DNA of 64,000 nt from positions 52,457-116,456 of the IMG/VR virus record IMGVR_UViG_3300028581_002181; one strand, written 5' to 3'. How positions within the stretch are numbered: position 1 is the first letter of the stretch; each line of letters starts with the position of its first letter. This document shows, one piece after another, positions 1-64,000 of this stretch. A program made the translations under genes and the position numbers. This stretch comes from a virus. The notes under the pieces are model-generated. The model was not told where the DNA came from and ran no database searches. It saw only the letters and a program-made list of their open reading frames with translations.

Positions 1-650
1 CTAAAAAAATACTGCATTAAAGAAGGTTCTCTTTTGTTACAGTGACTGATATATTTTTTTTGTTCAGAATTGTATTCAACCGTGGCGTGATATATTTCTA
101 ACACGTTAATAGCCCATTTGTGATGACTATTTTTAAGTTGTTCTACTATGTTCACACATTTATCCCAAACATGTGGATCCATCAGCACATTGGCATCCAC
201 AACTACTTTTTTACTGTGCAAAAGATCTGCCACAGCAATGATATGTGGCACATCCACTCTTTCGTGATGACAGCTCAGCATCACAATGTCATTGTAATGA
301 CCATATTCTTCCCACCATCTCAGTGTGCGTGATCCATTGGTGCTGATGCTGATCAAACAGTTGAATTTTTCTTTAAAGTATTTGGTGAATTCTCCAAAAT
401 CTTTCCATATAGTGGGTTCTCCTCCTATGATATGCAGATAGAAATCATTTTTGCCAATATTTTTTCTGTAATGTTCAATGAGATGAGAAAGATTTTTTTT
501 AATCAATTCAAGATCGGGCCAACCATGTGTGCCTTCGTTGGATCCGGGAAAACAATACCAGCACTTGTAGTTGCATCTGTTGCTGAGAAATAATTCAATC
601 CTCAAACTATCTTTGTGCTGATTACTGTGTATGGCTACTATATTTTCCAT
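1..650 (-). CDS. Radical SAM protein, 3' end beyond window
   Basis: Open from an ATG at 650 to the left edge without a stop (216 codons visible). The N-terminus carries CNYKCWYCFP, a CxxxCxxC [4Fe-4S]/SAM motif (about residues 26-33), followed by IGGEPTIWKD, the GGEP motif that contacts SAM. It is a close paralogue of the downstream-numbered neighbour at 638-1657: both share GTH, GGEPT-W-KD-G, NGSRT-RWW and VLMDP-W. Its ATG lies inside the end of that gene (13 nt overlap), so the two are translationally coupled. Substrate unknown; the family does radical chemistry on peptides, sugars or small molecules. The C-terminal auxiliary cluster region is not in view. Confidence 0.85.
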   Translation of the reverse strand, partial: MENIVAIHSNQHKDSLRIELFLSNRCNYKCWYCFPGSNEGTHGWPDLELIKKNLSHLIEHYRKNIGKNDFYLHIIGGEPTIWKDFGEFTKYFKEKFNCLISISTNGSRTLRWWEEYGHYNDIVMLSCHHERVDVPHIIAVADLLHSKKVVVDANVLMDPHVWDKCVNIVEQLKNSHHKWAINVLEIYHATVEYNSEQKKYISHCNKREPSLMQYFF

Positions 651-1657
651 TTTGTGATCTGTGTTTCAGGCATGCAAAAACAAGCAGCAAAAGGACAAGT
701 TACTGGTTTAATTTCTGGATCAAATGTGTCGATAAAATTTGTTTTTAAAATATTATGATAATAATTCAAACCATATAATTTTGCATTGCAGGCACCTTTA
801 AGATCACCGTTCCAATCCACATATATGCTTTCTAACCCTATATTGCATTTCCAATCTTTAAATTCATTCCATCCTTCATTGATATAGGTACCAGGTCTAG
901 CATATTTTGTAGAGCCTTCTGACATGGTGTATTTGCTTTCATACAGTCTTATTTCGTCTTTGAGCAATTTTCGATTTTTCCAAAACCACCATAGACTAGG
1001 CCATCTCTTCAAATCTTTTTTTAAATATTGTAATTGTTTGTTGTCATATCGTTTGACTCCAGGAGCAATTTTGTTACTGATGTGATGTGGTTCAATTACC
1101 TCTGCCACCATGATAAACCAAGGATACTTACTGTGTTTTTTCATTTTAGCAATGGCCTCTATACCTTGTGACCAGCGATCAGGATCCATAAGCACTTTGA
1201 CTGTGACTTTGGATCCAGCTGCATACAATATATCTGACACTTCAATCATGTGATCAACATCACCTTGTGCTAAATGCAAGGTAAGATGTGCATTATCTAT
1301 CTCATTGGCATGTTCTTTCCACCATCTCACTGTGCGTGACCCGTTGGATATAAGGCTAATATAGGCATTATGTTTTTTTTTTATTTCGGCCATAAAAGTT
1401 CCTAAATCTTTCCACAATGTTGGTTCTCCACCTGCAATAAAAAATTGAAATTTACTTTTGTTAAGTTTAACTTTATAAAAATTTAATAAATGATCCCAGT
1501 TCTTTATGACCAAATCTAAATCTTCAGGAGATCTATGCGTGCCTGTGTTGGCATCAGGAAAACAATAACGACACTGAAAATTGCAGACATTATTAGGATT
1601 CCAACGCACATTTAAAATATGTTTCTTTTGAGTGGAATCTATTCTTACAGGTTTCAT
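638..1657 (-). CDS. Radical SAM protein (SPASM-like C-terminus)
   Basis: 339 aa. CNFQCRYCFP (about residues 24-33) is the CxxxCxxC cluster motif and AGGEPTLWKD the GGEP motif. The C-terminal part has several cysteines (WKCNIGLESIYVDWNGDLKGAC, then CPFAACFC), the arrangement expected of a SPASM/Twitch auxiliary Fe-S domain. Start ATGA overlaps the stop of the 489 aa gene upstream, and its own 3' end overlaps the next radical SAM gene, so the three form one minus-strand operon. Tandem paralogue of the 1-650 gene. Substrate unknown; SPASM enzymes often modify peptides, but no precursor peptide gene was recognised here. Confidence 0.85.
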   Translation of the reverse strand: MKPVRIDSTQKKHILNVRWNPNNVCNFQCRYCFPDANTGTHRSPEDLDLVIKNWDHLLNFYKVKLNKSKFQFFIAGGEPTLWKDLGTFMAEIKKKHNAYISLISNGSRTVRWWKEHANEIDNAHLTLHLAQGDVDHMIEVSDILYAAGSKVTVKVLMDPDRWSQGIEAIAKMKKHSKYPWFIMVAEVIEPHHISNKIAPGVKRYDNKQLQYLKKDLKRWPSLWWFWKNRKLLKDEIRLYESKYTMSEGSTKYARPGTYINEGWNEFKDWKCNIGLESIYVDWNGDLKGACNAKLYGLNYYHNILKTNFIDTFDPEIKPVTCPFAACFCMPETQITKWKI

Positions 1658-3123
1658 TTGATCAAGTGAGAAATTTCAGGAAAGGTCAATTGAAAATCAG
1701 TTTTTCTATGTTGATCCATCTTTTCTATATATTGTTTAAAATCCGGCAGTAAATTGGTGTGATCTGTAGCATCCATCCAGTCCAGTATGCCTTCCCAACG
1801 TTTCCAACCATATGGATTTTTTTCCCAAAACTCCGAGTCCTGAGTATAATGATTCCATAACCATTCTTTTAATTCAGCAAACAGTTGTCGTACATGAGCT
1901 TTGTCTTCTTTAGGTAACACACGTATGGATAACCATGTGGGTATCCACAAAAGATGCACCCCTACTAGACCACCTCCAGTAATTTGTCCTGCAGCGTTCG
2001 TGTCAAAATTTAATTTTTTAAATCCACAGCTGATTTTCCATTTGATAAAATCTGGCACATGTTTAATGTTTAATATCTGCACAGCCAATGCAATGTTAGT
2101 CTGTATTTTTTCACTGGTGCGTTCAAGACGCCATAGATTTTTTTCTACCTGAGATGAATCGGTAGGAAAGCGTATGTAATGCAAACGATCACCTATGGCA
2201 TCCATGCTTATGCCCACCTTAACTTTTTTAAATTGCTCCCAAATTTCTATTATTTCTTCATTGATCAATGTGCCATTGGTGTTGTAACGTAAACCTATCT
2301 TGTGAGCATGTCCTCTTTTAATAATTTCTTGTAGGAAAGCCTTGTGTTCTTTTATTAATAATGGTTCACCGCCTGCAAAATATAATTGTTTTATGTGGGG
2401 TATTTGTTCATAGATCTGCTCCCAAAAAGCAGGATTTTCATGCCAGCGGTTATCAAAATCATCCTGCTGCCAACTCATTTGTTTTTTTATTAATTCGCTA
2501 GTGAACAGAGGATATACTGTTTTGTGATCATTTACCCATTGACTGGAATCATGAGGCGAACACATGATGCATTTTAAGTTGCAGGTGTGACCTAATCTCA
2601 AATCAAGATATTGTAATTTATGCGGCACTGTTCCATCTTCTTGGGTTTCTCTTATGAGTTCTTTGATGTCTGTTTGCTCCTGCAGATACCAAGTGCCTGT
2701 TTCCCAAACTCGTTTACTAACTATACCTTTGTCTTCTTCATCAAAACATTTTGTGCAGCTGGCAGGTATTTGTCCAGACAACATTAATTTTCTTACAGAT
2801 TTCATGTAGTCGTTGTTGAATGCTGCCGTGGGCAAATCTTTGCCAAAGTTTGCAGGCTCACCATCTTCTTTTTTGACCAGTCCTACTTTGTAGTCTCCAC
2901 TGTCTGCTCCGCTAGCGTTAGCCACACAACATATTCTCATGTCACCATTGGGTCTAGTGGCTAGGTGTATCCATGGCAAAATACAAAAACTAGCACTGCC
3001 AGATATCTGTTTAATTTTTTCTTTCCACTCTAAAAGTTGTGAATTTTTTTGGTCTTTATGGGTCGGCAGCAATTTTTCCGCAGCAACTTCATCGACAGAT
3101 TCTGATTGTTCTATATAAGACAT
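1654..3123 (-). CDS. Radical SAM protein with cysteine-rich N-terminal extension
   Basis: 489 aa. Core motif CNLKCIMCSP (about residue 180) and FAGGEPLLIKEH are radical SAM signatures. Before the core lies a domain containing FCILPWIHLATRPNGDMRICC and CTKCFDEE, i.e. the Twitch/SPASM-type cysteine set placed N-terminal rather than C-terminal to the radical SAM barrel. First gene of the minus-strand radical SAM operon; a GGTAAATA late-type octamer lies at 3136-3143. Phage-borne radical SAM proteins of this layout occur in marine T4-like genomes, but the substrate is not known to me. The core call is secure; the biological role is not. Confidence 0.85.
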   Translation of the reverse strand: MSYIEQSESVDEVAAEKLLPTHKDQKNSQLLEWKEKIKQISGSASFCILPWIHLATRPNGDMRICCVANASGADSGDYKVGLVKKEDGEPANFGKDLPTAAFNNDYMKSVRKLMLSGQIPASCTKCFDEEDKGIVSKRVWETGTWYLQEQTDIKELIRETQEDGTVPHKLQYLDLRLGHTCNLKCIMCSPHDSSQWVNDHKTVYPLFTSELIKKQMSWQQDDFDNRWHENPAFWEQIYEQIPHIKQLYFAGGEPLLIKEHKAFLQEIIKRGHAHKIGLRYNTNGTLINEEIIEIWEQFKKVKVGISMDAIGDRLHYIRFPTDSSQVEKNLWRLERTSEKIQTNIALAVQILNIKHVPDFIKWKISCGFKKLNFDTNAAGQITGGGLVGVHLLWIPTWLSIRVLPKEDKAHVRQLFAELKEWLWNHYTQDSEFWEKNPYGWKRWEGILDWMDATDHTNLLPDFKQYIEKMDQHRKTDFQLTFPEISHLIK

Positions 3124-3135
3124 GTTATCAAAGTA

Positions 3136-3143
3136 TATTTACC
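3136..3143 (-). promoter_or_regulatory. Candidate late promoter octamer GGTAAATA
   Basis: Minus-strand GGTAAATA 12 nt before the 489 aa radical SAM start. The same extended string GGTAAATATACT occurs before the 656 aa fibre gene near 63.25 kb. One mismatch region from the T4 late consensus TATAAATA, so moderate support only. Confidence 0.4.
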
Positions 3144-3171
3144 TTAATTAAATGCCCACATAATATTTTGC

Positions 3172-3179
3172 GATAAATA
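3172..3179 (+). promoter_or_regulatory. Late promoter octamer GATAAATA, 5 nt before ATG
   Basis: Plus-strand GATAAATA followed by five bases and the ATG at 3185. In T4 the octamer spans about -13 to -6, which would put the transcript start at the ATG itself. No Shine-Dalgarno sequence is present upstream of this start. Confidence 0.5.
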
Positions 3180-3184
3180 TCAAT

Positions 3185-3883
3185 ATGCTCCAAAAATTAG
3201 ATGTAATACTATCAGCTCAAGATATTTTGAAAAATTTACCAAAATTCAACACTGAACACAAAGACGAAGAAGTATTCATGTGTAAGACTTGGATGAATGA
3301 TCCAACAGGAGATTTCTTCTATGACCCTTGGAAGTTAAAATCAGAGTGGCAAACCAAAGAACTAGTGCAACTTTTTAATACTTTAGGACCAGTGGGTGAA
3401 GCAAGAATAATTGTAATGAAACCAGGATTCACTTATCTTGCACATTCCGATATTGATGACAGATATCATGTGACATTGCAGGGAGAACACAGCTATTTGA
3501 TTGATTTGGTGAACACAAAAATGTATCCTACTTTGACCGATAATTGTTGTTATCTTATGGATACTGCACACATACACACTGCTGTGAATTTTGGATATCT
3601 AGATAGAATTCAATTGGTAATAAGAAAATTACTTGAACGTGGTCAAATTAGAAATCGTGCTCATGTAAAAATTAAAGCAGAAAATCCTCCATACAACAGT
3701 AGATATCTTTTTGATAATTCTTTTTCAGTATGGCTCAACAAAGCAAATAAGAAAAAAATACTTGATAACTTTGTGACAATTTCACAAGAAGAAGTTTCAT
3801 TGGATTTAGAAAGAGAATACTTGGAAGAATTAAAAAATATTTCAAATCATTGCGGATTTGCAGTGCAAATTACACATGATTAA
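3185..3883 (+). CDS. Aspartyl/asparaginyl beta-hydroxylase-like 2OG oxygenase
   Basis: 232 aa. The central part reads as a double-stranded beta-helix: an H-x-D pair (H87, D89 in AHSDIDDRYHVTLQG), a distal His (H129/H131 in DTAHIHTAVN) and an Arg (R141 in DRIQLVI) that would bind iron and 2-oxoglutarate. This spacing matches the AspH family, which hydroxylates Asp/Asn or related substrates. Residues after 150 are charged and unassigned. Divergent from the radical SAM operon across a 61 bp gap holding two late octamers. No Shine-Dalgarno; ATG chosen because it is the first in frame. Substrate unknown. Confidence 0.6.
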   Translation: MLQKLDVILSAQDILKNLPKFNTEHKDEEVFMCKTWMNDPTGDFFYDPWKLKSEWQTKELVQLFNTLGPVGEARIIVMKPGFTYLAHSDIDDRYHVTLQGEHSYLIDLVNTKMYPTLTDNCCYLMDTAHIHTAVNFGYLDRIQLVIRKLLERGQIRNRAHVKIKAENPPYNSRYLFDNSFSVWLNKANKKKILDNFVTISQEEVSLDLEREYLEELKNISNHCGFAVQITHD

Positions 3884-3921
3884 CAATTAAACTGATCAAG
3901 TACATTCAAATACACATTTAG

Positions 3922-5103
3922 ATGAATATTTCAAAAAAAATATTACCAAACATAGGAGTAATAGGTGTTGGTCGCATTGGTCTTTGTTATGCATTACTTT
4001 TAGACCAAACTGGATATCAAGTGTATGCTTACGATATCAACACAGCTCATATAGAAAATTTAAAACAAGGTGTGGTGGATATTAACGAGCCAGATGTTTA
4101 TAATTTGCTTGAAAATAATCACATAGTTTTTACCAACAATGCTCAAAAAATATTTCAAAATTGTGAAATAATTTATATTATGGTGCCTACTCCAAGTAAC
4201 GCTGATGGAAGTTATGATATTTCTAAAGTTCAAAGTATTATCAAACAAATATGTGAATGTAATTTAGATATAAAAGAAAAAATAATAGTTGTGGGCAGCA
4301 CAGTAAATCCTGGAGATTGTAAAATATTAGAAAAACAATTGCAAGCATATCATGCGGGTTTGTTGTACAATCCAGTATTCACAGCTCAAGGTTCTATAAT
4401 AAAAGACCTACAACAAGCAGAGATGGTATTAATAGGTGGAGAATCTAATAAGGTTATAAAAAAATATCAACAGATTTATTTTGACATACAAACCATAAAA
4501 CCAAACATACATGTATTGAGTTTGACCGCAGCAGAGATAGCAAAAATAGCTGTAAATTGTTACTTAACTACTAAAATATCTTTTGCAAATATTTTAGGAG
4601 AAATTTTAATCATGTCTAAACTGGATAATGAAGTTGATCTCACATTAGATATGATAGGTTCAGATACAAGAATAGGAAAAAAATTTTTTAAATATGGACT
4701 AGGATATGGGGGACCATGTCTACCTAGAGATAATAGAGCACTGTCTCATTATGCGTCTAAAGTTGGAATAAAATTTGCTTTGGGTGATACTGTTGATCAA
4801 TTTAACCAACAACATACCTTATTCTTAGCAGATTTTTTTGCAAAAAAAAATGTAGAAAATTTGCCATTTTATTTTAAAACCGTATCTTACAAATCAAACG
4901 TTACGGATATTGAACAAAGCCAATTATATTTGCTGTGTTGTAAATTGTTAGAAAAAGGATTTATGGTATATATTGAGCCTATTCCTGCTTTACCCAACGA
5001 AATTCAAACATCATTGCAACAAAAATTTCAAGATTTAATTGCATTTGTTACTATTACTGACCTACACAGCAGTAATAAAAAAATATTTGAAATTTTTATT
5101 TGA
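3922..5103 (+). CDS. UDP-glucose/GDP-mannose-type 6-dehydrogenase
   Basis: 393 aa. N-terminal Rossmann fold IGVIGVGRIGLCYA (residues 11-24) binds NAD. The motif GYGGPCLPRD (about residue 258) holds the catalytic Cys of the nucleotide-sugar dehydrogenase family (usual form GGxCLPKD). VPTPSNADGSYD is also typical. Such enzymes oxidise an NDP-hexose twice to the uronic acid used in surface polysaccharides. Length is slightly short of the usual 420-440 aa and the C-terminal NDP-binding domain is weakly conserved. Sits between an AspH-like protein and a kinase-fold-like protein; likely acts on phage- or host-surface sugar metabolism, which is inference. Confidence 0.88.
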   Translation: MNISKKILPNIGVIGVGRIGLCYALLLDQTGYQVYAYDINTAHIENLKQGVVDINEPDVYNLLENNHIVFTNNAQKIFQNCEIIYIMVPTPSNADGSYDISKVQSIIKQICECNLDIKEKIIVVGSTVNPGDCKILEKQLQAYHAGLLYNPVFTAQGSIIKDLQQAEMVLIGGESNKVIKKYQQIYFDIQTIKPNIHVLSLTAAEIAKIAVNCYLTTKISFANILGEILIMSKLDNEVDLTLDMIGSDTRIGKKFFKYGLGYGGPCLPRDNRALSHYASKVGIKFALGDTVDQFNQQHTLFLADFFAKKNVENLPFYFKTVSYKSNVTDIEQSQLYLLCCKLLEKGFMVYIEPIPALPNEIQTSLQQKFQDLIAFVTITDLHSSNKKIFEIFI

Positions 5104-5179
5104 TTATCATAAACCTGTGGTAATCTATAATAGCCTACATGGACCAATGGTACAAATAAGTATTGAATAAACATTAATT

Positions 5180-5815
5180 ATGATAGAATACTGGAATAAC
5201 TTTTACAAGCACGAACTAGGCACATTAGCCATTGCTAATTTGGTATACGAGCCTTTGATCAGTCCTAACAAAAACATATTCAAAATGAATTTTAATAAAA
5301 ATGAATATTTTGTCAATTCCAATATGACTGATGATCTTAGACAAAATTGGTTTTCAAGGGAAATTAATTATATGGAAAAATTAAAAAATAAACCATATGC
5401 TCCTGAAATTTTAAACATTGATCACAGAAATAGAACCATTGAATTTAAATGGTATGATCGCAGTGTGAGTAAACTTATACACACTGGTGAAATATCCACA
5501 GTGCCCAACTGGCAACAACAGATCAAAGACATCGTTGCTGATTTAATGTCAGAAAACATACGCAAATCTAATCTTTATCCTCACACTTTTTATTTGGATC
5601 ATCATAATCATATTCGCATTATGGATTTGTATGGTTGCAGCAGCACTGAAGATAGATATGTGTCCAAAGAATTGTTGACTTCAATACTTTTTGATTCTAC
5701 TCATCCTAGATTTGCTCAAAGTCTTACAGGAGCAATGTATGATACTTTTAAACTGTATGAATTAACTATAAAAATGAATTATGGTGAATGGCCGGGAGAT
5801 TTTTTAAATGCTTGA
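5180..5815 (+). CDS. Kinase-fold-like protein (APH/pseudokinase-like), paralogue of 8857-9543
   Basis: 211 aa. Shares an opening block (LVYEPLISPNKNIF) and an order of elements with the 228 aa protein at 8857: REINYMEKL, then APEILNIDHRNRTIEF, then VPNWQQQIKDIV, then a block NLYPHTFYLDHHNHIRIMDLYG. That order (E of helix C, hinge, H...N...D loop) resembles aminoglycoside-phosphotransferase/kinase folds, but the HxD and DFG triads are degenerate, so catalysis is doubtful. A TATAAT at 5126-5131 with TTATCA 16 nt upstream could be a promoter for this plus-strand operon (weak). Next gene starts 8 nt inside this one. Confidence 0.5.
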   Translation: MIEYWNNFYKHELGTLAIANLVYEPLISPNKNIFKMNFNKNEYFVNSNMTDDLRQNWFSREINYMEKLKNKPYAPEILNIDHRNRTIEFKWYDRSVSKLIHTGEISTVPNWQQQIKDIVADLMSENIRKSNLYPHTFYLDHHNHIRIMDLYGCSSTEDRYVSKELLTSILFDSTHPRFAQSLTGAMYDTFKLYELTIKMNYGEWPGDFLNA

Positions 5816-6344
5816 ATACATGGGTAATAGTATGCACGTGATTGATTGGGATTCTGTAATTAAAGAAGTTCAAGACCAAGAAGGAAAATGTGCCTGCAAG
5901 TATCTTCCTGTAAAAGAAGTTGCAGAACTTAAAGAGATCGACGATGCACTGGGTAATTATTGTAGAGATTCCATTGAGTGGATCAATTATTATCCAGGCA
6001 AAGAATTTTCTATGGACATAGCTCATAAGTTTGGAGACTTTGTAAAAATGCCCAGAATGATTAAATGTTGGATATCCAAAGTGTTGCCTGGTAAAACTGC
6101 ACCGTGGCATTGGGACTGGGACGTAGATTGGAAAAAATATTTAGAAAATGGTCAACCAATAAGATTCACAGCAATGATTAATCCTCCTGCTGTGGGTCAT
6201 GTGTTTATTGTAGGAGACCAAGCATTATACAATGAAAAACAAGGTGATGTTCACAAATGGTCTGATTTTAGATCTTATCACGCAGGCACCAATTGTGGAT
6301 TGGTTCCTAAATTTAATTTTAATTATTTGGCATACGCAGAATGA
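5808..6344 (+). CDS. 2OG-Fe(II) oxygenase/AspH-like protein, tandem paralogue 1
   Basis: 178 aa. APWHWDWDVD supplies an H-x-D pair, SYHAGTN a distal His and VPKFNFNY a basic residue that could anchor 2-oxoglutarate. Aligns end to end with the next gene (GN-IDW, W-SKVLPG/WVSVIHQG, APWHWD, GHV-IV, LYN-KQGDV-KW, HAG-NCG-PK), which confirms the start at 5808 since both begin MxxYxGN. Overlaps its upstream neighbour by 8 nt and the paralogue by ATGA. Target unknown; may modify protein or glycan. Confidence 0.6.
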   Translation: MLEYMGNSMHVIDWDSVIKEVQDQEGKCACKYLPVKEVAELKEIDDALGNYCRDSIEWINYYPGKEFSMDIAHKFGDFVKMPRMIKCWISKVLPGKTAPWHWDWDVDWKKYLENGQPIRFTAMINPPAVGHVFIVGDQALYNEKQGDVHKWSDFRSYHAGTNCGLVPKFNFNYLAYAE

Positions 6345-6898
6345 AAAATTATATTGGTAATTGTTCTCAAATAATAGATTGGCCCAGTGTGTTGTACTCT
6401 GTGCAAAATTCTAAACCTGCTTATCAAGGACCTAGACATAAAAAAGGACAAGATTTGCCTGGCATAGCTGAAATAAGTTCTTCTTGGGAAAAGGCTGGAT
6501 ACAAATTATTATCAGAAGGTGGAACCATTGGATGGGATATGTGTGTGCCTGAAGATAACTTTGATCGAAAAATTGTTGATCAATTTGCAGATTACGTGAA
6601 TGTTGACCCTTTAAGCTGTTGGGTAAGTGTGATTCACCAAGGCTGTCATGCGCCGTGGCATTGGGACACTCAAGACAATGAGCAAGAGCTAAGAAAAATG
6701 GGAAATATAGAAAGATTTCATTGTCATATGGAAGATACTTTTCCAGGTCATGTGTTGATAGTAGAAAATGATTTATTTTATAATGCAAAGCAAGGAGATG
6801 TGTATAAATGGCCTGACAGAAATGCCTGGCACGCAGGTTCCAACTGTGGTCAAAGACCTAAATATATTTTTAATTTTTTTGGAAAAAGTCGTACATGA
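6341..6898 (+). CDS. 2OG-Fe(II) oxygenase/AspH-like protein, tandem paralogue 2
   Basis: 185 aa. HAPWHWDTQD gives the H-x-D metal pair, AWHAGSNCG the distal His and RPKYIFNF the basic partner. Tandem duplicate of the 178 aa gene with ATGA overlap at the start and ATGA overlap with the following SDR gene, so the three are coupled. Two extra Cys-containing turns (SCWVS, HQGCH) differ from paralogue 1, suggesting a shifted substrate. Function inferred from the metal triad only. Confidence 0.6.
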   Translation: MKNYIGNCSQIIDWPSVLYSVQNSKPAYQGPRHKKGQDLPGIAEISSSWEKAGYKLLSEGGTIGWDMCVPEDNFDRKIVDQFADYVNVDPLSCWVSVIHQGCHAPWHWDTQDNEQELRKMGNIERFHCHMEDTFPGHVLIVENDLFYNAKQGDVYKWPDRNAWHAGSNCGQRPKYIFNFFGKSRT

Positions 6899-7449
6899 AA
6901 ATTTTAATGACTGGCCATACTTCCCCTATAGGAAGTGTTTTGTTTGAACATCTATCTTTCACACACCAAGTCACTGGCATATCTAGGCAAAGTGGGTATG
7001 ATTTAAATAAATTTGAAGATATTCAAAAAATTATAAACGACAGCACAAATTATGATCATTTTATAAATTTAGCACACGTGGGAGATGCACAATGTCAATT
7101 GTTATCTTTAATTTATAAAAAATGGAGTGAAGTAAATCATTTGGGAAAGATAATTTCTTTTGGTACACTGGGTACTGAATTGCCAGAAGACATTTTAAAA
7201 AAAACTGGCACAGATTTAGATTATTTTAAAAAAAAAATACATTTAGAAAATATACACAAATGTTTGTCTATTCAAAAAATATTTGGCATTCAACCACAAA
7301 GTGTGTTGATTAGAATTTTAAATTTTGGAAAAAAAACTGGTTCAAGGCAGGGTGAACCTAGCTGCAATAAAGAAGAAATAATTAGAACTGTTGATTACGT
7401 ATTAAATGAAACTTTATATATAAGCAAGATTGATTTAAGAAAAATTTAA
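6895..7449 (+). CDS. Short NAD-dependent epimerase/SDR-like protein
   Basis: 184 aa. Begins MKILMTGHTSPIGSVL, a TGxxxxIG dinucleotide-binding motif at residues 6-13, close in form to the 255 aa epimerase at 30082. A Y-x3-K pair (DYFKKKIHLE) sits near residue 110 where SDRs keep their catalytic Tyr/Lys, and a Ser (ISFGTLG) upstream. Much shorter than typical epimerases (about 300 aa), so the sugar-nucleotide-binding half is reduced. Ends 4 nt into the convergent 2OG-oxygenase-like gene. Confidence 0.65.
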   Translation: MKILMTGHTSPIGSVLFEHLSFTHQVTGISRQSGYDLNKFEDIQKIINDSTNYDHFINLAHVGDAQCQLLSLIYKKWSEVNHLGKIISFGTLGTELPEDILKKTGTDLDYFKKKIHLENIHKCLSIQKIFGIQPQSVLIRILNFGKKTGSRQGEPSCNKEEIIRTVDYVLNETLYISKIDLRKI

Positions 7450-8252
7450 TAATTACTTAGATGATCTATGCCTAATTTTTTTCTAAATTCATCAGTGAAC
7501 ACACAATCAATACGTAATCCATACTCTTGTTCTTTATTAATTTCTCCTCCATGCCAATCTTGATCGTTCCAAAAAGCAGCATTAGAATTAATATACACTT
7601 TGTTCTTTGATTCAGGATTCCAGATATAGAATCCTCGTTTAGTATTATGTCTTATGTGTATGAATTCATTTCGGTGATCACTGTAACCTTGCTGATTGCC
7701 ATGTTTTCCGTCTAGATCTCTGTGTTCAAAAGGCTGACCGTCATGTTCACAATGAAAAAATATCACTCTACCTATACGACTAATAATTTGTTGTGTAAGT
7801 AAATTTTTTATCCAAATGACCAATCCTGGAAAATATTTACTTTCTTCAGTAATCTGTCTTTCTGAATTTCTATGGTCCCAATCTCCTTCGTTCCATAGAA
7901 AGTAATATATGTAAGGATCTTTGGCACCCAGCACTGCTTTGAGATAGCGTGTGAACTGATTTCTTGTGCGATAATCTTTGATATTGGCATAAAGATCATC
8001 ACCATTTTTTCTAATAGGATGATCTGCGGAAAGAGCAAGATATTCTTTTACAGCCATATAAATTGGTTTCCAATTCAATTGATAACTCATGTCCTGCAGA
8101 TTGAATCCTGGCGACATCCAAGTGCCTTCTTTGGCATATTCTCTAGCCAGAGCAAAACCTCTACATATTTCCGGATGTAATTTTCTAAAACCTTCTATGT
8201 CAAGATGTTGATCTAGAGCAATGTATGGTTTTCCACCAATTCCTCTTATCAT
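7446..8252 (-). CDS. 2OG-Fe(II) oxygenase-like protein
   Basis: 268 aa from the ATG at 8252 (a TTG or ATG further up is possible, to 8282). C-terminal half shows FEHRDLDGKH (H-x-D type), IHIRHNTKRGFYIWN, QDWHGGE (distal His) and LRIDCVF (Arg), the order expected in a double-stranded beta-helix 2OG oxygenase. Converges with the SDR gene (4 nt overlap) and is the only minus-strand gene inside the 3.2-10.7 kb plus block. An AATAAATA octamer lies 5 nt before the chosen ATG and no Shine-Dalgarno is visible. Substrate unknown. Confidence 0.5.
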   Translation of the reverse strand: MIRGIGGKPYIALDQHLDIEGFRKLHPEICRGFALAREYAKEGTWMSPGFNLQDMSYQLNWKPIYMAVKEYLALSADHPIRKNGDDLYANIKDYRTRNQFTRYLKAVLGAKDPYIYYFLWNEGDWDHRNSERQITEESKYFPGLVIWIKNLLTQQIISRIGRVIFFHCEHDGQPFEHRDLDGKHGNQQGYSDHRNEFIHIRHNTKRGFYIWNPESKNKVYINSNAAFWNDQDWHGGEINKEQEYGLRIDCVFTDEFRKKLGIDHLSNY

Positions 8253-8257
8253 ACAGA

Positions 8258-8265
8258 TATTTATT
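8258..8265 (-). promoter_or_regulatory. Late promoter octamer AATAAATA, 5 nt before ATG
   Basis: Minus-strand AATAAATA ending five bases before the ATG at 8252. Same leaderless-type spacing as at 3172, 39483, 44873 and 58578. It lies inside the possible longer reading frame, which argues for the shorter start. Confidence 0.4.
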
Positions 8266-8291
8266 TGTAAATACATCAGCAATTAATTATT

Positions 8292-8864
8292 ATGGCTTTC
8301 AAACTTATACCATATTCCGACAATTTAGATCTCAGTGAATTTTACAGCATAGCCAAAAACAAAGGCTTTGTGAATAATTCAACCAAAAAGATGTTGGTGG
8401 ATTCTTTATCTAACGAAGAAAAATTTCAAGTTTGGATGCTGATGTGGGATGACAGAGTAATTGGATCCAGTGCAGCACACACTTTTCCTGAAATGGGTGC
8501 TGATAGTTTCCGCATAGCTTGTCGTATTTGTACCTTTACAGACTGTTTGCCTAAAGAATACCAAATGGTGCGAACAAGAGACACCATTAGATATCATCAA
8601 ACCACAACTCAACAATTTTTTCAACCAGCAGGTATTAATTGGGCTGGCATAGGAAAAAATTATTATGTTACCACTAATAAAAATACTGACGGCACACAGA
8701 GACTGGTGCATTCTATTGTGGCTCCTACTTTGGAAAGTGTTGGTGTTTACACAAGAATCACCGACATGATGTACCGAGGAACCATACAGACTGTGTGGCG
8801 TGTGAATGCAGATGTGTATTTTGATCAATTAAAAAAAGTTAAATCATGGCCCACATATGAATAG
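8292..8864 (+). CDS. Conserved phage protein, possibly GNAT-like
   Basis: 190 aa. Not firmly recognised. The pattern KFQVWMLMWDDRVIGSSAAHTF followed by FRIACRICTF resembles the beta4-beta5 core of GNAT acetyltransferases (residue stretch with V-IG-S), and the spacing of later aromatic strands is compatible, but no clear acetyl-CoA pyrophosphate loop is visible. Divergent from the oxygenase gene across about 39 bp. Overlaps the next kinase-like gene by 8 nt, so they are probably made together. Confidence 0.4.
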   Translation: MAFKLIPYSDNLDLSEFYSIAKNKGFVNNSTKKMLVDSLSNEEKFQVWMLMWDDRVIGSSAAHTFPEMGADSFRIACRICTFTDCLPKEYQMVRTRDTIRYHQTTTQQFFQPAGINWAGIGKNYYVTTNKNTDGTQRLVHSIVAPTLESVGVYTRITDMMYRGTIQTVWRVNADVYFDQLKKVKSWPTYE

Positions 8865-9543
8865 ATACAATTACTACTACAATAATGTACCAGGTCAAGG
8901 ATTGTGCAGGAACAATCTTGTGTACACCAGTCTTATAAATCAAAACAAAACAGAATTTGTGCAATGGTTTCACAATGACACAGAATATCATCGTGGACAA
9001 AATGAAGTGATGGATCCCATTCTGATGGAACAAAAATGGCAGAGAGAAGTGGACATGCTGCTGATGATGCATCACAATTTTCCAAAACACATTCCTGACA
9101 TATTAGAACTGGACTATGACAATAAAAAAATTATCTATGGCATTGATGGTGTGGATTTTTGGGAACAGAGTCACACAGTGGGCATGGATGCAGTGCTGCC
9201 CAACTGGCGTGAACAGATGCTGGAAATTATGCAAGCACACAAAACACTGGGATTATACAAGTATAGTCTACACCCCAGCAGTTACTTTGTGGTGGAAGGC
9301 AAATTAAAAAGTGTGAATTATTTCTTCTGCTATCATAAAAGTGAACCATTTATCACAGTGCAGGATCATCTCAGTCATATATCACATGAAAGAAGACAAT
9401 ATTTACTGCCCAAAATGAAAGAAATGCACATTGACATGAACATTCCCACAGATTTTGCCAGCTTGCAGGTATTGTGTTTGGAAAGTTTTAGAAACAATTA
9501 CCCCAAGGACTTTATAGATGCTGCCATAGCACTGTACAAATAA
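8857..9543 (+). CDS. Kinase-fold-like protein, paralogue of 5180-5815
   Basis: 228 aa. Shares LVYTSLINQNK at the N-terminus, a WQREVDMLLMMH helix, IPDILELDYDNKKIIY hinge-like strands and LPNWREQMLEIM with the 211 aa protein. The region where a kinase would have HxD...N and DFG reads SLHPSSYF...VNYFFCYH, so the catalytic triad is not intact. It may bind a ligand rather than phosphorylate. Overlaps the GNAT-like gene before it and is 2 nt from the radical SAM gene after it. Confidence 0.45.
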   Translation: MNRYNYYYNNVPGQGLCRNNLVYTSLINQNKTEFVQWFHNDTEYHRGQNEVMDPILMEQKWQREVDMLLMMHHNFPKHIPDILELDYDNKKIIYGIDGVDFWEQSHTVGMDAVLPNWREQMLEIMQAHKTLGLYKYSLHPSSYFVVEGKLKSVNYFFCYHKSEPFITVQDHLSHISHERRQYLLPKMKEMHIDMNIPTDFASLQVLCLESFRNNYPKDFIDAAIALYK

Positions 9544-9545
9544 TC

Positions 9546-10703
9546 ATGGAAGATACAAAAACTATAAGTTTGTGCGATCATTGTTATCGTCATTGTGCAG
9601 CAGAACGTGTCACACGTGCGGATGGAGTATATCTTGTAAAAACCTGTGAAGAGCATGGAGAAATGCAGCATATGGTAGAAAGAAATATCGAATTTTATCA
9701 GCAACTGCATTATGATGTTTCTGGTTACAGTATACCTCACGGCACCATGGTTGAAGTCACTGACAGATGCAACTTGAATTGCCCCCATTGTTATCATAAA
9801 CCTGATAATAAATTACAGGACCGATCTATAGAAAGTATATGTAAACAAATTGCAGAAAAATTTGATGCTGAATCAGGTGCTGTGATATTGGCAGGTGCTG
9901 AACCCACAGTGCGTAAAGATTTACCAAAATTAATTATTCAAATTAAATCATTATTAAAAAAATTAAACAGGCCTGAAGATGTGTGCATATTAACCAATGG
10001 AGTAAAGTTGTCTGACAGAGCATGGGTGAAAGAAATCGCTGCTGCTGGAGCCACCATGGTGATGATTGGCATGAACCATCACACATATCAAGGTCACACG
10101 GTGCATCAAAAACAATTGCAAGGCATAGACAACTGTATTGCTGAAGGAATTTTTGTGTACTATGTGGGCTATACATTGGAAAGTTTGGATCATATGGAAG
10201 AAGTGTTGGAAGAAATTCAATCTTTGGGTAATAAGAGTTGGCAGTATAGGATCAGAGCAGGTTCCGACATAGGTAGATCACCCAATGAACCTAGATTCTT
10301 TCTCAGTGATCATGTGGCATTAATAAAATCTATCTGTGATCGCAAAGGATGGACTTGGGAAAAACACACAGCCGATGACAATCTTTATCACTACATGGTG
10401 AACATCAACGGTATCACTCATAGGATAATACAGTGGAGTGATCATAAGACCATTGACTTGGAACAATTGCAGTGTGGACCTTGGTGTGACTTTGTGCCGG
10501 GAAAACCTGTAACAAATTTTTTACATCAAATTATGTTGCGAGATGCTGTGGTGAATAAAAAAATGTTATTGCACGACACTGTGCCTGATCGTTATGTGAT
10601 TCAATCAAAAAATATAGATTATAAAGAGTCTCAATGGACTTATCTCAGTTGGGCTGATTATAAAAAATTACAACAAAAAAGTATTAGTATGCTACGAAGT
10701 TAG
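9546..10703 (+). CDS. Radical SAM enzyme with tetraether-lipid-synthase-like layout
   Basis: 385 aa. N-terminal zinc-type module LCDHCYRHC...TCEEHGEM (residues 10-42) followed by IEFYQQL, then the radical SAM motif CNLNCPHCYH (about residue 75) and LAGAEPTVRKDL in place of GGEP. A cysteine-rich module ending in CEEHGE before the barrel is the arrangement of the MJ0619/Tes-like branch, whose archaeal members couple lipid tails. A late pair, CGPWCDF, may add cluster ligands. Whether this phage enzyme acts on lipids is inference. Its last 20 bases overlap the convergent fibre gene. Confidence 0.75.
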   Translation: MEDTKTISLCDHCYRHCAAERVTRADGVYLVKTCEEHGEMQHMVERNIEFYQQLHYDVSGYSIPHGTMVEVTDRCNLNCPHCYHKPDNKLQDRSIESICKQIAEKFDAESGAVILAGAEPTVRKDLPKLIIQIKSLLKKLNRPEDVCILTNGVKLSDRAWVKEIAAAGATMVMIGMNHHTYQGHTVHQKQLQGIDNCIAEGIFVYYVGYTLESLDHMEEVLEEIQSLGNKSWQYRIRAGSDIGRSPNEPRFFLSDHVALIKSICDRKGWTWEKHTADDNLYHYMVNINGITHRIIQWSDHKTIDLEQLQCGPWCDFVPGKPVTNFLHQIMLRDAVVNKKMLLHDTVPDRYVIQSKNIDYKESQWTYLSWADYKKLQQKSISMLRS

Positions 10704-12057
10704 AGAAGTGTACTTCGTATTTGAAAATCGTACCAGATAAAAATGTGTTAGGTGTCTGCACTCTTAATCTCACGTTTGCTCCACTGATATCAGCTGTGAC
10801 TGCATTCACTGGGTTAGAGCCGGTGAATGTGGATGCAATAGATTGTATGCTGGCTAATCCAGTACCGTTTGCAATCAAAAATTCTCCGATATAACTGTCA
10901 TTGGCACTATAATGCACGTGAATGGTCACTTTGGCTGCTCTGTAAATTGCGTGAGCATAAGTCAATGCTGTGTAGGTTTCCAGAGTGCTGCTGGTCACTT
11001 GTGTGTATGTGCCTGAATTCATTCCGGTTAAAACTTTTTCCACACCAGCTGTGGTGTTGAAAGATGCATTGCCTGCCACTGATAATGTGGCAGTGGGATT
11101 GATCATGTTCACTCCCAGTTCACCAAAAGAATTGAAAACTAAAAATTTTAAAGATGCTCCACCATCATCTGAAGTGGCAAAACCTATTGCGCCTGGTACT
11201 GCACCTGGTGCTACTGGATTGTTTGAGTCTGTTTCTACACTGGCAAATAAAGCACTGGAAAATCTATAAGCAGTGCCGTCATGTCCACTAACATTCAGTG
11301 TGAACAATGGATCGCCTTGTTGCAAAATTGTAGGCACACTGAGAGTGCCTCTAGACACATTTATTTCAAAACTGTCATTGCTGGTGCCATCAGTTAACGA
11401 ATTAATTCTTAAACTTTTATTAGAGATTACAGGAGCTTTAATATTTAAAGCTGTGCCCAAAGCTGAATTGTTTGCGCCTATTTGTAAGGTGTCCAAACCG
11501 TTCAATAGAGTCACTATATTGTCAGTGATCACCACATCGCCGTTGCTGACTATATTGGTGGCAGGATTAGTGCTCAATAATAATGTGCCTGCTGTGCTGT
11601 ACACATCTGCTTTGATTCTTTTTTGTATGCCATCCACCATTGCTGTGGAGTCATCTGCAAACACTGAACCGTTGAGATCTCCTGTGACATCACCGCTCAC
11701 GTTGCCTGTAAGGTTACCAGTGACGTTGCCAGTCACGTTGCCGCTCACGTTGCCTGTGACGTTGCCTGTTAAATTTCCTGTGACGTTGCCTGTGAGTGCT
11801 CCGTATATGTTTACAAAACGCCCTTCAGCCCAGCGATTGCCCGCTGCACCTATGTCACGTAAATTGTCTGCATCTGGAGTTACGTCGGTAGTAATGCCTG
11901 AAAATGCCACAGAGCCAGTGTCTACGGCTGTGCCGCCCACTGTTGAACCATCACCCACAAATAATTGTTTGGTATCTGTGGTGTAAATCAGTTCTCCCTG
12001 CAATGGAGTGATCAACAGTCTTTGTGCGTTTGTGCCACGTCTTAATCTCAATGCCAT
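10684..12057 (-). CDS. Tail-fibre-like structural protein with GNVTG repeats
   Basis: 457 aa. The N-terminal module (LRRGTNAQR...GELIYTTDTKQLFVGDG, residues 4-37) matches the attachment domain found at the start of many phage fibre and receptor-tropism proteins. Residues about 80-130 are alternating GN(V/L)TG/S pentads, a short beta-repeat. The rest is beta-rich with a module (LRDIGAAGNRWAEGRFVNIYGALTGN... in pieces) also present in the 656 aa protein at 61257. Preceded by a perfect late octamer TATAAATA at 12090-12097 and an AAGGAG ribosome site. Virion component, probably a fibre or baseplate appendage; exact position unknown. Confidence 0.8.
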   Translation of the reverse strand: MALRLRRGTNAQRLLITPLQGELIYTTDTKQLFVGDGSTVGGTAVDTGSVAFSGITTDVTPDADNLRDIGAAGNRWAEGRFVNIYGALTGNVTGNLTGNVTGNVSGNVTGNVTGNLTGNVSGDVTGDLNGSVFADDSTAMVDGIQKRIKADVYSTAGTLLLSTNPATNIVSNGDVVITDNIVTLLNGLDTLQIGANNSALGTALNIKAPVISNKSLRINSLTDGTSNDSFEINVSRGTLSVPTILQQGDPLFTLNVSGHDGTAYRFSSALFASVETDSNNPVAPGAVPGAIGFATSDDGGASLKFLVFNSFGELGVNMINPTATLSVAGNASFNTTAGVEKVLTGMNSGTYTQVTSSTLETYTALTYAHAIYRAAKVTIHVHYSANDSYIGEFLIANGTGLASIQSIASTFTGSNPVNAVTADISGANVRLRVQTPNTFLSGTIFKYEVHFSNFVAY

Positions 12058-12089
12058 ATGCTGTGTTGCTCCTTGTGTGTATTACTGTG

Positions 12090-12097
12090 TATTTATA
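12090..12097 (-). promoter_or_regulatory. T4-type late promoter TATAAATA
   Basis: Exact T4 late consensus on the minus strand, 32 nt before the 457 aa fibre gene, with AAGGAG between it and the ATG. The best-formed late promoter in the window and the anchor for reading the variants elsewhere. Confidence 0.8.
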
Positions 12098-12127
12098 TCT
12101 ACAATTGGGTTTATGGCCTTGAACATT

Positions 12128-12451
12128 TTACTTTTTAAAGAACTTTTTGGTGTGTTTTTCAATGTCTTTTTTGACCTTTTCTGTGTCCAGTCTAAAATCC
12201 ACATTTTTGATGCTGTCTGTGTAGGTCTTAAACAGCTCATTTAATGTCTGTTCTAGATTGCTGTTGGTGAGTTTTTTGGTGTTGTTTTTGACCTTGATGT
12301 CCCACTTTTTACCATCTTTGAAAGTGACCTTGATGGCCAGCAGGTACTGTATGGGTATGGCCCGCACAGTGACATCACTGAACACTTCGGGCCAATGATC
12401 CACCACATTTTTGGGCAAATTTTTCTTGCCAAATATCACCATATTGTGCAT
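12128..12451 (-). CDS. Conserved small phage protein
   Basis: 107 aa, not recognised. Lysine-rich, with a long charged C-terminal helix (SNLEQTLNELFKTYTDSI, then TEKVKKDIEKHTKKF). Its beta-type middle (AIKVTFKDGKKWDIKV) could be a small fold. Starts 1 nt after the stop of the 192 aa gene, so co-translated with it. Confidence 0.65.
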   Translation of the reverse strand: MHNMVIFGKKNLPKNVVDHWPEVFSDVTVRAIPIQYLLAIKVTFKDGKKWDIKVKNNTKKLTNSNLEQTLNELFKTYTDSIKNVDFRLDTEKVKKDIEKHTKKFFKK

Positions 12452-13030
12452 CTATTCGGTGGATTTGTTTTTGAGTTCGTCTGCTTGTTTTCTCAATCGT
12501 GCTGCTTCTTTGTAGAGTCTATCTGCATCACTTCTCAATTTGGCAGCCAATTGCTCGTCAGTCATCACAGTTTCTTTTTTCAAAGATTCCATCACTGGAT
12601 TCACTATCTGTCGGGCCTGTGTGCTCACTGGTTGTTCATCACTGGGTGTGATGGCCAATTCTGCAATCTTCAAACCTTTTTGTTGTGCTATGGCAGCATT
12701 CAAAGCATCCAAACTGATTGTGGTGTTGACATTGGGAGTCATTTCTATTTGATCAGCTTTGACTTTTTTCATCAATCCTTTCACATGGAATCTAGCCAGC
12801 ATGATGGAACCATCACCCAATTGAGTGCGGGCCATGGCTTCGGCCAACTCATATGAAGTTTGACTGGCAGCACTGTGGATCAAATCCATCAGTCTTATGT
12901 GCTCATCTGATTCTAAATTGCTGGTGGGTACCACCAATGCATGTTCAGGATCGCTGGGCAATACTCTATACACCACTCCCACTACTTCTTTGGTGTCTTT
13001 GAATCTGCCCAAATGTTTCACTTCGCTCAT
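12452..13030 (-). CDS. Conserved phage protein with C-terminal coiled coil
   Basis: 192 aa, not recognised by family name. N-terminal region (YRVLPSDPEHALVV) is beta-like; the last 50 residues form a strong coiled-coil prediction by eye (LAAKLRSDADRLYKEAARL). ATG overlaps the TAA of the 99 aa gene (TAATG), with GGAGAT as ribosome site. Sits in a run of small minus-strand genes read with the VWA protein. Possibly virion- or assembly-related. Confidence 0.65.
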   Translation of the reverse strand: MSEVKHLGRFKDTKEVVGVVYRVLPSDPEHALVVPTSNLESDEHIRLMDLIHSAASQTSYELAEAMARTQLGDGSIMLARFHVKGLMKKVKADQIEMTPNVNTTISLDALNAAIAQQKGLKIAELAITPSDEQPVSTQARQIVNPVMESLKKETVMTDEQLAAKLRSDADRLYKEAARLRKQADELKNKSTE

Positions 13031-13329
13031 TACTTTTTATCTCCAGTCACGGGTGCTGCTGGTTTGGCAGCTGGTGCGGCTGTGGCTTGAGCGGCTTGTT
13101 GTTGAGCTTGAATGGCATTTAAAAATGCTTCCAGTTTGTTGTATGTGGTGCCCACTGCTTGCATTTCGCCTGCTTTGAATGCACCTCTTTGTGATGCCAC
13201 TTCAATGATGGCTTTGATTGTGTTTAAATCCTGCACAGTGAGATCACCTGATTTATTGTCAGGAGCTCCAGCAGGAGTGGCAGCTTTGGCCTGTTCAGGC
13301 GTGGCTGCAGTTTTTGTTTGTTCGTTCAT
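13030..13329 (-). CDS. Ala/Pro-rich small phage protein
   Basis: 99 aa from the ATG at 13329, chosen because AAAGGAG lies 8 nt upstream. N- and C-terminal tails are Ala/Pro/Thr-rich and probably disordered; the middle (LTVQDLNTIKAIIEVASQRGAF) is one helical pair. This core resembles small helical proteins conserved in T4-like marine phages, function unknown. A palindrome CAGTTA-TT-TAACTG (13355-13368), including a GTTAAATA late-like octamer, precedes it. Confidence 0.65.
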   Translation of the reverse strand: MNEQTKTAATPEQAKAATPAGAPDNKSGDLTVQDLNTIKAIIEVASQRGAFKAGEMQAVGTTYNKLEAFLNAIQAQQQAAQATAAPAAKPAAPVTGDKK

Positions 13330-13354
13330 TATGGTTTCTCCTTTGTATATACAG

Positions 13355-13368
13355 CAGTTATTTAACTG
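13355..13368. promoter_or_regulatory. Palindrome CAGTTATTTAACTG with late-like octamer
   Basis: Perfect 6 bp inverted repeat around TT. On the minus strand it contains GTTAAATA (13359-13366) 29 nt before the 99 aa gene start. It lies at the end of the 94 aa gene. Either an operator-like site or chance in AT-rich DNA. Confidence 0.3.
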
Positions 13369-13646
13369 TTGATGATATAAGGGCAACCTAAAGTGAATAG
13401 AGTGAGTTCTTTGGCGTCTTCAAAACCAATTTTGATGGCATACTCCACTTTTTTATCCTGGGAGTTCTGTACCATTTTTGCTGTGTAAAATCTGCCTTTG
13501 AGATTGATGCGAATCCAATCATCCAATTTGTCCTGCACACCATAATCAAATCGTATCTGCATGTAGGTGAAATGTGGCAAAGGCTTGACCACTTTTCTAA
13601 TACCAAAAAAATTTAGAGCATTGGGCTCACCATTTTTTTGCAACAT
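13362..13646 (-). CDS. Conserved small phage protein
   Basis: 94 aa, not recognised. Predicted mostly beta: YMQIRFDYGVQDKLDDWI, GRFYTAKMVQN, VEYAIKIGFE. No signal or membrane segment. The ATG shares a base with the stop of the VWA/metallopeptidase gene, so it follows that gene in one transcript. Confidence 0.6.
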   Translation of the reverse strand: MLQKNGEPNALNFFGIRKVVKPLPHFTYMQIRFDYGVQDKLDDWIRINLKGRFYTAKMVQNSQDKKVEYAIKIGFEDAKELTLFTLGCPYIINS

Positions 13647-14884
13647 CAGTCCTCGTATTTGGTAGTGATACCGAATGGTGCTTCGATTCTATCGTTGTGG
13701 TTGTCATGTATCACAAACACTGTGTCACAATAGTTGGGATCACCCCAACTGTCGTAGGTATATCCATCTGTGAACATGATTAATCTTTTGGGCACAATGT
13801 CATTTGCCTTCATGTATTCCCAATTGCACATAAAGTCTGTGCCACCACCACCTGTGATGCTGTACTGACTGATGTCACCATCATTAGGACCATAATCTTG
13901 TTCATTGTACACTTCTGTGTCAAAAGTCCACACTTTTATCTTGTAATCTTTGTATTGATCCATGATGGATTTGATTTCGCTCAAAAACACAGTCAATTGT
14001 TTTTCACTGATGGATCCACTGGCATCAATGGCCACAGCAATGTCTATGGTTTGTTCAAACTGCGAACCTGGCAGCACCACACCTGAATGCCATCCTTTGC
14101 GGCTGGGTCTCATAAAACTGTAATCACTTTTGATGGTGCTTTGAATTTGTGTTTGCAATATTTCTCTCCAATTCATTTTGGGATTGGTCATGCTCTGCAC
14201 AATTCTTTCCACTTCTTTGGGTAAGTTTCCTGCACCTGCTGCCTGAGCTGATTGCAGTATGGAATCTTTGATTTCGTCTCTTATTTTTCTCAATTCTTCT
14301 TTGCTGAATGCGGGCTTTTTTTGTTTGCCTTTGTCTTTGTCATCTTTGCTGGGTCCTTGGCCATTGTCATCACCCCAATCCAAATGTTCATCCAACAGTT
14401 GACCTAATTTTTGCAATTGTTTTTCGTCATATTTTTTATAAATTTCATCATACACTTTTTCTGAACTCCAACCTTCATATTTGAAGTCTTGGAATATGGG
14501 TATGTCTTTGGGTTTTTCACCAATGTTGTCTCTCACCAATGTGTTGTTCACAATGTAGTCACAGGCCACATTGTAGATCTGTCTATCTCTTTGTTCAGTT
14601 CTGCCAATGTGGTCAAACACACAGTGCAGTATTTCATGTGCTATCACAAATTCAATTTCTCTTGAAGAAAGTTTACTGAAAAACTTGGTGTTGTAATAAA
14701 GATTTCTGCCATCAGTGGCTGCTGTGGGACACCATTCATCACACTCTTGAATGCCCAATCTAGTGGCCATGTTGCCAAAGAAAGGATGTCTCAACAACAA
14801 TCCTACTCTGGCCACAATAATTTTATCCAACACTTCTTGTTGTATTTTGTTTAATTTTTCTTGTTGTTTTGTGTTCATAATCAT
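13646..14884 (-). CDS. Metallopeptidase-like plus VWA domain protein (MoxR partner)
   Basis: 412 aa (Met3 also possible as start). N-terminal half has a zinc-protease-like HEILHCVFDH (H83, E84, H87) in the context EFVIAHEILH, as in the DUF2201-type putative metallopeptidase domain. C-terminal half is a VWA domain with an intact MIDAS: DASGS (about 290), GGGGTD, and FTDG. Between them is a Lys/Asp-rich linker. VWA proteins with a MoxR ATPase encoded next door typically act as ATPase-driven chaperones or metal inserters. Encoded 39 nt after the ATPase, separated by two hairpins. Target protein unknown. Confidence 0.85.
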   Translation of the reverse strand: MIMNTKQQEKLNKIQQEVLDKIIVARVGLLLRHPFFGNMATRLGIQECDEWCPTAATDGRNLYYNTKFFSKLSSREIEFVIAHEILHCVFDHIGRTEQRDRQIYNVACDYIVNNTLVRDNIGEKPKDIPIFQDFKYEGWSSEKVYDEIYKKYDEKQLQKLGQLLDEHLDWGDDNGQGPSKDDKDKGKQKKPAFSKEELRKIRDEIKDSILQSAQAAGAGNLPKEVERIVQSMTNPKMNWREILQTQIQSTIKSDYSFMRPSRKGWHSGVVLPGSQFEQTIDIAVAIDASGSISEKQLTVFLSEIKSIMDQYKDYKIKVWTFDTEVYNEQDYGPNDGDISQYSITGGGGTDFMCNWEYMKANDIVPKRLIMFTDGYTYDSWGDPNYCDTVFVIHDNHNDRIEAPFGITTKYED

Positions 14885-14896
14885 TTAATGAAATTA

Positions 14897-14915
14897 GGGC
14901 ACCCTAAGGGTGCCC
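14897..14915 (-). terminator. Perfect hairpin GGGCACCC-TAA-GGGTGCCC
   Basis: 8 bp GC-rich stem with a 3-base loop between the MoxR ATPase and VWA genes. On the minus strand it is followed by TAATTTC, a poor U-tract, so it could be an attenuator or an mRNA-stabilising stem rather than a full terminator. The most GC-rich stem noticed in the window. Confidence 0.6.
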
Positions 14916-14921
14916 CAATAT

Positions 14922-14942
14922 GGTTACTCTTTTGGAGTAACC
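14922..14942 (-). terminator. Second hairpin GGTTACTC-N5-GAGTAACC
   Basis: 8 bp stem with a 5-base loop that overlaps the last codons and stop of the MoxR ATPase gene, immediately before the GC-rich hairpin. The pair would fold in tandem at the ATPase mRNA 3' end and lower readthrough into, or separate translation of, the VWA gene. Confidence 0.5.
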
Positions 14943-16036
14943 TTTTGTGCGGCAATCACATACTTGCCGTACTTCTCATGGAACTCATCGAAACATTTGA
15001 TACTGTCTGGATCAATTGGCAACTGATACTGTGTGAGTGCAAGTTTAATGCCCATCACCACTATTTCAGTGTCGAAGTTATCCATAGAAAATCTAAGAAA
15101 CTTATTGACCTTGTCATTAAACTTCTTATCTTTCTTATCACATGCGTCTTTCAGTTCGTAGCAAAGGGAGACCGTCAAGGAATACATGGCACTGATTTCT
15201 TTGGTCTTCATTTTTTCTACCTTCCCTGACAAGATGTCAGATGGATTTGGTAGGTCCTTAGCTACTTTCCTATGAGCCATGAATTTTACTGCGAGTCCTT
15301 CACCCACAGCACCGCTTACTAGGTCGGCTGTGGTACTCTCGTCTATTTCGTCACCAAGTAATTCGCTGACGAATGTCCAAGATCTAGGAGTTGCAAATGA
15401 TCTGCCTGAACTCTTGGGCTCAAAATCGTATAAATCTTTTTTGCTGAATGTCAAAAATCCCACCACATCTTTGTGTATGTTGTGTTGCACAGCCCATTGA
15501 AACCAATCCTCAAAATCCACTTTCATTTCAATGTGTATAAATCTATTGGCCAGCGGTGCAGGCATTCTGTATGTGATACCTCTGTCCGCTTCTCTATTAC
15601 CAGCGGCAATAATCACCACATTGTCAGGCAGTTTGTATGTGCCCACTCTTCTATTGAGAATCAATTGATATGCTGCCGCTTGTACTGATGGAGCGGCTGA
15701 ATTCATTTCATCCAAAAATAGTATAATTTTTTTATGATTTTTAGACATTGCTTCTGTAGGCAGTTCACTGGGAGAGGCCCAAATCATATTGTTTTCTTTG
15801 GCATTGTAATAGGGAATTCCTTTGATATCTGTGGGTTCCCATAAACTTAATCTGATATCAATCACTTTGGCATCTATGCTGTCTGCAATCTGATGCACTA
15901 TATCGGATTTACCAATACCAGGTGCTCCCCATAAAAATATAGGACGTTGTTTGTTGATTGCGTGTGTGATGCTTCTCTTTGCGTTGTTGGGACTAATCTG
16001 CCTTACTGCTAGACTGTCTTTGTCTGACTTTGCCAT
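14924..16036 (-). CDS. MoxR-family AAA+ ATPase
   Basis: 370 aa. Walker A WGAPGIGKSD (about residues 36-45), Walker B IILFLDEMNSA, sensor 1 VIIAAGNRE and an Arg finger region (PLANRF) are all present. This set is the MoxR/RavA clade. ATP hydrolysis would drive the VWA/metallopeptidase partner downstream. Start has AAAAAAGGAG upstream. A strong sigma70 promoter (16083-16111) sits about 50 bp upstream, so the pair can be made early by host RNA polymerase. Confidence 0.88.
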   Translation of the reverse strand: MAKSDKDSLAVRQISPNNAKRSITHAINKQRPIFLWGAPGIGKSDIVHQIADSIDAKVIDIRLSLWEPTDIKGIPYYNAKENNMIWASPSELPTEAMSKNHKKIILFLDEMNSAAPSVQAAAYQLILNRRVGTYKLPDNVVIIAAGNREADRGITYRMPAPLANRFIHIEMKVDFEDWFQWAVQHNIHKDVVGFLTFSKKDLYDFEPKSSGRSFATPRSWTFVSELLGDEIDESTTADLVSGAVGEGLAVKFMAHRKVAKDLPNPSDILSGKVEKMKTKEISAMYSLTVSLCYELKDACDKKDKKFNDKVNKFLRFSMDNFDTEIVVMGIKLALTQYQLPIDPDSIKCFDEFHEKYGKYVIAAQKVTPKE

Positions 16037-16082
16037 AATGTACTCCTTTTTTTAGTTTGTTTCAGTGCCTTATTGTTATTAC

Positions 16083-16111
16083 ATAATAGCATCTGAAGAA
16101 TAATAAGTCAA
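16083..16111 (-). promoter_or_regulatory. Sigma70 promoter TTGACT-N17-TATTAT
   Basis: Minus strand: -35 TTGACT at 16106-16111, 17 bp spacer, -10 TATTAT at 16083-16088, about 46 bp before the MoxR ATPase start. The surrounding 140 bp intergenic stretch has no gene; it is AT-rich with A/T tracts upstream of the -35. Confidence 0.75.
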
Positions 16112-16176
16112 ACTTTTTTGAAAGAAAAAAGTGTTCAGATTCAGTGGCTTAAAAACACTTGTAAATTGTGGATAAT

Positions 16177-16563
16177 TTAAGATTCTAATGGTCTAGCCAT
16201 GGCTTTGATCAAACCATATTTGCGTATGTCGCCTGAAAATAAGTGAAGTTCCATGGCCTTTTTCTCATTGGTCACAATGATGCCATCAGCGGCCAAATAG
16301 TATGGACAGTCTATAAACTTGTCTAAAAATATCAACACCTGTGTGGTGATGGTGAATTCCTGTGGAAAAGGCACATCATAGGTGTGCAGTTGCAGGCGAT
16401 CCTGCACAAACTTCAAACCTTCTTCAGTGAGACGCAATCCTCCTTCATCTTTCACACGACTGTTGCGCCACCAAACGGGTAGGTATTCCTTTATGGTAGT
16501 TTCCGTGATGCTTATGTTGGCCTGCTGGAGGAATATTTTAGTGTAGGTGGTTTTCCAGTCCAT
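16177..16563 (-). CDS. Conserved phage protein
   Basis: 128 aa, not recognised. Contains a helical region (IFLQQANISITETTIKEYLPVW) and a C-terminal beta part (DGIIVTNEKKAMELHLF). LRLTEEGLKFVQDRL resembles a winged-helix recognition segment, so a DNA-binding role is conceivable but unproven. ATG overlaps the stop of the 96 aa gene. Confidence 0.6.
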   Translation of the reverse strand: MDWKTTYTKIFLQQANISITETTIKEYLPVWWRNSRVKDEGGLRLTEEGLKFVQDRLQLHTYDVPFPQEFTITTQVLIFLDKFIDCPYYLAADGIIVTNEKKAMELHLFSGDIRKYGLIKAMARPLES

Positions 16564-16853
16564 TATTTTTCGGTGACTGTTTCACCTTGTGTGAGTTTGA
16601 CCACTGTGAAATCCTGCACATTGAAAAGAGTGTTGAGTTTCTTGGCAAGATTGAATGCATGTCCTGGATTGGAAAAAGAAACCTTCTTGTATTTGGGACC
16701 AGGATAATTGGTGGTCATGTTGGATGATTTGAGATTGAATGGTTTATTCTTGTAAAACACGGCCCAGATGGCTTCTGCATCCAAAACTTGTTCGGATTTG
16801 TAGTCTTTTTTATTAACGTTCTCCAAAAGAACTGTGGGCTTGGGTCTACTCAT
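16563..16853 (-). CDS. Conserved phage protein
   Basis: 96 aa from the ATG at 16853, picked for AAGGA 5 nt upstream; a longer frame to 16880 lacks such a site. PGPKYKKVSFSNPGHAFNLAKKLN looks like a small alpha/beta domain. Function unknown. A CATAAATA late octamer precedes it by 30 nt. Confidence 0.65.
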   Translation of the reverse strand: MSRPKPTVLLENVNKKDYKSEQVLDAEAIWAVFYKNKPFNLKSSNMTTNYPGPKYKKVSFSNPGHAFNLAKKLNTLFNVQDFTVVKLTQGETVTEK

Positions 16854-16883
16854 GTTTTCCTTGTGATATGAGTTAAGCACGTA

Positions 16884-16891
16884 TATTTATG
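16884..16891 (-). promoter_or_regulatory. Late promoter octamer CATAAATA
   Basis: One base from the T4 late consensus, 30 nt before the 96 aa gene, leaving room for its AAGGA ribosome site. Confidence 0.55.
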
Positions 16892-16945
16892 TCTTTTGGT
16901 AAGATATTTTTTTGGTACAGTGGTATCAACACCATACAATCTGTG

Positions 16946-17158
16946 TTAAAACAGGGTGTAAAACAGCACACACACCAATGCAATTGTAGACATCAAACTG
17001 ATGGCAAGCAAGGGAAAAAACGCCTTTAATTTGAATCTAATCCACATGTTTTTGCCCTCTTCTTGGAAGTATTCAGGCGCAGTCATGTAGGGATTAAAAT
17101 GGTTGTTGGGCAGTGTGGTGTTGGCTATTTGTTCTATTTCTTTGTCAGTGATGCTCAC
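16946..17158 (-). CDS. Small membrane protein
   Basis: 70 aa. One C-terminal membrane span (FFPLLAISLMSTIALVCVLF) after a polar N-terminal 45 residues. No signal peptide; likely inner membrane with N-terminus in the cytoplasm. ATG overlaps the stop of the gene before it (4 nt). Role unknown. Confidence 0.6.
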   Translation of the reverse strand: MSITDKEIEQIANTTLPNNHFNPYMTAPEYFQEEGKNMWIRFKLKAFFPLLAISLMSTIALVCVLFYTLF

Positions 17159-17385
17159 AGTTTGCCTCCATCCATCTGTATCTGTATGGTTTCTTCTTTG
17201 TCTTTTTTGGTGAGTAAATCTTCATAATTGCCTGCCAATCTACTCATCACAATGCCCAATGTGTAGGCTACATTTTTGGCAGTGGTGATATCGATTCGCA
17301 CTTCTTTTTGGTTGCTTTGATCAGCCACTTTGATCTGTTGTATCAATTGCTGTATGGGTGCTGTGTTGATGGGTGCATTACTCAT
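17155..17385 (-). CDS. Conserved small phage protein
   Basis: 76 aa from the ATG at 17385, chosen for AAGGA 9-10 nt upstream. Helical: IQQLIQQIKVADQS, then VAYTLGIVMSRLAGNYEDLL. A basic/acidic tail follows. Overlaps the 168 aa gene by 8 nt and the membrane protein by 4 nt. Function unknown. Confidence 0.6.
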   Translation of the reverse strand: MSNAPINTAPIQQLIQQIKVADQSNQKEVRIDITTAKNVAYTLGIVMSRLAGNYEDLLTKKDKEETIQIQMDGGKL

Positions 17386-17884
17386 TTGAGGTGTGTCCTT
17401 CCTGTTTGTTGGCACTGCTGAGTTCTTGTTTCATTTCCAGCAATGTTTTGAATGGTCCTTTGTTGGGATATCTGTCTATGGTGAGCAGTTTGGGACAGAA
17501 ACTTTTGACCCATCCTTTTTCAAATTTAATAATATAATATCCAGCACAGTACAGTGATTTGGATTTTTTACTTTTGGTGAACAATGGCAATTTCTTCTGC
17601 ACGTCAAACACTGGATTACAAGGTTCAAACTTGGTGGGATATCCATACACTGTGTTGATGTCCACAGTGGATTCCTGTGACACAGTCACAGTGGTGTTGC
17701 CCCACAACCAATCACCTTGGAATTCTTGTCGCAATTGCTGTTCAGTGTCAAACATTTTTGTACCAGTGGCACAACTGAACATGTATCTGTGATCTTCTTG
17801 ACGACACAGTGTGCCCAACTTGATACCTTCTGATTCCAGTATCCAGAATTTGCCGTCCAATATGGGTTTAGCAATCACTGTCAT
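17378..17884 (-). CDS. Conserved phage protein
   Basis: 168 aa, not recognised by function. Begins with beta strands (DGKFWILESEGIKLGTL) that look like a small sensor-like fold, with a repeated pattern later (YIIKFEKGWVKSFCPK). Four scattered cysteines do not form an obvious metal site. Overlaps the RNase H stop (ATGA), so co-translated with it. Confidence 0.6.
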   Translation of the reverse strand: MTVIAKPILDGKFWILESEGIKLGTLCRQEDHRYMFSCATGTKMFDTEQQLRQEFQGDWLWGNTTVTVSQESTVDINTVYGYPTKFEPCNPVFDVQKKLPLFTKSKKSKSLYCAGYYIIKFEKGWVKSFCPKLLTIDRYPNKGPFKTLLEMKQELSSANKQEGHTSNE

Positions 17885-18882
17885 GCTGTGACCTCCTCTT
17901 TAATTTTATATTTGGCATTCAATGGTTCAGCATAACTCTGTGCTTGGTCCACAATTCTTTGCATGTCCCATTTGGCACAAAATTTGATCAATTTGATTCC
18001 CACTTGTTCCACTGCTTTGGGTTGGGCTGCTTGTGCCACAGTTTCAGCCATAATTTGTTTGATTTCATCTGGTTGTGCTCGTAAATCACACAGTATCACG
18101 TTCCTATTGTAATCATCCAATACTCTGTGTTCCACACCTTCGTGATCCATCCATCTCTGCAACATCATGTTGTTCCAATTGAATCCTTTGTTCTTTCTGT
18201 CTTCATATGCTTCTCTCAATCCCACTTTGGTCTTGGTACCTTTGGTTCTCACTCCTGGAAACGCAGAAAATATATTGTCAGTGCTGTCTCCACGCACACA
18301 TTTTTCAAACAATTGCCATTCTGGCTCAGGCGCTGTTTTGTTTTCACCTGTTTTGTTGTCTTTGACCGGATTGCCTTTTTGGTCAAAATAACCTTTGTCA
18401 GTGATGGTCACTTCTGAAACGCCATTGTATTGCTTCACATTGGCAGCAATCAGTTGAGCAAAATCACTGTCTGTGCTGATGATTACATGCTGATCTCTAG
18501 GATGTGCTTGTATCCAAGCAGATATCAAATCATCTGCTTCCAATCTTGGATTTTGCAACACTGTGCAATTGGTTTTGTTCTGTATGAATTCTTTAAAATT
18601 ATCGAAAGTTTCCCAAAATACTGTCTCTTCTTCTTTTTCTTTGTCAGTGAGTGCTGCACGTGCATCCGATCTGTTGCGTTTGTAGGGTGCGTAAAAATCT
18701 TTGCGCCAACTGCGTCCTTCCAAACAAAATACCACATGATCTCCTTTGAAATCTTTCCATACTTTTCTTACACCGTTCAAAGTGATGTGCAAAGCCATGC
18801 CTATTTTTTCCGCCACATCTCCATTGGTCACATGGCGTGATCTAAAAAACACATTGGCTAAATCCACAAGCAAGTAAGTCAT
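17881..18882 (-). CDS. rnh: T4-type RNase H (5' nuclease, FEN-like)
   Basis: 333 aa. Begins YLLVDLANVFFRS (D7 metal ligand); GDHVVFCLEGRSWRKDFYAPYKRNR is the arch/helical region; LEADDLISAWIQ and ISTDSDFAQLI carry the acidic metal-binding residues of the FEN/XPG family; a C-terminal helix-hairpin-helix-like part follows GDSTDNIF. In T4 the enzyme removes RNA primers and flap DNA from Okazaki fragments with gp32/gp45. Length matches T4 RNase H (about 305 aa). Confidence 0.88.
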   Translation of the reverse strand: MTYLLVDLANVFFRSRHVTNGDVAEKIGMALHITLNGVRKVWKDFKGDHVVFCLEGRSWRKDFYAPYKRNRSDARAALTDKEKEEETVFWETFDNFKEFIQNKTNCTVLQNPRLEADDLISAWIQAHPRDQHVIISTDSDFAQLIAANVKQYNGVSEVTITDKGYFDQKGNPVKDNKTGENKTAPEPEWQLFEKCVRGDSTDNIFSAFPGVRTKGTKTKVGLREAYEDRKNKGFNWNNMMLQRWMDHEGVEHRVLDDYNRNVILCDLRAQPDEIKQIMAETVAQAAQPKAVEQVGIKLIKFCAKWDMQRIVDQAQSYAEPLNAKYKIKEEVTA

Positions 18883-19256
18883 TAACTGATTTCGGATCTA
18901 TCCTTTCCTAATTTGTTCACATTGATGTATCCAGCACCACGTGTGGCATCTTGTCCTTGCTCCTGCAGCACATTTCTAGTGACTTCTCTAAACCAACCTT
19001 CCACTATTTCTTCATTGGTTTCACCTTTGTATCCTGCTGTGATCAGTTCTTCTATGAAAGCATTGTTCCAATCCAATTCAAAGAATCCATTTCTAATGTT
19101 TTCTTTGTTGATGTGAGTTTCCAGCACTGCCACCCAAGGTTTGCCTGCTTTGGTTGCTGCTTCTTTTTCACGCAACATTGCTTTGTGTGATTCGCTTTTG
19201 TTTTCAGTTGTGTCTTCTTTTTTAAATATTTTTTTAACTTTATCAAATATTCCCAT
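18882..19256 (-). CDS. Conserved phage protein
   Basis: 124 aa from the ATG at 19256 (GGAGG 8 nt upstream). Basic N-terminal helix (GIFDKVKKIFKKEDT), then PWVAVLETHINKENIRNGFFELDWNNAFIEELI, a conserved acidic block seen in T4-like marine phages. No enzymatic motif. Lies between RNase H and QueE with 1 nt overlap to the first. Confidence 0.6.
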   Translation of the reverse strand: MGIFDKVKKIFKKEDTTENKSESHKAMLREKEAATKAGKPWVAVLETHINKENIRNGFFELDWNNAFIEELITAGYKGETNEEIVEGWFREVTRNVLQEQGQDATRGAGYINVNKLGKDRSEIS

Positions 19257-19270
19257 ATCTTTTTCCTCCA

Positions 19271-20131
19271 TTATGTACCCCATGCATTTTTAAACAGAGG
19301 CACCTGTAATCTATCACTGTATCTATATCCCATCTTCATTGCCAGTTCCGCCACTGTTTTGTTGTTCATATGATAGACACTTTCCACTCCACCCACAGGC
19401 ATCAGATACACTGATCCTGAGAATCCTGCTTTACGATAATCCTTCACTGCTTCTATGGCTTCCAGCACATCTGCTTGATTTGCCACCACAAATTTCAAAT
19501 ACACATGACCCACTTCACCATATTCTGCCACCACTTCAGGCAGTATGGCTTCTTCACGTTTTTCTCCGCTCACACTCAATTTTGCACTCACAGAGAATGT
19601 CACACTGTCTTTGTTTCTGTTGTTGCGTTGCGTCCATTCTTTCAAATATTTTTTAAAATCCACATGCAACTTTTGAGTGCCATTGGTTTCAAAAGTGATT
19701 TCTTTTAGATCCTGCATCTTCACATGTTCCAACACATCTGGATATGATCTCTGCCAACCCAGCAATGGTTCTCCGCCTGTGAATATAAAATGTTCATCCA
19801 CCCATCGTTTATGAGGTAATATCTCCATGGTTCTTTCCACAATGGCATCTGATGTCAGCATGGGAGATAAATCTTTGAATCGCGGATCCCAAGATGCATA
19901 TGAATCGCAACCTGTGTTCACCAATGGCAGCTCTTTGTAATCTTTGAATGGATGCAGTTTGTGCTGTTCAAACACTCGGTCATTCTCATCACTGCGCATG
20001 CCTCTGGGCAATCCAAAGCCAGCACAAGTGAAGTTGCAGCCAAATGTTCTCAAGAACACCGAAGGCACACCCATGTATCTGCCTTCTCCTTGTATGCTGT
20101 AGAATAATTCTGCTATCTTAATCTTGCTCAT
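19271..20131 (-). CDS. queE: 7-carboxy-7-deazaguanine synthase QueE
   Basis: 286 aa. Converts 6-carboxytetrahydropterin to 7-carboxy-7-deazaguanine. Signature FYSIQGEG at 10-17, FLRTFGCNFTCAG (C32, C36), GCDSYASW (C75), FTGGEPLLGWQ. The third cluster Cys is displaced about 38 residues by an insertion, as in T4-like QueE variants, where cellular QueE places the three Cys close together. Start ATGA overlaps the 55 aa membrane gene. With folE (20494), the queD-like gene (24893) and the DpdA-like gene (27834) it points to deazaguanine in DNA. Confidence 0.93.
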   Translation of the reverse strand: MSKIKIAELFYSIQGEGRYMGVPSVFLRTFGCNFTCAGFGLPRGMRSDENDRVFEQHKLHPFKDYKELPLVNTGCDSYASWDPRFKDLSPMLTSDAIVERTMEILPHKRWVDEHFIFTGGEPLLGWQRSYPDVLEHVKMQDLKEITFETNGTQKLHVDFKKYLKEWTQRNNRNKDSVTFSVSAKLSVSGEKREEAILPEVVAEYGEVGHVYLKFVVANQADVLEAIEAVKDYRKAGFSGSVYLMPVGGVESVYHMNNKTVAELAMKMGYRYSDRLQVPLFKNAWGT

Positions 20132-20295
20132 ACTAATTCTTCTGCAACTCCCAATAGTTCAGCTATTATCAATAATGATCCTGCTGTGATAAAATGTCCG
20201 TATATCAATGCCACTCCTGCAATGATTCTAAATCCACTTTTGATCAGTGATATGTAAAAATGTCCTCGGCTGGTGTCTTTAGGCTGTATGTTCAT
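20128..20295 (-). CDS. Small membrane protein, 55 aa
   Basis: 55 aa. Reads MNIQPKDTSRGHFY, then a hydrophobic stretch (IIAGVALIYGHFITAGSLLII) and a short acidic tail. One or two membrane spans. GGGAGAA lies 8 nt before the ATG. ATGA overlap with queE at its end and 17 nt overlap with the 68 aa gene at its start. Role unknown. Confidence 0.6.
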   Translation of the reverse strand: MNIQPKDTSRGHFYISLIKSGFRIIAGVALIYGHFITAGSLLIIAELLGVAEELV

Positions 20296-20485
20296 GTTTA
20301 ATTTCTCCCAATGGCGTTGCTGTGGATGAATCAGTGTAATCTAAACCTGATTTGTTGTATTCTCTCTGCACAGTTTCTTTAATCATAATGCCATCTCTAA
20401 TTTTGTATGTGATCAACTCTTGTCTAATCACGTTTGCAGTATCTCCTTGAAATGCTGCGTAGAATGGTCCATCTTTAGTTTTCAT
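20279..20485 (-). CDS. Conserved small phage protein
   Basis: 68 aa, not recognised. FYAAFQGDTANVIRQELITYKIRDG is the most ordered part. Highly polar, no membrane segment. Preceded by GGAGAAC 7 nt before the ATG. Between folE and queE in the same transcript; a role in that pathway is possible but not shown. Confidence 0.55.
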   Translation of the reverse strand: MKTKDGPFYAAFQGDTANVIRQELITYKIRDGIMIKETVQREYNKSGLDYTDSSTATPLGEIKHEHTA

Positions 20486-20493
20486 TTGTTCTC

Positions 20494-21180
20494 CTATCTT
20501 GGTGCAAATTGTTGTTGCAAGTTAATATTATCCATAAATTCTTTTTTAGTGCCAGCATCATCTTTGAAAGCACCTTTCAGCACAGTAGTCTGTGTGAGTG
20601 AACTGTGAGCCATTATGCCTCGGTTTTCACAACAACCATGTATGGCTTGTATGTAAACTCCAAGATCTCTGGCTCCTGTGGCTTTTTGAATTTCATTGGC
20701 AATATCATTACACAATGCCTCTTGCAGAGTGCCTCTTCTAGCACACCATTGTGCTATTCTTGTGTATTTGCTCAAACCTATCACTTTGCCATTGGGAATG
20801 ATTCCAATGTATGCCACGCCGCTCACTGGTTGATGATGATGACTGCACACTGATTTTAATTCAGAACGCACCACCAACATGCCTGTGTAAGCATTTTCTC
20901 CCACATTGGGAAATGCTGTGGCATCGGGTCTAGATTCATATCTTCCACTCATTAATTCTTTCAAATACATCTTGGCCAATCTATGTGCTGTATTTTTGCT
21001 ATTAGGATCGTTGTTGGTATCAATCACTAGACTGTTCAGCACAGATGAAAACGATTCAGATAGTTCCTGTTCCAACAGTTCTAATTCACCTGGTTGAATG
21101 TGATCTGAAATGTTGTCATCAGCATGATAATTCACGCCAGCCGCAATCAGTCTTTGTTTAATCTTTTCTGATACTTTCAT
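20494..21180 (-). CDS. folE: GTP cyclohydrolase I
   Basis: 228 aa. Opens the GTP ring to 7,8-dihydroneopterin triphosphate, first step of both folate and 7-deazaguanine pathways. SVCSHHHQPVSG holds the zinc Cys and two His; KVIGLSKYTRIAQWCARR and GCCENRGIMAHSSLTQTT are family hallmarks including the second zinc Cys (first C of GCCENRG). Length matches bacterial FolE. A near-consensus sigma70 promoter (21201-21229) and AAGGAG precede it. Likely feeds the queD-like and QueE enzymes encoded nearby. Confidence 0.95.
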   Translation of the reverse strand: MKVSEKIKQRLIAAGVNYHADDNISDHIQPGELELLEQELSESFSSVLNSLVIDTNNDPNSKNTAHRLAKMYLKELMSGRYESRPDATAFPNVGENAYTGMLVVRSELKSVCSHHHQPVSGVAYIGIIPNGKVIGLSKYTRIAQWCARRGTLQEALCNDIANEIQKATGARDLGVYIQAIHGCCENRGIMAHSSLTQTTVLKGAFKDDAGTKKEFMDNINLQQQFAPR

Positions 21181-21200
21181 TATACTCCTTATATTGTATT

Positions 21201-21229
21201 ATTTTAACAGATTTGTTCCAGTTTGTCAA
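21201..21229 (-). promoter_or_regulatory. Sigma70 promoter TTGACA-N17-TAAAAT
   Basis: -35 TTGACA at 21224-21229, 17 bp spacer, -10 TAAAAT at 21201-21206, 20 bp before the folE start. Overlaps the 3' end of the SGNH gene. Confidence 0.75.
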
Positions 21230-21821
21230 TGATTTGTGCCAAAACAATTTGATTACCTTCATCATTGTAATGATTGATCTCCCCTCTGTAGTTAGGCCAG
21301 ATCATGCTGAAGTCCAACAGATTCCGTTCCTCCACAAAATGATTACTGATACCAAAATTGTCTATGTGCAGACTGGTGATTTGCTCCAATCTTCTGTGTA
21401 TGTCTCTGCGTATCAATCTGTAGATATCTTTTTGGTATTGATCATCATAGTGATATCTAAACCAATTTTTAGCAGTATCTAAACTTTTATTAAACCAACT
21501 GTTGCGAGATTCAATGTCATTTAGAATGAGATCACAATCTTTGTGCAATCCTTCTTTGTGTATGGGATGGTTTGGTGTGTGTACTCTACTGGGACTGGTA
21601 TGACTCACAATCACACAGTTATAATCATGCTGCCACCAAGGATTGACCATACTGAAATCCATCAGCTGTCGTAGTATTTTGTATTCACTCACCCCTGCCT
21701 GTGCAAGATTAGTCACTTGATATTTTGTGGCCAATTGACTGGGCCATCCTGTGACACCATTGGGCCATTCACAGGCAAAGCTGTCACCAATAATTAAGAT
21801 TTTTTTTGATTTTTCATCCAT
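21204..21821 (-). CDS. SGNH/GDSL-like hydrolase
   Basis: 205 aa. KILIIGDSFACEWP (residues 8-21) is the GDS nucleophile block I; VIVSHTSPSRVH may be block III-like; the C-terminal NHYNDEGNQIVLAQII has the D-x-x-(H/N) position of block V as a variant. These enzymes de-esterify acyl or acetyl groups, often on glycans. Start overlaps the next SGNH-like gene by 28 nt. Substrate unknown. Confidence 0.7.
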   Translation of the reverse strand: MDEKSKKILIIGDSFACEWPNGVTGWPSQLATKYQVTNLAQAGVSEYKILRQLMDFSMVNPWWQHDYNCVIVSHTSPSRVHTPNHPIHKEGLHKDCDLILNDIESRNSWFNKSLDTAKNWFRYHYDDQYQKDIYRLIRRDIHRRLEQITSLHIDNFGISNHFVEERNLLDFSMIWPNYRGEINHYNDEGNQIVLAQIIDKLEQIC

Positions 21822-22621
21822 GGTATATATTTCTCCACAATCAATTTGTGATAATCAAAATTGTAATGTTCTTTGTCATGCAATAGATAATCAGTGGGAT
21901 TCACATTTATATCCAACATGTATTGTTCAATGGTTTTTTCTGCCACAGTGGTATTTTGCAATGCACCATAGTATTCCAAACTCTTGGGCCATTTCAATCT
22001 ATTCATGAAGTTAAACACATAAAGTTTGGCGTTGTGATCTCCACATATCCTATCCCATGCAAACACGTTCAATAGAAAATCACGACGTTCCAAATGTGTG
22101 TTCAATTCAAAAAACAATTTGATCTCCATAAAAGTGTTTTTTCTAATATCTGGCTTCTGTAGTCCTTCTGTTTCACTGATCTGCAAGCCTGGAAATCGAT
22201 TGTAGTCTTCTGCTGTGGGTTTATTGTATAATTGAACTCTGCCCTCTTTTACTAATAAATCTAAATATTTTTTCACTGCATCTGTGCTCTGTTCACATTC
22301 ATGCACAAAATAATCCAATGGCAATGCTTCATCTGTGAGTTTCTCATCAAAAGCCAACACAAATCTATTCAATGGCGCTAAACAAAGAAACACTTCATCT
22401 GTGTCTGGAAATTTATTAAACATGTGTTTCATCCAATCAGTGTACATTCTGTTGGTTGTGCCTGCATGTGCATAGATGCACACAGGTTTATTGTTCACTG
22501 TGTTGTAAATTTCAGCATAGTTGTTATCATTCCAATAGGTATAACTGCCTGGCCCTGTTTTGTCAGGCACAGTGACATATCCACAAGTGTGACTGTCTCC
22601 TATGAAAAGTGCTCTGTTCAT
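21794..22621 (-). CDS. SGNH-like hydrolase
   Basis: 275 aa. ALFIGDSHTCGY (residues 4-15) is the block I GDS; HAGTTNRMY resembles block II Gly; LLHDKEHYNFDYHKLIVEKY provides D and H for block V. A diverged relative of the 205 aa neighbour. Together they may trim acetyl groups on capsule, LPS or phage-made sugar. ATG overlaps the end of the HIT gene (4 nt). Confidence 0.7.
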   Translation of the reverse strand: MNRALFIGDSHTCGYVTVPDKTGPGSYTYWNDNNYAEIYNTVNNKPVCIYAHAGTTNRMYTDWMKHMFNKFPDTDEVFLCLAPLNRFVLAFDEKLTDEALPLDYFVHECEQSTDAVKKYLDLLVKEGRVQLYNKPTAEDYNRFPGLQISETEGLQKPDIRKNTFMEIKLFFELNTHLERRDFLLNVFAWDRICGDHNAKLYVFNFMNRLKWPKSLEYYGALQNTTVAEKTIEQYMLDINVNPTDYLLHDKEHYNFDYHKLIVEKYIPWMKNQKKS

Positions 22622-23022
22622 TTTTTATAATTTCCTTTGTGAGGTATCACATGACGCACACCACCTGTGGGATCCATCATATCTCCTTTGCGTCTTGGAA
22701 TCAGATGCACGTGTGGATACATGCAAGTCTGCCCTGCTGCTGCTCCCATGTTGATGCCAATGTTGTAACCATCTATCAATCCTTTTTGAATGTTTTCGTT
22801 GCCAATCTTCAGTGCCAATTCAAAACACTTGGTGATATTCTGTTGACTGGCTTCTCGAGGCACTATGAGTGCGTGTCCTTCTGTGACAGGATATGCATCT
22901 TCATACCACACACAATCTTTCAAATCATACACTATTTTTGACCAAGGAGCTCGGCCTTCTTTTTGTGCTTGTTCCAGAGTGTCTGTGGTGTGCATGTTAC
23001 CATTGCTCCCAAGGAAACACAA
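22618..23022 (-). CDS. HIT-family hydrolase, first His replaced by Tyr
   Basis: 134 aa. GQTCMYPHVHLIPRRKGD aligns to the HIT motif H-x-H-x-H but the first position is Tyr; the catalytic middle His (PHVHL) is kept. VTEGHALIVPRE and GVRHVIPHKGNY are also typical. HIT proteins hydrolyse nucleoside phosphoramidates or dinucleotides such as Ap4A. First residues to about 20 may be an over-extended start; a start at Met10 (NMHTTD) is possible. Overlaps the phosphoribosyltransferase gene by 26 nt. Confidence 0.8.
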   Translation of the reverse strand: MCFLGSNGNMHTTDTLEQAQKEGRAPWSKIVYDLKDCVWYEDAYPVTEGHALIVPREASQQNITKCFELALKIGNENIQKGLIDGYNIGINMGAAAGQTCMYPHVHLIPRRKGDMMDPTGGVRHVIPHKGNYKK

Positions 23023-23452
23023 TCCATCTAGGATCTTCCAGTTTGTTGATCACATAACCTTTGTAATCTATTTCTTGATAGGTGCTGGCAGTGTTGTGCA
23101 GTATGGCAGCAAACTTCAGTCTTTCAGGCTTGCCAAAATTGTTCATAATGTAATTCCAAGTGGCTCCTGTGTCATTGATATCATCCAAGATCAACACCCG
23201 TTTCTGCCAAGCATACACCTTTTCCAGTGTGCGGAGATCTGGAATATCTGCGTGATCTCGCAAGCTCACATTCAATGTTTGATGCGGTATATCCAATTTG
23301 TGCGACAGATATATGGCTGGTATGCAGCCTCCTCTGTTCACACCCAATATCACTTCAGGCAACCATTGCTGATCCGTCAGTTGTTGATGTATGTTCAACA
23401 GTGCTGCACGCATCTGGATCATGGTAAAGTAATTTTTATTGACAGTTTCCAT
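22997..23452 (-). CDS. Purine phosphoribosyltransferase (XGPRT-like)
   Basis: 151 aa. VLILDDINDTGATW is the PRPP-binding loop; LGVNRGGCIPA is the N-terminal PPi loop; WIVFPWEQW at the C-terminus matches the Gpt (xanthine-guanine) family. Would salvage guanine, xanthine or hypoxanthine to the nucleotide using PRPP; a role on 7-deazaguanine bases is an attractive but unproven alternative given queE, folE and the DpdA-like gene nearby. Confidence 0.85.
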   Translation of the reverse strand: METVNKNYFTMIQMRAALLNIHQQLTDQQWLPEVILGVNRGGCIPAIYLSHKLDIPHQTLNVSLRDHADIPDLRTLEKVYAWQKRVLILDDINDTGATWNYIMNNFGKPERLKFAAILHNTASTYQEIDYKGYVINKLEDPRWIVFPWEQW

Positions 23453-23803
23453 TTAAAAAGGCATTCTCAGTTGCATCTTGTTGTCATAATCATCCACCAC
23501 AATGTTGTAGATGTTCTTAAATTTTTGAAACGCAATGTCCAATGTGGGATATTGTTCGCACATCTCTTTCACTCTGTGCATTTCAGGCATGATGTCTTCC
23601 CATAAGATAGGCAGTTTGTAATCTTCAAAATTAACACCTTTCATAGCATCTGCTTCAAAATCAATACCTGTGGTAGTGACCGATGCGGCTCCAAATCCAT
23701 AGGGCACTGATATGGTGGTGGCTGATACTGTGTTGGTGCCTGTGTTGGCAGTGTAATTGAAATCTGTTTGATAGACATTTTGTTTGATATTTTTATCTTC
23801 CAT
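23453..23803 (-). CDS. Conserved phage protein
   Basis: 116 aa from the ATG at 23803 (AAAGGA upstream). N-terminal half is Thr/Val-rich and beta (SATTISVPYGFGAASVTTTG), C-terminal half is a charged helix pair (WEDIMPEMHRVKEMCEQYP). Seen in T4-like marine phages without a known function. Overlaps the glycosyltransferase end by 11 nt. Confidence 0.6.
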   Translation of the reverse strand: MEDKNIKQNVYQTDFNYTANTGTNTVSATTISVPYGFGAASVTTTGIDFEADAMKGVNFEDYKLPILWEDIMPEMHRVKEMCEQYPTLDIAFQKFKNIYNIVVDDYDNKMQLRMPF

Positions 23804-24884
23804 TTGCGATCCTTTGGTAAAGTTGTTTGCCACTAAAAAAGTTTTCTGCCAATGATATTTTTTGTTTGTGTACCAATGGAGCATATTTCTTGTAGTTGGT
23901 CATATAATCTTCTATTTTTCCTTTCAGCAGATGTTTGTGTTTTTGATAGTGCTCCAAAGATTCTGTCCACGCACTGGGATATTTGAACTCTTCATGAGCC
24001 ATTTCTTTATAACTTAAACGATCAGGAATCATAGGAATCACTCCCAATACTGCACCTTCATACCAACTGATGCCCAATGTTTCTTGTAAATTAGCACTGA
24101 AAATCAGTTTGGCTTCTGCTAAAAGATTGTGATAGTCATTTTTATTTTTGCACACTTCCAAACAAGTCACAAATTCATACTGTGGCATTTCTTTGGCCAA
24201 GTCTTGAAATATGTTGTGTTGTTTTTCTGGAGCTAATCTGTGTGGAAAAAGAATAATGTTCTTTTTTGTGATATTTTTATAACCTGTGAGATCAGCATCC
24301 AAATATTCCATGGGCCATCCACATCTCACAATCTTGCCTGTGTGAAACATATGGTCCACTGTTTCTTTGTCTGCCATTCTACCCAGATCCATCAAATTGT
24401 GTAAAAACATATCGATATGAAAATCTGTGGCAAAGTAATTGTGATCAAATGATTCAAACAAGCTCTTCTCTGCCCAACGCACCCAAGGTTTATCACCTAT
24501 CAGTCTGCCCAAAAAGTCTTGTGGATCATAGGATCCTGCGTGCCACATGCCACCTATTTTAATTTTTACATTCAATAGTTCTGCCATGTACTTGAGTTGC
24601 AACACAGTGGGATTCCAAGCATCTGTGTACAGGAAATAATCACCATCTTTGATGTCTCCTGCACTGAACATTTTAGCAATCTGTTCCAATTGTCTACTTT
24701 TGTATATGTTGGTGAATGCAAAATTTAAAAAAGCACCCGGAGTGGTATTTTTCACAGCATCTCCGCCGCTGATCACTTGAACTTCAGTGTTGGTGTGTCT
24801 TTTTAATTGAATGGGTAGATATTTTTTCCATTGCTTGGTGTATCTAGTTTCTACTTCTTCTAGATCCACAATATAAATCTTCAT
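23793..24884 (-). CDS. GT-B-type glycosyltransferase-like protein
   Basis: 363 aa. Two Rossmann-like halves: MKIYIVDLEEVETRYTKQW and the C-terminal KNIILFPHRLAPEKQHNIFQ then SANLQETLGISWYEGAVLGVIPM, which matches the E-x7-E donor-binding part of retaining GT-B (family GT4-like) enzymes (first Glu in QETLG, second in YEGA). It would transfer a sugar from an NDP donor. Possible acceptors: modified DNA base, capsule or a phage protein. SD GGGTAG 5 nt before ATG. Confidence 0.75.
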   Translation of the reverse strand: MKIYIVDLEEVETRYTKQWKKYLPIQLKRHTNTEVQVISGGDAVKNTTPGAFLNFAFTNIYKSRQLEQIAKMFSAGDIKDGDYFLYTDAWNPTVLQLKYMAELLNVKIKIGGMWHAGSYDPQDFLGRLIGDKPWVRWAEKSLFESFDHNYFATDFHIDMFLHNLMDLGRMADKETVDHMFHTGKIVRCGWPMEYLDADLTGYKNITKKNIILFPHRLAPEKQHNIFQDLAKEMPQYEFVTCLEVCKNKNDYHNLLAEAKLIFSANLQETLGISWYEGAVLGVIPMIPDRLSYKEMAHEEFKYPSAWTESLEHYQKHKHLLKGKIEDYMTNYKKYAPLVHKQKISLAENFFSGKQLYQRIANGR

Positions 24885-24892
24885 GCACTACC

Positions 24893-25294
24893 CTAATTAA
24901 TTGTTACAGATTGATCAGCAGGCCAAGTTATCACTGCCCCGTTCTCACCATCTTCACTCACATCTATCGTGACTTCTCTTTTGGGATATTTTGCACTAAT
25001 CTGTTGATACAGATCAGTGGCCATCATTTCACAACTTTTGTAATCTAATTCTAATACACCTTTGCCATATAAGTTTTCCAGCCATCTTTTAAACTGTATA
25101 AATTCAATTTCTCTATCATCATGAAACACTTCTATGGCTATTTTGAAGTGAAACATGTGTCTGTGAGGATAACCCAAAAAACTCACATCATATTCATCAC
25201 CTGTTTTGAATTTTGGATCTGTCAAAGCAGCAGGAAATTTGTGCGTGCCTTCTCTGCGAAATGTTACCCAAATTTTAGATTTCATATTGTTCAT
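24893..25294 (-). CDS. queD: QueD-like 6-carboxytetrahydropterin synthase
   Basis: 133 aa (Met4 is an alternative start). H18 in EGTHKFPAA and H44/H46 in YPHRHMFHF fit the three zinc His of QueD/PTPS; VEV-like strand IAIEVFHDD, FIQFKRWLENLY and SCEMMATDLYQQI align with DF-x-L-K and PTxExLA blocks; DVSEDGENGAVITW is the C-terminal Glu strand. The catalytic Cys of cellular QueD is not evident, so it is a variant. Converts dihydroneopterin triphosphate to 6-carboxytetrahydropterin for QueE. Own sigma70 promoter. Confidence 0.7.
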   Translation of the reverse strand: MNNMKSKIWVTFRREGTHKFPAALTDPKFKTGDEYDVSFLGYPHRHMFHFKIAIEVFHDDREIEFIQFKRWLENLYGKGVLELDYKSCEMMATDLYQQISAKYPKREVTIDVSEDGENGAVITWPADQSVTIN

Positions 25295-25303
25295 GTGTTT
25301 CAG

Positions 25304-25311
25304 TATTTAGG
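25304..25311 (-). promoter_or_regulatory. Candidate late octamer CCTAAATA
   Basis: CTAAATA core 9 nt before the queD-like ATG at 25294, immediately downstream of a sigma70 promoter. The same early-plus-CTAAATA pairing is seen before the sliding clamp gene. Confidence 0.35.
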
Positions 25312-25316
25312 TTTAT

Positions 25317-25345
25317 AGTATAACAACCTTTTCAATGTTTGTCAA
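25317..25345 (-). promoter_or_regulatory. Sigma70 promoter TTGACA-N17-TATACT
   Basis: -35 TTGACA at 25340-25345, 17 bp spacer, -10 TATACT at 25317-25322, within the 3' end of the 173 aa gene, 22 bp before the queD-like gene. Nearly consensus. Confidence 0.75.
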
Positions 25346-25853
25346 TGTCCACAGGATAGTCGCCTTTGTATTCACTCCAATCTGTGTAGGTTTTTTTGGT
25401 CATTAACTTGTCCAAATCATGTGTCCAAACTCCTGAATTGGTTGCTCCCCAAGTGACATCGTCCAGTTTGATCACTGTGTTGGCATTGAAGTTTTTAATA
25501 TTAGGTATTTTTACTGATATCATGTTGATAAAATGATTGTTCTTATGCCAATTCATTCTTGATACCATTTCTGCATACTGCACATCATAATCCAATGTGA
25601 CCCAATGTCCCAAATCTAATAAATTTTTAATAATGTTATTCCAATCTGTCCAATTTTCTTCTGTCACAGGAGTAAAACTTTGACTGGTGCCAAGATATAC
25701 ATGTCTTACATTAGTTTTTTGAGTGTGTCGCACAATGTCTGCCAGTGCTGGCGTGCCTACAACAAACAGAGTCTTTTCACCTTTCATAGCAGTGTTCTCC
25801 ACTTCTTTGCCTATGAAAAATTTTACTTTTTTTCTTGATTGTGTGTTCAACAT
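25332..25853 (-). CDS. Conserved phage protein
   Basis: 173 aa from the ATG at 25853 (GGAGAAAATA before it). Alternating strands and helices (TLFVVGTPALADIVRHTQ, HVYLGTSQSFTP) suggest a Rossmann-type fold; VIKLDDVTWGATNSGVWTHDL near the end is distinctive. No QueC or ligase motif (SGGxDS) is present. Position beside the queD-like gene hints at the same pathway, but nothing in the sequence proves it. Confidence 0.55.
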   Translation of the reverse strand: MLNTQSRKKVKFFIGKEVENTAMKGEKTLFVVGTPALADIVRHTQKTNVRHVYLGTSQSFTPVTEENWTDWNNIIKNLLDLGHWVTLDYDVQYAEMVSRMNWHKNNHFINMISVKIPNIKNFNANTVIKLDDVTWGATNSGVWTHDLDKLMTKKTYTDWSEYKGDYPVDIDKH

Positions 25854-26761
25854 TATTTTCTCCAATCTATATACCCTCTTGCATAGCCATTGGTTCTATT
25901 TGTAGCATCTGCAAAAGCATCACGCCATTCAGTGCTTCTGCTGTAACCTTTGGTCCAAAAGTTAGAAACATCCAGTTTGCCTGTGCTAATAAAATCCACT
26001 GCTTCACGCATGCATTCTATAAATTTTTTATTTCTAGGACTGGGAAATCCCACAGTCACAGCATTCCATAACAGATGAGCAAAATTAGTGCGAACTGAAT
26101 CTGTTTTTTCAGCAGCCAGTATTAATAATGCTTCAGCATTGAACATATTTCTATCAAACACTTCTGATTTAGTATTCAAATCTATTATAACATCAAACAG
26201 TCCTTCAGCATTGTGGGTAAGTTTTTCACCCCAAAATGCTTTGTTGTGATGGCCCAACACAGTGACATCAAACTGATAATTTTTTATTTGCAAATAGGTA
26301 TACACCACATAAGACAGAAATCCACTGCCTATGATCAATAATCTATTATTATTGCCTGCTTTGTTTTTGATTGCTGTTTCAAACTGTTTGATCACATTGA
26401 TGCCACAAGCCACAGGCTCCACAATGTATTTGGGATCTGCTGTGGGCACTTTAACATAGGTTTCTGCATCACAATTGTACTGATCAGCATAAGCAGGTTC
26501 TCCTCTGGTGGCCACAAAATCTCCCACTTGAACATCATTTACTTCACTGCCCACATGAGTCACTTGACCCAATCCTTCATGTCCTTGCATACTCAATGGC
26601 AATGTTTTGAATTTACCCAGCATCATGTCCACATCACTGCGACACACTCCAGTCATAATATTTTTTACTCTAATTTGTTCAGGATTTAATTCAGGAATAT
26701 CTATACTGCCTTCATGGAACATGCCATCTCCTTTGGTATATAACAGTTTAGTTTCAGTCAT
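25853..26761 (-). CDS. Zinc-type medium-chain dehydrogenase (MDR)
   Basis: 302 aa from the ATG at 26761. GVCRSDVDMM holds the catalytic Cys; QGHEGLGQVTHVGSEVNDVQVGDFVA is the GHE motif and beta core; LLIIGSGFLSYVVYTYLQ is the NAD(P) fold. The four-Cys structural zinc lobe is absent. Similar to sorbitol/threonine dehydrogenase-like enzymes. ATG lies 8 nt inside the Gfo/Idh gene, so the two oxidoreductases are made together; substrates probably sugars or sugar alcohols. Confidence 0.8.
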   Translation of the reverse strand: MTETKLLYTKGDGMFHEGSIDIPELNPEQIRVKNIMTGVCRSDVDMMLGKFKTLPLSMQGHEGLGQVTHVGSEVNDVQVGDFVATRGEPAYADQYNCDAETYVKVPTADPKYIVEPVACGINVIKQFETAIKNKAGNNNRLLIIGSGFLSYVVYTYLQIKNYQFDVTVLGHHNKAFWGEKLTHNAEGLFDVIIDLNTKSEVFDRNMFNAEALLILAAEKTDSVRTNFAHLLWNAVTVGFPSPRNKKFIECMREAVDFISTGKLDVSNFWTKGYSRSTEWRDAFADATNRTNGYARGYIDWRK

Positions 26762-27641
26762 TGATTGTATTATGAATCCAAACATCATGTTCTTTGTGTT
26801 GGTTCCAAAACTCCTCATTGTTAATATTATTGAAAACATCTTGAATCATAGTGGCATAAACTGGTTCAGGACACAGTCCCAGTTCAAAACTTTTAACTAA
26901 TTTTTCTCTCTGATAGCAATGGATTGCTCTGTCATCTTTGTCCATGCTGCGCCAATCAGCAGTTAGAATATATTTTTTCTTACCATCATTCAGTATGATT
27001 TCATTCCAATCATCCACATTATATGTGCCATCCAAATTGATCGAACCATATTCTGTGCTAATGAGTTGATCCAGTTTCCAATTTTGTTTAACAATATTGC
27101 TCTCTATTTGAAATTCTTTGTAGTGGTTAGGATTCATATAAATGAATATGCTCAATAGATGTGGCATAAGATCTCTGCTGACTCCACCAAATGATAATTT
27201 TTTAGTGGTAAACCAGCTGCCTGGTGCTGGCACTCTATCACGATTGATCCAATTGATATGAATCACTTCTGCTGCTGCTGTTCTGATATTGAATTCTTCT
27301 TCCCATGTTCTCCACATGTTGTTTTTGATCATTATGAATCTAGTTTGAGGATATGTGAGTTGTAGTGTCTGCCATCTTTTGGCATTGAGTACTCCTGGTT
27401 TTTCCACAAACACTATTCGACAATGTTTGGCAATCTTTTGAGCAATTGTATCATGTGTATAGTTGGGAGTGCAGATGAACGCAGCATCCAACAGAGGATG
27501 TGCATACAAGGCTGTGTCAAGATTGGCAAATGTGGCCTGCTTGCTTTGATCTGTGTCCATGGTGATCACTTCATGCCCCAACTGTGTCAAAATTTTTGCA
27601 TACAGTTGCCCCATGCCTAAACCTATCACCAATGTTTTCAT
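26754..27641 (-). CDS. Gfo/Idh/MocA-family oxidoreductase
   Basis: 295 aa. TLVIGLGMGQLYAKIL (residues 3-18) is the dinucleotide loop; AAFICTPNYTHDTIA and VFVEKPGVLN carry the EKP motif with the family Lys; the second half is the beta-sheet substrate domain. These enzymes oxidise or reduce sugars and cyclitols using NAD(P). Operon partner of the MDR dehydrogenase and the glycosyltransferase downstream. Overlaps the 64 aa gene by 4 nt. Confidence 0.85.
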   Translation of the reverse strand: MKTLVIGLGMGQLYAKILTQLGHEVITMDTDQSKQATFANLDTALYAHPLLDAAFICTPNYTHDTIAQKIAKHCRIVFVEKPGVLNAKRWQTLQLTYPQTRFIMIKNNMWRTWEEEFNIRTAAAEVIHINWINRDRVPAPGSWFTTKKLSFGGVSRDLMPHLLSIFIYMNPNHYKEFQIESNIVKQNWKLDQLISTEYGSINLDGTYNVDDWNEIILNDGKKKYILTADWRSMDKDDRAIHCYQREKLVKSFELGLCPEPVYATMIQDVFNNINNEEFWNQHKEHDVWIHNTIND

Positions 27642-27832
27642 ATTTTTAATTGTTTTCTATATTCTTCTATTTGTGTTTTGATCGCCAGTTTAATTTTCTT
27701 ATAATTCTTTAATAATGCTTTGCTCTCCCAACTTCTATCATGTTCTCTTTCCTGTTCCATTTCTTCAGTTTTTCTATGATAGTAATCAAATTCGTGTTCT
27801 AATTTTTTTAAACTTTTATTCTTTTTGCTCAT
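27638..27832 (-). CDS. Small coiled-coil protein (DUF465/YdcH-like)
   Basis: 64 aa from the ATG at 27832, with AGGAGG 6 nt upstream. Almost wholly helical: LEHEFDYYHRKTEEMEQE then LLKNYKKIKLAIKTQIEEY, similar to DUF465 proteins of alpha-proteobacteria, which have an L-x-x-EH...LKK-KL-LKD-I pattern. This resemblance is weak support for an alphaproteobacterial host. Starts just before the DpdA-like gene stop, coordinates touching. Confidence 0.55.
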   Translation of the reverse strand: MSKKNKSLKKLEHEFDYYHRKTEEMEQEREHDRSWESKALLKNYKKIKLAIKTQIEEYRKQLKI

Positions 27833-27833
27833 G

Positions 27834-29297
27834 CTATACCTCCTCAAATAAGTTAGAAAATTGTGTTGAAGCATTCACTGTTTTTTTGCCTGTGGCGCCT
27901 CTGGTGCCTATGATACTCATCCAAAATCTATTGTATTCCTCAATCACTGCTTCTGCTGTGTCTCTGCTGTCTGTGGCAAATATTGCTTCCACTATGTCTT
28001 TGAATGCCACTTTATCAAATTTTTCTTCCACCAACATGCGTGGAGTTAATCCTGCGTCATACTGTCTGTTGGCTTCCTGCACAGCATTGATATGTGTCCA
28101 AACATTGTGTGCCATTTGTAATGTGTAACTGAATGAATCCCAAGATGTTTTGGGATCACCACCCACTTTGTTTTTGTCTCCTGGCGCATAGCAGGTCACA
28201 TCTTTCAACTGTAATCTTTGACTGATTGGGCTATCTTGAAAATTATCAAATATCTTTTCTTGCAACACAGCATCTCTAAACATTCTAGTGTCACCAGCAT
28301 ATTTTTTATCATCTATGCTGGCAGCCATTCTATATGACCATTTTTCTCTGTCTTTGATATCCACTTCTGTGTAAATTTGTCCATTAGCAGATGCTAGGAA
28401 TGGAGAAGCACAATCAAAACTCATAGTGAAATTTTCATTGTGATATTTTCGCACAGCTCTTTGTATGTCTGTCAACAACACTGCCCATTCCAGTTTGGAT
28501 GTGCCTAGGAAGTGCATCCAATCATGCACACCTTTTTCTAATAAGCCATCAAATCTCAATGCCACCAATCTTTTCAATATAAGATGCACATCACACATGT
28601 TCTGACCGCCCATTGCCCAACCATTAAAATGAGTGGTGGGATATTTTTTAGGATCACAGTAATCTTTCATCTGTTGATACCAATCATCTGCTTGTTGAAA
28701 GTTTTCACCTTGCAACACATTTAAAAACTTACAAGCACCCGTTCTAGTCTTCATGAAGTAATCATTGTTGATTCTGGTGCCATCCACTGCTTCTTGATAG
28801 GAATTGATATTGCTGGCTTTGGCACCTTCTGGAGAACGTGAAACCCATGCTGGAATATCCAATATCATACCATAGTCCATGTTGGCATCCATCCAAGTGA
28901 GCACCTGTTCTCGCTTCTTCTTGGCTCGGGGACAAGTGGGATCTTTCCAATTGCCTTCCCATACTCCTTTACCAATCTGAAACCCTCCTGAATCACCCAG
29001 TACAAAACTGGTTTTTCTATCTCGGTTTCTTATGATGTCATCTCTGGCACTAAATTTGTCCATGTTCAAGTCAGCATGACCTGCACTGTACAAATGCCAT
29101 CTGTAATGAAAATATGTGTTGGTGGGCACAAGATAATTCATGCCTTCTATGCCATGATTAAAAGCAGCCGGAATCCTATGAGGCAGAATATAATCTTTCT
29201 CATGTCTGGCTTTGCCTATATCTCTCGCATAGAAACTGCTCAACGCCGGCAGAAAAATAGCGTAATCCTTTTGTTGTGCTGTTAAGTCAGTGTGCAT
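27834..29297 (-). CDS. dpdA: DpdA/TGT-like 7-deazaguanine DNA transglycosylase
   Basis: 487 aa. TGT-fold signature: VLGDSGGFQIGKG with D102 as the general-acid/base Asp, FLNVLQG, GWAMGG and MSFDCASPFLASANG with the nucleophilic Asp at about 295. LQMAHNVWTHINAVQEAN matches the TGT C-terminal helix, but the Cys zinc set of tRNA enzymes is mostly missing (only one nearby Cys), which is a DpdA trait. DpdA proteins exchange guanine in DNA for a 7-deazaguanine base. Presence of FolE, QueD-like and QueE in the same genome supports DNA rather than tRNA as target. Confidence 0.8.
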   Translation of the reverse strand: MHTDLTAQQKDYAIFLPALSSFYARDIGKARHEKDYILPHRIPAAFNHGIEGMNYLVPTNTYFHYRWHLYSAGHADLNMDKFSARDDIIRNRDRKTSFVLGDSGGFQIGKGVWEGNWKDPTCPRAKKKREQVLTWMDANMDYGMILDIPAWVSRSPEGAKASNINSYQEAVDGTRINNDYFMKTRTGACKFLNVLQGENFQQADDWYQQMKDYCDPKKYPTTHFNGWAMGGQNMCDVHLILKRLVALRFDGLLEKGVHDWMHFLGTSKLEWAVLLTDIQRAVRKYHNENFTMSFDCASPFLASANGQIYTEVDIKDREKWSYRMAASIDDKKYAGDTRMFRDAVLQEKIFDNFQDSPISQRLQLKDVTCYAPGDKNKVGGDPKTSWDSFSYTLQMAHNVWTHINAVQEANRQYDAGLTPRMLVEEKFDKVAFKDIVEAIFATDSRDTAEAVIEEYNRFWMSIIGTRGATGKKTVNASTQFSNLFEEV

Positions 29298-29314
29298 AAA
29301 TTTACTTGTGTAAA

Positions 29315-30043
29315 CTATTTGGTCTGTGCTGGCAATATATAATTGTATTCAGCGATACCACTGTCCACAGTTAATTGCATAGCACCTTGATCACTAAGAC
29401 TCATTTTGATCTTGCCATCAAGATTCAATATGCTGATTACCTGTTGAATGGGCCAACTCCAACCTTGTTTCAATTCACCCACCACATTGGCTTGGAATAT
29501 AAAACTTCCTGCATGCGAATTAGCATCTCCAAAGTAAAACATCAAATTCTTGTTTTCAGTTTTTACTGTGAACACAGTTTCTTCTGTGTGTGCTGCTGCC
29601 TGCAGTTTTAATCTTTGAATACTGGCCAGTGTGGGTTCAAATTCTATGCTCCAAGCTGTGCCTTTAAACTTGATTGATTTAAGTTTTTCATTGATGATTT
29701 CAGTGTTCATAAATCTGTAATCATTTTGGAAATCACCTGATGAATTTTCAAAGTGAATATGAGTTGGAATTTCCACTCCATTGCGTGTGGCTTTGACCAC
29801 ATTTAATTTAGCGTCTTTTTGATACTCAGGACATTTCAAATGCAATGCCAGTTTGTCCAAGTTAGGCATACCAAATGTACCTGTAAATTCAAATACTTTT
29901 TTATTGGTTGTTGCTGAAAGAATAACTGATCTGTCTTCAGCCATACTTTCAATTTTGGTTTTTTCTTCGTTGGTAACTTTTACTAGACTCAAAAATCCTA
30001 ATTGATGAGTGTGTGCTACCACGTCTTGTAAGATGTCTTTCAT
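29315..30043 (-). CDS. 45: Sliding clamp gp45
   Basis: 242 aa. TGTFGMPNLDKLALHLKCPEY and the C-terminal SLSDQGAMQLTV...AEYNYILPA are typical of T4-like clamps. Forms the trimeric ring that tethers the polymerase and, in T4, activates late transcription. Length equals T4 gp45 (228 aa) plus a few residues. Promoters of both early (TTGACT-N17-TATAAT) and late-like (CTAAATA) type lie in the 38 bp gap before it. GGAG ribosome site before ATG. Confidence 0.85.
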   Translation of the reverse strand: MKDILQDVVAHTHQLGFLSLVKVTNEEKTKIESMAEDRSVILSATTNKKVFEFTGTFGMPNLDKLALHLKCPEYQKDAKLNVVKATRNGVEIPTHIHFENSSGDFQNDYRFMNTEIINEKLKSIKFKGTAWSIEFEPTLASIQRLKLQAAAHTEETVFTVKTENKNLMFYFGDANSHAGSFIFQANVVGELKQGWSWPIQQVISILNLDGKIKMSLSDQGAMQLTVDSGIAEYNYILPAQTK

Positions 30044-30067
30044 TTTGTGTTCTCCATTGTTGTGTTC

Positions 30068-30096
30068 ATTATATTTAGGCCTTAGTCAGAAGTCAA
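30068..30096 (-). promoter_or_regulatory. Sigma70 promoter TTGACT-N17-TATAAT with overlapping CTAAATA
   Basis: -35 TTGACT at 30091-30096, 17 bp spacer, perfect -10 TATAAT at 30068-30073, 24 bp before gp45. The late-like CCTAAATA (30072-30079) overlaps the -10, so the clamp gene could be read at both phases. Confidence 0.75.
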
Positions 30097-30849
30097 GTGA
30101 TATTTGTTTTTAATGTACTCAATCACATTAACTTTTGGTTCCCAACCTAAATCTCTTAATTCTTTGATATTGGCACAGTTGTCCATTCTTTCGAACTCAT
30201 CACCTTTAACTGATGCATAATTCGTTATGCCTGCCGAATCCACCAAAGTTTTTAAATTGTTGCTGATTCCACAGCCCACGTCTATTACTCCTGTGATGTC
30301 TTTGGTCATCAATAGATCTATGGCAGACACAATATCACTCACATGTATGAAATCTCTGGTATGATCAGTGATGTACTGTATGTTATTTTTGAATAATTTA
30401 GACATAAACATATCTGCACGGCCATCTTCAGCCCACACAGTGGTAAATCTTAATCCCAAACTATTTTTTGGTGCAATTTTTTCCATAGCAAATTTACTGA
30501 ATCCATAAGGATTCAATTCTGGTTCGGCAGCTGAACTGCTGCTGGCATATATTATCTTTGTGTTGGGAAAGGCAGCAAATAATTTTTGACTTGCCAACAC
30601 ATTATTTTGCCAATATTTTATAGGATTCTGTAAACTGTCTCGCACAGAAGCTATACCAGCCAAATGTATCACTAGATCCACATCATAATTTAAATCACAA
30701 GTGAGTAGATCTTGCTGATTGTTTCGATCCAATCCAATCACTGTGTGTGCAAATTCCAGCACTCCATTTCGCATCACTCTCACTGTGCTCAAATAATCAC
30801 GCAGATATGACCCTATAAATCCTAGATGTCCTGTCAATAGTATTTTCAT
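30082..30849 (-). CDS. NAD-dependent nucleotide-sugar epimerase/dehydratase
   Basis: 255 aa. MKILLTGHLGFIGSYL is the TGxxGxxG motif; VIHLAGIASV, YASSSSAA and YGFSKFAME (Y-x3-K) are the SDR catalytic set; C-terminal DVGCGISNNLKTLVDS is the substrate half. Typical of UDP-glucose 4-epimerase relatives, slightly short. Likely supplies a sugar nucleotide. Encoded 4 nt overlapping the exonuclease gene, at the end of the replication transcript. Confidence 0.85.
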   Translation of the reverse strand: MKILLTGHLGFIGSYLRDYLSTVRVMRNGVLEFAHTVIGLDRNNQQDLLTCDLNYDVDLVIHLAGIASVRDSLQNPIKYWQNNVLASQKLFAAFPNTKIIYASSSSAAEPELNPYGFSKFAMEKIAPKNSLGLRFTTVWAEDGRADMFMSKLFKNNIQYITDHTRDFIHVSDIVSAIDLLMTKDITGVIDVGCGISNNLKTLVDSAGITNYASVKGDEFERMDNCANIKELRDLGWEPKVNVIEYIKNKYHLTSD

Positions 30850-31385
30850 TTTTTCTTCACTCCCAGTTGTTTAAAAACTTGTTGCACACATTTGGCCTGA
30901 TAGTAACAGTCAGCCAATGCATTGTGTAGACTGCTCTGCATGCTCTTTCTAGGATCCTCAGGCATCAGATCAAACAGTGTGCGACTGTCTCTAATCTGCC
31001 AATAGTTGAAAGGCACAGGTGTACGAGCTTGTTCATATAAATTTTGTATGATGGCATAGTCAAACAATGGACCTTGACACCACAGCTGATCCAATCCCAC
31101 ACACCATTTGTTGAATTCTTTGGCAAAGTCTGCAATGATCACTCGATCTGTGTCTCCCAATGCTTCATCACGTATCTCGGGTGCCTGTCTGCCCCACCAT
31201 TCGATGGTGCCTTCATCCACAGTTCTACCCAATGCAGTCTGTTCATCCACATTCAATCTCCAGTATCTGCCTTCATAAGGTTCCGAATCTGAGTGTGGAT
31301 CAAACTTGATAGCGCCCACAGTCAATATGGCAGCATCTGGTCGAGTGCCTAATGTTTCTAAATCTACCATGCCGTATCTTGCCAT
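30846..31385 (-). CDS. dexA: DexA-type DEDD 3'-5' exonuclease
   Basis: 179 aa. MARYGMVDLETLG carries D8/E10 of ExoI, LWCQGPLFDYAIIQ the ExoII Asp and SSLHNALADCYYQA the ExoIII H-x4-D. Similar in length region to T4 DexA core (227 aa) and lacks a polymerase domain. Degrades single-stranded DNA or RNA ends, in T4 aiding host DNA breakdown. Lies directly after the DNA polymerase gene. Confidence 0.82.
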   Translation of the reverse strand: MARYGMVDLETLGTRPDAAILTVGAIKFDPHSDSEPYEGRYWRLNVDEQTALGRTVDEGTIEWWGRQAPEIRDEALGDTDRVIIADFAKEFNKWCVGLDQLWCQGPLFDYAIIQNLYEQARTPVPFNYWQIRDSRTLFDLMPEDPRKSMQSSLHNALADCYYQAKCVQQVFKQLGVKKK

Positions 31386-34058
31386 CTAATCTCCCAAGTC
31401 AAATAATGTGTTGAATGTGTTGCCTGTTTCTGTGCTTTGAATATCCCAATCCAGCACTCCCAACAGGTTGCCCAATTTACTATCGATCACTGTGGTCTCC
31501 ATGGCTGCATGATCAAAAGGTAATTCTTTAAACCATTGTGGTATTCTCAATTGATCTGTGGGATAGGCCACACTGGTATAATCTAACGGGTTATTTTTAA
31601 GTTTGCACACAATCACTTTCATACCATCCACAATCTCTATACTGTATCTGTCATTGTTCATGCGTTTGAGTGTGTTCCAATTGATGCTGGCTCTCACATG
31701 TCCTGGCATGTTGGCTTTGCCTTGTGCTTTTTCTTTCTTTTGATAATCTGCCACATTGTTGGCACGTTTGGGTGAGCCTTTTTCCCAACCTGGACGCAGT
31801 TTGAATTCATTTCTAAATGTGCTGATTCTTTCCAGCACTGCTTTCTCATCCGATTTGGTCAACACCATCAGTAATATCTCACTCAAAAAATCCTGCACGA
31901 ACACCGGAGTGTCCGAACGTTTGAGATCCAATCCCATGGCTTTTACTTTGCCTGGTTTTCCTTCTACATCCATACGATTGCCTTCCAATTCATATATCAG
32001 CACAGCATATCTTTTTTTAGTGATAAACAATCCTGTTTCACTGATGGATTCACGACCTGCTTGAATCACTTCTGCTCTTGTTTTTGGACAATGAAATGCT
32101 TCACTCATGAATGCTTTAAAACTGTTGTTGACTTCTTCAGCCACTTGATCATACAGTCTAATCACACTCTCTTTGCTCCAAGGAATCAATCCAGCATCAA
32201 TATCTTTCTTTAAAACTTTGTAAGCACTAAAATAAGCAGAGTCTGTGTCACCATATATCACAGCATCACCCAGATGATCGTATGTGCCTGTGATCACTTC
32301 GTTGATCTTGGCTGCCATGTGTTTGCTGATGGTTCTACCTGTGAGCGTGGTGGATTGACCTATGCGTTTATCAAAGAATCTACAGCCTGGATTCAATATG
32401 GCACCATACAGCGAATTCAAATTAATTTTTTTGACCAATTGTCTTTTGTCCCAAAATTCAATTTCTGCTTGATTGCTGGCATGTTGTGCTTTCTTTTTCA
32501 TGGCTTGCATTTCTGTTCTTTCCTGATACCATGTTTTCAACAAGCCAGGAATAACTCCTTCAAACTCTGTGGTAAACATGGTGCCATTGGCACTGATCAT
32601 GATGGGATTTCTGCTTTCAAATATCATTTTGTAAATTTCTGCACCACTTTTTACCTCGGTTCTACCATCTTCCCAATCAATGGTGATGGGCTGATCTCGT
32701 CTCTGAGTCATCACATATTCATACTCCAAACTGCCAAATTTGTTTTCCCATGCTGCTGCAAATGATTTGCCTTGCAGATTAATCTGATCCTGTAGGAATG
32801 CTTCAGTGTAGGTGGGTCTCAATTGTCCTACCACACATTCAGGAGCCATGTTGAGTGCTCTGATCACACTAGGATACAGTGAATTCAAGTCCATGGATCC
32901 TATCCAGTCATGCAGTCCTTTTTTGGGAAATGCCACATAAGCACCTGCTGCAGTGGTGTCATCACCCTCTGCTCTGTGTGGTCTATTGGGCACTTGCAAT
33001 CCTCTTTTGTGTGCTTCATTGATAATGGCTTGCTCAGTCACGGCCACTGCTCCCATAGTGGTTTGCATCAACACAGTGTTGGCGTGTGCCAGTTCATTGC
33101 TGAGTTCTAAAAATTTAAGTTTTTTATCCAAATTGTTCAGCAGTTGCACGTCCTGTCTATTGTATTCCACAAAAGTTTTAAAATCTTGGTTGTACAATTG
33201 ATCCAAGGTGCCTTCATACACTGTTTTCTTCTCTCCCAACTCCATTTCACCTATGGCATCCAATCTGTATGTGTGGCGTTCTTCATAGGTATATTTTCTA
33301 TACAGTTCCAAACTGTCTATGTGTACTCTGCCCACTAGATCATAGGTTTCTTGCTCACGTCCATACTTTTCAAAAGTTCTTTTTTTGGGCATCTGTGACC
33401 ACAAACAAAAACGTCTGGTGTCATCTTTGCTCAATACTTTGCTGACTCTATTCACTAGATAAGGCATATCATAGCCTTCTGAGTTCCATCCACTCAGCAC
33501 ATCCACATCTTCTATGATGTCCAAGAATGCCTGCAGCATGTCTGCTTCACGCTCATACAGATACAAATTTTCAATGTGCTTGGTCTGCTCTCGGGCTTGC
33601 TCCATGTTTAATGTCTTGGGAATCAGTGCAAAAGTAACCATGCTGTTGATCCATTGTAGATACACAGTGATGGCAGTGACTGGCATGAAGGGGTCTGAGG
33701 GATCAGCGAATCCTTTTTCAGGATCAAAGTCTGCTTCTATGTCAAAAAATGCCACATTCAGTTTGGGAGCATCGTGGTTGAGATAATTGGCACTGAGACA
33801 TTGAAATATGGGATTGATGTCGGATTCAAATAATTTTTTGTTCCTATTGATGGCCAATTCTTTGTGAAAGTCTTTGGTGTTTTTGCTGACGATCCTGCTG
33901 AGACTGTTGCCATAGATACTTCTAAATTTGCCATTGGCATCTTCATAAAAAAATGTGTATCTAATGGGATATTCTTTGTAGATTCTTTTGCCTTCTTTGC
34001 GTTCTACCACGCGAATGATATCGTGATTTCTATCGAAAAATGCGTCTATGTAACTCAT
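31386..34058 (-). CDS. 43: DNA polymerase gp43 (family B)
   Basis: 890 aa, same size as T4 gp43. Exonuclease motifs: VAFFDIEADFD (ExoI), DVLSGWNSEGYDMPY (ExoII), YNRQDVQLL (ExoIII). Polymerase motifs: MDLNSLYPSVIR (A), KKINLNSLYGAI (B), YGDTDSAYFSAYK (C). C-terminal FNTLFDLGD ends in a clamp-binding-like tail. Intact in one frame with no intein or split, unlike some T4-like relatives. Replicates the phage genome with gp44 and gp45 encoded in this window. Confidence 0.97.
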   Translation of the reverse strand: MSYIDAFFDRNHDIIRVVERKEGKRIYKEYPIRYTFFYEDANGKFRSIYGNSLSRIVSKNTKDFHKELAINRNKKLFESDINPIFQCLSANYLNHDAPKLNVAFFDIEADFDPEKGFADPSDPFMPVTAITVYLQWINSMVTFALIPKTLNMEQAREQTKHIENLYLYEREADMLQAFLDIIEDVDVLSGWNSEGYDMPYLVNRVSKVLSKDDTRRFCLWSQMPKKRTFEKYGREQETYDLVGRVHIDSLELYRKYTYEERHTYRLDAIGEMELGEKKTVYEGTLDQLYNQDFKTFVEYNRQDVQLLNNLDKKLKFLELSNELAHANTVLMQTTMGAVAVTEQAIINEAHKRGLQVPNRPHRAEGDDTTAAGAYVAFPKKGLHDWIGSMDLNSLYPSVIRALNMAPECVVGQLRPTYTEAFLQDQINLQGKSFAAAWENKFGSLEYEYVMTQRRDQPITIDWEDGRTEVKSGAEIYKMIFESRNPIMISANGTMFTTEFEGVIPGLLKTWYQERTEMQAMKKKAQHASNQAEIEFWDKRQLVKKINLNSLYGAILNPGCRFFDKRIGQSTTLTGRTISKHMAAKINEVITGTYDHLGDAVIYGDTDSAYFSAYKVLKKDIDAGLIPWSKESVIRLYDQVAEEVNNSFKAFMSEAFHCPKTRAEVIQAGRESISETGLFITKKRYAVLIYELEGNRMDVEGKPGKVKAMGLDLKRSDTPVFVQDFLSEILLMVLTKSDEKAVLERISTFRNEFKLRPGWEKGSPKRANNVADYQKKEKAQGKANMPGHVRASINWNTLKRMNNDRYSIEIVDGMKVIVCKLKNNPLDYTSVAYPTDQLRIPQWFKELPFDHAAMETTVIDSKLGNLLGVLDWDIQSTETGNTFNTLFDLGD

Positions 34059-34122
34059 ATGTTCCCATCCATGTCATTTGAGGCTGACACATACCAAACA
34101 ATCGCTTATGGCCGATTATGCC

Positions 34123-34362
34123 TTACCTAATATAGTATAACAGTATACCACCTATGCCCACACATGTCAACACAATGTTGGTCACTATGAGTGCCGATTC
34201 TCGCCAAATCAATGCCACCATCAACCAAAACACGCCACCCAAAGCCAGCAGTGCCGGACCCATGGGGTATAGTTCTGGAAAACCAGCATTCACAAATGTG
34301 CCCACTATCAGTATGGCAGTGGCAATCCATTTGAGGATTTGATCTAGCTTATTTGGTTTCAT
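34123..34362 (-). CDS. Small membrane protein
   Basis: 79 aa from ATG 34362 (a TTG three codons upstream is less likely). Three hydrophobic segments: WIATAILIVGTFVNAG, MGPALLALGGVFWLMVALIW and ALIVTNIVLTCVGIGGILLYY. Resembles small PnuC/SemiSWEET-like half-transporters only in general shape; no motif confirms this. Overlaps the GMP reductase end by 14 nt; a 64 bp gap without recognised signals separates it from the polymerase. Confidence 0.6.
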   Translation of the reverse strand: MKPNKLDQILKWIATAILIVGTFVNAGFPELYPMGPALLALGGVFWLMVALIWRESALIVTNIVLTCVGIGGILLYYIR

Positions 34363-35401
34363 GTCTGTCAAAAATTCTATTGATCACATTGTTCACTCTC
34401 ACAAAATGAGCACACTTGGGCATGTCTTTGATGCGTCTGGCTCCAATGTAGGTGCAGGTGCTTCGCACACCACCCAATATCTGTTCCACTGTGTCTTTCA
34501 CAGAACCTCTGTCTTCCAACAGCACAGTCTTGCCTTCGGTGCCTCTGTAGCCATCTTTCCTTGCACCGTGTTGTTCAAATGCTGATTCCGAACTCATGCC
34601 GTAGAACACTCGCTTGCCATCTTGCAGTTCCAATTCTGATTCGTCATGTGCTGCCAGCATGCCTCCCAGCATCACCATGTGAGCACCTGCGCCTAATGCT
34701 TTGGCAATGTCTCCTGGCTGTGTGCAACCACCATCTGCTATGATGTGTCCGCCCACGCCGTTGGCAGCATCTGCACATTCTATCACTGCTGAAAATTGTG
34801 GCACTCCCACTCCGGTCTGTGTTCTTGTGGTGCACACTGATCCTGGACCTATGCCAATCTTGACCACGTCTGCTCCGTTGATAATCAATTCTTCCACCAT
34901 TTCTGGTGACACCACGTTGCCTGCTATGATGGTCTTGTCGGGAAATTCTGATCTAATTCTTTTGACAAAGTCCACAAACTGCTCGTGATATGCGTTGGCC
35001 ACATCTATGGTGATCATGTTGACATCTGGGTATTTTACCATGACCTTTTTCAAGGTTTGATAGTCGGGAGAATTGTTGTCCCATATGGCACCTGTGCCTG
35101 TGCATGCACTCACATATTGTAATTTTAATCCAGTGCCCATTGCTCTGTCCCAATCTTCAATGGTGTAATGTTTTCTTAACACAGTCAGCAGTTTGTATTC
35201 CTGCAATGCTCTGGCCATGCTGAATGTGCCCACGCCATCCATGTTGCTGGCCACTATGGGCACAAATGCAATCTGTTGTTTGCTATTACGAAATGTGAAA
35301 TCTCTGGTCATGTCCACATCACGTCTTGAACTCAGTGTGGATCTTTTGGGTTTTAATAGTACGTCTGCGTAATCAAGATGTATGTTATAATCTATTCTCA
35401 T
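34349..35401 (-). CDS. guaC: GMP reductase / IMP dehydrogenase family
   Basis: 350 aa. IGIGPGSVCTTRTQTGVGVPQ contains the catalytic Cys and flap; HIIADGGCTQPGDIAKALGAGAHMVMLGGMLA the phosphate-binding loop; FYGMSSESAFEQHG the mobile flap with E. No CBS domains, length as GuaC. NADPH-dependent GMP to IMP conversion rebalances purines. In a phage that may replace dG with a deazaguanine, it could adjust the GTP pool used by FolE; that link is inference. Confidence 0.9.
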   Translation of the reverse strand: MRIDYNIHLDYADVLLKPKRSTLSSRRDVDMTRDFTFRNSKQQIAFVPIVASNMDGVGTFSMARALQEYKLLTVLRKHYTIEDWDRAMGTGLKLQYVSACTGTGAIWDNNSPDYQTLKKVMVKYPDVNMITIDVANAYHEQFVDFVKRIRSEFPDKTIIAGNVVSPEMVEELIINGADVVKIGIGPGSVCTTRTQTGVGVPQFSAVIECADAANGVGGHIIADGGCTQPGDIAKALGAGAHMVMLGGMLAAHDESELELQDGKRVFYGMSSESAFEQHGARKDGYRGTEGKTVLLEDRGSVKDTVEQILGGVRSTCTYIGARRIKDMPKCAHFVRVNNVINRIFDRHETK

Positions 35402-35691
35402 TTAAAAAAATCCTTTGCGTTTACTGCTCTGTCATCCACCCAAACATCATACACTGGTTTGCCCAAATTTACTGAATGGAATCTGCAACCCCATTCTGTC
35501 AATTGTTGACGTGTCAACTCACTCCAATCTTTGCCGGAGTTGCCACCTCTTGCTGTGTAATAATGAATTTCGTGTCCATCATCATACAACTGATTAACCT
35601 GAGCAATGCGTGCGATGTCAGGTGTACTGTTGACATAATCGCTGCCTTTATTATAACAGATTGTGTTGTCAATGTCAATGATGTACTTCAT
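35398..35691 (-). CDS. Small HAD-like phosphatase
   Basis: 97 aa. MKYIIDIDNTICYNKGSDY has the D-x-D-x-T motif I; HYYTARGG motif II Thr; DVWVDDRAVNAKDFF motif IV Asp pair. Minimal HAD fold without cap, close to phage and capsule-locus phosphatases of about 100 aa. Substrate unknown. ATGA overlap with the GuaC gene. Confidence 0.78.
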   Translation of the reverse strand: MKYIIDIDNTICYNKGSDYVNSTPDIARIAQVNQLYDDGHEIHYYTARGGNSGKDWSELTRQQLTEWGCRFHSVNLGKPVYDVWVDDRAVNAKDFFK

Positions 35692-35695
35692 TCTT

Positions 35696-35920
35696 TTACC
35701 AAACGTGTTTGAGCCAATTGTGCACTGCTATCAGTGCAATGACGAGGAAATATATCTGCTGTGTTTGTCTGGCTCTATCCTTGTCCAGTATGGCAATGTA
35801 ATACCATAAGGATATGGATGCTAGGCAGATCAACCATCCCAACCATTGAATGCTGATGATGGCCGTGGCGTGTATGGTGGCTGCTGTGATTCCAAAACCT
35901 GCCGCTACCCATCTGATCAT
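35696..35920 (-). CDS. Small membrane protein
   Basis: 74 aa. Three hydrophobic spans: VAAGFGITAATIHATAIISI, WLGWLICLASISLWYYIAIL and IYFLVIALIAVHNWL. Charged KDRARQT loop between spans two and three suggests a cytoplasmic side. No assigned function; shape similar to single-repeat transporters. Within the DsbA-to-polymerase transcript. Confidence 0.6.
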   Translation of the reverse strand: MIRWVAAGFGITAATIHATAIISIQWLGWLICLASISLWYYIAILDKDRARQTQQIYFLVIALIAVHNWLKHVW

Positions 35921-35926
35921 TGGGTA

Positions 35927-36184
35927 TTACTTGTCTTTGCCCACTGCTATCACCAAGTTTTCTAGATTATCAAACTCTTCAGCAACTTTGTTCCAATCAC
36001 CTTTTTGAGCAATTTTGATCGCTCTGTTGATGATGGCTGGTTTAATTTCCAATTCTTCTGCCACTGCTTTGATGGTGTCTTTCAAACCTGTGTTTAAATC
36101 TTCAATTTCTGAAAGCACATTCACACCTTCATCCACTATTTTTTTAAGTTTGGCTTGTTCTTCTGGGCCATATGTTCTTGCCAT
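35927..36184 (-). CDS. DsbA-like double-stranded DNA-binding protein
   Basis: 85 aa, all-helical, charged. EEQAKLKKIVDEGVNVLSEIEDL then LKDTIKAVAEELEIKPAIINRAIKIAQ resembles T4 DsbA in length (89 aa) and in its KEELEV-K-FNK helix, which binds near late promoters. First gene after a sigma70 promoter (36213-36241), so it heads the operon running through GuaC, the polymerase and the exonuclease. GGAG ribosome site upstream. Call is moderate because resemblance is by pattern only. Confidence 0.6.
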   Translation of the reverse strand: MARTYGPEEQAKLKKIVDEGVNVLSEIEDLNTGLKDTIKAVAEELEIKPAIINRAIKIAQKGDWNKVAEEFDNLENLVIAVGKDK

Positions 36185-36212
36185 TTGTGTCTCCTTTGGT
36201 TAAGATTGTTGT

Positions 36213-36241
36213 ATTTTACTGTCATATTGTGTCAAAGTCAA
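36213..36241 (-). promoter_or_regulatory. Sigma70 promoter TTGACT-N17-TAAAAT
   Basis: -35 TTGACT at 36236-36241, 17 bp spacer, -10 TAAAAT at 36213-36218, 28 bp before the DsbA-like start. Probably the main promoter of the replication operon down to 30082. Confidence 0.72.
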
Positions 36242-36255
36242 TGATTTTATTTCAA

Positions 36256-37794
36256 TCATTTATTATGAAGTTTTGATATAAATTGGTAATATTCTTCAGT
36301 TTGATTGCTGATGCCGTCCGCCCAAATTTGTTTCTTTGTGAGGTAATCATGCAATTTATTTTGTAGGTCTTTGGGAGAATTTTTGCTCCAATTATGTAAA
36401 TTATCTAACCAAACACTGGCCAACTCTGCCCACATATAATCTGGAAATATGGTCAAAAAATTGTATGAACGCGATACTGTGTTTTTTTCGGAATTATATT
36501 TTTCCTTAAGCAGTTGTTTGTGATTCAATTCAATTCCTAAATCATACATGTCTTGCCAAAATTTATTTGTTTTTTTTGAACACAATGTATAATGCACACT
36601 GATAAAGTCTGCGATGTCATCCAAAGCATAACAAACTTTTTCATTGTAATCTGCCCAATCATTGTTGTTTTTTATGGCCATAGTGGCTGCAAATATCGTT
36701 GAAACTGAAATGAACAGTGCGTTGGCTTCCATGGGCTCTATAAAACCTGCTGCCATGCCCACAGCACAAACGTTTTTTATTGCTGGAGTTTTAAATCTTT
36801 TTGGTTCCCACTTGATCAGTCTTGGTTCTTTTAAATTTTTTTTATCTATAATTTTTAAAAATTCTTCTTTGGCTTGTGCATCTGTAAAATATTTGTCATT
36901 ATAGACCAATCCACAACCCATTCTATTCAATAAACCAATTTTAAATATCCAACCCATGGAGTGCCAGATGGATTGAGTGTGATTCTTACACTCTTGGTCA
37001 GCATCTGAATATTTCAAAGGACTTACCCAAGCACTGTTGGCAGGACAATGAGTGTATGCATGATAATCATTGGTTAATTTGCTGATCAATGTTCTGTGAA
37101 ATCCTGTGGCGTCTATCCAAATATCACTGCTGATGATTGCTCCTGATTGGAGTTCAACGCTGGCTATGCCTTGTTGATCACAATTTACTTTTGTGATTGT
37201 GTCTATGATTTCTTTTACACCACTGGGTTTGGCATGTTTTTCAATCAAATAAGGAGCCAGTTTTTCCGCATCAATGTGATAAGCATAGGAAAAATTTTCA
37301 CTGCCCAAATAACATCCATTGCTATCAAAAGGAGCTTTGTTTTTGTTCATGAATGAATACAAAGGCACAAATGAATCACTGTAATTTTGTACTTTTTTGT
37401 TATTAAATAAATCTATCCATACATCTGTTGCTCGCATGTCTGTAGGACCTATGGAAACAATGTCTTCTTTAGTGATAGGTTGATTATTAAAAATTTTTTC
37501 CAAAGGCTCATTATAGTTGAAAGCAAAATATACATCTTCTTTTTCATTTATCCAATCTTTAAAACAGTTGGCATATTTAAAAATACTTTGAGTGGCCAGC
37601 ATCATGTCTTTTTCATCCACACCTATTTCATTCAAAAATCCTTTCACATGAGGTGTAACACTTTCTCCCACTCCTATGGTAGGAATATGATCACTGTGTA
37701 GTAAAATTATTTGATCTGTGGGAAAATGTTTTTTTAAAAAACACGCTGCTAGAGCTCCAGCAGTGCCTGCACCTACCACAGTAATGGTTTTCAT
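36256..37794 (-). CDS. Tryptophan-halogenase-like flavoprotein
   Basis: 512 aa from ATG 37794 (a longer in-frame leader to 37866 lies inside the preceding gene). MKTITVVGAGTAGALAACFL is the FAD loop; HIPTIGVGESVTPHVKGFL and SIFKYANCFKDW supply the family G-E and the catalytic Lys equivalent to K79 of PrnA. The W-x-W-x-I-P motif is changed to GWIFKIGL, so regiochemistry may differ. Would need reduced FAD; no flavin reductase is seen nearby. Halogenates an indole or related ring in cellular homologues; phage substrate unknown. Confidence 0.85.
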   Translation of the reverse strand: MKTITVVGAGTAGALAACFLKKHFPTDQIILLHSDHIPTIGVGESVTPHVKGFLNEIGVDEKDMMLATQSIFKYANCFKDWINEKEDVYFAFNYNEPLEKIFNNQPITKEDIVSIGPTDMRATDVWIDLFNNKKVQNYSDSFVPLYSFMNKNKAPFDSNGCYLGSENFSYAYHIDAEKLAPYLIEKHAKPSGVKEIIDTITKVNCDQQGIASVELQSGAIISSDIWIDATGFHRTLISKLTNDYHAYTHCPANSAWVSPLKYSDADQECKNHTQSIWHSMGWIFKIGLLNRMGCGLVYNDKYFTDAQAKEEFLKIIDKKNLKEPRLIKWEPKRFKTPAIKNVCAVGMAAGFIEPMEANALFISVSTIFAATMAIKNNNDWADYNEKVCYALDDIADFISVHYTLCSKKTNKFWQDMYDLGIELNHKQLLKEKYNSEKNTVSRSYNFLTIFPDYMWAELASVWLDNLHNWSKNSPKDLQNKLHDYLTKKQIWADGISNQTEEYYQFISKLHNK

Positions 37795-37795
37795 A

Positions 37796-38440
37796 TTATT
37801 CTTTTTTGGATTCTTTGTAAAAGTATTCATCTGAATCACCAAACACCCATTTGGCATTCTGTTCACAGTGCCAATATTTGGTGCTCACTTTGAAATCTGG
37901 AGTTTTGAGTTTGCCAGGATTGGCACTGGCTTCGTGCCAGATCATTCTATTGTTGGGTTGGGCAAAGAATTGACCATTGTCCAATTGACCTATGTTGTGA
38001 CCCTTGTGTTCAGTGGGCACTTCTGATTCAGTCACATTCACAGTGTTGGGATCTGTGTGAGCACTGTCCACAGTGAACAAATAAACTCCTGACATCTTTT
38101 TACCATCTTTGAGTATCACATCCACTCTGCTGTATTGTAGGTATTGTTTCTCAATGATGGTGATGTGATAGCTGAAACCATCCCACAGTTGCAAATAATC
38201 CAAAGGCAATTGCTCTTCTGATTTGATATCTGTGCGCCAAGTGAATGCACTGATGGGCAGCTTGTCATACAGTGCACCATATTCTGGCAGATATGCTTCT
38301 ATGTAGAATGCTCTGCGTGGAATAGATTTCAGTGTGACCCAAGTGCAGGGCACAAATTCACCGTGACCTTTTTGAAAGTCATACAGATATTCTTTTTTGA
38401 TGTAGGCTTGGATGTAGGGAGTGTTCACCACGAAGTTCAT
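37796..38440 (-). CDS. Conserved T4-like marine phage protein
   Basis: 214 aa, function unknown. Beta-rich: FVPCTWVTLKSIPRRAFYIEAYL, YSRVDVILKDGKKMSGVYLFTVD and C-terminal STKYWHCEQNAKWVFGDSD. Ends 1 nt before the halogenase start, so it is read first in that pair. No signal or membrane segment. Possibly virion-related, by analogy with size and strand content only. Confidence 0.6.
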   Translation of the reverse strand: MNFVVNTPYIQAYIKKEYLYDFQKGHGEFVPCTWVTLKSIPRRAFYIEAYLPEYGALYDKLPISAFTWRTDIKSEEQLPLDYLQLWDGFSYHITIIEKQYLQYSRVDVILKDGKKMSGVYLFTVDSAHTDPNTVNVTESEVPTEHKGHNIGQLDNGQFFAQPNNRMIWHEASANPGKLKTPDFKVSTKYWHCEQNAKWVFGDSDEYFYKESKKE

Positions 38441-38476
38441 ATACTAGTAATTATCTTGAGTAACGAATAGCTAAAG

Positions 38477-39085
38477 CTAAAATGGCTTTCCACTTTTTTG
38501 TAAAATAGAGGACTGTCCTGGGGGTGTAGTTTTTGGTGCTGCAGTAGCTGGGACTTTAGGGTCTTCAAATTCATTTGGTTTGATATTTAGAGATTTTAGC
38601 ACAGATGAGAATTGTGTGTTGAAATCTCCATGAGTGATGTTAGTCATTTTACGTAAAAAATCTTCGATGCTTGTGATTATAGTATTTTTGGCTGAGCCAT
38701 CTGATGGATTTTCCAATCTAGTTTTGATAGCTGCTGATAATTCTTTTTCAAAACCTGCGTCCTTGGGTTTACTCTGCATCATTGATCCCACAAACATATT
38801 TAGGTCGTCTTTGGTAACACCTATTTTGCTGTAATCTTTTACACCAGCGCCTTTGTTCATACTGCCCAATGCTCCACCCAACTTGCTGGCAAAACTGTCT
38901 TTGGCAGCATCTGTGTCTTTGGGAGCAGTCATAAATTTATTCACAGCAGTGTTGGCTGCACCCACAGCAGTTTTCACAGCACCACCTGCCTGTGCAAATT
39001 TATTCATCACTTTGCCCATAGTGCCTGGAGGTTTGGCTGCAGTAGGTTTGCCCAAAGATGGAGTGACCAATTCATTGATCTTCAT
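38477..39085 (-). CDS. Possible internal head protein, MKINEL leader
   Basis: 202 aa. Starts MKINELVTPSLGKPT, a variant of the MK-x-x-E-(I/L) leader found on about ten nearby genes but without a Glu at the expected cleavage site. Then an Ala/Gly/Lys-rich low-complexity part (KTAVGAANTAVNKFMTAPKD), a helical core and a Pro/Thr-rich tail. The first of the minus-strand tagged cluster in numbering (last in transcription). No enzymatic motif. Confidence 0.55.
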   Translation of the reverse strand: MKINELVTPSLGKPTAAKPPGTMGKVMNKFAQAGGAVKTAVGAANTAVNKFMTAPKDTDAAKDSFASKLGGALGSMNKGAGVKDYSKIGVTKDDLNMFVGSMMQSKPKDAGFEKELSAAIKTRLENPSDGSAKNTIITSIEDFLRKMTNITHGDFNTQFSSVLKSLNIKPNEFEDPKVPATAAPKTTPPGQSSILQKSGKPF

Positions 39086-39090
39086 GGTGA

Positions 39091-39477
39091 TTACTTTTTG
39101 TCTTGGTTGAATTTTTTTTCGTTAACTTTTTTGTCTAGAATTTTGAACAACACTTCTTCGTAGGTTTCCATCTTGCCATCACTGGGCTTGACCACTTGTT
39201 GTACAGGTATACTGGTTTCCAGTTCGGCTTGATTGAATTTTTCATCGTAGTCCATATAATGATACACAGAACTGATGTAATCAGCGGCTTTGGTGATCTT
39301 TGCTTGAACCCAACCTTCCAAACCTTCTGCTTCAGACACGTTCTTTAACAGTTCATGCAGTTTGATGCTGTACTTGGCCAACTTGTAAAGATCAGCACGT
39401 GCCATCTGCACTTCGTGATCCATCTCTGCTTTGTGAGCTGCGTCTGCCAATCCTTCTTTGATATCTTTGTGTTTCAT
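39091..39477 (-). CDS. Tagged small helical protein (IKE-G leader)
   Basis: 128 aa. N-terminus MKHKDIKE-GLADAAHK fits a T4 gp21 protease site (I-x-E before Gly). The rest is a long helix array (VQMARADLYKLAKYSIKLHEL, AADYISSVYHYMDYDEKF) conserved in marine T4-like phages. A GATAAATA octamer lies 5 nt before the ATG with no Shine-Dalgarno. Likely a late, possibly capsid-packaged protein; inference from leader and promoter. Confidence 0.6.
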   Translation of the reverse strand: MKHKDIKEGLADAAHKAEMDHEVQMARADLYKLAKYSIKLHELLKNVSEAEGLEGWVQAKITKAADYISSVYHYMDYDEKFNQAELETSIPVQQVVKPSDGKMETYEEVLFKILDKKVNEKKFNQDKK

Positions 39478-39482
39478 ATGTG

Positions 39483-39490
39483 TATTTATC
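39483..39490 (-). promoter_or_regulatory. Late promoter octamer GATAAATA, 5 nt before ATG
   Basis: Minus-strand octamer ending 5 nt before the 128 aa gene; its TAA also serves as the stop codon of the 66 aa gene upstream. Predicted transcript would begin at or within a base or two of the ATG. Confidence 0.5.
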
Positions 39491-39686
39491 TCTTCATTGG
39501 GCCACCGAATATGCTGACGTCCTTCATGTCCAGTGCGTTATCAGTGGGTTTTTGTTTTTTGGGCTTGGCTTTGGCTGATTTGTAGGCATAAGGATTGGTC
39601 ACATGGGGGTTTGCTATGCTGGCAATGTTGCCTGCTGATGTGGATCCCACAGATGCCACTTCTCTTATGATGTCTCTAATTTTCAT
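39486..39686 (-). CDS. Tagged small basic protein (MKIRDIIRE leader)
   Basis: 66 aa. MKIRDIIRE-VASVG is the clearest form of the leader, with a predicted gp21-like cut after E9. The remaining 57 residues are Lys/Pro-rich (YKSAKAKPKKQKP) with an SIFGGPMKR end, probably disordered and DNA-binding-like. CATAAATA lies 15 nt before the ATG, with AAGGGC between. Confidence 0.6.
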   Translation of the reverse strand: MKIRDIIREVASVGSTSAGNIASIANPHVTNPYAYKSAKAKPKKQKPTDNALDMKDVSIFGGPMKR

Positions 39687-39701
39687 CGTTTGCCCTTGCT
39701 G

Positions 39702-39709
39702 TATTTATG
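39702..39709 (-). promoter_or_regulatory. Late promoter octamer CATAAATA
   Basis: 15 nt before the 66 aa tagged gene, leaving a short leader with an AAGGGC ribosome site. Confidence 0.5.
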
Positions 39710-39721
39710 TGGTGTTTGTGA

Positions 39722-39916
39722 TTATTTGCTAACTTTGGGCACAGTGATGCCCAGCTTTTTCACTGCTTTGCCGCCTTTGTACAGCCTAGCGTGTGGCACT
39801 TTTAAATTCTTTGGACCATATATGTCGCCCACTTTGAATGTGTAACTCAAGCGTGCAGGATCCAATCCATAGTGGTAGTCTGCCCATGCTTCATGCACTA
39901 TATCACGTATCTTCAT
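39722..39916 (-). CDS. Tagged small basic protein (MKIRDIVHE leader)
   Basis: 64 aa. MKIRDIVHE-AWADYHYG shares its first six residues with the 66 aa neighbour, then diverges completely. Predicted cut after E9 before Ala, the preferred T4 context. Body is basic (KNLKVPHARLYKGGKAVKKLG). Function unknown; likely an internal virion protein. Confidence 0.6.
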   Translation of the reverse strand: MKIRDIVHEAWADYHYGLDPARLSYTFKVGDIYGPKNLKVPHARLYKGGKAVKKLGITVPKVSK

Positions 39917-40257
39917 TTTTTTGTCTTCACGTTTTTAGCAGCACCACGACGTTCCGGATTGGGATCTTCACGTCTTTTTCTTGAGGCTGCTGATGCACGC
40001 CCTTTCTTGCCCAATGCATGTGCTTTGGCTTGCGGCAAACATTTGGGCTTGCCTTCTTTGCTGCTGCCTCTGGCACAATCACCTTTGATTTTGCCGTCTG
40101 GACCAAATCTCACCCACTTCTGTTTAAACCATTTTTTTAAATCTTCTTCCATCTCCTTCACGGGCACACAGTTGGGCACCATTCTGTTGCCTTTGGGTTT
40201 CATGCCGCGCTGTACATAACCTTGCCAGCACTTCTCTAAAATCTCTCGGTATTTCAT
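39913..40257 (-). CDS. Tagged basic protein with KPKCLP motif
   Basis: 114 aa from ATG 40257; the longer frame to 40332 runs through the 53 aa gene out of frame and is rejected. MKYREILE-KCWQG is the leader variant. The body has LKKWFKQKWVRFGPDGKIKGDC and EGKPKCLPQAKAHALGKKGRASAA, a Cys/Lys/Arg-rich module known from many phage proteins of unknown role. Very basic C-terminus (RKRREDPNPERR) suggests nucleic-acid binding. Confidence 0.6.
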   Translation of the reverse strand: MKYREILEKCWQGYVQRGMKPKGNRMVPNCVPVKEMEEDLKKWFKQKWVRFGPDGKIKGDCARGSSKEGKPKCLPQAKAHALGKKGRASAASRKRREDPNPERRGAAKNVKTKK

Positions 40258-40258
40258 T

Positions 40259-40420
40259 CTATTTGCTCTTGTTGCCCCAGTTGGCTGCACCTTTTTTACG
40301 ACACTGAACCAACGCACCTGATGCATAGGCACTGGGCCAAACTTTATATCTGGATTTGACCTTGCGATAGCAGGCGTCCTGTTTTTCTTGCAGACCTTGA
40401 GTGATTTCTTTGAGCTTCAT
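40259..40420 (-). CDS. Tagged small protein, 53 aa
   Basis: 53 aa: begins MKLKEITQGLQEKQD and ends GALVQCRKKGAANWGNKSK. The Cys-containing body (ACYRKVKSRYKVWPSAYAS) is a compact basic module that resembles part of the following protein. Stop is 1 nt from the ATG of the 114 aa gene. AATAAATA octamer 18 nt upstream, with a small hairpin between. Confidence 0.6.
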   Translation of the reverse strand: MKLKEITQGLQEKQDACYRKVKSRYKVWPSAYASGALVQCRKKGAANWGNKSK

Positions 40421-40422
40421 AA

Positions 40423-40437
40423 TAGTGTTTTACACTA
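40423..40437. repeat. Inverted repeat TAGTGT-TTT-ACACTA
   Basis: 6 bp perfect stem in the 17 nt between a late octamer and the 53 aa gene start. Would form at the extreme 5' end of the transcript and could affect initiation or stability. Confidence 0.35.
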
Positions 40438-40893
40438 CTATTTATTGCGTTTACGACCTTGACGCATGTTTATCTGCCAGTGTGCCAGTTGCTTTTTGCG
40501 TGCAGATGCTGTTTTAGAACTGCGTATCCGTTTCAATTGTGTGATGGTAGCGCCTTTGGGTATGCCTGCTCGTTTGGAATCACCAGGTCTACCTGGTCCT
40601 CGGCCATCCGCAAAGTTCTCATCCACGTTGCCCAATGGACTGGCAATGGGATCACGCATTTGAGCATATCTGTTCATGTCCAACACAATTTGTGCTTTGA
40701 GACTCACATGTGGAATGTCTGTTTTGATCAGCAGTTTTAAATCTTCATCCGACAAAGATTTCAAATGTTGACGCAATGCCTGACCTTTCACAGCTGGCAA
40801 AGCCTTGTCTTTGAATGGTGTGTATTGAGTTCGTAGATCATCTATGTCAGATTGTTTAAGTTTATGCTTAAACACTATTTCACGAATCTTCAT
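40438..40893 (-). CDS. Tagged protein with basic C-terminal module
   Basis: 151 aa. MKIREIVFKHKLKQ leader without a cleavage Glu. Middle is helical (SDEDLKLLIKTDIPHVSLKAQ). The last 55 residues, GRGPGRPGDSKRAGIPKG then SSKTASARKKQLAHWQINMRQGR, form a basic module recurring in T4-like marine phage proteins. Stop overlaps the octamer before the 53 aa gene. Role unknown; DNA-binding is plausible. Confidence 0.6.
   Translation of the reverse strand: MKIREIVFKHKLKQSDIDDLRTQYTPFKDKALPAVKGQALRQHLKSLSDEDLKLLIKTDIPHVSLKAQIVLDMNRYAQMRDPIASPLGNVDENFADGRGPGRPGDSKRAGIPKGATITQLKRIRSSKTASARKKQLAHWQINMRQGRKRNK
40439..40446 (-). promoter_or_regulatory. Late promoter octamer AATAAATA
   Basis: 18 nt before the 53 aa tagged gene; contains the last Lys codon and TAG stop region of the 151 aa gene. 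Confidence 0.4.
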
Positions 40894-40897
40894 TGAA

Positions 40898-41629
40898 TTA
40901 CACCAGTTTTAATTTGCGAGCCTGTCTGCGGATCTCACCTGGTTTAACATCTCGGGTAGTGTTCTGTTTGGTAATAATTCCCACACCTGCTGCATCTTCC
41001 ACAGGCACTTTTTCTTTTTGTTTTTGTTTATGATTGTATTGTTCCAATGCTTGTGACACCTTGCTGAGTGGATGCTTGTTGGCTTGATACAGTATGCCAT
41101 AGCCACCTTTGCTCTGCCATTTGTCTATGTTGATGGGACGATCGTCTATTAAAATATTTTTAACACCGTTTTTGACAGCATAGGTTTCTTTCACACCAGT
41201 CACAATGATAACATCTGGCTTCACTATGTTTTTGCCAATCCATACTTTTTTGTAGTAACCACTGTTTTCTGTGTCACCTCTCAAAGGCGAAGTGAGTATG
41301 CTGTACTGCCCACCTGTGAATTTCTTGATCATCTCGATCAATGTGTCTGCACTGCTGAACTTGGGTAGATGTGCAAAAAAATCTGTGCCTGCTATTCTGT
41401 CAATCACATCTTGGCGTAGGTCTTTGGTCTTGTCAGATGTCAGTTGTTTCCAGTGATCCACACCGTACAAACGTTCTACTCCACCAAAGAAATCTGCAAT
41501 CACGCCATCCATATCCAAATACACAATGGGTTTGACATTAGATTGTTCTGTCATGTGTTTATTATACAACTGTTTGTTGTATAAATCAACAGATATTTTT
41601 TGGTTAGATAGTATTTCGGTAATCTTCAT
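40898..41629 (-). CDS. HAD-family nucleotidase-like protein with MKITEI leader
   Basis: 243 aa. After a leader MKITEILSNQK and a 25-residue spacer, VYLDMDGVIADFFGGVERLYG is HAD motif I (D-x-D), ILTSPLRGD motif II, KNILIDDRPINIDKW motif IV. Spacing and cap match 5'(3')-deoxyribonucleotidases. Lys/Glu-rich tail ends with RRQARKLKLV. If packaged in the capsid it could act on nucleotides on entry; this is inference. ATG overlaps the previous stop. Confidence 0.75.
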   Translation of the reverse strand: MKITEILSNQKISVDLYNKQLYNKHMTEQSNVKPIVYLDMDGVIADFFGGVERLYGVDHWKQLTSDKTKDLRQDVIDRIAGTDFFAHLPKFSSADTLIEMIKKFTGGQYSILTSPLRGDTENSGYYKKVWIGKNIVKPDVIIVTGVKETYAVKNGVKNILIDDRPINIDKWQSKGGYGILYQANKHPLSKVSQALEQYNHKQKQKEKVPVEDAAGVGIITKQNTTRDVKPGEIRRQARKLKLV

Positions 41630-41790
41630 TAGTCTTTTTCACAATTGGCACAGTGACAGCGTCTGCACACTTCAATCACCCATTCTCGTGTCTTTTTGTC
41701 GCCAATATGTTCGCTTTCTTTTCTTTTCAAAGTTTTTTTGCAATGACTATCATTGCCACAATTGATGCAATAGGGTTTTTCCTTAGCCAT
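41629..41790 (-). CDS. Small zinc-ribbon-like protein, 53 aa
   Basis: 53 aa from ATG 41790; a longer frame to 41907 overlaps the 269 aa gene and is less likely. PYCINCGNDSHC and EVCRRCHCANCE give seven Cys and one His in two clusters, spaced as a zinc ribbon. 4 nt after the stop of the 269 aa gene. Possible RNA polymerase or nucleic-acid partner; role unknown. Confidence 0.6.
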   Translation of the reverse strand: MAKEKPYCINCGNDSHCKKTLKRKESEHIGDKKTREWVIEVCRRCHCANCEKD

Positions 41791-41794
41791 AAAT

Positions 41795-42604
41795 TTAAGA
41801 TCTGTCTTGTTTGGGACTTTTTCTTTGTTTGAATTTTTTATCAGTGGAACACCAATATCTACCATAGCTTTCATTGGATTCAGCCTGCACATATCCTTTT
41901 TTTTCATAGTCCGGCCAAGACTTTTGTGGAATCTTAATTATTCCTTGTTTGTCGTTAGGATTAATCACCATGATCAATTCATTATCACTGTTGTAATCTT
42001 TAACAGGTTGAACAATTTTTTTTGCAATTTTATCTTTGAAACTTAAATTCTCTTTTTTGTAACCTGCGGGCATGAACTTGGCATATCTGTCTTGCATGTT
42101 TTTCACTGTGTTTAAATCTCTGCCTGAATCCAAACTCAATCTAGCCACTTCGATGTCTTGTTTGATATTCTGTATCAACTGGGCATCACCTTTTTGATTG
42201 GCCATATCCAACGCTTTGTTCATGGCTTGTATCACTGGCACATTATTATTGATAGCATTATTAATGGAACCTATGCCTGCCACACTGCCCACAATAATTC
42301 CAGCCACAGCCATTTTTTGTAACCAATCTTTTAATCCTTCGTCTAATTCTGTGCTTTCAAAATGTCGGGAGTAAGGACGACCTTTGGCAAATTCTCTACC
42401 ATAGCTGAACTCCTGTCTCTGTGCTAATTCTTTGGCTGAAAAACCTGGACGTATAACTCCTCCAGCATGTTGTTTGGCAAAATCTTCTCTGTTCTTGAAG
42501 AATGCTCGGATTTCATCTGGGGTCATCATGTCCAACTTGGCTTTGGTCTTGGCCATGCTGCTGGGCAATCTAGAACCTTCTGATATGATGTGTCTTAGCT
42601 TCAT
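41795..42604 (-). CDS. Tagged protein with hydrophobic segment (MKLRHIISE leader)
   Basis: 269 aa. MKLRHIISE-GSRLPSS fits a gp21 cut after E9 before Gly. Residues about 90-120 (WLQKMAVAGIIVGSVAGIGSINNAI) form one hydrophobic helix, followed by helices with a repeated Asn/Gln pattern. C-terminus LIMVINPNDKQGIIKIPQKSWP then YGRYWCSTDKKF is beta-like. Could be an injected membrane-active internal protein, which is speculative. Confidence 0.6.
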   Translation of the reverse strand: MKLRHIISEGSRLPSSMAKTKAKLDMMTPDEIRAFFKNREDFAKQHAGGVIRPGFSAKELAQRQEFSYGREFAKGRPYSRHFESTELDEGLKDWLQKMAVAGIIVGSVAGIGSINNAINNNVPVIQAMNKALDMANQKGDAQLIQNIKQDIEVARLSLDSGRDLNTVKNMQDRYAKFMPAGYKKENLSFKDKIAKKIVQPVKDYNSDNELIMVINPNDKQGIIKIPQKSWPDYEKKGYVQAESNESYGRYWCSTDKKFKQRKSPKQDRS

Positions 42605-42819
42605 TTCTTTCTTCCTCTGAATTTATTCTGCAATGACCCAGTCATGTAAGGCAGACTGAACCACAATTTGAACCAATCTGGATCGCCTGGTTTTAGGCCT
42701 AATTCTTTTTCTTTGTCCTTCAAAGCCTGTGCTGTGTGACTGATATTTTCCACAGACGGCATAGTATTGCTGTAAGTGTCTATGCCTGCCAGTTTTTTCA
42801 ATTTATCAATCTCGTTCAT
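42601..42819 (-). CDS. Small phage protein with LKKLAGI leader
   Basis: 72 aa. Begins MNEIDKLKKLAGIDTY, a second leader type (E-I/L-x-x-L/M-x-x-LAGI) that recurs at the start of many marine T4-like phage proteins. Body LGLKPGDPDWFKLWFSLPYM is conserved; C-terminal basic FRGRKK. CATAAATA lies 4 nt before the ATG, with no Shine-Dalgarno. 4 nt overlap with the 269 aa gene. Confidence 0.6.
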   Translation of the reverse strand: MNEIDKLKKLAGIDTYSNTMPSVENISHTAQALKDKEKELGLKPGDPDWFKLWFSLPYMTGSLQNKFRGRKK

Positions 42820-42823
42820 ATGA

Positions 42824-42831
42824 TATTTATG
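42824..42831 (-). promoter_or_regulatory. Late promoter octamer CATAAATA, 4 nt before ATG
   Basis: Its TAA is the stop of the nucleotidyltransferase gene. Predicted transcript start falls on or just inside the ATG of the 72 aa gene. Confidence 0.5.
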
Positions 42832-43393
42832 CTGGTTGTTTTAAATTTTGACGTATTTTTTGATATATCTCTGTGGCTGTTTTTTCATCTGCAGGAATAG
42901 TGGTTAAAAAACTACGTTTAGCACCTTGCACAGCATACTCTCTAGCTCTGCTGGCACTCACACCTGCTGCGCCTTCTGCATCTGGATCTCTCATTCCAGC
43001 ATTCACTGTTCTTATGCTGTTGAATTGGTAGTCTTTGCCATTGTATTTGTTCAGTAATTCATCAAATTGTTGCACTCTGTCTGATCCCGCCACATATATG
43101 ATGTCTTGATAGCCCATGCTTTCTAATTTTTTCATTGCATCAATAATGGTCTTTACTCCAGCATCTCCCACTGTGACTGTGGGGAACATTTTTTGAGCAT
43201 ACAGTACTTTGTCCGCAAAACTGAGAGGATTTGATTTGGCATCTTGAGTGTGTGTTAAAAATAAAAAGTGATCGCCTGGTTGAGCAGAGATGGCGTCTAT
43301 TAATTTTTTATGACCAGTGGTGGGTGGATTCATTCTGCCGTAAGCAAATGCGGCAATTTTAGGCGCTGGCTGACTTATTTCTACGAGTCTCAT
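42827..43393 (-). CDS. HxGH-type nucleotidyltransferase
   Basis: 188 aa. Leader MRLVEISQPAPK, then AAFAYGRMNPPTTGHKKLIDAI, which is the nucleotidyltransferase T/HxGH motif (here TTGH), and GVSASRAREYAVQG, the ISSTxxR-like phosphate motif. Closest in form to NMN adenylyltransferase/pantetheine-type or cytidylyltransferase-like enzymes. Would join a nucleotide to NMN, a phosphosugar or similar. Overlaps its upstream gene by 4 nt. Confidence 0.8.
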   Translation of the reverse strand: MRLVEISQPAPKIAAFAYGRMNPPTTGHKKLIDAISAQPGDHFLFLTHTQDAKSNPLSFADKVLYAQKMFPTVTVGDAGVKTIIDAMKKLESMGYQDIIYVAGSDRVQQFDELLNKYNGKDYQFNSIRTVNAGMRDPDAEGAAGVSASRAREYAVQGAKRSFLTTIPADEKTATEIYQKIRQNLKQPA

Positions 43394-43722
43394 TGTGCAT
43401 TCTTCACTGGATGTTTGGACAGTCCTTGCACGATCTTGTTGGTGAGGGTCACTCTGTCCTCTGAATTAATGATCTTTTCTGACTTGCCGTTGATTTTAAA
43501 TTTTTCAAAGTATTCGTTGATTGCTTTATCCACACATCCACCCCAAGTTTCCATTGGATTTTTTTCCATCATTTCTTTTTGATTGTCACTGTATCGTTTG
43601 GCCACTGGAAAGAAATTTTTTCTAAAAAACTCACTGTCGTTCAGCATGTACTGATAGATATCTTCTAAAATATCATATCCAATATTATCTCTGGTTATGG
43701 CTGTGAATTCTTTGGCTTTCAT
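43390..43722 (-). CDS. Small helical protein, MKAKEF leader
   Basis: 110 aa. MKAKEFTAITRDN resembles the cluster leader. Mostly helical and charged (YDILEDIYQYMLNDSEFFRKNFF), with DKAINEYFEKFKIN. No domain recognised. 2 nt gap to the 70 aa gene upstream. Confidence 0.55.
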   Translation of the reverse strand: MKAKEFTAITRDNIGYDILEDIYQYMLNDSEFFRKNFFPVAKRYSDNQKEMMEKNPMETWGGCVDKAINEYFEKFKINGKSEKIINSEDRVTLTNKIVQGLSKHPVKNAQ

Positions 43723-43724
43723 TG

Positions 43725-43937
43725 CTATCTTTCCTGTGCTGGTTCAATTGTTGGTTGTGTCTTCAACCATGCTTGACGATCTTTTTCTGCTTCTTCTTCG
43801 GAAATATATGGATCTTTGCCATCATAGATGTCCTGTAACTTTTGTCCTATCCAATCGAACACTTCTTGATCTTCTTTGGACACAGTTTTTCTATGCGTTT
43901 TATAATCTGTGGCTTTTACCATTTGCGACAACTCCAA
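43725..43937 (-). CDS. Small helical protein
   Basis: 70 aa. MELSQMVKATDYKTHRKT then a helix DQEVFDWIGQKLQDIYDGKD and EEEAEKDRQAWLK. Acidic C-terminal half. Overlaps the C-terminus of the 195 aa gene by 22 nt in another frame. Function unknown. Confidence 0.5.
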   Translation of the reverse strand: MELSQMVKATDYKTHRKTVSKEDQEVFDWIGQKLQDIYDGKDPYISEEEAEKDRQAWLKTQPTIEPAQER

Positions 43938-44503
43938 TATCTTGCTTTGGTTCTTGGACCTGGATTAGCACAATTGTGTCTGGCTCTAAAACTTCTGCGT
44001 CTGGCTGGATTGGATTTTTTAATCCTCATATTAGGATCACCAAAATTCACTTTTACTATGTTGCCAGTGGGTTTACGCACATACACTTTGAATTTTTTCA
44101 CATCACCTCTCATGGGTTTGCCCAAAGGCACTTTGCGTCCTCTGTATTCTGCTTCATCCAATGCATCATCTTCGTTGAACCACATCACATCATATGCACT
44201 GTGAAAGTCATCACCTTCATAGGTCTCTTCATCCAAGTTGTCGTCTGTGCTGACTTCAATATCAAATTCTTCCAAACCCATTTCTTTCAACTGTTCATTG
44301 AGGCTTTCGGCCAATTCATCAGATTCTGTTTCATCCAATGCTCTGTGCAGTTCCACACGCAGCACTTGATTGCCTTGTTCATCCTCAAATATATGATAGT
44401 TGGTCTGATCTTCAAACAGTCCTATGGCGCTTTCGCTCAATGCCACATCCACCAAGGATTCTGCATTAATATTCTTACCTATGATACTAAAAAAATGTTG
44501 CAT
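43916..44503 (-). CDS. Conserved phage protein with RRRSFRARHNC module
   Basis: 195 aa. N-terminal half is acidic (SDELAESLNEQLKEMGLEEF, DDNLDEETYEGDD). The last 60 residues, VKVNFGDPNMRIKKSNPARR then SFRARHNCANPGPRTKARYW, are a basic, strongly conserved phage module ending SCRKW. Such a module also appears as an isolated tail in other phage proteins. Role unknown; two Cys could bind a metal. Confidence 0.65.
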   Translation of the reverse strand: MQHFFSIIGKNINAESLVDVALSESAIGLFEDQTNYHIFEDEQGNQVLRVELHRALDETESDELAESLNEQLKEMGLEEFDIEVSTDDNLDEETYEGDDFHSAYDVMWFNEDDALDEAEYRGRKVPLGKPMRGDVKKFKVYVRKPTGNIVKVNFGDPNMRIKKSNPARRRSFRARHNCANPGPRTKARYWSCRKW

Positions 44504-44504
44504 A

Positions 44505-44867
44505 TTAGTGATTAAGTTTGATTGAATTTACAGTGCCTTCAGTGTAAACCACTTTGGCTCGCACCCACACAAAATTACCAGTAAAATTGTAGAAAAAACT
44601 GCCTGTGCTGTTCACATGCACTGCAGTGGGAGCAGTGTGCGTGGTACCAGTCACATCAAACCAGTCTGTGGCAGTGGGTGCAGTGGCCAGTGTGGCCTGC
44701 ATCAGTATGCTGCCTTCAAAACCTGACACTGTGATCTGTATGGTGTGAAAACCGTCACTGCGACCATAATATCCATCACCTTTGAATTGCTGTCCCAATA
44801 CCGTTTCCGTGGTGCTGTCATTGGGATGATCCGTGGCTGATAATATTGTTTCGCTTGCTGCTGGCAT
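44505..44867 (-). CDS. Beta-rich structural protein
   Basis: 120 aa. Ser/Thr-rich with alternating strands: HTIQITVSGFEGSILMQATL, FDVTGTTHTAPTAVHV and GNFVWVRAKVVY. Resembles a small jelly-roll carbohydrate- or head-decoration-type fold. An ACTAAATA octamer lies 5 nt before the ATG; AAGGA sits upstream of the octamer, too far for normal use. Probably a virion protein. Confidence 0.6.
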   Translation of the reverse strand: MPAASETILSATDHPNDSTTETVLGQQFKGDGYYGRSDGFHTIQITVSGFEGSILMQATLATAPTATDWFDVTGTTHTAPTAVHVNSTGSFFYNFTGNFVWVRAKVVYTEGTVNSIKLNH

Positions 44868-44872
44868 GTGTA

Positions 44873-44880
44873 TATTTAGT
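44873..44880 (-). promoter_or_regulatory. Late promoter octamer ACTAAATA, 5 nt before ATG
   Basis: Contains CTAAATA, the form reported for T4-like cyanophage late promoters. Ends 5 nt before the 120 aa gene. Confidence 0.5.
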
Positions 44881-44887
44881 CCTTGTG

Positions 44888-47134
44888 TTATGCTGTGTGA
44901 GTGCTCAAAGACTCCGAGGATTCCAACACTATCTTACTGTCTTTGGCATTGATGGTCACTTTGCCACCGTTTTTAAGTTTGCCAAACAACAGTTCTTTGG
45001 CCATGGGAGTTTTGATCTCTTGATCTATTAATCTCTGCATGGGTCTTGCTCCCATTTTGGGATCAAAGCCTTTGTCCACTAGATAATCTATGGCTTCATC
45101 AGTCACAGTGACTTGTATTTTTTTCTCCACTAGATATGTTTTCAAATCAGTGAGGAATTTGCCCACAATTTTTATCATGGTGGGTTTGCTTAATTTTTTA
45201 AATGTGATCACTCCATCCAACCTGTTTCTAAATTCTGGAGTAAAAAACTTCCTAAATGCTGTGTCGGAATATCCCTCATCCATGGGATCTCCAAAACCTA
45301 TGCTGCCTTTTTCTGACTGTTCTGCTCCCAAATTGGTGGTCAATATCAGTGTTAAATTTTTACAATCTGCCACTTTGCCATTGCTGCCGCTCACTGTGCC
45401 TTCATCCATGATCTGCAACAGTATTTGACTCACATCAGGATGTGCTTTTTCTATCTCATCCAACAACAACACACAGTTGGGAGATTCCTGTATTTTAGTA
45501 ATTAATAATCCGGCATTTTCTTCGTAGCCCACATAACCCGGAGGTGATCCTATCAGTTTGCTGATGCTGTGTTTTTCTTGATATTCACTCATGTCAAATC
45601 TAACCATCTTCACACCAAGATGCTTGCTCAACTGTTTGGCAGTTTCTGTTTTACCACAACCAGTCGGTCCCATGAATATGAAAGATCCTATGGGTTTGTT
45701 CTCACGTTTTAATCCTGCCTGTGCAATCAGTACCTTGTCCACAATGTTGGTGATAGCCTCATCCTGATCATACACTTCTGCTTTCATGTTCTTCTCCAAA
45801 CTGGCTAGATTGCTGGATTCTCTCTGCTGTATGGTCTCCACTGGTATGGTGATGATCTTGCTGAGTTCGTATTCTATCTCCGCAGAGTCTATGATGCGTG
45901 TGTCTTTGGGAGCAATGTTGAATCTGCTGCCTGCTAAATCTATTAGATCAATGGCCTTGTCAGGCAATTTTTTATCTGTTTGATATTTGCAACTCAGCTT
46001 CACTGCTGTTTCAATGGCAGCATCAGTGATCTGTGCGCGGTGATAATTTTCATAGTATTTCTTCAGACCTTTAAGGATGTCTATGGTCACTGCTTGTGTG
46101 GGTTCATCCACAGTGATTCTTTGGAATCTACGCATGAGAGCACGATCTTTTTCAAAGTATTTTCTGTATTCTTCCCAAGTGGTACTGGCCACCACTTTTA
46201 GTGTGCCTTTGGTCAGCACTGGTTTTAATAGATTGGCCAAGTCATTGGATCCTTTGTCTCCACCACCTGCTCCTGCTCCACTGATGTTGTGTGCTTCATC
46301 TATGAACACAATGGTTTTGCCTTTTTTCTTCAAGGCTTGTAGTACCATTTTGAATCGCTCTTCAAAGTCTCCTCTGTATTTGCTGCCCGCCAACATGGCA
46401 CCTATGTCCAAGTTGTACACTTGATATTCTTTTAAAAATTCTGGCACTTTGTTGGTCACAATGTTCAATGCCAATCCTTCTGCTATGGCAGTTTTACCCA
46501 CTCCTGGGTCACCCACTAGGATCACATTGTTCTTCATTCTTCTTCCCAAAGCCAATGCAATTTGATCCAACTCAGCGTGACGACCTATCACTGGATCTAT
46601 CTTGTCTTTTTTAGCTTCAGCATTTAAATTAGTGGTGTAAAGATTCAATGCTCTCTGTGTGACCGATGCATTTTCTTCCACTCCAAAGTCTGTTTCCATC
46701 TCAGAGTTTAAAAAATCAGCAAATTTTTCCTTGTCAATGTTGGCTTTGGCCACAAAGAAATAACTGTGACTTTTCTTTTCACTCATCATGCTCAAAAACA
46801 CATCAGTCAATTCTATCTGTTGACGACCACTGAACAGTGTCTGTGTGAATGCTCTATTGAGTACTCTTTCCACACTCACAGTCTTTTTGGGTTTGTATTT
46901 GGCAGGAGGGCTCACCAACTCTATCTCTTTGAGTCTTTCTTTGAGATATGTTTCAAGATTTTTCTTCAATGTTTCTGCGTCGGCTCCGAAATCTGTGATG
47001 GTCTTGATGAATTTGTCATAGCACAGCATGGCAAACAGCAGGTGTTCCACTGTGACATATTCATGTTTGAGCTTGGCAGCGTCTTCCACTGCTTTGTCAA
47101 ATATTCTCTGTAGTTCGTCGCTGGGTTCTACCAT
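44888..47134 (-). CDS. clpA: ClpA-type AAA+ unfoldase
   Basis: 748 aa, close to E. coli ClpA (758). Clp N-domain (residues 1-150, EHLLFAML), D1 Walker [14 protein letters not shown] and Walker [10 protein letters not shown]2 Walker [14 protein letters not shown] and [13 protein letters not shown]. No ClpB middle coiled coil. An IGF tripeptide at 612-614 ([10 protein letters not shown]) occupies the position of the ClpP-binding loop IGL/IGF. It should therefore be able to dock on ClpP and feed it substrates; no clpP is seen in this window, so host ClpP is the likely partner. Confidence 0.95.
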
Positions 47135-47135
47135 A

Positions 47136-47630
47136 TTAATTCAATAATTTTTGTTGTTTCTTACGGGCTATCTCCAGTTTCACTTTGCTGACTCTGTCGA
47201 TAAAGTTGATTCCATACAAATGATCAAATTCATGTAAAAAAATTCTAGCATCCATTTCAGTTAATTTAATTATACATTCTTTCTGTTCACTGTCAAGATA
47301 TTTAACCACTATGGTGTGAGGCCTACTGATTTTAAGATACAGTTTTGGAAAACTGAGGCAGCCTTCCTCCAGCAAAACTAAATCCGTGGTGGCTTCCTGT
47401 ATGATTGGATTGATCACAGCAAATGGCTTGGTTTTGCCTTGGATATTCTGAGGTTGCATCACAAATATTTTGGCATCTAATTCCACTTGATTGGCTGCCA
47501 GTCCTATGCCTTTTTCCACAATCATGGTGTGAATCATGTCCTGTTCGATTTTAACAGCATCCATATTACTGAAATCGAAATCTTTCACTGTGCGATCCAA
47601 CCATGGGTTGGGGTGTTTAATCAAGTTCAT
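47136..47630 (-). CDS. def: Peptide deformylase
   Basis: 164 aa. All three motifs intact: GIGLAANQ (41-48), EGCLSFP (89-95), HEFDHLYG (133-140) with metal ligands Cys91, His133 and His137. Removes formyl from nascent proteins. Marine phage deformylases usually lack the C-terminal helix; this one keeps a short one (VKLEIARKKQQKLLN). Overlaps the DnaJ gene by 14 nt and ends 1 nt before ClpA, so the three are one operon. Confidence 0.95.
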   Translation of the reverse strand: MNLIKHPNPWLDRTVKDFDFSNMDAVKIEQDMIHTMIVEKGIGLAANQVELDAKIFVMQPQNIQGKTKPFAVINPIIQEATTDLVLLEEGCLSFPKLYLKISRPHTIVVKYLDSEQKECIIKLTEMDARIFLHEFDHLYGINFIDRVSKVKLEIARKKQQKLLN

Positions 47631-48468
47631 CTCGTAAATTTTTTATTTTTTGCAATAGTGCAGCATCTTCCACTCTGGGAGTGTCTGACACCACAGTGAT
47701 GTATAGATTACCGCGCTGACGAGCATTGTGTACATGAGGTAAACCTTCACCAGTGATATTGAACACAGTGCCGTGCTGTGTGCCTTTGGGTATGCTGACT
47801 GAAAGATTTTTGCCTGACAGAGTGCGTATTTCTTTCTTAGTGCCCAAGATTAGATCAAACACATTCACCTTAATTTTGCTGTGCAAATGTATGCCATCTC
47901 GTTCCCAGGTTTTGTGTCTTAAAATCTTAATTCTCACAATGAGATCACCGCGTGGAGCATTGCTGATAGAGTCACTGCCTAATCCAGCAAATCTGATCAT
48001 GTTGTTGTGTTCCACTCCAGGCGGAATATCTATGTTCACACTTTCCTGTCGACCATTGGGTAATCTGTAGCTGGCAATGAGAGATTTGCCATTATGAACA
48101 TCTTCCAACTCCAGTGTGGCTTCTATATTGATGTCCTGATTGCGAGGATTGGATCTGAATGTGCTGGCTCTTTGAAATGGTCCTCCACCACCTCCAAAGA
48201 AATTGTTGAATATGTCATTGATGTCACCATTAAAATTATAAGTGAAATTGTCACCCCCTTGACGATGCATGTCGGTGGTGCCATATCTATCATAGGCAGC
48301 CTTTTTTTGAGGATCTTTCAGTATGTCGTATGCTTCGTTTAATTCTTTGAATTTGTTTTCATCACCACCTCTGTCAGGATGATGTTTCATGGCCTTGCTC
48401 TTGTAGGCTTTTTTCAAATCGTTTTCATTGGTATTGCGATCAACACCTAAAACTTTGTAAGGATCCAT
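47617..48468 (-). CDS. DnaJ-like co-chaperone (CbpA type)
   Basis: 283 aa. J domain 1-65 with KHHPDRGG (HPD), then a Gly/Phe region (FNNFFGGGGGPF) and two C-terminal beta domains (SYRLPNGRQESVNIDIPPGV; GTQHGTVFNITGEGLP). No zinc-finger Cys repeats, so type II like CbpA. Stimulates host DnaK ATPase. First gene of the operon with deformylase and ClpA; strong sigma70 promoter upstream. Confidence 0.92.
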   Translation of the reverse strand: MDPYKVLGVDRNTNENDLKKAYKSKAMKHHPDRGGDENKFKELNEAYDILKDPQKKAAYDRYGTTDMHRQGGDNFTYNFNGDINDIFNNFFGGGGGPFQRASTFRSNPRNQDINIEATLELEDVHNGKSLIASYRLPNGRQESVNIDIPPGVEHNNMIRFAGLGSDSISNAPRGDLIVRIKILRHKTWERDGIHLHSKIKVNVFDLILGTKKEIRTLSGKNLSVSIPKGTQHGTVFNITGEGLPHVHNARQRGNLYITVVSDTPRVEDAALLQKIKNLRDELD

Positions 48469-48473
48469 ATGTT

Positions 48474-48503
48474 ATAATATAGTGGTTTTCTGTCAAAAGT
48501 CAA
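48474..48503 (-). promoter_or_regulatory. Sigma70 promoter TTGACT-N18-TATTAT
   Basis: -35 TTGACT at 48498-48503, 18 bp spacer, -10 TATTAT at 48474-48479, very close to the DnaJ ATG at 48468. A second TTGACA (48491-48496) lies between. Short leader, no clear ribosome site. Confidence 0.6.
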
Positions 48504-48515
48504 GTGATAGAAATT

Positions 48516-48932
48516 TTATTTTTCTTTAAGGATGTATTTGATAGGATATTCGGCTTTGACTTTGACTCTTTTTTTGCTGTCACTGTCTTCGTACTGTATC
48601 ATATTGGGTGCCAATTCCACAAAATCATCCACCTGTACCATATTTTGAACTCCATCGTGCCAGTAGGTCAGCTCAGCTGGAACTTTTCTAAATATAGCAG
48701 CAATACTGTCATACAGCCAATAGATGAATTTCCAAGTGATTAATACAATCTTCTTTGCTATCTGATAGGCATATTTGATGGCTGTGATTATTAACTTCAC
48801 TGCGTGAGTGATCTTGGCAAACACCATGGCTGAATGTTGAGCAGAGTTAGAAAAAAAAGTTTTACTTTTTATCGCTGCTGTTTGGAGCCACTGAGTCGTT
48901 TGTGCTGCTATCTTTTTTAGTTGTTCCTTCAT
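48516..48932 (-). CDS. Membrane-associated small protein
   Basis: 138 aa. Amphipathic N-terminus (LKKIAAQTTQWLQTAAI), one or two hydrophobic helices (KLIITAIKYAYQIAKKIVLI, FIYWLYDSIAAIF) and a soluble beta tail (VQVDDFVELAPNMIQYED). The start overlaps the lipoprotein gene by 71 nt in another frame, which is unusual; Met at 36 (MVFAKI) is an alternative. Function unknown; position beside the spanin-like genes hints at lysis or membrane action. Confidence 0.5.
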   Translation of the reverse strand: MKEQLKKIAAQTTQWLQTAAIKSKTFFSNSAQHSAMVFAKITHAVKLIITAIKYAYQIAKKIVLITWKFIYWLYDSIAAIFRKVPAELTYWHDGVQNMVQVDDFVELAPNMIQYEDSDSKKRVKVKAEYPIKYILKEK

Positions 48933-49266
48933 AATATTCTTTGTAACGATCCAATATGTCTTGGGTCTGTTTTAATGTGCTGCGAATTTGTGCAAAATTT
49001 TTGGCCAACAATTCATAGTCTTCATCACTCAGTCCAAACAGCACAGGATCCAATCCTTCTGCCTTCATTTTGGCAAACACTTCTTGAGCATTATTGCTGG
49101 TGATCACAATCCATCTCAGCTTCTCCATCTCTTCCAATGTGGGAGTTTTAAGATTCAATTTCTCTCGGCTTTGTTCTTGTGTGAGCACTTTAATCACCTT
49201 TTCACCCACTAGGCTGCAATTGGTAAGAAATAAACTCAATACTATGCCTAATACAAATTTACTCAT
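48862..49266 (-). CDS. Lipoprotein, possible o-spanin
   Basis: 134 aa. Signal peptide FVLGIVLSLFLTNC with lipobox LTN-C (C17). Mature part is helical (LEEMEKLRWIVITSNNAQEV; LAKNFAQIRSTLKQTQDIL) with a Ser/Thr-rich end. Start overlaps the previous TM protein gene by 8 nt, the arrangement of i-spanin/o-spanin pairs. It is larger than usual Rz1-type lipoproteins, so the spanin role is a proposal. Confidence 0.5.
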   Translation of the reverse strand: MSKFVLGIVLSLFLTNCSLVGEKVIKVLTQEQSREKLNLKTPTLEEMEKLRWIVITSNNAQEVFAKMKAEGLDPVLFGLSDEDYELLAKNFAQIRSTLKQTQDILDRYKEYYEGTTKKDSSTNDSVAPNSSDKK

Positions 49267-49744
49267 TGTATGGTTTATAGTTAGGGTTGGCTATGGCCGG
49301 ACACTCGGAATTGATCTCTGATTTCTTAGTGGCTGTTTTTTCTGCTTCAGTGAGTTTGGCACCACCTGCGATCTCCACACATCTCAATGCTTTGTCTGAT
49401 GCTTTGTTGACAATTCTTTCCATGGCATCAGGTCTTTCAATTGCTGTCTTGCCTAGGTCACGTGTGCCCTTGTTGAATCTTTTATCCAAATCATCGATGT
49501 CCTTTTTCAGGTTGCCCACCAACTTGTTCACTTCTTGATTGGCTTTGAGTATGGCTTCGAAGTCTTTCTTTTGCTGTTCAATAAATTTGGTCTGTGTTTC
49601 CAAGGCTTGTTCCATCTTGACTTGATTGCCTTTGAGTATGGCATTATCGCCTCTCAGTTTCAACACATAGGCACCAGCACCTGCCACGCCCAGCAGCATT
49701 ATGATGGTGAATACCATTTTTACCTGTCCGAATAGTCCAAACAT
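49259..49744 (-). CDS. Rz-like i-spanin candidate
   Basis: 161 aa. N-terminal membrane span (MVFTIIMLLGVAGAGAYVL), then a long coiled coil (ILKGNQVKMEQALETQTKFI, VNKLVGNLKKDIDDLDKRF) and a C-terminal block DKALRCVEIAGGAKL...NSECPAI with two Cys. This is the type II membrane topology of i-spanins, which join inner and outer membrane for lysis with a lipoprotein partner. The overlapping lipoprotein gene supports it. Confidence 0.6.
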   Translation of the reverse strand: MFGLFGQVKMVFTIIMLLGVAGAGAYVLKLRGDNAILKGNQVKMEQALETQTKFIEQQKKDFEAILKANQEVNKLVGNLKKDIDDLDKRFNKGTRDLGKTAIERPDAMERIVNKASDKALRCVEIAGGAKLTEAEKTATKKSEINSECPAIANPNYKPYNE

Positions 49745-49745
49745 A

Positions 49746-50456
49746 TTATTTTTCCAGTATTACGCAGTGACGATTGTTTTCAAGCACATATTTTGTGCCG
49801 TAGATACTTATATTATAGTCGCCTAGATACTTGGTAAGATAGAGCACTTCAGGAAAGCTGTTGGCACTGTAGGATTCTGTGATCTGTTTCAGTTTGTCCA
49901 CAGTAACACCGTGATCCACAAATTTAAAATGCAAAGGTTCAGCATATTTTTTGCTGAATGTGATTGTGTTGTCTTCCATGATCACTTCATCCACATAACT
50001 GTTGGCAAAGAAATTTTTGTAATTTTCCATGGCAGTTTCATTTTTGCGTATGCTGTACTCATTGCCGTCTTTGGGCACAATGGTTTCCAGTGTGGTTTGA
50101 TCTGCAGGCTGACTTCTAAAATTTTTGTAGTATCTAAATTTGAATTCTTTGATGTCAGCCACTTTTTTAATACCATCCAGTATTTCTGTGATCTGTTTGC
50201 TCGCGTGTCTGTTGCGTTCCATTTCCACAAATACTCTGTAATAACCATCTGACTGTTCACCGCTGGTTTTGTCTGCGTCCAGCACAAATTCATAACCTTT
50301 TTCAATAAAGTTAACAAGGTCTTCTGCTGCCTGCATGGGTTTGACTCTGAAACTCAATACCACTATCTTTTCATCTGTGCCCATTTTGGATTGATAGGAA
50401 TCCACTTCAAAAATATGATCCACACAGTATTTTAAATCATGTTTGTTCAATGACAT
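49746..50456 (-). CDS. Conserved T4-like marine phage protein
   Basis: 236 aa, function unknown. Alternating beta and helix (EKIVVLSFRVKPMQAAEDLV, YYRVFVEMERNRHASKQITE) may be a ferredoxin-like fold, followed by KTISF-type strands. NRHCVILEK at the end. 1 nt gap to the i-spanin candidate. Possibly a virion assembly factor. Confidence 0.6.
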   Translation of the reverse strand: MSLNKHDLKYCVDHIFEVDSYQSKMGTDEKIVVLSFRVKPMQAAEDLVNFIEKGYEFVLDADKTSGEQSDGYYRVFVEMERNRHASKQITEILDGIKKVADIKEFKFRYYKNFRSQPADQTTLETIVPKDGNEYSIRKNETAMENYKNFFANSYVDEVIMEDNTITFSKKYAEPLHFKFVDHGVTVDKLKQITESYSANSFPEVLYLTKYLGDYNISIYGTKYVLENNRHCVILEK

Positions 50457-50457
50457 T

Positions 50458-50967
50458 TTATGTTTCTGGAGTTATGGGTTGAGTTTGATCCACAGGTTGA
50501 ATGTCCTGCACTGGAGTGTCTTTGACTGGTTCATTGCTGTAATTCATTTGATTCTGCATGCCGTCATAGATATTTTTCATGAGATTGATGGGCATGGTGA
50601 TTTCCACTATCCAAATGGGCATGGTATCCAGTTTGCCTTTTTTGGTGCCTGGTCTCACATCATCTGGTTCCACAATTTTTCTAGGTGCAATCAATTGGTC
50701 TTTTTTGTAGGTGACCTTACAGTCATAGTCCAACAATCTTTTGCCACCCATGGGGTCTGGCATCTGTTTCAAAGGCCACATGAATTTGCATGACACATAG
50801 TGTTTGGTCATGATGGGTCCTTCGATCAATTCACCATCCTGCCAGTTGTCATACACATATAGATCCAATTCATCCAGCACTCTTTCAAAATCTTTGATGA
50901 TGGCAAATGCATTGTCATTGCCATATATGGTCTCTATGTTTTTTAAAATATCTGCTGTGTCGTGCAT
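50458..50967 (-). CDS. Conserved T4-like marine phage protein
   Basis: 169 aa, not recognised. N-terminal helix (KNIETIYGNDNAFAIIKDFE), then an unusual beta part (YVSCKFMWPLKQMPDPMGGK) and a Pro/Gln-rich tail. Usually found beside the 236 aa gene in such phages, with which it overlaps by no base but is 1 nt apart. GCTAAATA octamer 18 nt upstream. Confidence 0.6.
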   Translation of the reverse strand: MHDTADILKNIETIYGNDNAFAIIKDFERVLDELDLYVYDNWQDGELIEGPIMTKHYVSCKFMWPLKQMPDPMGGKRLLDYDCKVTYKKDQLIAPRKIVEPDDVRPGTKKGKLDTMPIWIVEITMPINLMKNIYDGMQNQMNYSNEPVKDTPVQDIQPVDQTQPITPET

Positions 50968-50985
50968 AATTGTATGTATCCAGTG

Positions 50986-50993
50986 TATTTAGC
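50986..50993 (-). promoter_or_regulatory. Late promoter octamer GCTAAATA
   Basis: CTAAATA-type octamer 18 nt before the 169 aa gene in the divergent region toward phoH. Confidence 0.45.
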
Positions 50994-51038
50994 CATAGAG
51001 TGGCTGATAACATGCTAGTTTTATAGACAGTTAATCAC

Positions 51039-51046
51039 CATAAATA
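51039..51046 (+). promoter_or_regulatory. Late promoter octamer CATAAATA
   Basis: Plus-strand octamer 31 nt before the phoH start, with AAGGAG between. PhoH is the only plus-strand gene between 10.7 kb and the right edge, so it needs its own promoter. Confidence 0.55.
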
Positions 51047-51077
51047 CTTGTACATTACCACGAACCAAGGAGCGTCG

Positions 51078-51800
51078 ATGGGATCAAAAAGAAACGCTTT
51101 TCGCAAGCGATCTAAACACAATAATGTACTGCAAATCAATCAATATCAAATAGAAAAACAAAAAGATGTCCAAATAATTCCCCGCAACAAGAATCAAGAG
51201 TCCTACCTAATTAAACTGTTAGACCCCAGCAAAGACATTGTATTCGGTGTGGGACCTGCAGGCACGGGCAAAACCTTGCTGGCAGTTCAAGTGGCCATCA
51301 AAATGTTCAAAGAAAGACAGGTGGATCGCATCATCATCACCAGACCAGCAGTGAGTGTGGATGAAGACATTGGATTTTTGCCTGGCACATTGGAAGAAAA
51401 AATGGCACCTTGGACACGCCCTATATTTGATGTGTTTCAAGAATATTTTAGAACACAGGATCTAAAAAATATGATGTATGAAGGTGTGATTGAAATAGCA
51501 CCATTGGCATTCATGCGAGGAAGAAACTTTATACGAGCATTCATAGTGGCAGATGAGTGTCAAAATACCACCCACAGTCAAATGAAAATGTTGCTCACAC
51601 GTTTGAGCGCAGGATCCAAAATGGCTGTGACAGGTGATTTGAATCAAGCAGATAGACAGCACGACAATGGACTGTTGGATTTTATTGAAAAATTAAATAA
51701 AAAAGACAAGGCTCAACGCATTGATATGGTGAGTTTTCACAAAAGAGACATTGAACGTCATCCTGCTGTGCGAGAAGTGTTGGATATCTACGGAGATTAA
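51078..51800 (+). CDS. phoH: PhoH-family ATPase
   Basis: 240 aa from ATG 51078 (AAGGAG upstream; a start at 51048 has none). GPAGTGKTLLAVQVAIK (Walker A), ADECQNTTHSQMKMLLTR (Walker B), VTGDLNQAD complete the PhoH P-loop fold. RNA-helicase-like ATPase common in marine phages; cellular role in RNA metabolism suspected. Converges with the parvulin gene (4 nt overlap). Confidence 0.93.
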   Translation: MGSKRNAFRKRSKHNNVLQINQYQIEKQKDVQIIPRNKNQESYLIKLLDPSKDIVFGVGPAGTGKTLLAVQVAIKMFKERQVDRIIITRPAVSVDEDIGFLPGTLEEKMAPWTRPIFDVFQEYFRTQDLKNMMYEGVIEIAPLAFMRGRNFIRAFIVADECQNTTHSQMKMLLTRLSAGSKMAVTGDLNQADRQHDNGLLDFIEKLNKKDKAQRIDMVSFHKRDIERHPAVREVLDIYGD

Positions 51801-52108
51801 TTTTTTCGGATAATGTGATATCCGTACACAGTGGGACAAACTCCGCTGACTTCACCCACTTGCAATGTGTCGATGAAAGCAACAAAATCTTGATCCATTG
51901 TGCTGGGCTTGAATGTGCCTAAATTTCCTTGATTCTGTTTGCTGGGGCAATCACTGTATTTCACAGCAGCATCTTCAAATGTGATCACGCCTTGAGCAAT
52001 TTCATTTCTTATTCTCACAGCTTCAAAAAGAGCCTCTTCTTGAATTTTAGTGCCTGTGTATCTAGTGGCTCCTTGATAACTGATCAATATGTGACTGGCT
52101 CTGTACAT
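51797..52108 (-). CDS. Parvulin-type peptidyl-prolyl isomerase
   Basis: 103 aa. YRASHILISYQG and FEDAAVKYSDCPSKQNQGNLGTF then VSGVCPTVYGYHIIRKN match the PpiC rotamase fold: catalytic His (SHIL), Cys in SDCPS and C-terminal His (GYHII). No signal peptide, so cytoplasmic. Isomerises X-Pro bonds during folding of phage proteins; fits the chaperone set (DnaJ, GroES-like, ClpA). Ends the clamp-loader transcript. Confidence 0.9.
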   Translation of the reverse strand: MYRASHILISYQGATRYTGTKIQEEALFEAVRIRNEIAQGVITFEDAAVKYSDCPSKQNQGNLGTFKPSTMDQDFVAFIDTLQVGEVSGVCPTVYGYHIIRKN

Positions 52109-52109
52109 G

Positions 52110-53027
52110 TTATTCCATATGAGAAAGTTTGATCATGGTGGCTGAAAGATTAATTTCAGGATCAGAGATCAATGTATGATCCACCAGACCTTGTTTGATG
52201 ATTTGAATGGCTTTTTCTTGACGTGCTTCATTTCCAAACAGTGTGATATTATTATACATCCATTTAAAAATATCTTCCACTTCATCAGGTCTCACTTGAC
52301 TGCACACCAATTTCCTTGCTTCAGTGATCTTGCCCGCTTTGAACAACTCAACCATTTGTAACTTGTAATCTGATTCGCCCATGTCACTCTTTTCAGGCTT
52401 CAGCAACACGCCATTCTGTGCATTCATTTGCACCATGTTGATGCACTTTCTAAGATCTGGATATGTGGCTTTGACATAAGTGTCCAATGTTTCTAAATCT
52501 GGAGTTATGCCTTCTTGCATTAATATTTCAGCCACTCTGGCTGTGAATTCTGTTTGATCCACACGTTCAATGTGGAATCCTTGACATCTGCTGTGCAGTG
52601 CTGGGATCACTCTGTTGGGATAGTTGCAGGTCAGTATGAATCTTGATGTGGTATGATATTCTTCCATTACCCCACGCAGTGCTGCCTGTGCATTGGGTGA
52701 TAGATAGTCTGCCTCATCCAACAGCACCACTTTGAAATCACCAAATGGAATCATCTGTACAAAATTAACAATTTTGGCTCTCACATCATCCACAGAGTTG
52801 GTTCTGCTGGCATTGATTTCCAACACATCTAAATCATTCACTTGCAATTCATTCAGCAGTATTTTGGCCAATGTGGTTTTGCCTATGCCAGCATTGCCGC
52901 TGAACAACAAATGAGGAATGCTTTTGTCTTTTACCCAAGTTTGGATCTGTTTTTTTTGATGTTCATCTCTAAACACATATTGATCCAGTGTGCGAGGTCT
53001 ATACTTTTCTGTCCAAAGTTCTTTCAT
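52110..53027 (-). CDS. 44: Clamp loader large subunit gp44
   Basis: 305 aa. FSGNAGIGKTTLAKIL (Walker A), VVLLDEADYLSPNAQAALRG (Walker B), FILTCNYPNR (sensor 1) and SRCQGF (Arg finger SRC) are RFC/gp44 signatures. Loads the gp45 ring on primer junctions. The partner gp62 was not recognised in this window. Start overlaps the stop of the 55 aa gene (TGATG). Confidence 0.93.
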   Translation of the reverse strand: MKELWTEKYRPRTLDQYVFRDEHQKKQIQTWVKDKSIPHLLFSGNAGIGKTTLAKILLNELQVNDLDVLEINASRTNSVDDVRAKIVNFVQMIPFGDFKVVLLDEADYLSPNAQAALRGVMEEYHTTSRFILTCNYPNRVIPALHSRCQGFHIERVDQTEFTARVAEILMQEGITPDLETLDTYVKATYPDLRKCINMVQMNAQNGVLLKPEKSDMGESDYKLQMVELFKAGKITEARKLVCSQVRPDEVEDIFKWMYNNITLFGNEARQEKAIQIIKQGLVDHTLISDPEINLSATMIKLSHME

Positions 53028-53194
53028 CAGTTTCTTTTAATGTATTCTTGTCCTATGCCCGACATTATCAAAGGTATGTATATCAACGTCCACCACCAAC
53101 CCACAAGATGCCCCAATATGTGCAGTGTCATCAGTGTGATGCCCAACACAGCAGTGTTGTTTAATCCAGGACTTCTAGTTTCAGGAAATTTCAT
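53027..53194 (-). CDS. Small membrane protein before gp44, 55 aa
   Basis: 55 aa. MKFPETRSPGLNN then two hydrophobic parts (TAVLGITLMTLHILGHLVG, WTLIYIPLIMSGIG) and a short basic tail. Stop and gp44 start overlap (TGATG). A near-consensus promoter puts its -10 only 6 nt before the ATG, so its transcript would be leaderless or start inside; no Shine-Dalgarno. Role unknown. Confidence 0.55.
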   Translation of the reverse strand: MKFPETRSPGLNNTAVLGITLMTLHILGHLVGWWWTLIYIPLIMSGIGQEYIKRN

Positions 53195-53195
53195 A

Positions 53196-53212
53196 CTGTC
53201 AGTATATGACAG
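53196..53212. promoter_or_regulatory. Palindrome CTGTCA-N5-TGACAG over the gp44 -10 box
   Basis: 6 bp perfect inverted repeat centred on the -10 (TATACT) of the gp44 promoter. A dimeric repressor could occlude the promoter here. No second copy was noticed by eye elsewhere. Confidence 0.45.
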
Positions 53213-53229
53213 ATTGTGCGGAATGTCAA
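53201..53229 (-). promoter_or_regulatory. Sigma70 promoter TTGACA-N17-TATACT
   Basis: -35 TTGACA at 53224-53229, 17 bp spacer, -10 TATACT at 53201-53206. Same hexamers as the queD-like promoter. Drives the 55 aa gene, gp44 and the parvulin gene. Confidence 0.75.
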
Positions 53230-53234
53230 GTGTT

Positions 53235-53594
53235 TTACAGCTGACTTTCTTTGGCCACGTACCAATCTTCTGGTTTTTGTTTGGCCCACAGTAGCACGCT
53301 TTTGGCTTCCACCATTCTCACAGTGTTTTCTACACCATCAGTTTTGATTTTGGCACCTCTGGTCCATCTACCGTGTTCCACCAAGATCCAATCACCCACC
53401 ACATATTCATCTGTGTTGTCTCGGCCTTTGGCATACACTTTGGCCCATCTGGGTTTGATACCGTGCACCTTGCCATCATCTGCAGTGAGTATGATACCGC
53501 CTTTGGTCTTGAATGAATCAAAGCTCATATCGCTCACAATCACACGATCTTTGATCGGGATCAAGTCTCCTTCGAGAGTATGATATGAACTCAT
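53235..53594 (-). CDS. GroES-like co-chaperonin (gp31-type)
   Basis: 119 aa. DLIPIKDRVIVSDMSFDSFKT (roof start and mobile loop), GIILTADDGKVHG, RWAKVYAKGRDNTDEYVVGDWILV and VRMVEAKSVLLW match GroES beta-barrel order, with an insertion (KPRW...). In T4 gp31 replaces GroES to fold the capsid protein with host GroEL. The mobile loop reads SFKTKGGIIL, compatible with GroEL binding. Confidence 0.85.
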   Translation of the reverse strand: MSSYHTLEGDLIPIKDRVIVSDMSFDSFKTKGGIILTADDGKVHGIKPRWAKVYAKGRDNTDEYVVGDWILVEHGRWTRGAKIKTDGVENTVRMVEAKSVLLWAKQKPEDWYVAKESQL

Positions 53595-53597
53595 AGT

Positions 53598-53897
53598 TTA
53601 TTTTTTCTTAGTGAAGTTTCCTTCAGCGTCTTCTGTCCACTCTTCGTTGGCAGTTTCTGCTGATGCCTTGGGTCTTTTAGTAGGCACAGTTTTAGGATGA
53701 TCTCTGTAATAATCAGCCAAAACTTCCTCACGTTTGCGAACAATTTTTCCACCAGGTCCCAATTCATCGCCTCGAGCATTCACTCTAGCATTGCCCACAG
53801 CTGGAGTCAGTTCGTTGCGTTGTCTCAACAGATCAATATCAACCTGTTTGCCCTGCATGGTACGGTATACTTTGTTACCACTCTGTTTGATAGCCAT
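53598..53897 (-). CDS. Conserved T4-like phage protein
   Basis: 99 aa. MAIKQSGNKVYRTMQGKQVDI then NELTPAVGNARVNARGDELG and a Lys-rich tail. A strongly conserved small protein in marine T4-like phages, function not known to me; often near structural genes. Late octamer GATAAATA 24 nt upstream and GGAG before the ATG indicate late expression. Confidence 0.65.
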   Translation of the reverse strand: MAIKQSGNKVYRTMQGKQVDIDLLRQRNELTPAVGNARVNARGDELGPGGKIVRKREEVLADYYRDHPKTVPTKRPKASAETANEEWTEDAEGNFTKKK

Positions 53898-53921
53898 ATT
53901 TGTTGTCTCCTATTATGTATG

Positions 53922-53929
53922 TATTTATC
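53922..53929 (-). promoter_or_regulatory. Late promoter octamer GATAAATA
   Basis: 24 nt before the 99 aa conserved gene, with GGAG in the leader; contains the stop codon of the 171 aa gene. Confidence 0.55.
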
Positions 53930-54440
53930 TAAGGAACTCTCTCCAGTCCAAGCCATATTGGATGGAATCTATCCTGTGTACACCCAGCAAATACAGCACA
54001 TAGGAGGCCACTGAACTGCCTCGGCCCACTCCCCATAACATATTGCTGGATCGCATGTTTTGCACCAAATAATGCAAAAACTTCAGCAGATTGAGATAAC
54101 CATGCTGTTTGAATGCTGCCAATTCTTCCTGCACTCTCTGTTCACAGCCCACAGGAGTGATGCTGATGATGTGTGATTCAATGTCAAAATTTTTGGCATC
54201 ATTGGGCATGAACCATTCAGATTGCAACAGTTGGTCAAACTCTTTCACATCCACCAGCATGGGTTGATATGTGTGCAAAGTTTCGCCCACTCCTGTGAGC
54301 TTCACTGATTGATTGTAAATTTCTATTTCTTTGTGTGGTTCAAATTGAAGATCCTGCAGCACTGCCAATCTATTTTGATAGATCAAATCGACAGCATCTT
54401 GATGATCGAATATGGGTAGTCCTAAACTGTCTGTTCGCAT
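53925..54440 (-). CDS. DNA polymerase III alpha (DnaE)-like fragment
   Basis: 171 aa. C-terminal MLWGVGRGSSVASYVLYLLG then DSIQYGLDWREFLR matches the start of the DnaE polymerase palm (GPGRGS-AG-LVAY-LGIT--DP---LLFERFL). The catalytic PDxDxDF block of DnaE is missing because the protein ends there. N-terminal part (DSLGLPIFDHQDAVDLIYQN) is specific to such phage proteins. Not an active polymerase on its own; perhaps a co-opted fold. Confidence 0.75.
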   Translation of the reverse strand: MRTDSLGLPIFDHQDAVDLIYQNRLAVLQDLQFEPHKEIEIYNQSVKLTGVGETLHTYQPMLVDVKEFDQLLQSEWFMPNDAKNFDIESHIISITPVGCEQRVQEELAAFKQHGYLNLLKFLHYLVQNMRSSNMLWGVGRGSSVASYVLYLLGVHRIDSIQYGLDWREFLR

Positions 54441-54461
54441 AACAAAGTATTATGCTGTATA

Positions 54462-54695
54462 TTAATCGATATTGATTAAATTGTCAAGATCTTTTCCGGT
54501 TTCTTTAGCCATTTTCAATTGTTCTGCTGCCAATCTCTGTTTGAGTTCTTGATTGTACACATCCACAAACACACCTATCTGCTGACGCAGTTCTGGATTA
54601 CGGCTTTGAAAATATTTTTTGCGCAGTTCAGATAATTTGGCTTCCAATTGAGCTATACTGTATTCTCCTAGATCTTCGGTGAGTGGATGGAACAT
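54462..54695 (-). CDS. Small helical protein
   Basis: 77 aa from ATG 54695, with GAGGA 7-8 nt upstream; the frame above it overlaps the 186 aa gene and is rejected. Long helix EYSIAQLEAKLSELRKKYFQ then LRQQIGVFVDVYNQELKQRL. Conserved in T4-like marine phages; role unknown. Confidence 0.6.
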   Translation of the reverse strand: MFHPLTEDLGEYSIAQLEAKLSELRKKYFQSRNPELRQQIGVFVDVYNQELKQRLAAEQLKMAKETGKDLDNLINID

Positions 54696-54712
54696 TGTAA
54701 ATTCCTCAACTA

Positions 54713-55273
54713 TTAACTGAATGTGCCTAAAAATTTTCCAAACACTGTGGCACCTTGGTTGTAGGTCCAAAACTCCACATACATGGGATCTTCTTGAGCA
54801 TTCACTATGAATGGTGTGGGGAAAGCAGAATCTTTGTAAATTAATCCAGCATTTTCAGTGCTCCATACCACTGTGCGAGCCACGCCGTCACTTTTTAATT
54901 CCACAACAATGCTGCTCATGCCTGAAGTCACTGTGGGCCAGTTGGTGAATGTTAATGTAAGGTTAGCACCTATTGTAAAAGTTTGAAAATTTCCATTGCT
55001 AAGACTGATATTTTGTGCAGTGTTTACAGTGCCAACTGAATACACAGTTAAATTATTGTTGATGAACTTTGCTCCAGAAATGGTGTTGTTGGCAAAGTTG
55101 TTGGCAGCGTTTAACTTGGCAGTGTTGGTTTGCAGTGTTTCTATTTCTGTTTTGGCAGTGGCAAAATTGGTTTTGATGGTGCTGAAATTATCTCTAAAAC
55201 CTTGGCTGTTGTTGTCCTGTCCTGCCACAGGATATGTTTCATCTAGGTTAGTTGTGTTAATATTACTGGGCAT
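54713..55273 (-). CDS. Virion protein, beta-rich with N-terminal INTTNLDETYP motif
   Basis: 186 aa. Opening PSNINTTNLDETYPVAGQDNNSQGF is a short attachment motif also related to the DGTGDD-type openings nearby; then a coiled part (FATAKTEIETLQTNTAKL) and a beta domain (QTFTIGANLTLTFTNWP). Late octamer GATAAATA 22 nt upstream with AAGGA site. Likely a tail or neck-whisker fibre component. Confidence 0.7.
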   Translation of the reverse strand: MPSNINTTNLDETYPVAGQDNNSQGFRDNFSTIKTNFATAKTEIETLQTNTAKLNAANNFANNTISGAKFINNNLTVYSVGTVNTAQNISLSNGNFQTFTIGANLTLTFTNWPTVTSGMSSIVVELKSDGVARTVVWSTENAGLIYKDSAFPTPFIVNAQEDPMYVEFWTYNQGATVFGKFLGTFS

Positions 55274-55295
55274 AGTGTTTCCTTATTGTTGCGTT

Positions 55296-55303
55296 TATTT
55301 ATC
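55296..55303 (-). promoter_or_regulatory. Late promoter octamer GATAAATA
   Basis: 22 nt before the 186 aa structural gene; AAGGA between. Confidence 0.55.
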
Positions 55304-55318
55304 TGTTTTAATCACTGT

Positions 55319-57838
55319 TTAAATGTTATATTGATAGCTGGGGAACATAATATACTGTTCCACACCACTGTCTGCCGTGCTGTCTATGATGTATCTGTCA
55401 ATTTCAAAGTCTATGTTTTTGAAGTCAAAATCATTGTTGTTTAATGCTGCCAAAATACCAGTACTGGTGCCTGGTTGGCAGTAGCACAGCGGCACAGCAG
55501 TCACATAACCCAATGCTTGGGTTTGACCTGTTTGTGCAGTGCGCATCCACAAGGGTAAAAACTCATTTTCTGTGTCTCCTATGACTTTAAGATTTTCTCT
55601 CATATTGGTGGTATTGCTGATGAATCTTTCTATGTCATTGGCATTGGACACATTTAATACCTTGCTGTCAACTCTAATCACTCCACTGTTGGGTCTAAAT
55701 CTAAATGTATCTGTGGGGTTGGATACTACCTGACCCACGTTGATCACACTGCCGTTGGCCAGCGTGACCTCCAGTTGACCTGTGCCAGTGTCCAAGGTCA
55801 ATTGACCTTGTCTTGCATATATCTGAAGATTATTACCAATGGCTCCCACCGCTAGAGGCAAATTATTGTTGGTATACACTGTGTAGGTGTTGCCATTCAC
55901 ATTGAATTTAGTCACGTCATCGATCACTTCTATATCAGTCTGAGTGATGTTGATCTTGTTGGGATTTTTAATTTTTATTTTGCTCTGCACCTGTTGACTG
56001 GGGTGATCCTGGGGGTCAATCATTTGCACATACACCACTTCATACACAATGTCATTGGTGCCAGGAGTTTTGGCCACTGCTGTTTTAATTTCACCAAACT
56101 GATATCTTTTGCGTCGATGATTCTTCACAGTGGCTGCCACATAATGATTGATAGTTTTGGTTTCAATGCCTGCGTATATCAACATCTGTAATTGTTTCTG
56201 CAAACCAAACTGTGTGTCGCTGGGTCTATAAATGTATGCAGGAGTGAATATTTCTGGATCACCCACCAATGCTAGATATGCAGTTCTTTGAGCAGGTTTT
56301 AAAAATGGTTTCACATAGAGATTGCTGTACAGTAGATCACTGGCAGCCACCACTGACAAAGTGAAAGTTCTTGTGGTGGCACTGTAGCCAAACTGGTCAC
56401 GAGCTTCCACAGTGAATGTGAATGTTCTGTCTATGCTGGTGCTGTTGGCATCCAGTGTGAAATCTCTGTCATCAAATGTGGTCAGTCCCAACAGTCCACC
56501 TATGGGAAACTGTCTCACTTTGCCTAGAATTTCTCCATCCAGTGCCAAGGTCAATCCATTGGGCAATGCACCTGCAGTGATCACATATCTCAACACAGCA
56601 TTGGGCACTGTGGTGGTGGCTCGCACTGACAGTGTGCTGATAAAGTTGGCATTGATGCTGCCCAAATCATTGTTGGTGTTCCAGGTGATCACACTGTCCA
56701 CTTCACCCAATATTTTCACCACAAATGTTTTGTCTTTGATGGCCAATGTTTCTGCGTTGGCTCCAAATCTTGTGGCTCTCACTGTGAATTTGTATTCTTT
56801 GGTCACTGCCGGTTGATACGGCACTCTGCCTGCCACTTCACCTGAAGTGCTGTCCAATGTACAACCTGGTGGCAGTGTGCTCACTGTGGCATCATCGTTG
56901 GTGGGTCTCAATGTGTAGGCCACATAGCCTGCAAGTGTGTTGGGATCATACAATTCCAAAAACAGTGTGACATAGTTGTTGGCTCGTTTGTAGCCCAAAT
57001 CTCTAGGAGTCAGCCACTGTGGAGTTCTAATATAGGTTCCGTCGGATGTGAACACACCACCACCCACCTGCAGTATGGTGTTGTCTGCACGTAAAAAATC
57101 ATCACCCACCACAAATATTCTAAATTTCCTTTTGGTAATGGTGTCACCATCACTCACACTCACTGTGAATTCATAGTATCTGCTCAGTTTGCGAGGAGAC
57201 TTGGTGGGAATCGCATAGTCATAAAATTCCACATCATAGTAAAAACTTTCAAAACCATTGGCACTTCGCAATCCAAAATCAAAAGGAAAAGCACCATAGG
57301 TGTTGGCATCATAGGTACCGCTGGCAGCAGATGTGTCCAAAGCCAATATGGGATCTATCACTCCAGTTAATTTGCCTGATTTAGTCAGTGTGATACCTGG
57401 TGGCAGTGTACCATCACCTTTAGCAATGAAATACTCCAATTCATCACCTGCTGATAAATCTGTGTCTGTGGCTTCCAATTGATAATCCACATAAGCACTG
57501 TCCAATATGAACAAAGCATCGTTTACTCCGATGGGCAACACTCCAGCTGGTGTGATCCAAGTGGGAGCATCTGGTCCTGCCACTGTGATAGTGTAGGTAC
57601 GATCTTGAATATTATTGCCCAAACGTGCTCTTAGCACAAATCTTGATTGTGTGGTTCTGGCCACTTCCAATGTGGTGCCCACAATGGCTGAATTTTGCAG
57701 TCGTAATCCAGCAGGCAGAGTGCCTGCAATCAAAGCCACAGCATCCACTGATGTGATGGGTAAATTAATGGCTGTGATGGTTCTTTCAGCAATGGTGCCT
57801 AAAGAATACCCAGTTGGCTGTGTCCACAAGTTGCTCAT
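55319..57838 (-). CDS. Large Ig-like-repeat structural protein
   Basis: 839 aa. About six Ig/cadherin-like units of the putative-Ig (He_PIG) type, each with a LPPGI/LPAGL-x-L then G-L-G motif (TLPAGLRLQNSAIVGT; TLPPGITLTKSGKLTG; TLPPGCTLDSTSGEVAG; ALPNGLTLALDGEILG). The last 300 residues are different (NHYVAATVKNHRRKRYQFG; VINVGQVVSNPTDTFRFR) and may bind the virion. No enzyme motif. CATAAATA lies 6 nt before the ATG with no Shine-Dalgarno. Probably a long fibre or baseplate protein for receptor contact. Confidence 0.8.
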   Translation of the reverse strand: MSNLWTQPTGYSLGTIAERTITAINLPITSVDAVALIAGTLPAGLRLQNSAIVGTTLEVARTTQSRFVLRARLGNNIQDRTYTITVAGPDAPTWITPAGVLPIGVNDALFILDSAYVDYQLEATDTDLSAGDELEYFIAKGDGTLPPGITLTKSGKLTGVIDPILALDTSAASGTYDANTYGAFPFDFGLRSANGFESFYYDVEFYDYAIPTKSPRKLSRYYEFTVSVSDGDTITKRKFRIFVVGDDFLRADNTILQVGGGVFTSDGTYIRTPQWLTPRDLGYKRANNYVTLFLELYDPNTLAGYVAYTLRPTNDDATVSTLPPGCTLDSTSGEVAGRVPYQPAVTKEYKFTVRATRFGANAETLAIKDKTFVVKILGEVDSVITWNTNNDLGSINANFISTLSVRATTTVPNAVLRYVITAGALPNGLTLALDGEILGKVRQFPIGGLLGLTTFDDRDFTLDANSTSIDRTFTFTVEARDQFGYSATTRTFTLSVVAASDLLYSNLYVKPFLKPAQRTAYLALVGDPEIFTPAYIYRPSDTQFGLQKQLQMLIYAGIETKTINHYVAATVKNHRRKRYQFGEIKTAVAKTPGTNDIVYEVVYVQMIDPQDHPSQQVQSKIKIKNPNKINITQTDIEVIDDVTKFNVNGNTYTVYTNNNLPLAVGAIGNNLQIYARQGQLTLDTGTGQLEVTLANGSVINVGQVVSNPTDTFRFRPNSGVIRVDSKVLNVSNANDIERFISNTTNMRENLKVIGDTENEFLPLWMRTAQTGQTQALGYVTAVPLCYCQPGTSTGILAALNNNDFDFKNIDFEIDRYIIDSTADSGVEQYIMFPSYQYNI

Positions 57839-57844
57839 ATGTTG

Positions 57845-57852
57845 TATTTATG
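57845..57852 (-). promoter_or_regulatory. Late promoter octamer CATAAATA, 6 nt before ATG
   Basis: Minus-strand octamer ending 6 nt before the 839 aa gene start, in a 20 nt gap. Predicted transcript starts at about the ATG. Confidence 0.5.
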
Positions 57853-57858
57853 GAAAAA

Positions 57859-58572
57859 TTAGATAGCACCAAAGTCATGCACAGCAGCACTGGGACCTGC
57901 AATAGTACCCATGTCCACAGGATTGACTGAAAAGAATAAATCCAAAAGATTTGTTATGTTATCTTGATTGCTGGCATCCAGATTAATGTCACCCAAATCA
58001 AACCCAATAAATGAATCTCTATCGTCTAGATTCAACCCATACACCAAAGACTGCACATTGGCAGCTTGTATTGTGTTCACACCCACAATGTTGTTGTTGG
58101 CACCTGTGAGGGTGGCTCCTAATGTGGGGTTGGATTCATTGCTCAACAATGTTGACACTCTCAGTGTGGGAAAACCACCCACTGTGGTCATGTCGGTTCT
58201 GGTGGCTCCTGCCAGTGTGCCCAACACTTGTAAAGTGTTGCCATTCACCAATGTGGTCACTGGACCTGTGTTGCCCACTATGCCAAGACTGATGATGCCT
58301 GATGCTGCAATGGTGATCTTGTCATTGTTGGTAGTCAGTGTGATGTTGCTGCCTGATTCTAAACTTTTTAACTGTAATTCTGCACCTACTTTTTGATAGA
58401 ACACGCCTTTCACAGTGCTGCTGTCTGGCAGTCTATTGATTACGCTGGTGTTTTCAGGATCTCTTGCATTCAATTCAGCAAAATTATTATTGACTTTGAT
58501 AAACGCTTCGCGTAAATCATCACCTGTGCCGTCATTGGCAATTGTTCCTATGTTTATGGTGCTTATGGGCAT
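57859..58572 (-). CDS. Virion protein with NDGTGDDLREAF attachment motif
   Basis: 237 aa. Residues 4-33 (INIGTIANDGTGDDLREAFI, then NNNFAEL) form a conserved N-terminal block of phage structural proteins. The rest is beta-rich with Asn/Thr/Leu repeats (GNTLQVLGTLAGATRTDMTT). Between the subtilase and Ig-like genes; GATAAATA 5 nt before the ATG. Confidence 0.75.
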   Translation of the reverse strand: MPISTINIGTIANDGTGDDLREAFIKVNNNFAELNARDPENTSVINRLPDSSTVKGVFYQKVGAELQLKSLESGSNITLTTNNDKITIAASGIISLGIVGNTGPVTTLVNGNTLQVLGTLAGATRTDMTTVGGFPTLRVSTLLSNESNPTLGATLTGANNNIVGVNTIQAANVQSLVYGLNLDDRDSFIGFDLGDINLDASNQDNITNLLDLFFSVNPVDMGTIAGPSAAVHDFGAI

Positions 58573-58577
58573 AACTG

Positions 58578-58585
58578 TATTTATC
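58578..58585 (-). promoter_or_regulatory. Late promoter octamer GATAAATA, 5 nt before ATG
   Basis: Minus-strand octamer ending 5 nt before the 237 aa gene, in a 17 nt gap. No ribosome site between or above. Confidence 0.5.
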
Positions 58586-58589
58586 TGTG

Positions 58590-61250
58590 TTAAGTTGTTC
58601 TGCGAATTTTAGTTCTGGGAAACGCTGCCCCAGCAGTGGGTTTTTGTCTGTTGTTGATTTTTGGAAATGTGTTGCCACTGATCTTGCGTTCTATTCTATA
58701 AAACAAATAAAGATTTGGTGCGCCTTGCAAATCCTGTCCATCTGTGGGACCACCATTGCTGCCAGTTAACTGTGCAGTTTTAGCAATGCCTGTGATGTAT
58801 GCTTTGGCTTGAGTTTGATTCATGGTGGGATAGGTTTCCAAAGCACACGCCAACACTCCACACACCTGTGGACTGGCCATGGATGTGCCACTGAATTTTC
58901 CGATATAAAAACTGGCATTTCTTGGATCAGCAACACCACTGGGTAATGCACTGATAATGGAGGTGCCTGGTGCAAATATATCCACTCCTGCACCACAATC
59001 ACTAAATGTGACTTTCTGTTCAGTAGAAGTGATGTCCACAGCACCCACGCAGATAGCAGGCAAATTATGTGTGCCCACAGTGGTGTTATCATTGGCAGTG
59101 GGACTGGTGCCTCTCATATAATAGTAAGGTTGGGCCACACTCCCTGGATATCTCACAGCCATTTCAAAAGTATTGTTCCAGTCTGGTCCTCCTGGTGTTT
59201 CATGTTTCCAACGGCCATTGCCTGCTGCGCCTGTCATAATAATACCTTCAGCATAGGCGTCTTCCAGGTCGTCATCCAATGCTGTGACTCTCACAGGTAT
59301 ACGTTGGTCAGCGATAAATCCCCACGCATTCAATTGCTGCGTGGTGAATGTGCCACCTGTGCTTTTGGCATTGTTGATTCCAGTTTGCAGATCTATTCTA
59401 GTGGGTACTGCTTCGTAGAATGTCCACTCACTGATCATGGTGGGACTACCCACTGTGCCTGATACGGTTGCTGTGCCTTCCTGTCTCACTCGGTATGTTC
59501 TGTTGGGTGCCACACCTTCCACTCCGTAATAAATTCTCTGTACAGAATTGTCTTTGGCGCACCACATTATTTTGGGCAGTGCAGGATTGGTCACACTGAC
59601 ATTGTTGTAAACTGTGGAACCATTGCCAAAAGTGACATAGCAATTGGTGCCCACAAATATTTGATTGTAGCTCACCCCCAAATAAGTGATGTTGAAAGGC
59701 AATGTCAAAGTCCAATAACCATCATCGTTGCCGCCCACAGTGGGAGTGGTGGACGCAGTCAAACTGGCAGCCCCCAACAAACTGCTGCCTATGCTGGCCA
59801 CTGTGGCCGAAGTGGTGCCTGGAGTGATATTGATATCTGCCATCATGTCAAAAGATCTTGTGGGATTGTTTTGTGGTTGAAACAATGATGTGAAATATGT
59901 AATGGTGTAGTTGCCAGCAGTGCTCAAGGTCACTGTGTCATCCACAGTGGCTGTCACACTGCCACCCTCCACACTAGTGAAAGGACCGTTGGTGACATCA
60001 TACACAGTGGCACTACTGCTGTTTAGAATCTGTATTCTCACACTGAGCGTGGTCACACCTGACTGTGATCCAGCAGCCACTTGACTTCTCACTCTCATGG
60101 TAATATTGTTGGCAGTGGTGTTCACAGTGACCACATATTCTGCAGCGGGTTGAACAGTGTCTTGAATCACAACACTTGAGCTGGAAGTCTGTGTCCAGCT
60201 GGCAGGTTTTGAGGTCACTGTGCCTTGCACCACAGCCACAGTGCCTGTGGTAGTAATTCTGTTGCCACCCAGTTCCAAATTAGGTAGGTTAGCCAGCAGA
60301 GTGGATGTGGTACACACACCACTGGTACCTAGAAAAGTGGTGGAACCTACAGGTGTAAAACGTGTGCCTCTGTATGTGACGGCTGTGATGTCATTCAACG
60401 CCCACTCACCGGGAAATATACTCATGCCCCAACTGTTGTTCACTATGGTGGGATTTTTTCTGCCTGTGGCAACATTCACTGCTTTGGTGCTGTGAAACTG
60501 TCTCACATAATCTATCACATAAGGAAAGTTTACATTGAATGCGCCAGCAAAATAATAAATGTTGTAAATGTTGGCACTTCTGGCCCAACCTTGAGTGTTG
60601 CCTGCCACGGTGCCTGCCACGTGTGTGGAATGATCAGCTTGATCATAGGAATAATTACCGGGTATGGGTGATCCTTTCACTACAGGATCGTGTTGAAACC
60701 AATTGTATTGAATATATCTGCTGCCTCCGGTACCGTCAGCGTTCACTGCGTATTCTGGATGACCCGCTACCAAGCCATTGTCGTCACAAATGACCACATC
60801 CACGTTTTTGCCAGTTTGTGCCAATTGTATGGTGGCAGTTTGTGTGGTGGTACCATTGCTGCCCCATCCTGCACGCTGTGTGCCTTCGGTGCATCTCAAC
60901 AAAGCAAAATTTTTCATTGTGGAACCAGTGCTGCTGGATTTGTTCCAATTGTCACTGGTTTGTGAAATATTATTGAGACCTGCTTGGATTCCCAATTCAT
61001 TTGGATGCAACGTGACTGATTTTACTCTAGGATCCTTTTTTAATTCTGCAGCTTCCCAATCACACAGTTTGTACACAGTGTTTCTGCTGGAAGGCCTACG
61101 GTCCTCACACTGCACATCACGCAGTATTTCAGTGTTGGGTGGAGCTATGCCTGCAGTTTCTAAATCTGCATACACAGCATTCAGATCATTGTGATCATAC
61201 ACAGTGACAATGTATTTTTTTGTGGTGACGTAGTCTAGAACATTTGACAT
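58590..61250 (-). CDS. Subtilisin-like (S8) protease within the structural block
   Basis: 886 aa. Catalytic triad: Asp156/157 in VDVVICDDNG, His207 in DHSTHVAGTVAG, Ser790 in FSGTSMASPQVCG; oxyanion Asn in TGAAGNGR. The N-terminal 130 residues may be a propeptide or virion-binding domain. About 400 residues between His and Asn contain beta-sandwich insertions (ITYLGVSYNQIFVGTN), unlike the compact subtilisins. No signal peptide. Likely a virion-borne protease, perhaps for degrading host surface protein; its location among fibre genes is the argument. Confidence 0.88.
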   Translation of the reverse strand: MSNVLDYVTTKKYIVTVYDHNDLNAVYADLETAGIAPPNTEILRDVQCEDRRPSSRNTVYKLCDWEAAELKKDPRVKSVTLHPNELGIQAGLNNISQTSDNWNKSSSTGSTMKNFALLRCTEGTQRAGWGSNGTTTQTATIQLAQTGKNVDVVICDDNGLVAGHPEYAVNADGTGGSRYIQYNWFQHDPVVKGSPIPGNYSYDQADHSTHVAGTVAGNTQGWARSANIYNIYYFAGAFNVNFPYVIDYVRQFHSTKAVNVATGRKNPTIVNNSWGMSIFPGEWALNDITAVTYRGTRFTPVGSTTFLGTSGVCTTSTLLANLPNLELGGNRITTTGTVAVVQGTVTSKPASWTQTSSSSVVIQDTVQPAAEYVVTVNTTANNITMRVRSQVAAGSQSGVTTLSVRIQILNSSSATVYDVTNGPFTSVEGGSVTATVDDTVTLSTAGNYTITYFTSLFQPQNNPTRSFDMMADINITPGTTSATVASIGSSLLGAASLTASTTPTVGGNDDGYWTLTLPFNITYLGVSYNQIFVGTNCYVTFGNGSTVYNNVSVTNPALPKIMWCAKDNSVQRIYYGVEGVAPNRTYRVRQEGTATVSGTVGSPTMISEWTFYEAVPTRIDLQTGINNAKSTGGTFTTQQLNAWGFIADQRIPVRVTALDDDLEDAYAEGIIMTGAAGNGRWKHETPGGPDWNNTFEMAVRYPGSVAQPYYYMRGTSPTANDNTTVGTHNLPAICVGAVDITSTEQKVTFSDCGAGVDIFAPGTSIISALPSGVADPRNASFYIGKFSGTSMASPQVCGVLACALETYPTMNQTQAKAYITGIAKTAQLTGSNGGPTDGQDLQGAPNLYLFYRIERKISGNTFPKINNRQKPTAGAAFPRTKIRRTT

Positions 61251-61256
61251 AATGTA

Positions 61257-63227
61257 TTATGCCTCTATTTTAATCAAAGTCAAAGTCACAGTAACCGCTG
61301 CCGAGCTACCACTCTTGTTGGTCACTCTGCACGGTATGGTGGTGGTGGGCACAGTTTCATTGTTGAATCCCATCACAGCTGGTGACATCAGTATGGTCTG
61401 TCCACCTGTGGTGATCACTTCAGCAATCACTCCTGCTCCTGGATCTGGATCCACTGCTTCCAATCTACCGGCATCTGCGGTTCTGCTGGCGCCATCTGTG
61501 TACAATCTTACCCAAGCTGCCACTGATGTTTGAATTTTGAGCAGAACATAACCTTTGAATCCTGTGATGTTGAGATCTGCTGAAGCCAAACTGGCCAAAC
61601 TGCCAGTGGTGCCTGATGCAGTGGTTCTTGCTTCTAATCCTGATCCTGCATTGGAGAATGTGATGGTATCAGTCACAGAGTCGGTGGTGATGGTGATGCC
61701 ACTGCCCACCAAAGTCAATGTGTCGCTGGTGCTGTCTGCCAACACTGGCGATTGACCTGCCACTGCAATGCTCACAAATGAATTGCTTTGACCAGCATTG
61801 ATGGTGATGCTGTCTGTGCCACTGTCTGTGGTGATGGTCACATTAGCGCCAGCCACCAAAGTGAGTGTGTCGGTGCTGCTGTCTGCTGTGACTGATGTCT
61901 GTCCTGCCACTGCCACTGTGGTGAATACGTTTTGTGTCACATTGGGTGCTGTGTTGGTGATGGTAATAGTGTCTGTGCCTGCATCAGCAGTCATACTGAT
62001 GCCTGTGCTGGCAATGAAAGTCAGTGTGTCGTTCAATTGATCTGGAGCAATATTGATGCCAGATCCTGACACAGTGATGGTACCAAATGCGTTCAATGGC
62101 ACAGCACTGTTGATCCAGTTGGCACCATCATATTTCAAAACTTGTCCAGATGACACTGAAGTGATAACCACATCAGTGAGATCATCCAATACCACTGCTC
62201 CGCCTCCAGGTCCACCTGATTGCGTTACCCAACTGAGCACTCCTGCACCGTTGGTTTTGAGCACTTGGTTGTTGGAACCACCCAAAATGCTGATGTTAGA
62301 CACATCCACTTGTATGGGGCCTACCACTTTGCCAGTCACTGCATTGATCATCTGTGTGCTGTCGTTGGCAAACACAGACCCTTGCACATTGCCTGTGACA
62401 TCACCTGTGACATTGCCTGTGACATCACCAGTGACATTGCCTGTTAAGTTTCCAGTGACGTTGCCTGTTAAGTTTCCAGTGACAGCTCCTGTGTGAACTC
62501 CTGCTGTGTTACCAGTGACGTTGCCTGTTAAGTTTCCAGTGACAGCTCCTGTGTGAACTCCTGCTGTGTTACCAGTGACGTTGCCAGTCAAATCTCCTGT
62601 GACGTTGCCTGTGAGCGCTCCATATATGTTGGTGAAATGCCCTTGAGACCAGCGGTTGCCCACAGCACCCAAGTCACGTGTGTTGTCCACGTCACTGATG
62701 ATGTCTGCTGCCACTGCGGCATAACTTAATAAACTTTGTCCTGCACTGTTGCGTATGTCGCCATTCACTGGCAGTGTGAGAATGCCTGTGCTGCCAAATG
62801 TCCAGGTCTTGTTGCCCAAACCTGTGCTGCTGGTGCGTATTTCAGCAGTGACATTGATGGGTGCTGTGATTCTTCTGGTGGCCACTGTGTTGAATGTGAC
62901 ATCGTCAGTGGTGTTTAAATTTTGATCATAATTGCCCAGTGATATAAAACTCACATTGCCTGTGCCATCAGTGCTCAACACCTGTCCTGCTGTGCCACCT
63001 GTGATGGTGATGTTGGTGATGTTGCCTAGATTGGTGGCAGCAGTCACGGTGAGATTTTGTGTGTTCAAATTGGTGAATGTGCCAGTGGTGGTGGTGATGG
63101 ATTGTGCAGTGATGCCGGACACTCCTGTGATGTTGGAGCCAGTCATCAATAGATTATCGCCTATGGGCAACTCTTTGATCTTGTTGCCGTCTGCGGTGTC
63201 TACTATGAGTGGTAGTCTATTTGCCAT
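61257..63227 (-). CDS. GNVTG-repeat fibre-like protein
   Basis: 656 aa. N-terminal block LIVDTADGNKIKELPIGDNL, then beta modules, a RDLGAVGNRWSQGHFTNIYG module shared with the 457 aa protein, then about 90 residues of GNVTG/GAVTG pentads with two copies of a 20-residue unit, then Ig-like repeats built on a (L/I)ADSTSDTLTLV pattern. C-terminus contains ASLASADLNITGFKGYVLLK. A long beta-fibrous virion appendage. GGTAAATA octamer 20 nt upstream and GAGAG site. Confidence 0.82.
   Translation of the reverse strand: MANRLPLIVDTADGNKIKELPIGDNLLMTGSNITGVSGITAQSITTTTGTFTNLNTQNLTVTAATNLGNITNITITGGTAGQVLSTDGTGNVSFISLGNYDQNLNTTDDVTFNTVATRRITAPINVTAEIRTSSTGLGNKTWTFGSTGILTLPVNGDIRNSAGQSLLSYAAVAADIISDVDNTRDLGAVGNRWSQGHFTNIYGALTGNVTGDLTGNVTGNTAGVHTGAVTGNLTGNVTGNTAGVHTGAVTGNLTGNVTGNLTGNVTGDVTGNVTGDVTGNVQGSVFANDSTQMINAVTGKVVGPIQVDVSNISILGGSNNQVLKTNGAGVLSWVTQSGGPGGGAVVLDDLTDVVITSVSSGQVLKYDGANWINSAVPLNAFGTITVSGSGINIAPDQLNDTLTFIASTGISMTADAGTDTITITNTAPNVTQNVFTTVAVAGQTSVTADSSTDTLTLVAGANVTITTDSGTDSITINAGQSNSFVSIAVAGQSPVLADSTSDTLTLVGSGITITTDSVTDTITFSNAGSGLEARTTASGTTGSLASLASADLNITGFKGYVLLKIQTSVAAWVRLYTDGASRTADAGRLEAVDPDPGAGVIAEVITTGGQTILMSPAVMGFNNETVPTTTIPCRVTNKSGSSAAVTVTLTLIKIEA
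62461..62580. repeat. Exact 60 bp tandem duplication in the fibre gene
   Basis: Positions 62461-62520 and 62521-62580 are identical base for base, encoding two copies of a 20-residue unit with NTAGVHTGAVTG. Identity at synonymous sites shows recent duplication or active repeat-number change inside a GNVTG array. Confidence 0.9.
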
Positions 63228-63247
63228 AATTTACGCTCTCTTTAGTA

Positions 63248-63255
63248 TATTTACC
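63248..63255 (-). promoter_or_regulatory. Candidate late promoter octamer GGTAAATA
   Basis: 20 nt before the 656 aa fibre gene; identical 12-mer GGTAAATATACT occurs before the 489 aa radical SAM gene. Confidence 0.4.
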
Positions 63256-63268
63256 GTATTAAATTATC

Positions 63269-64000
63269 TTACCAGCTAGTACCAGTCCACGCTACACGGA
63301 CCCAGATGTTAGTTGAGTTATTAACATAGTCTTGTTTACAATAATAAATGTACGGGTCAGTGAATACTACCATACCTTCCTTGTCTCCAGCAGCACCATA
63401 GCTGTGTTCTGGTACAGTTCCATTAGGGAATGTAGTTCTACCATCAGTGCCAAATGTCCAAGAGTTGCTGTTGGCTTTCACAGTCACAGGAGGATTTAGC
63501 CCTGCACTTATTTTTACATGACTGTTTGCACCGCCGAAACATAAATTTGCTAGACTGTTGTCTGGTGTTCCACCTGCACGAATATGGATACTTCCTGTTT
63601 CGCCGTCAACATATGCTGGATCTAAAATAATATATGTGTGGGCGTCTTCTAGGCCTTGTAGATCAGGTACCAACTTCATAGTGTTGTAACCTAATCCGCC
63701 TGCCGACGAATCACCGTCCCAAGTTATATAACCATAACGGTCGTCGGCAGCAACAAGGCGAACACCGTATATCTTGCCTTCGCGTGGTAGTGTTAATGAA
63801 CCCGTGGTATTAAATTCCCATATATGAGGAGCATGTACCCCGCTGGGATTGTCAGTGTAAATTCTAACAGTATCTGAACCAGTACTTTTTAGATTTAAAT
63901 ATTGACCGGATTCTAAATTAAGATCTGCTGTGGTTTGCAGTTTAATATTCAAAGCCTGAGCGTCGAGCAGTATCTCACCTTCATTATAATCTATATTGAT
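63269..64000 (-). CDS. Structural/fibre protein, 5' end beyond window
   Basis: Open from the right edge to a stop at 63269, 243 codons visible. An in-frame TTG at 63952 is unlikely to be the true start because the frame stays open upstream (YNEGEILLDAQA). Contains HIWEFNTTGSLTLPREGKIYG and SWTFGTDGRTTFPNGT, a W-x-F-x-TG-LT-P module also found once in the 656 aa protein (KTWTFGSTGILTLPVNG). C-terminus VVFTDPYIYYCKQDYVNNST ends in VRVAWTGTSW, a typical fibre tip. Likely a tail-fibre subunit. Confidence 0.75.
   Translation of the reverse strand: MNIDYNEGEILLDAQALNIKLQTTADLNLESGQYLNLKSTGSDTVRIYTDNPSGVHAPHIWEFNTTGSLTLPREGKIYGVRLVAADDRYGYITWDGDSSAGGLGYNTMKLVPDLQGLEDAHTYIILDPAYVDGETGSIHIRAGGTPDNSLANLCFGGANSHVKISAGLNPPVTVKANSNSWTFGTDGRTTFPNGTVPEHSYGAAGDKEGMVVFTDPYIYYCKQDYVNNSTNIWVRVAWTGTSW

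Follow-up and report, generated by a model that had tools for sequence, protein, structure and literature searches.

The gene cluster at positions 38477-44503 of the window (the whole 64,000-nucleotide stretch analyzed here, part of a 116,456-bp viral record) very probably encodes a late-expressed capsid cargo set of a T4-like marine phage, with leaders of the capsid-targeting sequence (CTS) type. The kind is already known from the T4 CTS. In the mechanism that we propose, the leader would be a CTS variant, MK-x-x-[DE]-[IL]-[IV]-x-E in place of MKTYQEFIAE, that binds the growing prohead scaffold core. A gp21-type prohead protease would cut after [ILV]xE, behind leaders as well as between the modules of longer proteins, freeing small basic modules and enzymes (NMNAT/cytidylyltransferase-like and deoxyribonucleotidase-like) that would remain in the head beside the DNA and probably accompany it into the host. 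Once cleaved, the 66-aa protein would begin with a copy of the N-terminal arm that the mature capsid protein of the same phage carries. The original prediction of T4-like capsid targeting is supported by the gp21 consensus at the leader ends, the match to the capsid junction, the presence of gp21 in relatives, and the enrichment of leader proteins in virions of phage S-CREM2. Scaffold binding, cleavage of individual leaders in this phage, and effector roles are inferred; injection into the host is likely, again by inference. To our knowledge, the gene set and the capsid-arm mimic are new.

Table 1. Features of the cluster (a slash marks a candidate cut site)
Feature	Position	Strand	Remarks
202-aa basic protein, leader MKINELVT	38477..39085	-	same-place gene in contig L010 reads MKINEIVSE/APF
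Leader MKHKDIKE/ of 128-aa protein 39091-39477	39454..39477	-	body GLADxAxKAExDHEVQMAR
66-aa capsid-arm mimic	39486..39686	-	basic tail, conserved C-terminal KPTDNALDMK..SIFGG, net charge +7
Leader MKIRDIIRE/ of 66-aa protein	39660..39686	-	body VASVGSTSAGNIASIANPH... resembles mature N-arm of capsid protein
Leader MKIRDIVHE/ of 64-aa basic protein 39722-39916	39890..39916	-	relatives MKIREIVE/S, MKIKEITE/S
Leader MKYREILE/ of 114-aa basic Cys protein 39913-40257	40234..40257	-	+21, 4 Cys; phrog_727 domain
Leader MKLKEITQGLQE/ of 53-aa protein 40259-40420	40385..40420	-	PF19197 match weak, below cut-off; phrog_727
151-aa basic protein, leader MKIREIVF without site there	40438..40893	-	internal candidate site GNVDE92/NFADG
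5'(3')-deoxyribonucleotidase-like HAD protein, leader MKITEILS, no canonical site	40898..41629	-	phrog_2643 E=5e-24
Leader MKLRHIISE/ of 269-aa protein 41795-42604	42578..42604	-	further candidate site LDE/GLKDW in same protein
NMNAT/cytidylyltransferase-like enzyme, leader MRLVEISQ, no site here	42827..43393	-	phrog_3041 6e-48
110-aa protein, leader MKAKEFTA, no site	43390..43722	-	43 members keep leader, only 4 have site
195-aa protein without leader	43916..44503	-	internal candidate site DALDE117/AEYRGRKV ahead of basic module
ATAAATA, late-promoter-like	39483..39489	-	5 nt before start 39477
ATAAATA, late-promoter-like	39702..39708	-	15 nt before start 39686
ATAAATA, late-promoter-like	40439..40445	-	about 18 nt before start 40420
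ATAAATA, late-promoter-like	42824..42830	-	4 nt before start 42819
Strict-match starts	39085, 39477, 39686, 39916, 40257, 40420, 40893, 41629, 43722	-	
Leaderless genes among cluster	41629-41907, 42601-42819, 43725-43937, 43916-44503		

All 10 N-termini quoted in the original prediction are present on the minus strand, and nine start codons within 38477-43722 match the strict pattern MKxx(D/E)(I/L/F/V). In MKLRHIISE (start 42604), residue 5 is His, which puts it outside this pattern, while MRLVEISQ (start 43393; MRSKEFTE/A, MLITEIVE/A, and MFLKELFE/A in relatives) is an extra leader that had been overlooked. The claim of at least ten adjacent leader genes thus holds for the leaders but not for strict adjacency, as four leaderless genes are interspersed; the start of MKYREILE is internal to a longer ORF. 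Strict leaders begin 9/15 genes in the cluster versus none of about 115 elsewhere in the record (Fisher p=2e-10), and all six frames of the record hold only three further matching ATGs (ORF of at least 30 aa), none of which is a predicted gene start. The bodies behind the leaders are mostly unrelated to one another, and more than 12 families with unrelated bodies carry the leader in related loci; single-linkage clustering of bodies had joined families via fused modules and was redone with coverage limits. A short N-terminal leader common to otherwise unrelated proteins, the first feature expected of the kind, is therefore present. Same-residue codon pairs of the leaders are identical in 65 of 146 cases, against 75.6 expected, and the upstream sequences of the leader genes differ as well. 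Since the leader codons differ, the leader is conserved as protein, and a shared-DNA origin was rejected on this codon comparison.

As to the bodies, the HAD nucleotidase foreseen among the leader proteins was confirmed by its PHROG match (Table 1), with Pfam NT5C slightly under the cut-off and only mitochondrial 5'-nucleotidase (E=0.002) found by sequence in the PDB. The cytidylyltransferase-like protein has no PDB sequence match, and the 269-aa protein gave one weak match to known defense-system families (Unk_05, E=0.0017). Late octamers had likewise been reported: the exact late promoter TATAAATA does not occur in the cluster, but four coding-strand ATAAATA elements lie about 4-19 nt ahead of the starts at 39477, 39686, 40420, and 42819.

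Judged from sequence, the leader end behaves as the T4 gp21 site (I/L)xE/. The five leaders proposed to end in such a site indeed do so, with (I/V/L)xE at residue 8-9, and MKLKEITQGLQE adds a sixth case at residue 12; together with a statistical signature in relatives, this meets the expectation that leaders of the kind end at the gp21 consensus (L/I)xE/. The remaining five of the 11 leaders lack (I/L)xE up to residue 16, and such leaders, about half, may be targeted but uncut; in T4, an altered residue 10 permits targeting without cutting (PMC9026906). The (I/L)xE rule alone is unspecific, giving 21 matches in T4, many of them false. Across some 160 related loci, P1 is Glu in 86-100% and P3 hydrophobic in 75-100% ahead of six modules, with P2, P4, and P5 hydrophobic in only 0-0.38, and this pattern is seen behind leaders and also inside longer proteins, far from any start codon. 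For instance, (ILVFM)xE lies upstream of the GLADxAxKAExDHEVQMAR body in 26/31 contexts (P1 Glu 0.97) and of the AEYRGRKV module in 84/84, while 52 distinct contexts of the NFADG module show Glu at P1 in 98% and hydrophobic P3 in 75%, one relative reading MKIREVTE/NFADG. Relatives of the cytidylyltransferase-like enzyme also carry sites (FTE/A, IVE/A, LFE/A). The CWxGY module shows no strong site signature directly upstream (9/31 contexts), and the GRMNPPT anchor has no site within 8 residues (0/57 contexts) because the site sits further upstream.

The cut site can also be compared with that of the capsid protein. The capsid propeptide of relatives reads YINE/SASVGSTSAGNVA and the 66-aa protein IIRE/VASVGSTSAGNIA, the closest capsid junction being that of contig L301 (ASVGSTSAGN, 10/10). 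The arm behind a Glu is retained in 37 distinct relatives of the 66-aa protein. Copies of the own capsid arm, in register with the cut, are likewise found in T4 gp61.1, S-CREM2 ORF160, and a Melnitz protein; mimics score 69/49/95/37 against the capsid arm of their own lineage and 16-28 off the diagonal, a pairing that ranks first of 24 permutations. A leader Glu followed by an in-register copy of the own capsid post-cleavage arm is thus present, with the capsid proteins taken from relatives. The 66-aa protein does not match the gp61.1 profile phrog_1823 (gp61.1 itself does), matching only a different PHROG weakly; tblastn against cultured phages gave no match to it, and no arm mimic occurs in the fetched part of S-PM2. 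We suggest that the mimic docks to or lines the inner shell, or serves as a protease-substrate decoy, its job being inferred.

A gp21 homologue, whose presence the original prediction had proposed to check, was not found in this 116-kb record, from which the head genes (gp21 and capsid protein) are absent; the record ends where they would start, by comparison with relative G002. Relatives do encode gp21 with the expected motifs: the pairing of gp21 (S77) with a capsid protein that shares the junction, a further feature of the kind, occurs in the cluster-bearing relatives G001 and G002, and gp21 with a matching junction also in L296, L297, and L301, contigs related to the left flank.

Two window genes have homologues that published mass spectrometry detected in S-CREM2 virions, namely, ORF154, homologous to the cytidylyltransferase-like enzyme, and ORF160, whose C terminus is 76% identical to the 53-aa protein over 50 aa; the cytidylyltransferase family T4-GC190 was also detected in S-SM1 virions. 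S-CREM2 proteins with T4-type leaders, cytidylyltransferase included, are enriched among the virion-detected ones (p=3e-5), although this motif was picked after the list had been seen and a looser, preset rule gave p=0.014. The S-CREM2 leaders (MKxFxxFLxE) are more T4-like than those of the window, and its authors caution that co-purification is possible. The virion evidence concerns homologues in S-CREM2 and S-SM1 only, there being no virion data for the window phage. The leader, the cleavage signature, the capsid-junction match, and the virion detection of homologues therefore support capsid packaging of the cluster proteins, which in this particular phage remains inferred.

Alternatively, the proteins might be parts of the prohead core (scaffold) that help to form the head and largely disappear, by degradation or loss, as it matures, in which case they would not be host cargo. 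The cluster modules are small and would be cut apart, and in T4 gp21 cuts gp22, gp67, and gp68, most of which is then lost (PMC9026906), but homologues, including enzymes with recognizable domains, are found in mature S-CREM2 and S-SM1 virions, and the set varies between relatives, unlike essential core proteins, so that we consider this unlikely. That the leader directs proteins elsewhere (tail, membrane, or host), independently of the prohead, is not contradicted by direct localization data, which are absent for this phage, but it is very unlikely given that cut site and capsid junction agree and that S-CREM2 leader proteins are enriched among the virion-detected ones. The idea that the leader reflects DNA copying alone, as a translation start or recombination tag with no role for the protein, is hardly tenable despite evident gene shuffling in the region, as codon likeness is no greater than usage predicts, upstream sequences differ, and the Glu/P3 pattern recurs far from start codons.

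Capsid cargo with CTS-type leaders agrees with what is known of T4, where IPI, IPII, IPIII, and Alt carry short N-terminal leaders with Lys at position 2 and acidic and hydrophobic residues (IPII and IPIII, MKTYQEFIAE; compare gp24, MAKINELLRE), the internal proteins sharing with the window the (I/L)xE cut motif, unrelated bodies, and genes outside the head operon. In IPI the cut lies deeper, shortening the protein from 95 to 76 aa. The window leader lacks one or two residues by comparison and has Ile at 6-7 rather than Tyr4/Phe7/Ile8, and the window differs in having about ten genes in a row, recognizable nucleotide enzymes, and modules also fused into longer proteins. The hypothetical T4 gp61.1 has a CTS-like MKTFKEFIKE/ (putative cut after E10, DMVAGDSGGNPENISIGTTSGAVVNK), a stretch reproducing gp23 residues 68-93 at the matching distance from the cut (E65 in gp23), and a Lys-rich tail. 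Its Straboviridae relatives copy the arm too, yet it has no detectable homology to the 66-aa protein beyond the arm principle, each lineage copying its own capsid. The virion-associated proteins of S-CREM2 (SAM hydrolase, APH-like kinase, cytidylyltransferase, Cas9-like, ORF13, and ORF160) share T4-type leaders with the window kind (MKNFSSFLTE/A, MKRFDAFLTE/E, and others), and in ORF160 an arm mimic is fused to modules that the window encodes as separate genes. This cultured Synechococcus phage is, however, only distant and has a different cargo set. Giant-phage ejection proteins have a different cleavage motif and longer propeptides. In giant phages (phiKZ, SPN3US), many head proteins are cut after Glu by a gp21-related protease (PMC9026906).

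Conceivably, though we hold this only tentatively and would not yet call it probable, T4-like phages from Straboviridae to marine Kyanoviridae-like ones package a small leader protein that shows, once gp21 has cut it, a copy of the mature N-arm of their own capsid protein and coevolves with that protein. Its role might be lining the inner shell, anchoring cargo, or timing maturation, within a modular cargo system that would recruit any module furnished with a 9-residue leader or with an (I/L)xE junction inside a longer protein. The T4 trick, familiar mainly from three internal proteins and Alt, would become a sequence code in uncultured marine T4-like phages, in which a leader or internal (I/L)xE means packaged. 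Small unassigned phage proteins (phrog_727, PF19197-like, phrog_7595, and others) thereby acquire a testable function as virion cargo, probably injected, and so do phage cytidylyltransferases and nucleotidases, whose genes are easily mistaken for auxiliary metabolic genes acting inside the cell. For the capsid-arm mimic the prediction is specific, covers T4 gp61.1, and is open to direct test in T4.

The window makes up the right-hand portion (G000:C1:52457-116456) of a virus record of 116,456 bp. With genes named by sequence look, the record is T4-like: gp46/47, baseplate and tail-fibre genes, a clamp loader and a ClpA-like protein. Nine minus-strand start codons between 38477 and 43722 match MKxx(D/E)(I/L/F/V), and the leader genes number eleven once MKLRHIISE and MRLVEISQ are added. 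Leader-type starts occur at 9 of the 15 cluster genes and at none of the 115 genes predicted in the rest of the record (p=2e-10). The bodies behind the leader are mutually unrelated. Two are enzyme-like, a 5'(3')-deoxyribonucleotidase-like HAD protein and an NMNAT/cytidylyltransferase-like enzyme; several of the others are small and strongly basic, and there are also ones of unknown kind. The leader is a protein signal, because identical codons at same-residue positions do not exceed the number expected from codon usage (65 against 75.6) and the sequences upstream of the leader genes are dissimilar. Across about 160 related loci it is kept on more than 12 families with unrelated bodies, genes and modules having been exchanged, joined or separated around it.

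T4 gp21 cuts after (L/I)xE (PMC9026906). We tabulated the residues upstream of six conserved modules, counting distinct contexts: P1 was Glu in 86-100% and P3 was I/L/V/F/M in 75-100%, with a hydrophobic residue at P2, P4 or P5 in only 0-38%. Random positions in the same ORFs had such a motif in 10-24%, and the site rule on its own is not diagnostic. The pattern is found directly behind leaders (MRFREIIE/NFADG, MKISDLSE/DGRIVKG; slashes mark putative cuts) and also deep within longer proteins. Judged from sequence, the leader end is a putative prohead-protease site, cleavage in this phage being inferred. In the window the site falls at residue 8-9 in five leaders and at residue 12 in a sixth; two more proteins have it internally (table), and five leaders have no (L/I)xE-type site. 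In the T4 capsid-targeting sequence (CTS), residues 4 and 7 serve targeting and residues 8 and 10 cutting, and a CTS with Asp at position 10 retains targeting (PMC9026906). Because these residues are separate in T4, a leader without a site need not have lost targeting. T4 IPI is cut deeper inside, from 95 aa to a mature form of 76 aa.

Locations and motifs of features in the window and in comparison phages
Feature	Location	Motif	Remark
66-aa protein	39486-39686		capsid-arm mimic
53-aa protein	40259-40420		
Internal-site protein	40438-40893	GNVDE/NFADG	
Internal-site protein	43916-44503	DALDE/AEYRGRKV	
Late-promoter-like motif	minus-strand starts 39477, 42819, 44867, 57838, 58572	(A/C)TAAATA	ends 4-6 nt ahead of ATG
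FAD-dependent, tryptophan-halogenase-like protein	36256-37866		directly downstream of cluster; sequence look only
phrog_3704 match, described as 'ferredoxin'	37796-38440		directly downstream of cluster
Long array of radical-SAM-like and glycosyltransferase-like genes	loci L167-L169 (G002 60-89 kb); left part of window's record	CxxxCxxC (radical-SAM-like genes)	beside tail fibres; sequence look
T4 gp61.1	L177:18966-19130		annotated hypothetical
S-CREM2 SAM hydrolase		MKDFDSFLEE	virion-detected
S-CREM2 ORF13		MKDLHSFLTE	virion-detected
S-CREM2 APH-like kinase		MKRFDAFLTE	virion-detected
S-CREM2 cytidylyltransferase		MKNFSSFLTE/A	virion-detected
S-CREM2 Cas9-like ORF12	L199:7704-10313	LRFASFMAE/A	virion-detected; motif ~25 residues in
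S-CREM2 ORF136		MQTFSMFFSE/D	virion-detected

Head genes, including gp21 and capsid, are absent from the window's record, which, judging from gene order in the 156-kb relative G002, ends just where they start; the versions used are those of relatives. In the cluster carriers G001 and G002, gp21 scores above the PF03420 cut-off. In G002 the sequence is ...RRYLAE/SATAGATSAGNVATLN for the major capsid protein and MRLRELIE/TASAGATSAGSVAAV for the small cluster protein. The cut in T4 gp23 lies at the equivalent position (FLTE/AEIGG), and alignment supports homology of its arm. Four further large contigs with capsid and 66-aa-family genes have the same junction. Contigs L296, L297 and L301, related to the record's left flank (65-77% identity in the linked protein), encode gp21 motifs and capsid arms, and the L301 capsid, YINE/SASVGSTSAGNVA, is identical to the window's IIRE/VASVGSTSAGNIA across ASVGSTSAGN. 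The 66-aa family retains the arm copy in 37 distinct members, nearly always straight after Glu. At the C terminus of the family, a second motif (KPTDNALDMKG(T/V)S(I/L)FGG) is also strongly conserved; its role is unknown.

T4 gp61.1 begins MKTFKEFIKE/DMVAGDSGGNPENISIGTTSGAVVNKGP, with a Lys-rich tail after it; 14 of 26 positions are identical to gp23 residues 68-93 (equally good shuffles, 0/2000), with the arm copy in register with the gp23 cut. On this alignment, gp61.1 copies the gp23 arm left after cleavage and carries a predicted CTS. Sequences of this type occur in 1387 phage records, a few annotated as capsid-like; they are widespread in Straboviridae, some as fusions with a longer N-terminal part ahead of them, and the arm copy was seen in five diverse members. 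Like the window's 66-aa protein, ORF160 of the cultured Synechococcus phage S-CREM2 and a protein of the cultured phage Melnitz each copy their own capsid arm. In four lineages every mimic scored highest against its own capsid protein (69, 49, 95 and 37 versus 16-28 off-diagonal), from which we infer repeated copying or coevolution, the two not being distinguished.

In Melnitz, one leader (MKKFSEIIE/A) heads a fusion of domains whose homologues in the window are three separate genes. S-CREM2 ORF160 combines the arm mimic with a basic, Cys-containing module and the 53-aa module, and (I/L/V)xE-like junctions separate the three parts. In the window, these modules are separate genes, each with its own leader. 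On the simplest reading, there are two routes into the capsid for a module, within a cleavable polyprotein or singly with a leader.

Mass spectrometry of CsCl-purified S-CREM2 listed 52 proteins (PMC10665884); the table gives some of the detected proteins not annotated as structural, with their leader motifs. The motif in Cas9-like ORF12 is likely a capsid-targeting leader. Among annotated non-structural ORFs 1-199, 6 of the 26 detected and 1 of the 156 undetected carry the leader motif (p=3e-5), a value that is optimistic because the motif was picked after the detected list had been seen; with a less strict rule fixed beforehand, p was 0.014. Two window proteins have counterparts among the virion-detected ones: the 53-aa protein shares 76% identity across 50 residues with the C terminus of ORF160, and the cytidylyltransferase matches ORF154 (32%, 2e-23). 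The cytidylyltransferase family T4-GC190 was also detected in S-SM1 virions (PMC3037559). The S-CREM2 authors themselves proposed that such enzymes travel in the virion and caution that co-purification is possible; the examined parts of their paper do not mention the leader (PMC10665884), novelty being judged from open-access literature and general knowledge.

Late expression of the cluster is plausible, since four ATAAATA heptamers lie 4-19 nt ahead of its start codons. With the (A/C)TAAATA motifs spaced as in the table, late mRNAs would have little or no leader. In our proposal the protein leader attaches to the scaffold core and a gp21-type protease trims the cargo, both steps being inferred, without virion data for this phage; the cargo would then stay with the DNA and be injected, again by inference. 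The arm mimic may dock at the inner-shell sites of capsid arms; alternatively, it may compete for the protease. For the basic modules, possible roles are to offset DNA charge or to act in the host, and a packaged NMNAT-like enzyme and nucleotidase might, speculatively, act on NAD and nucleotides immediately after entry.
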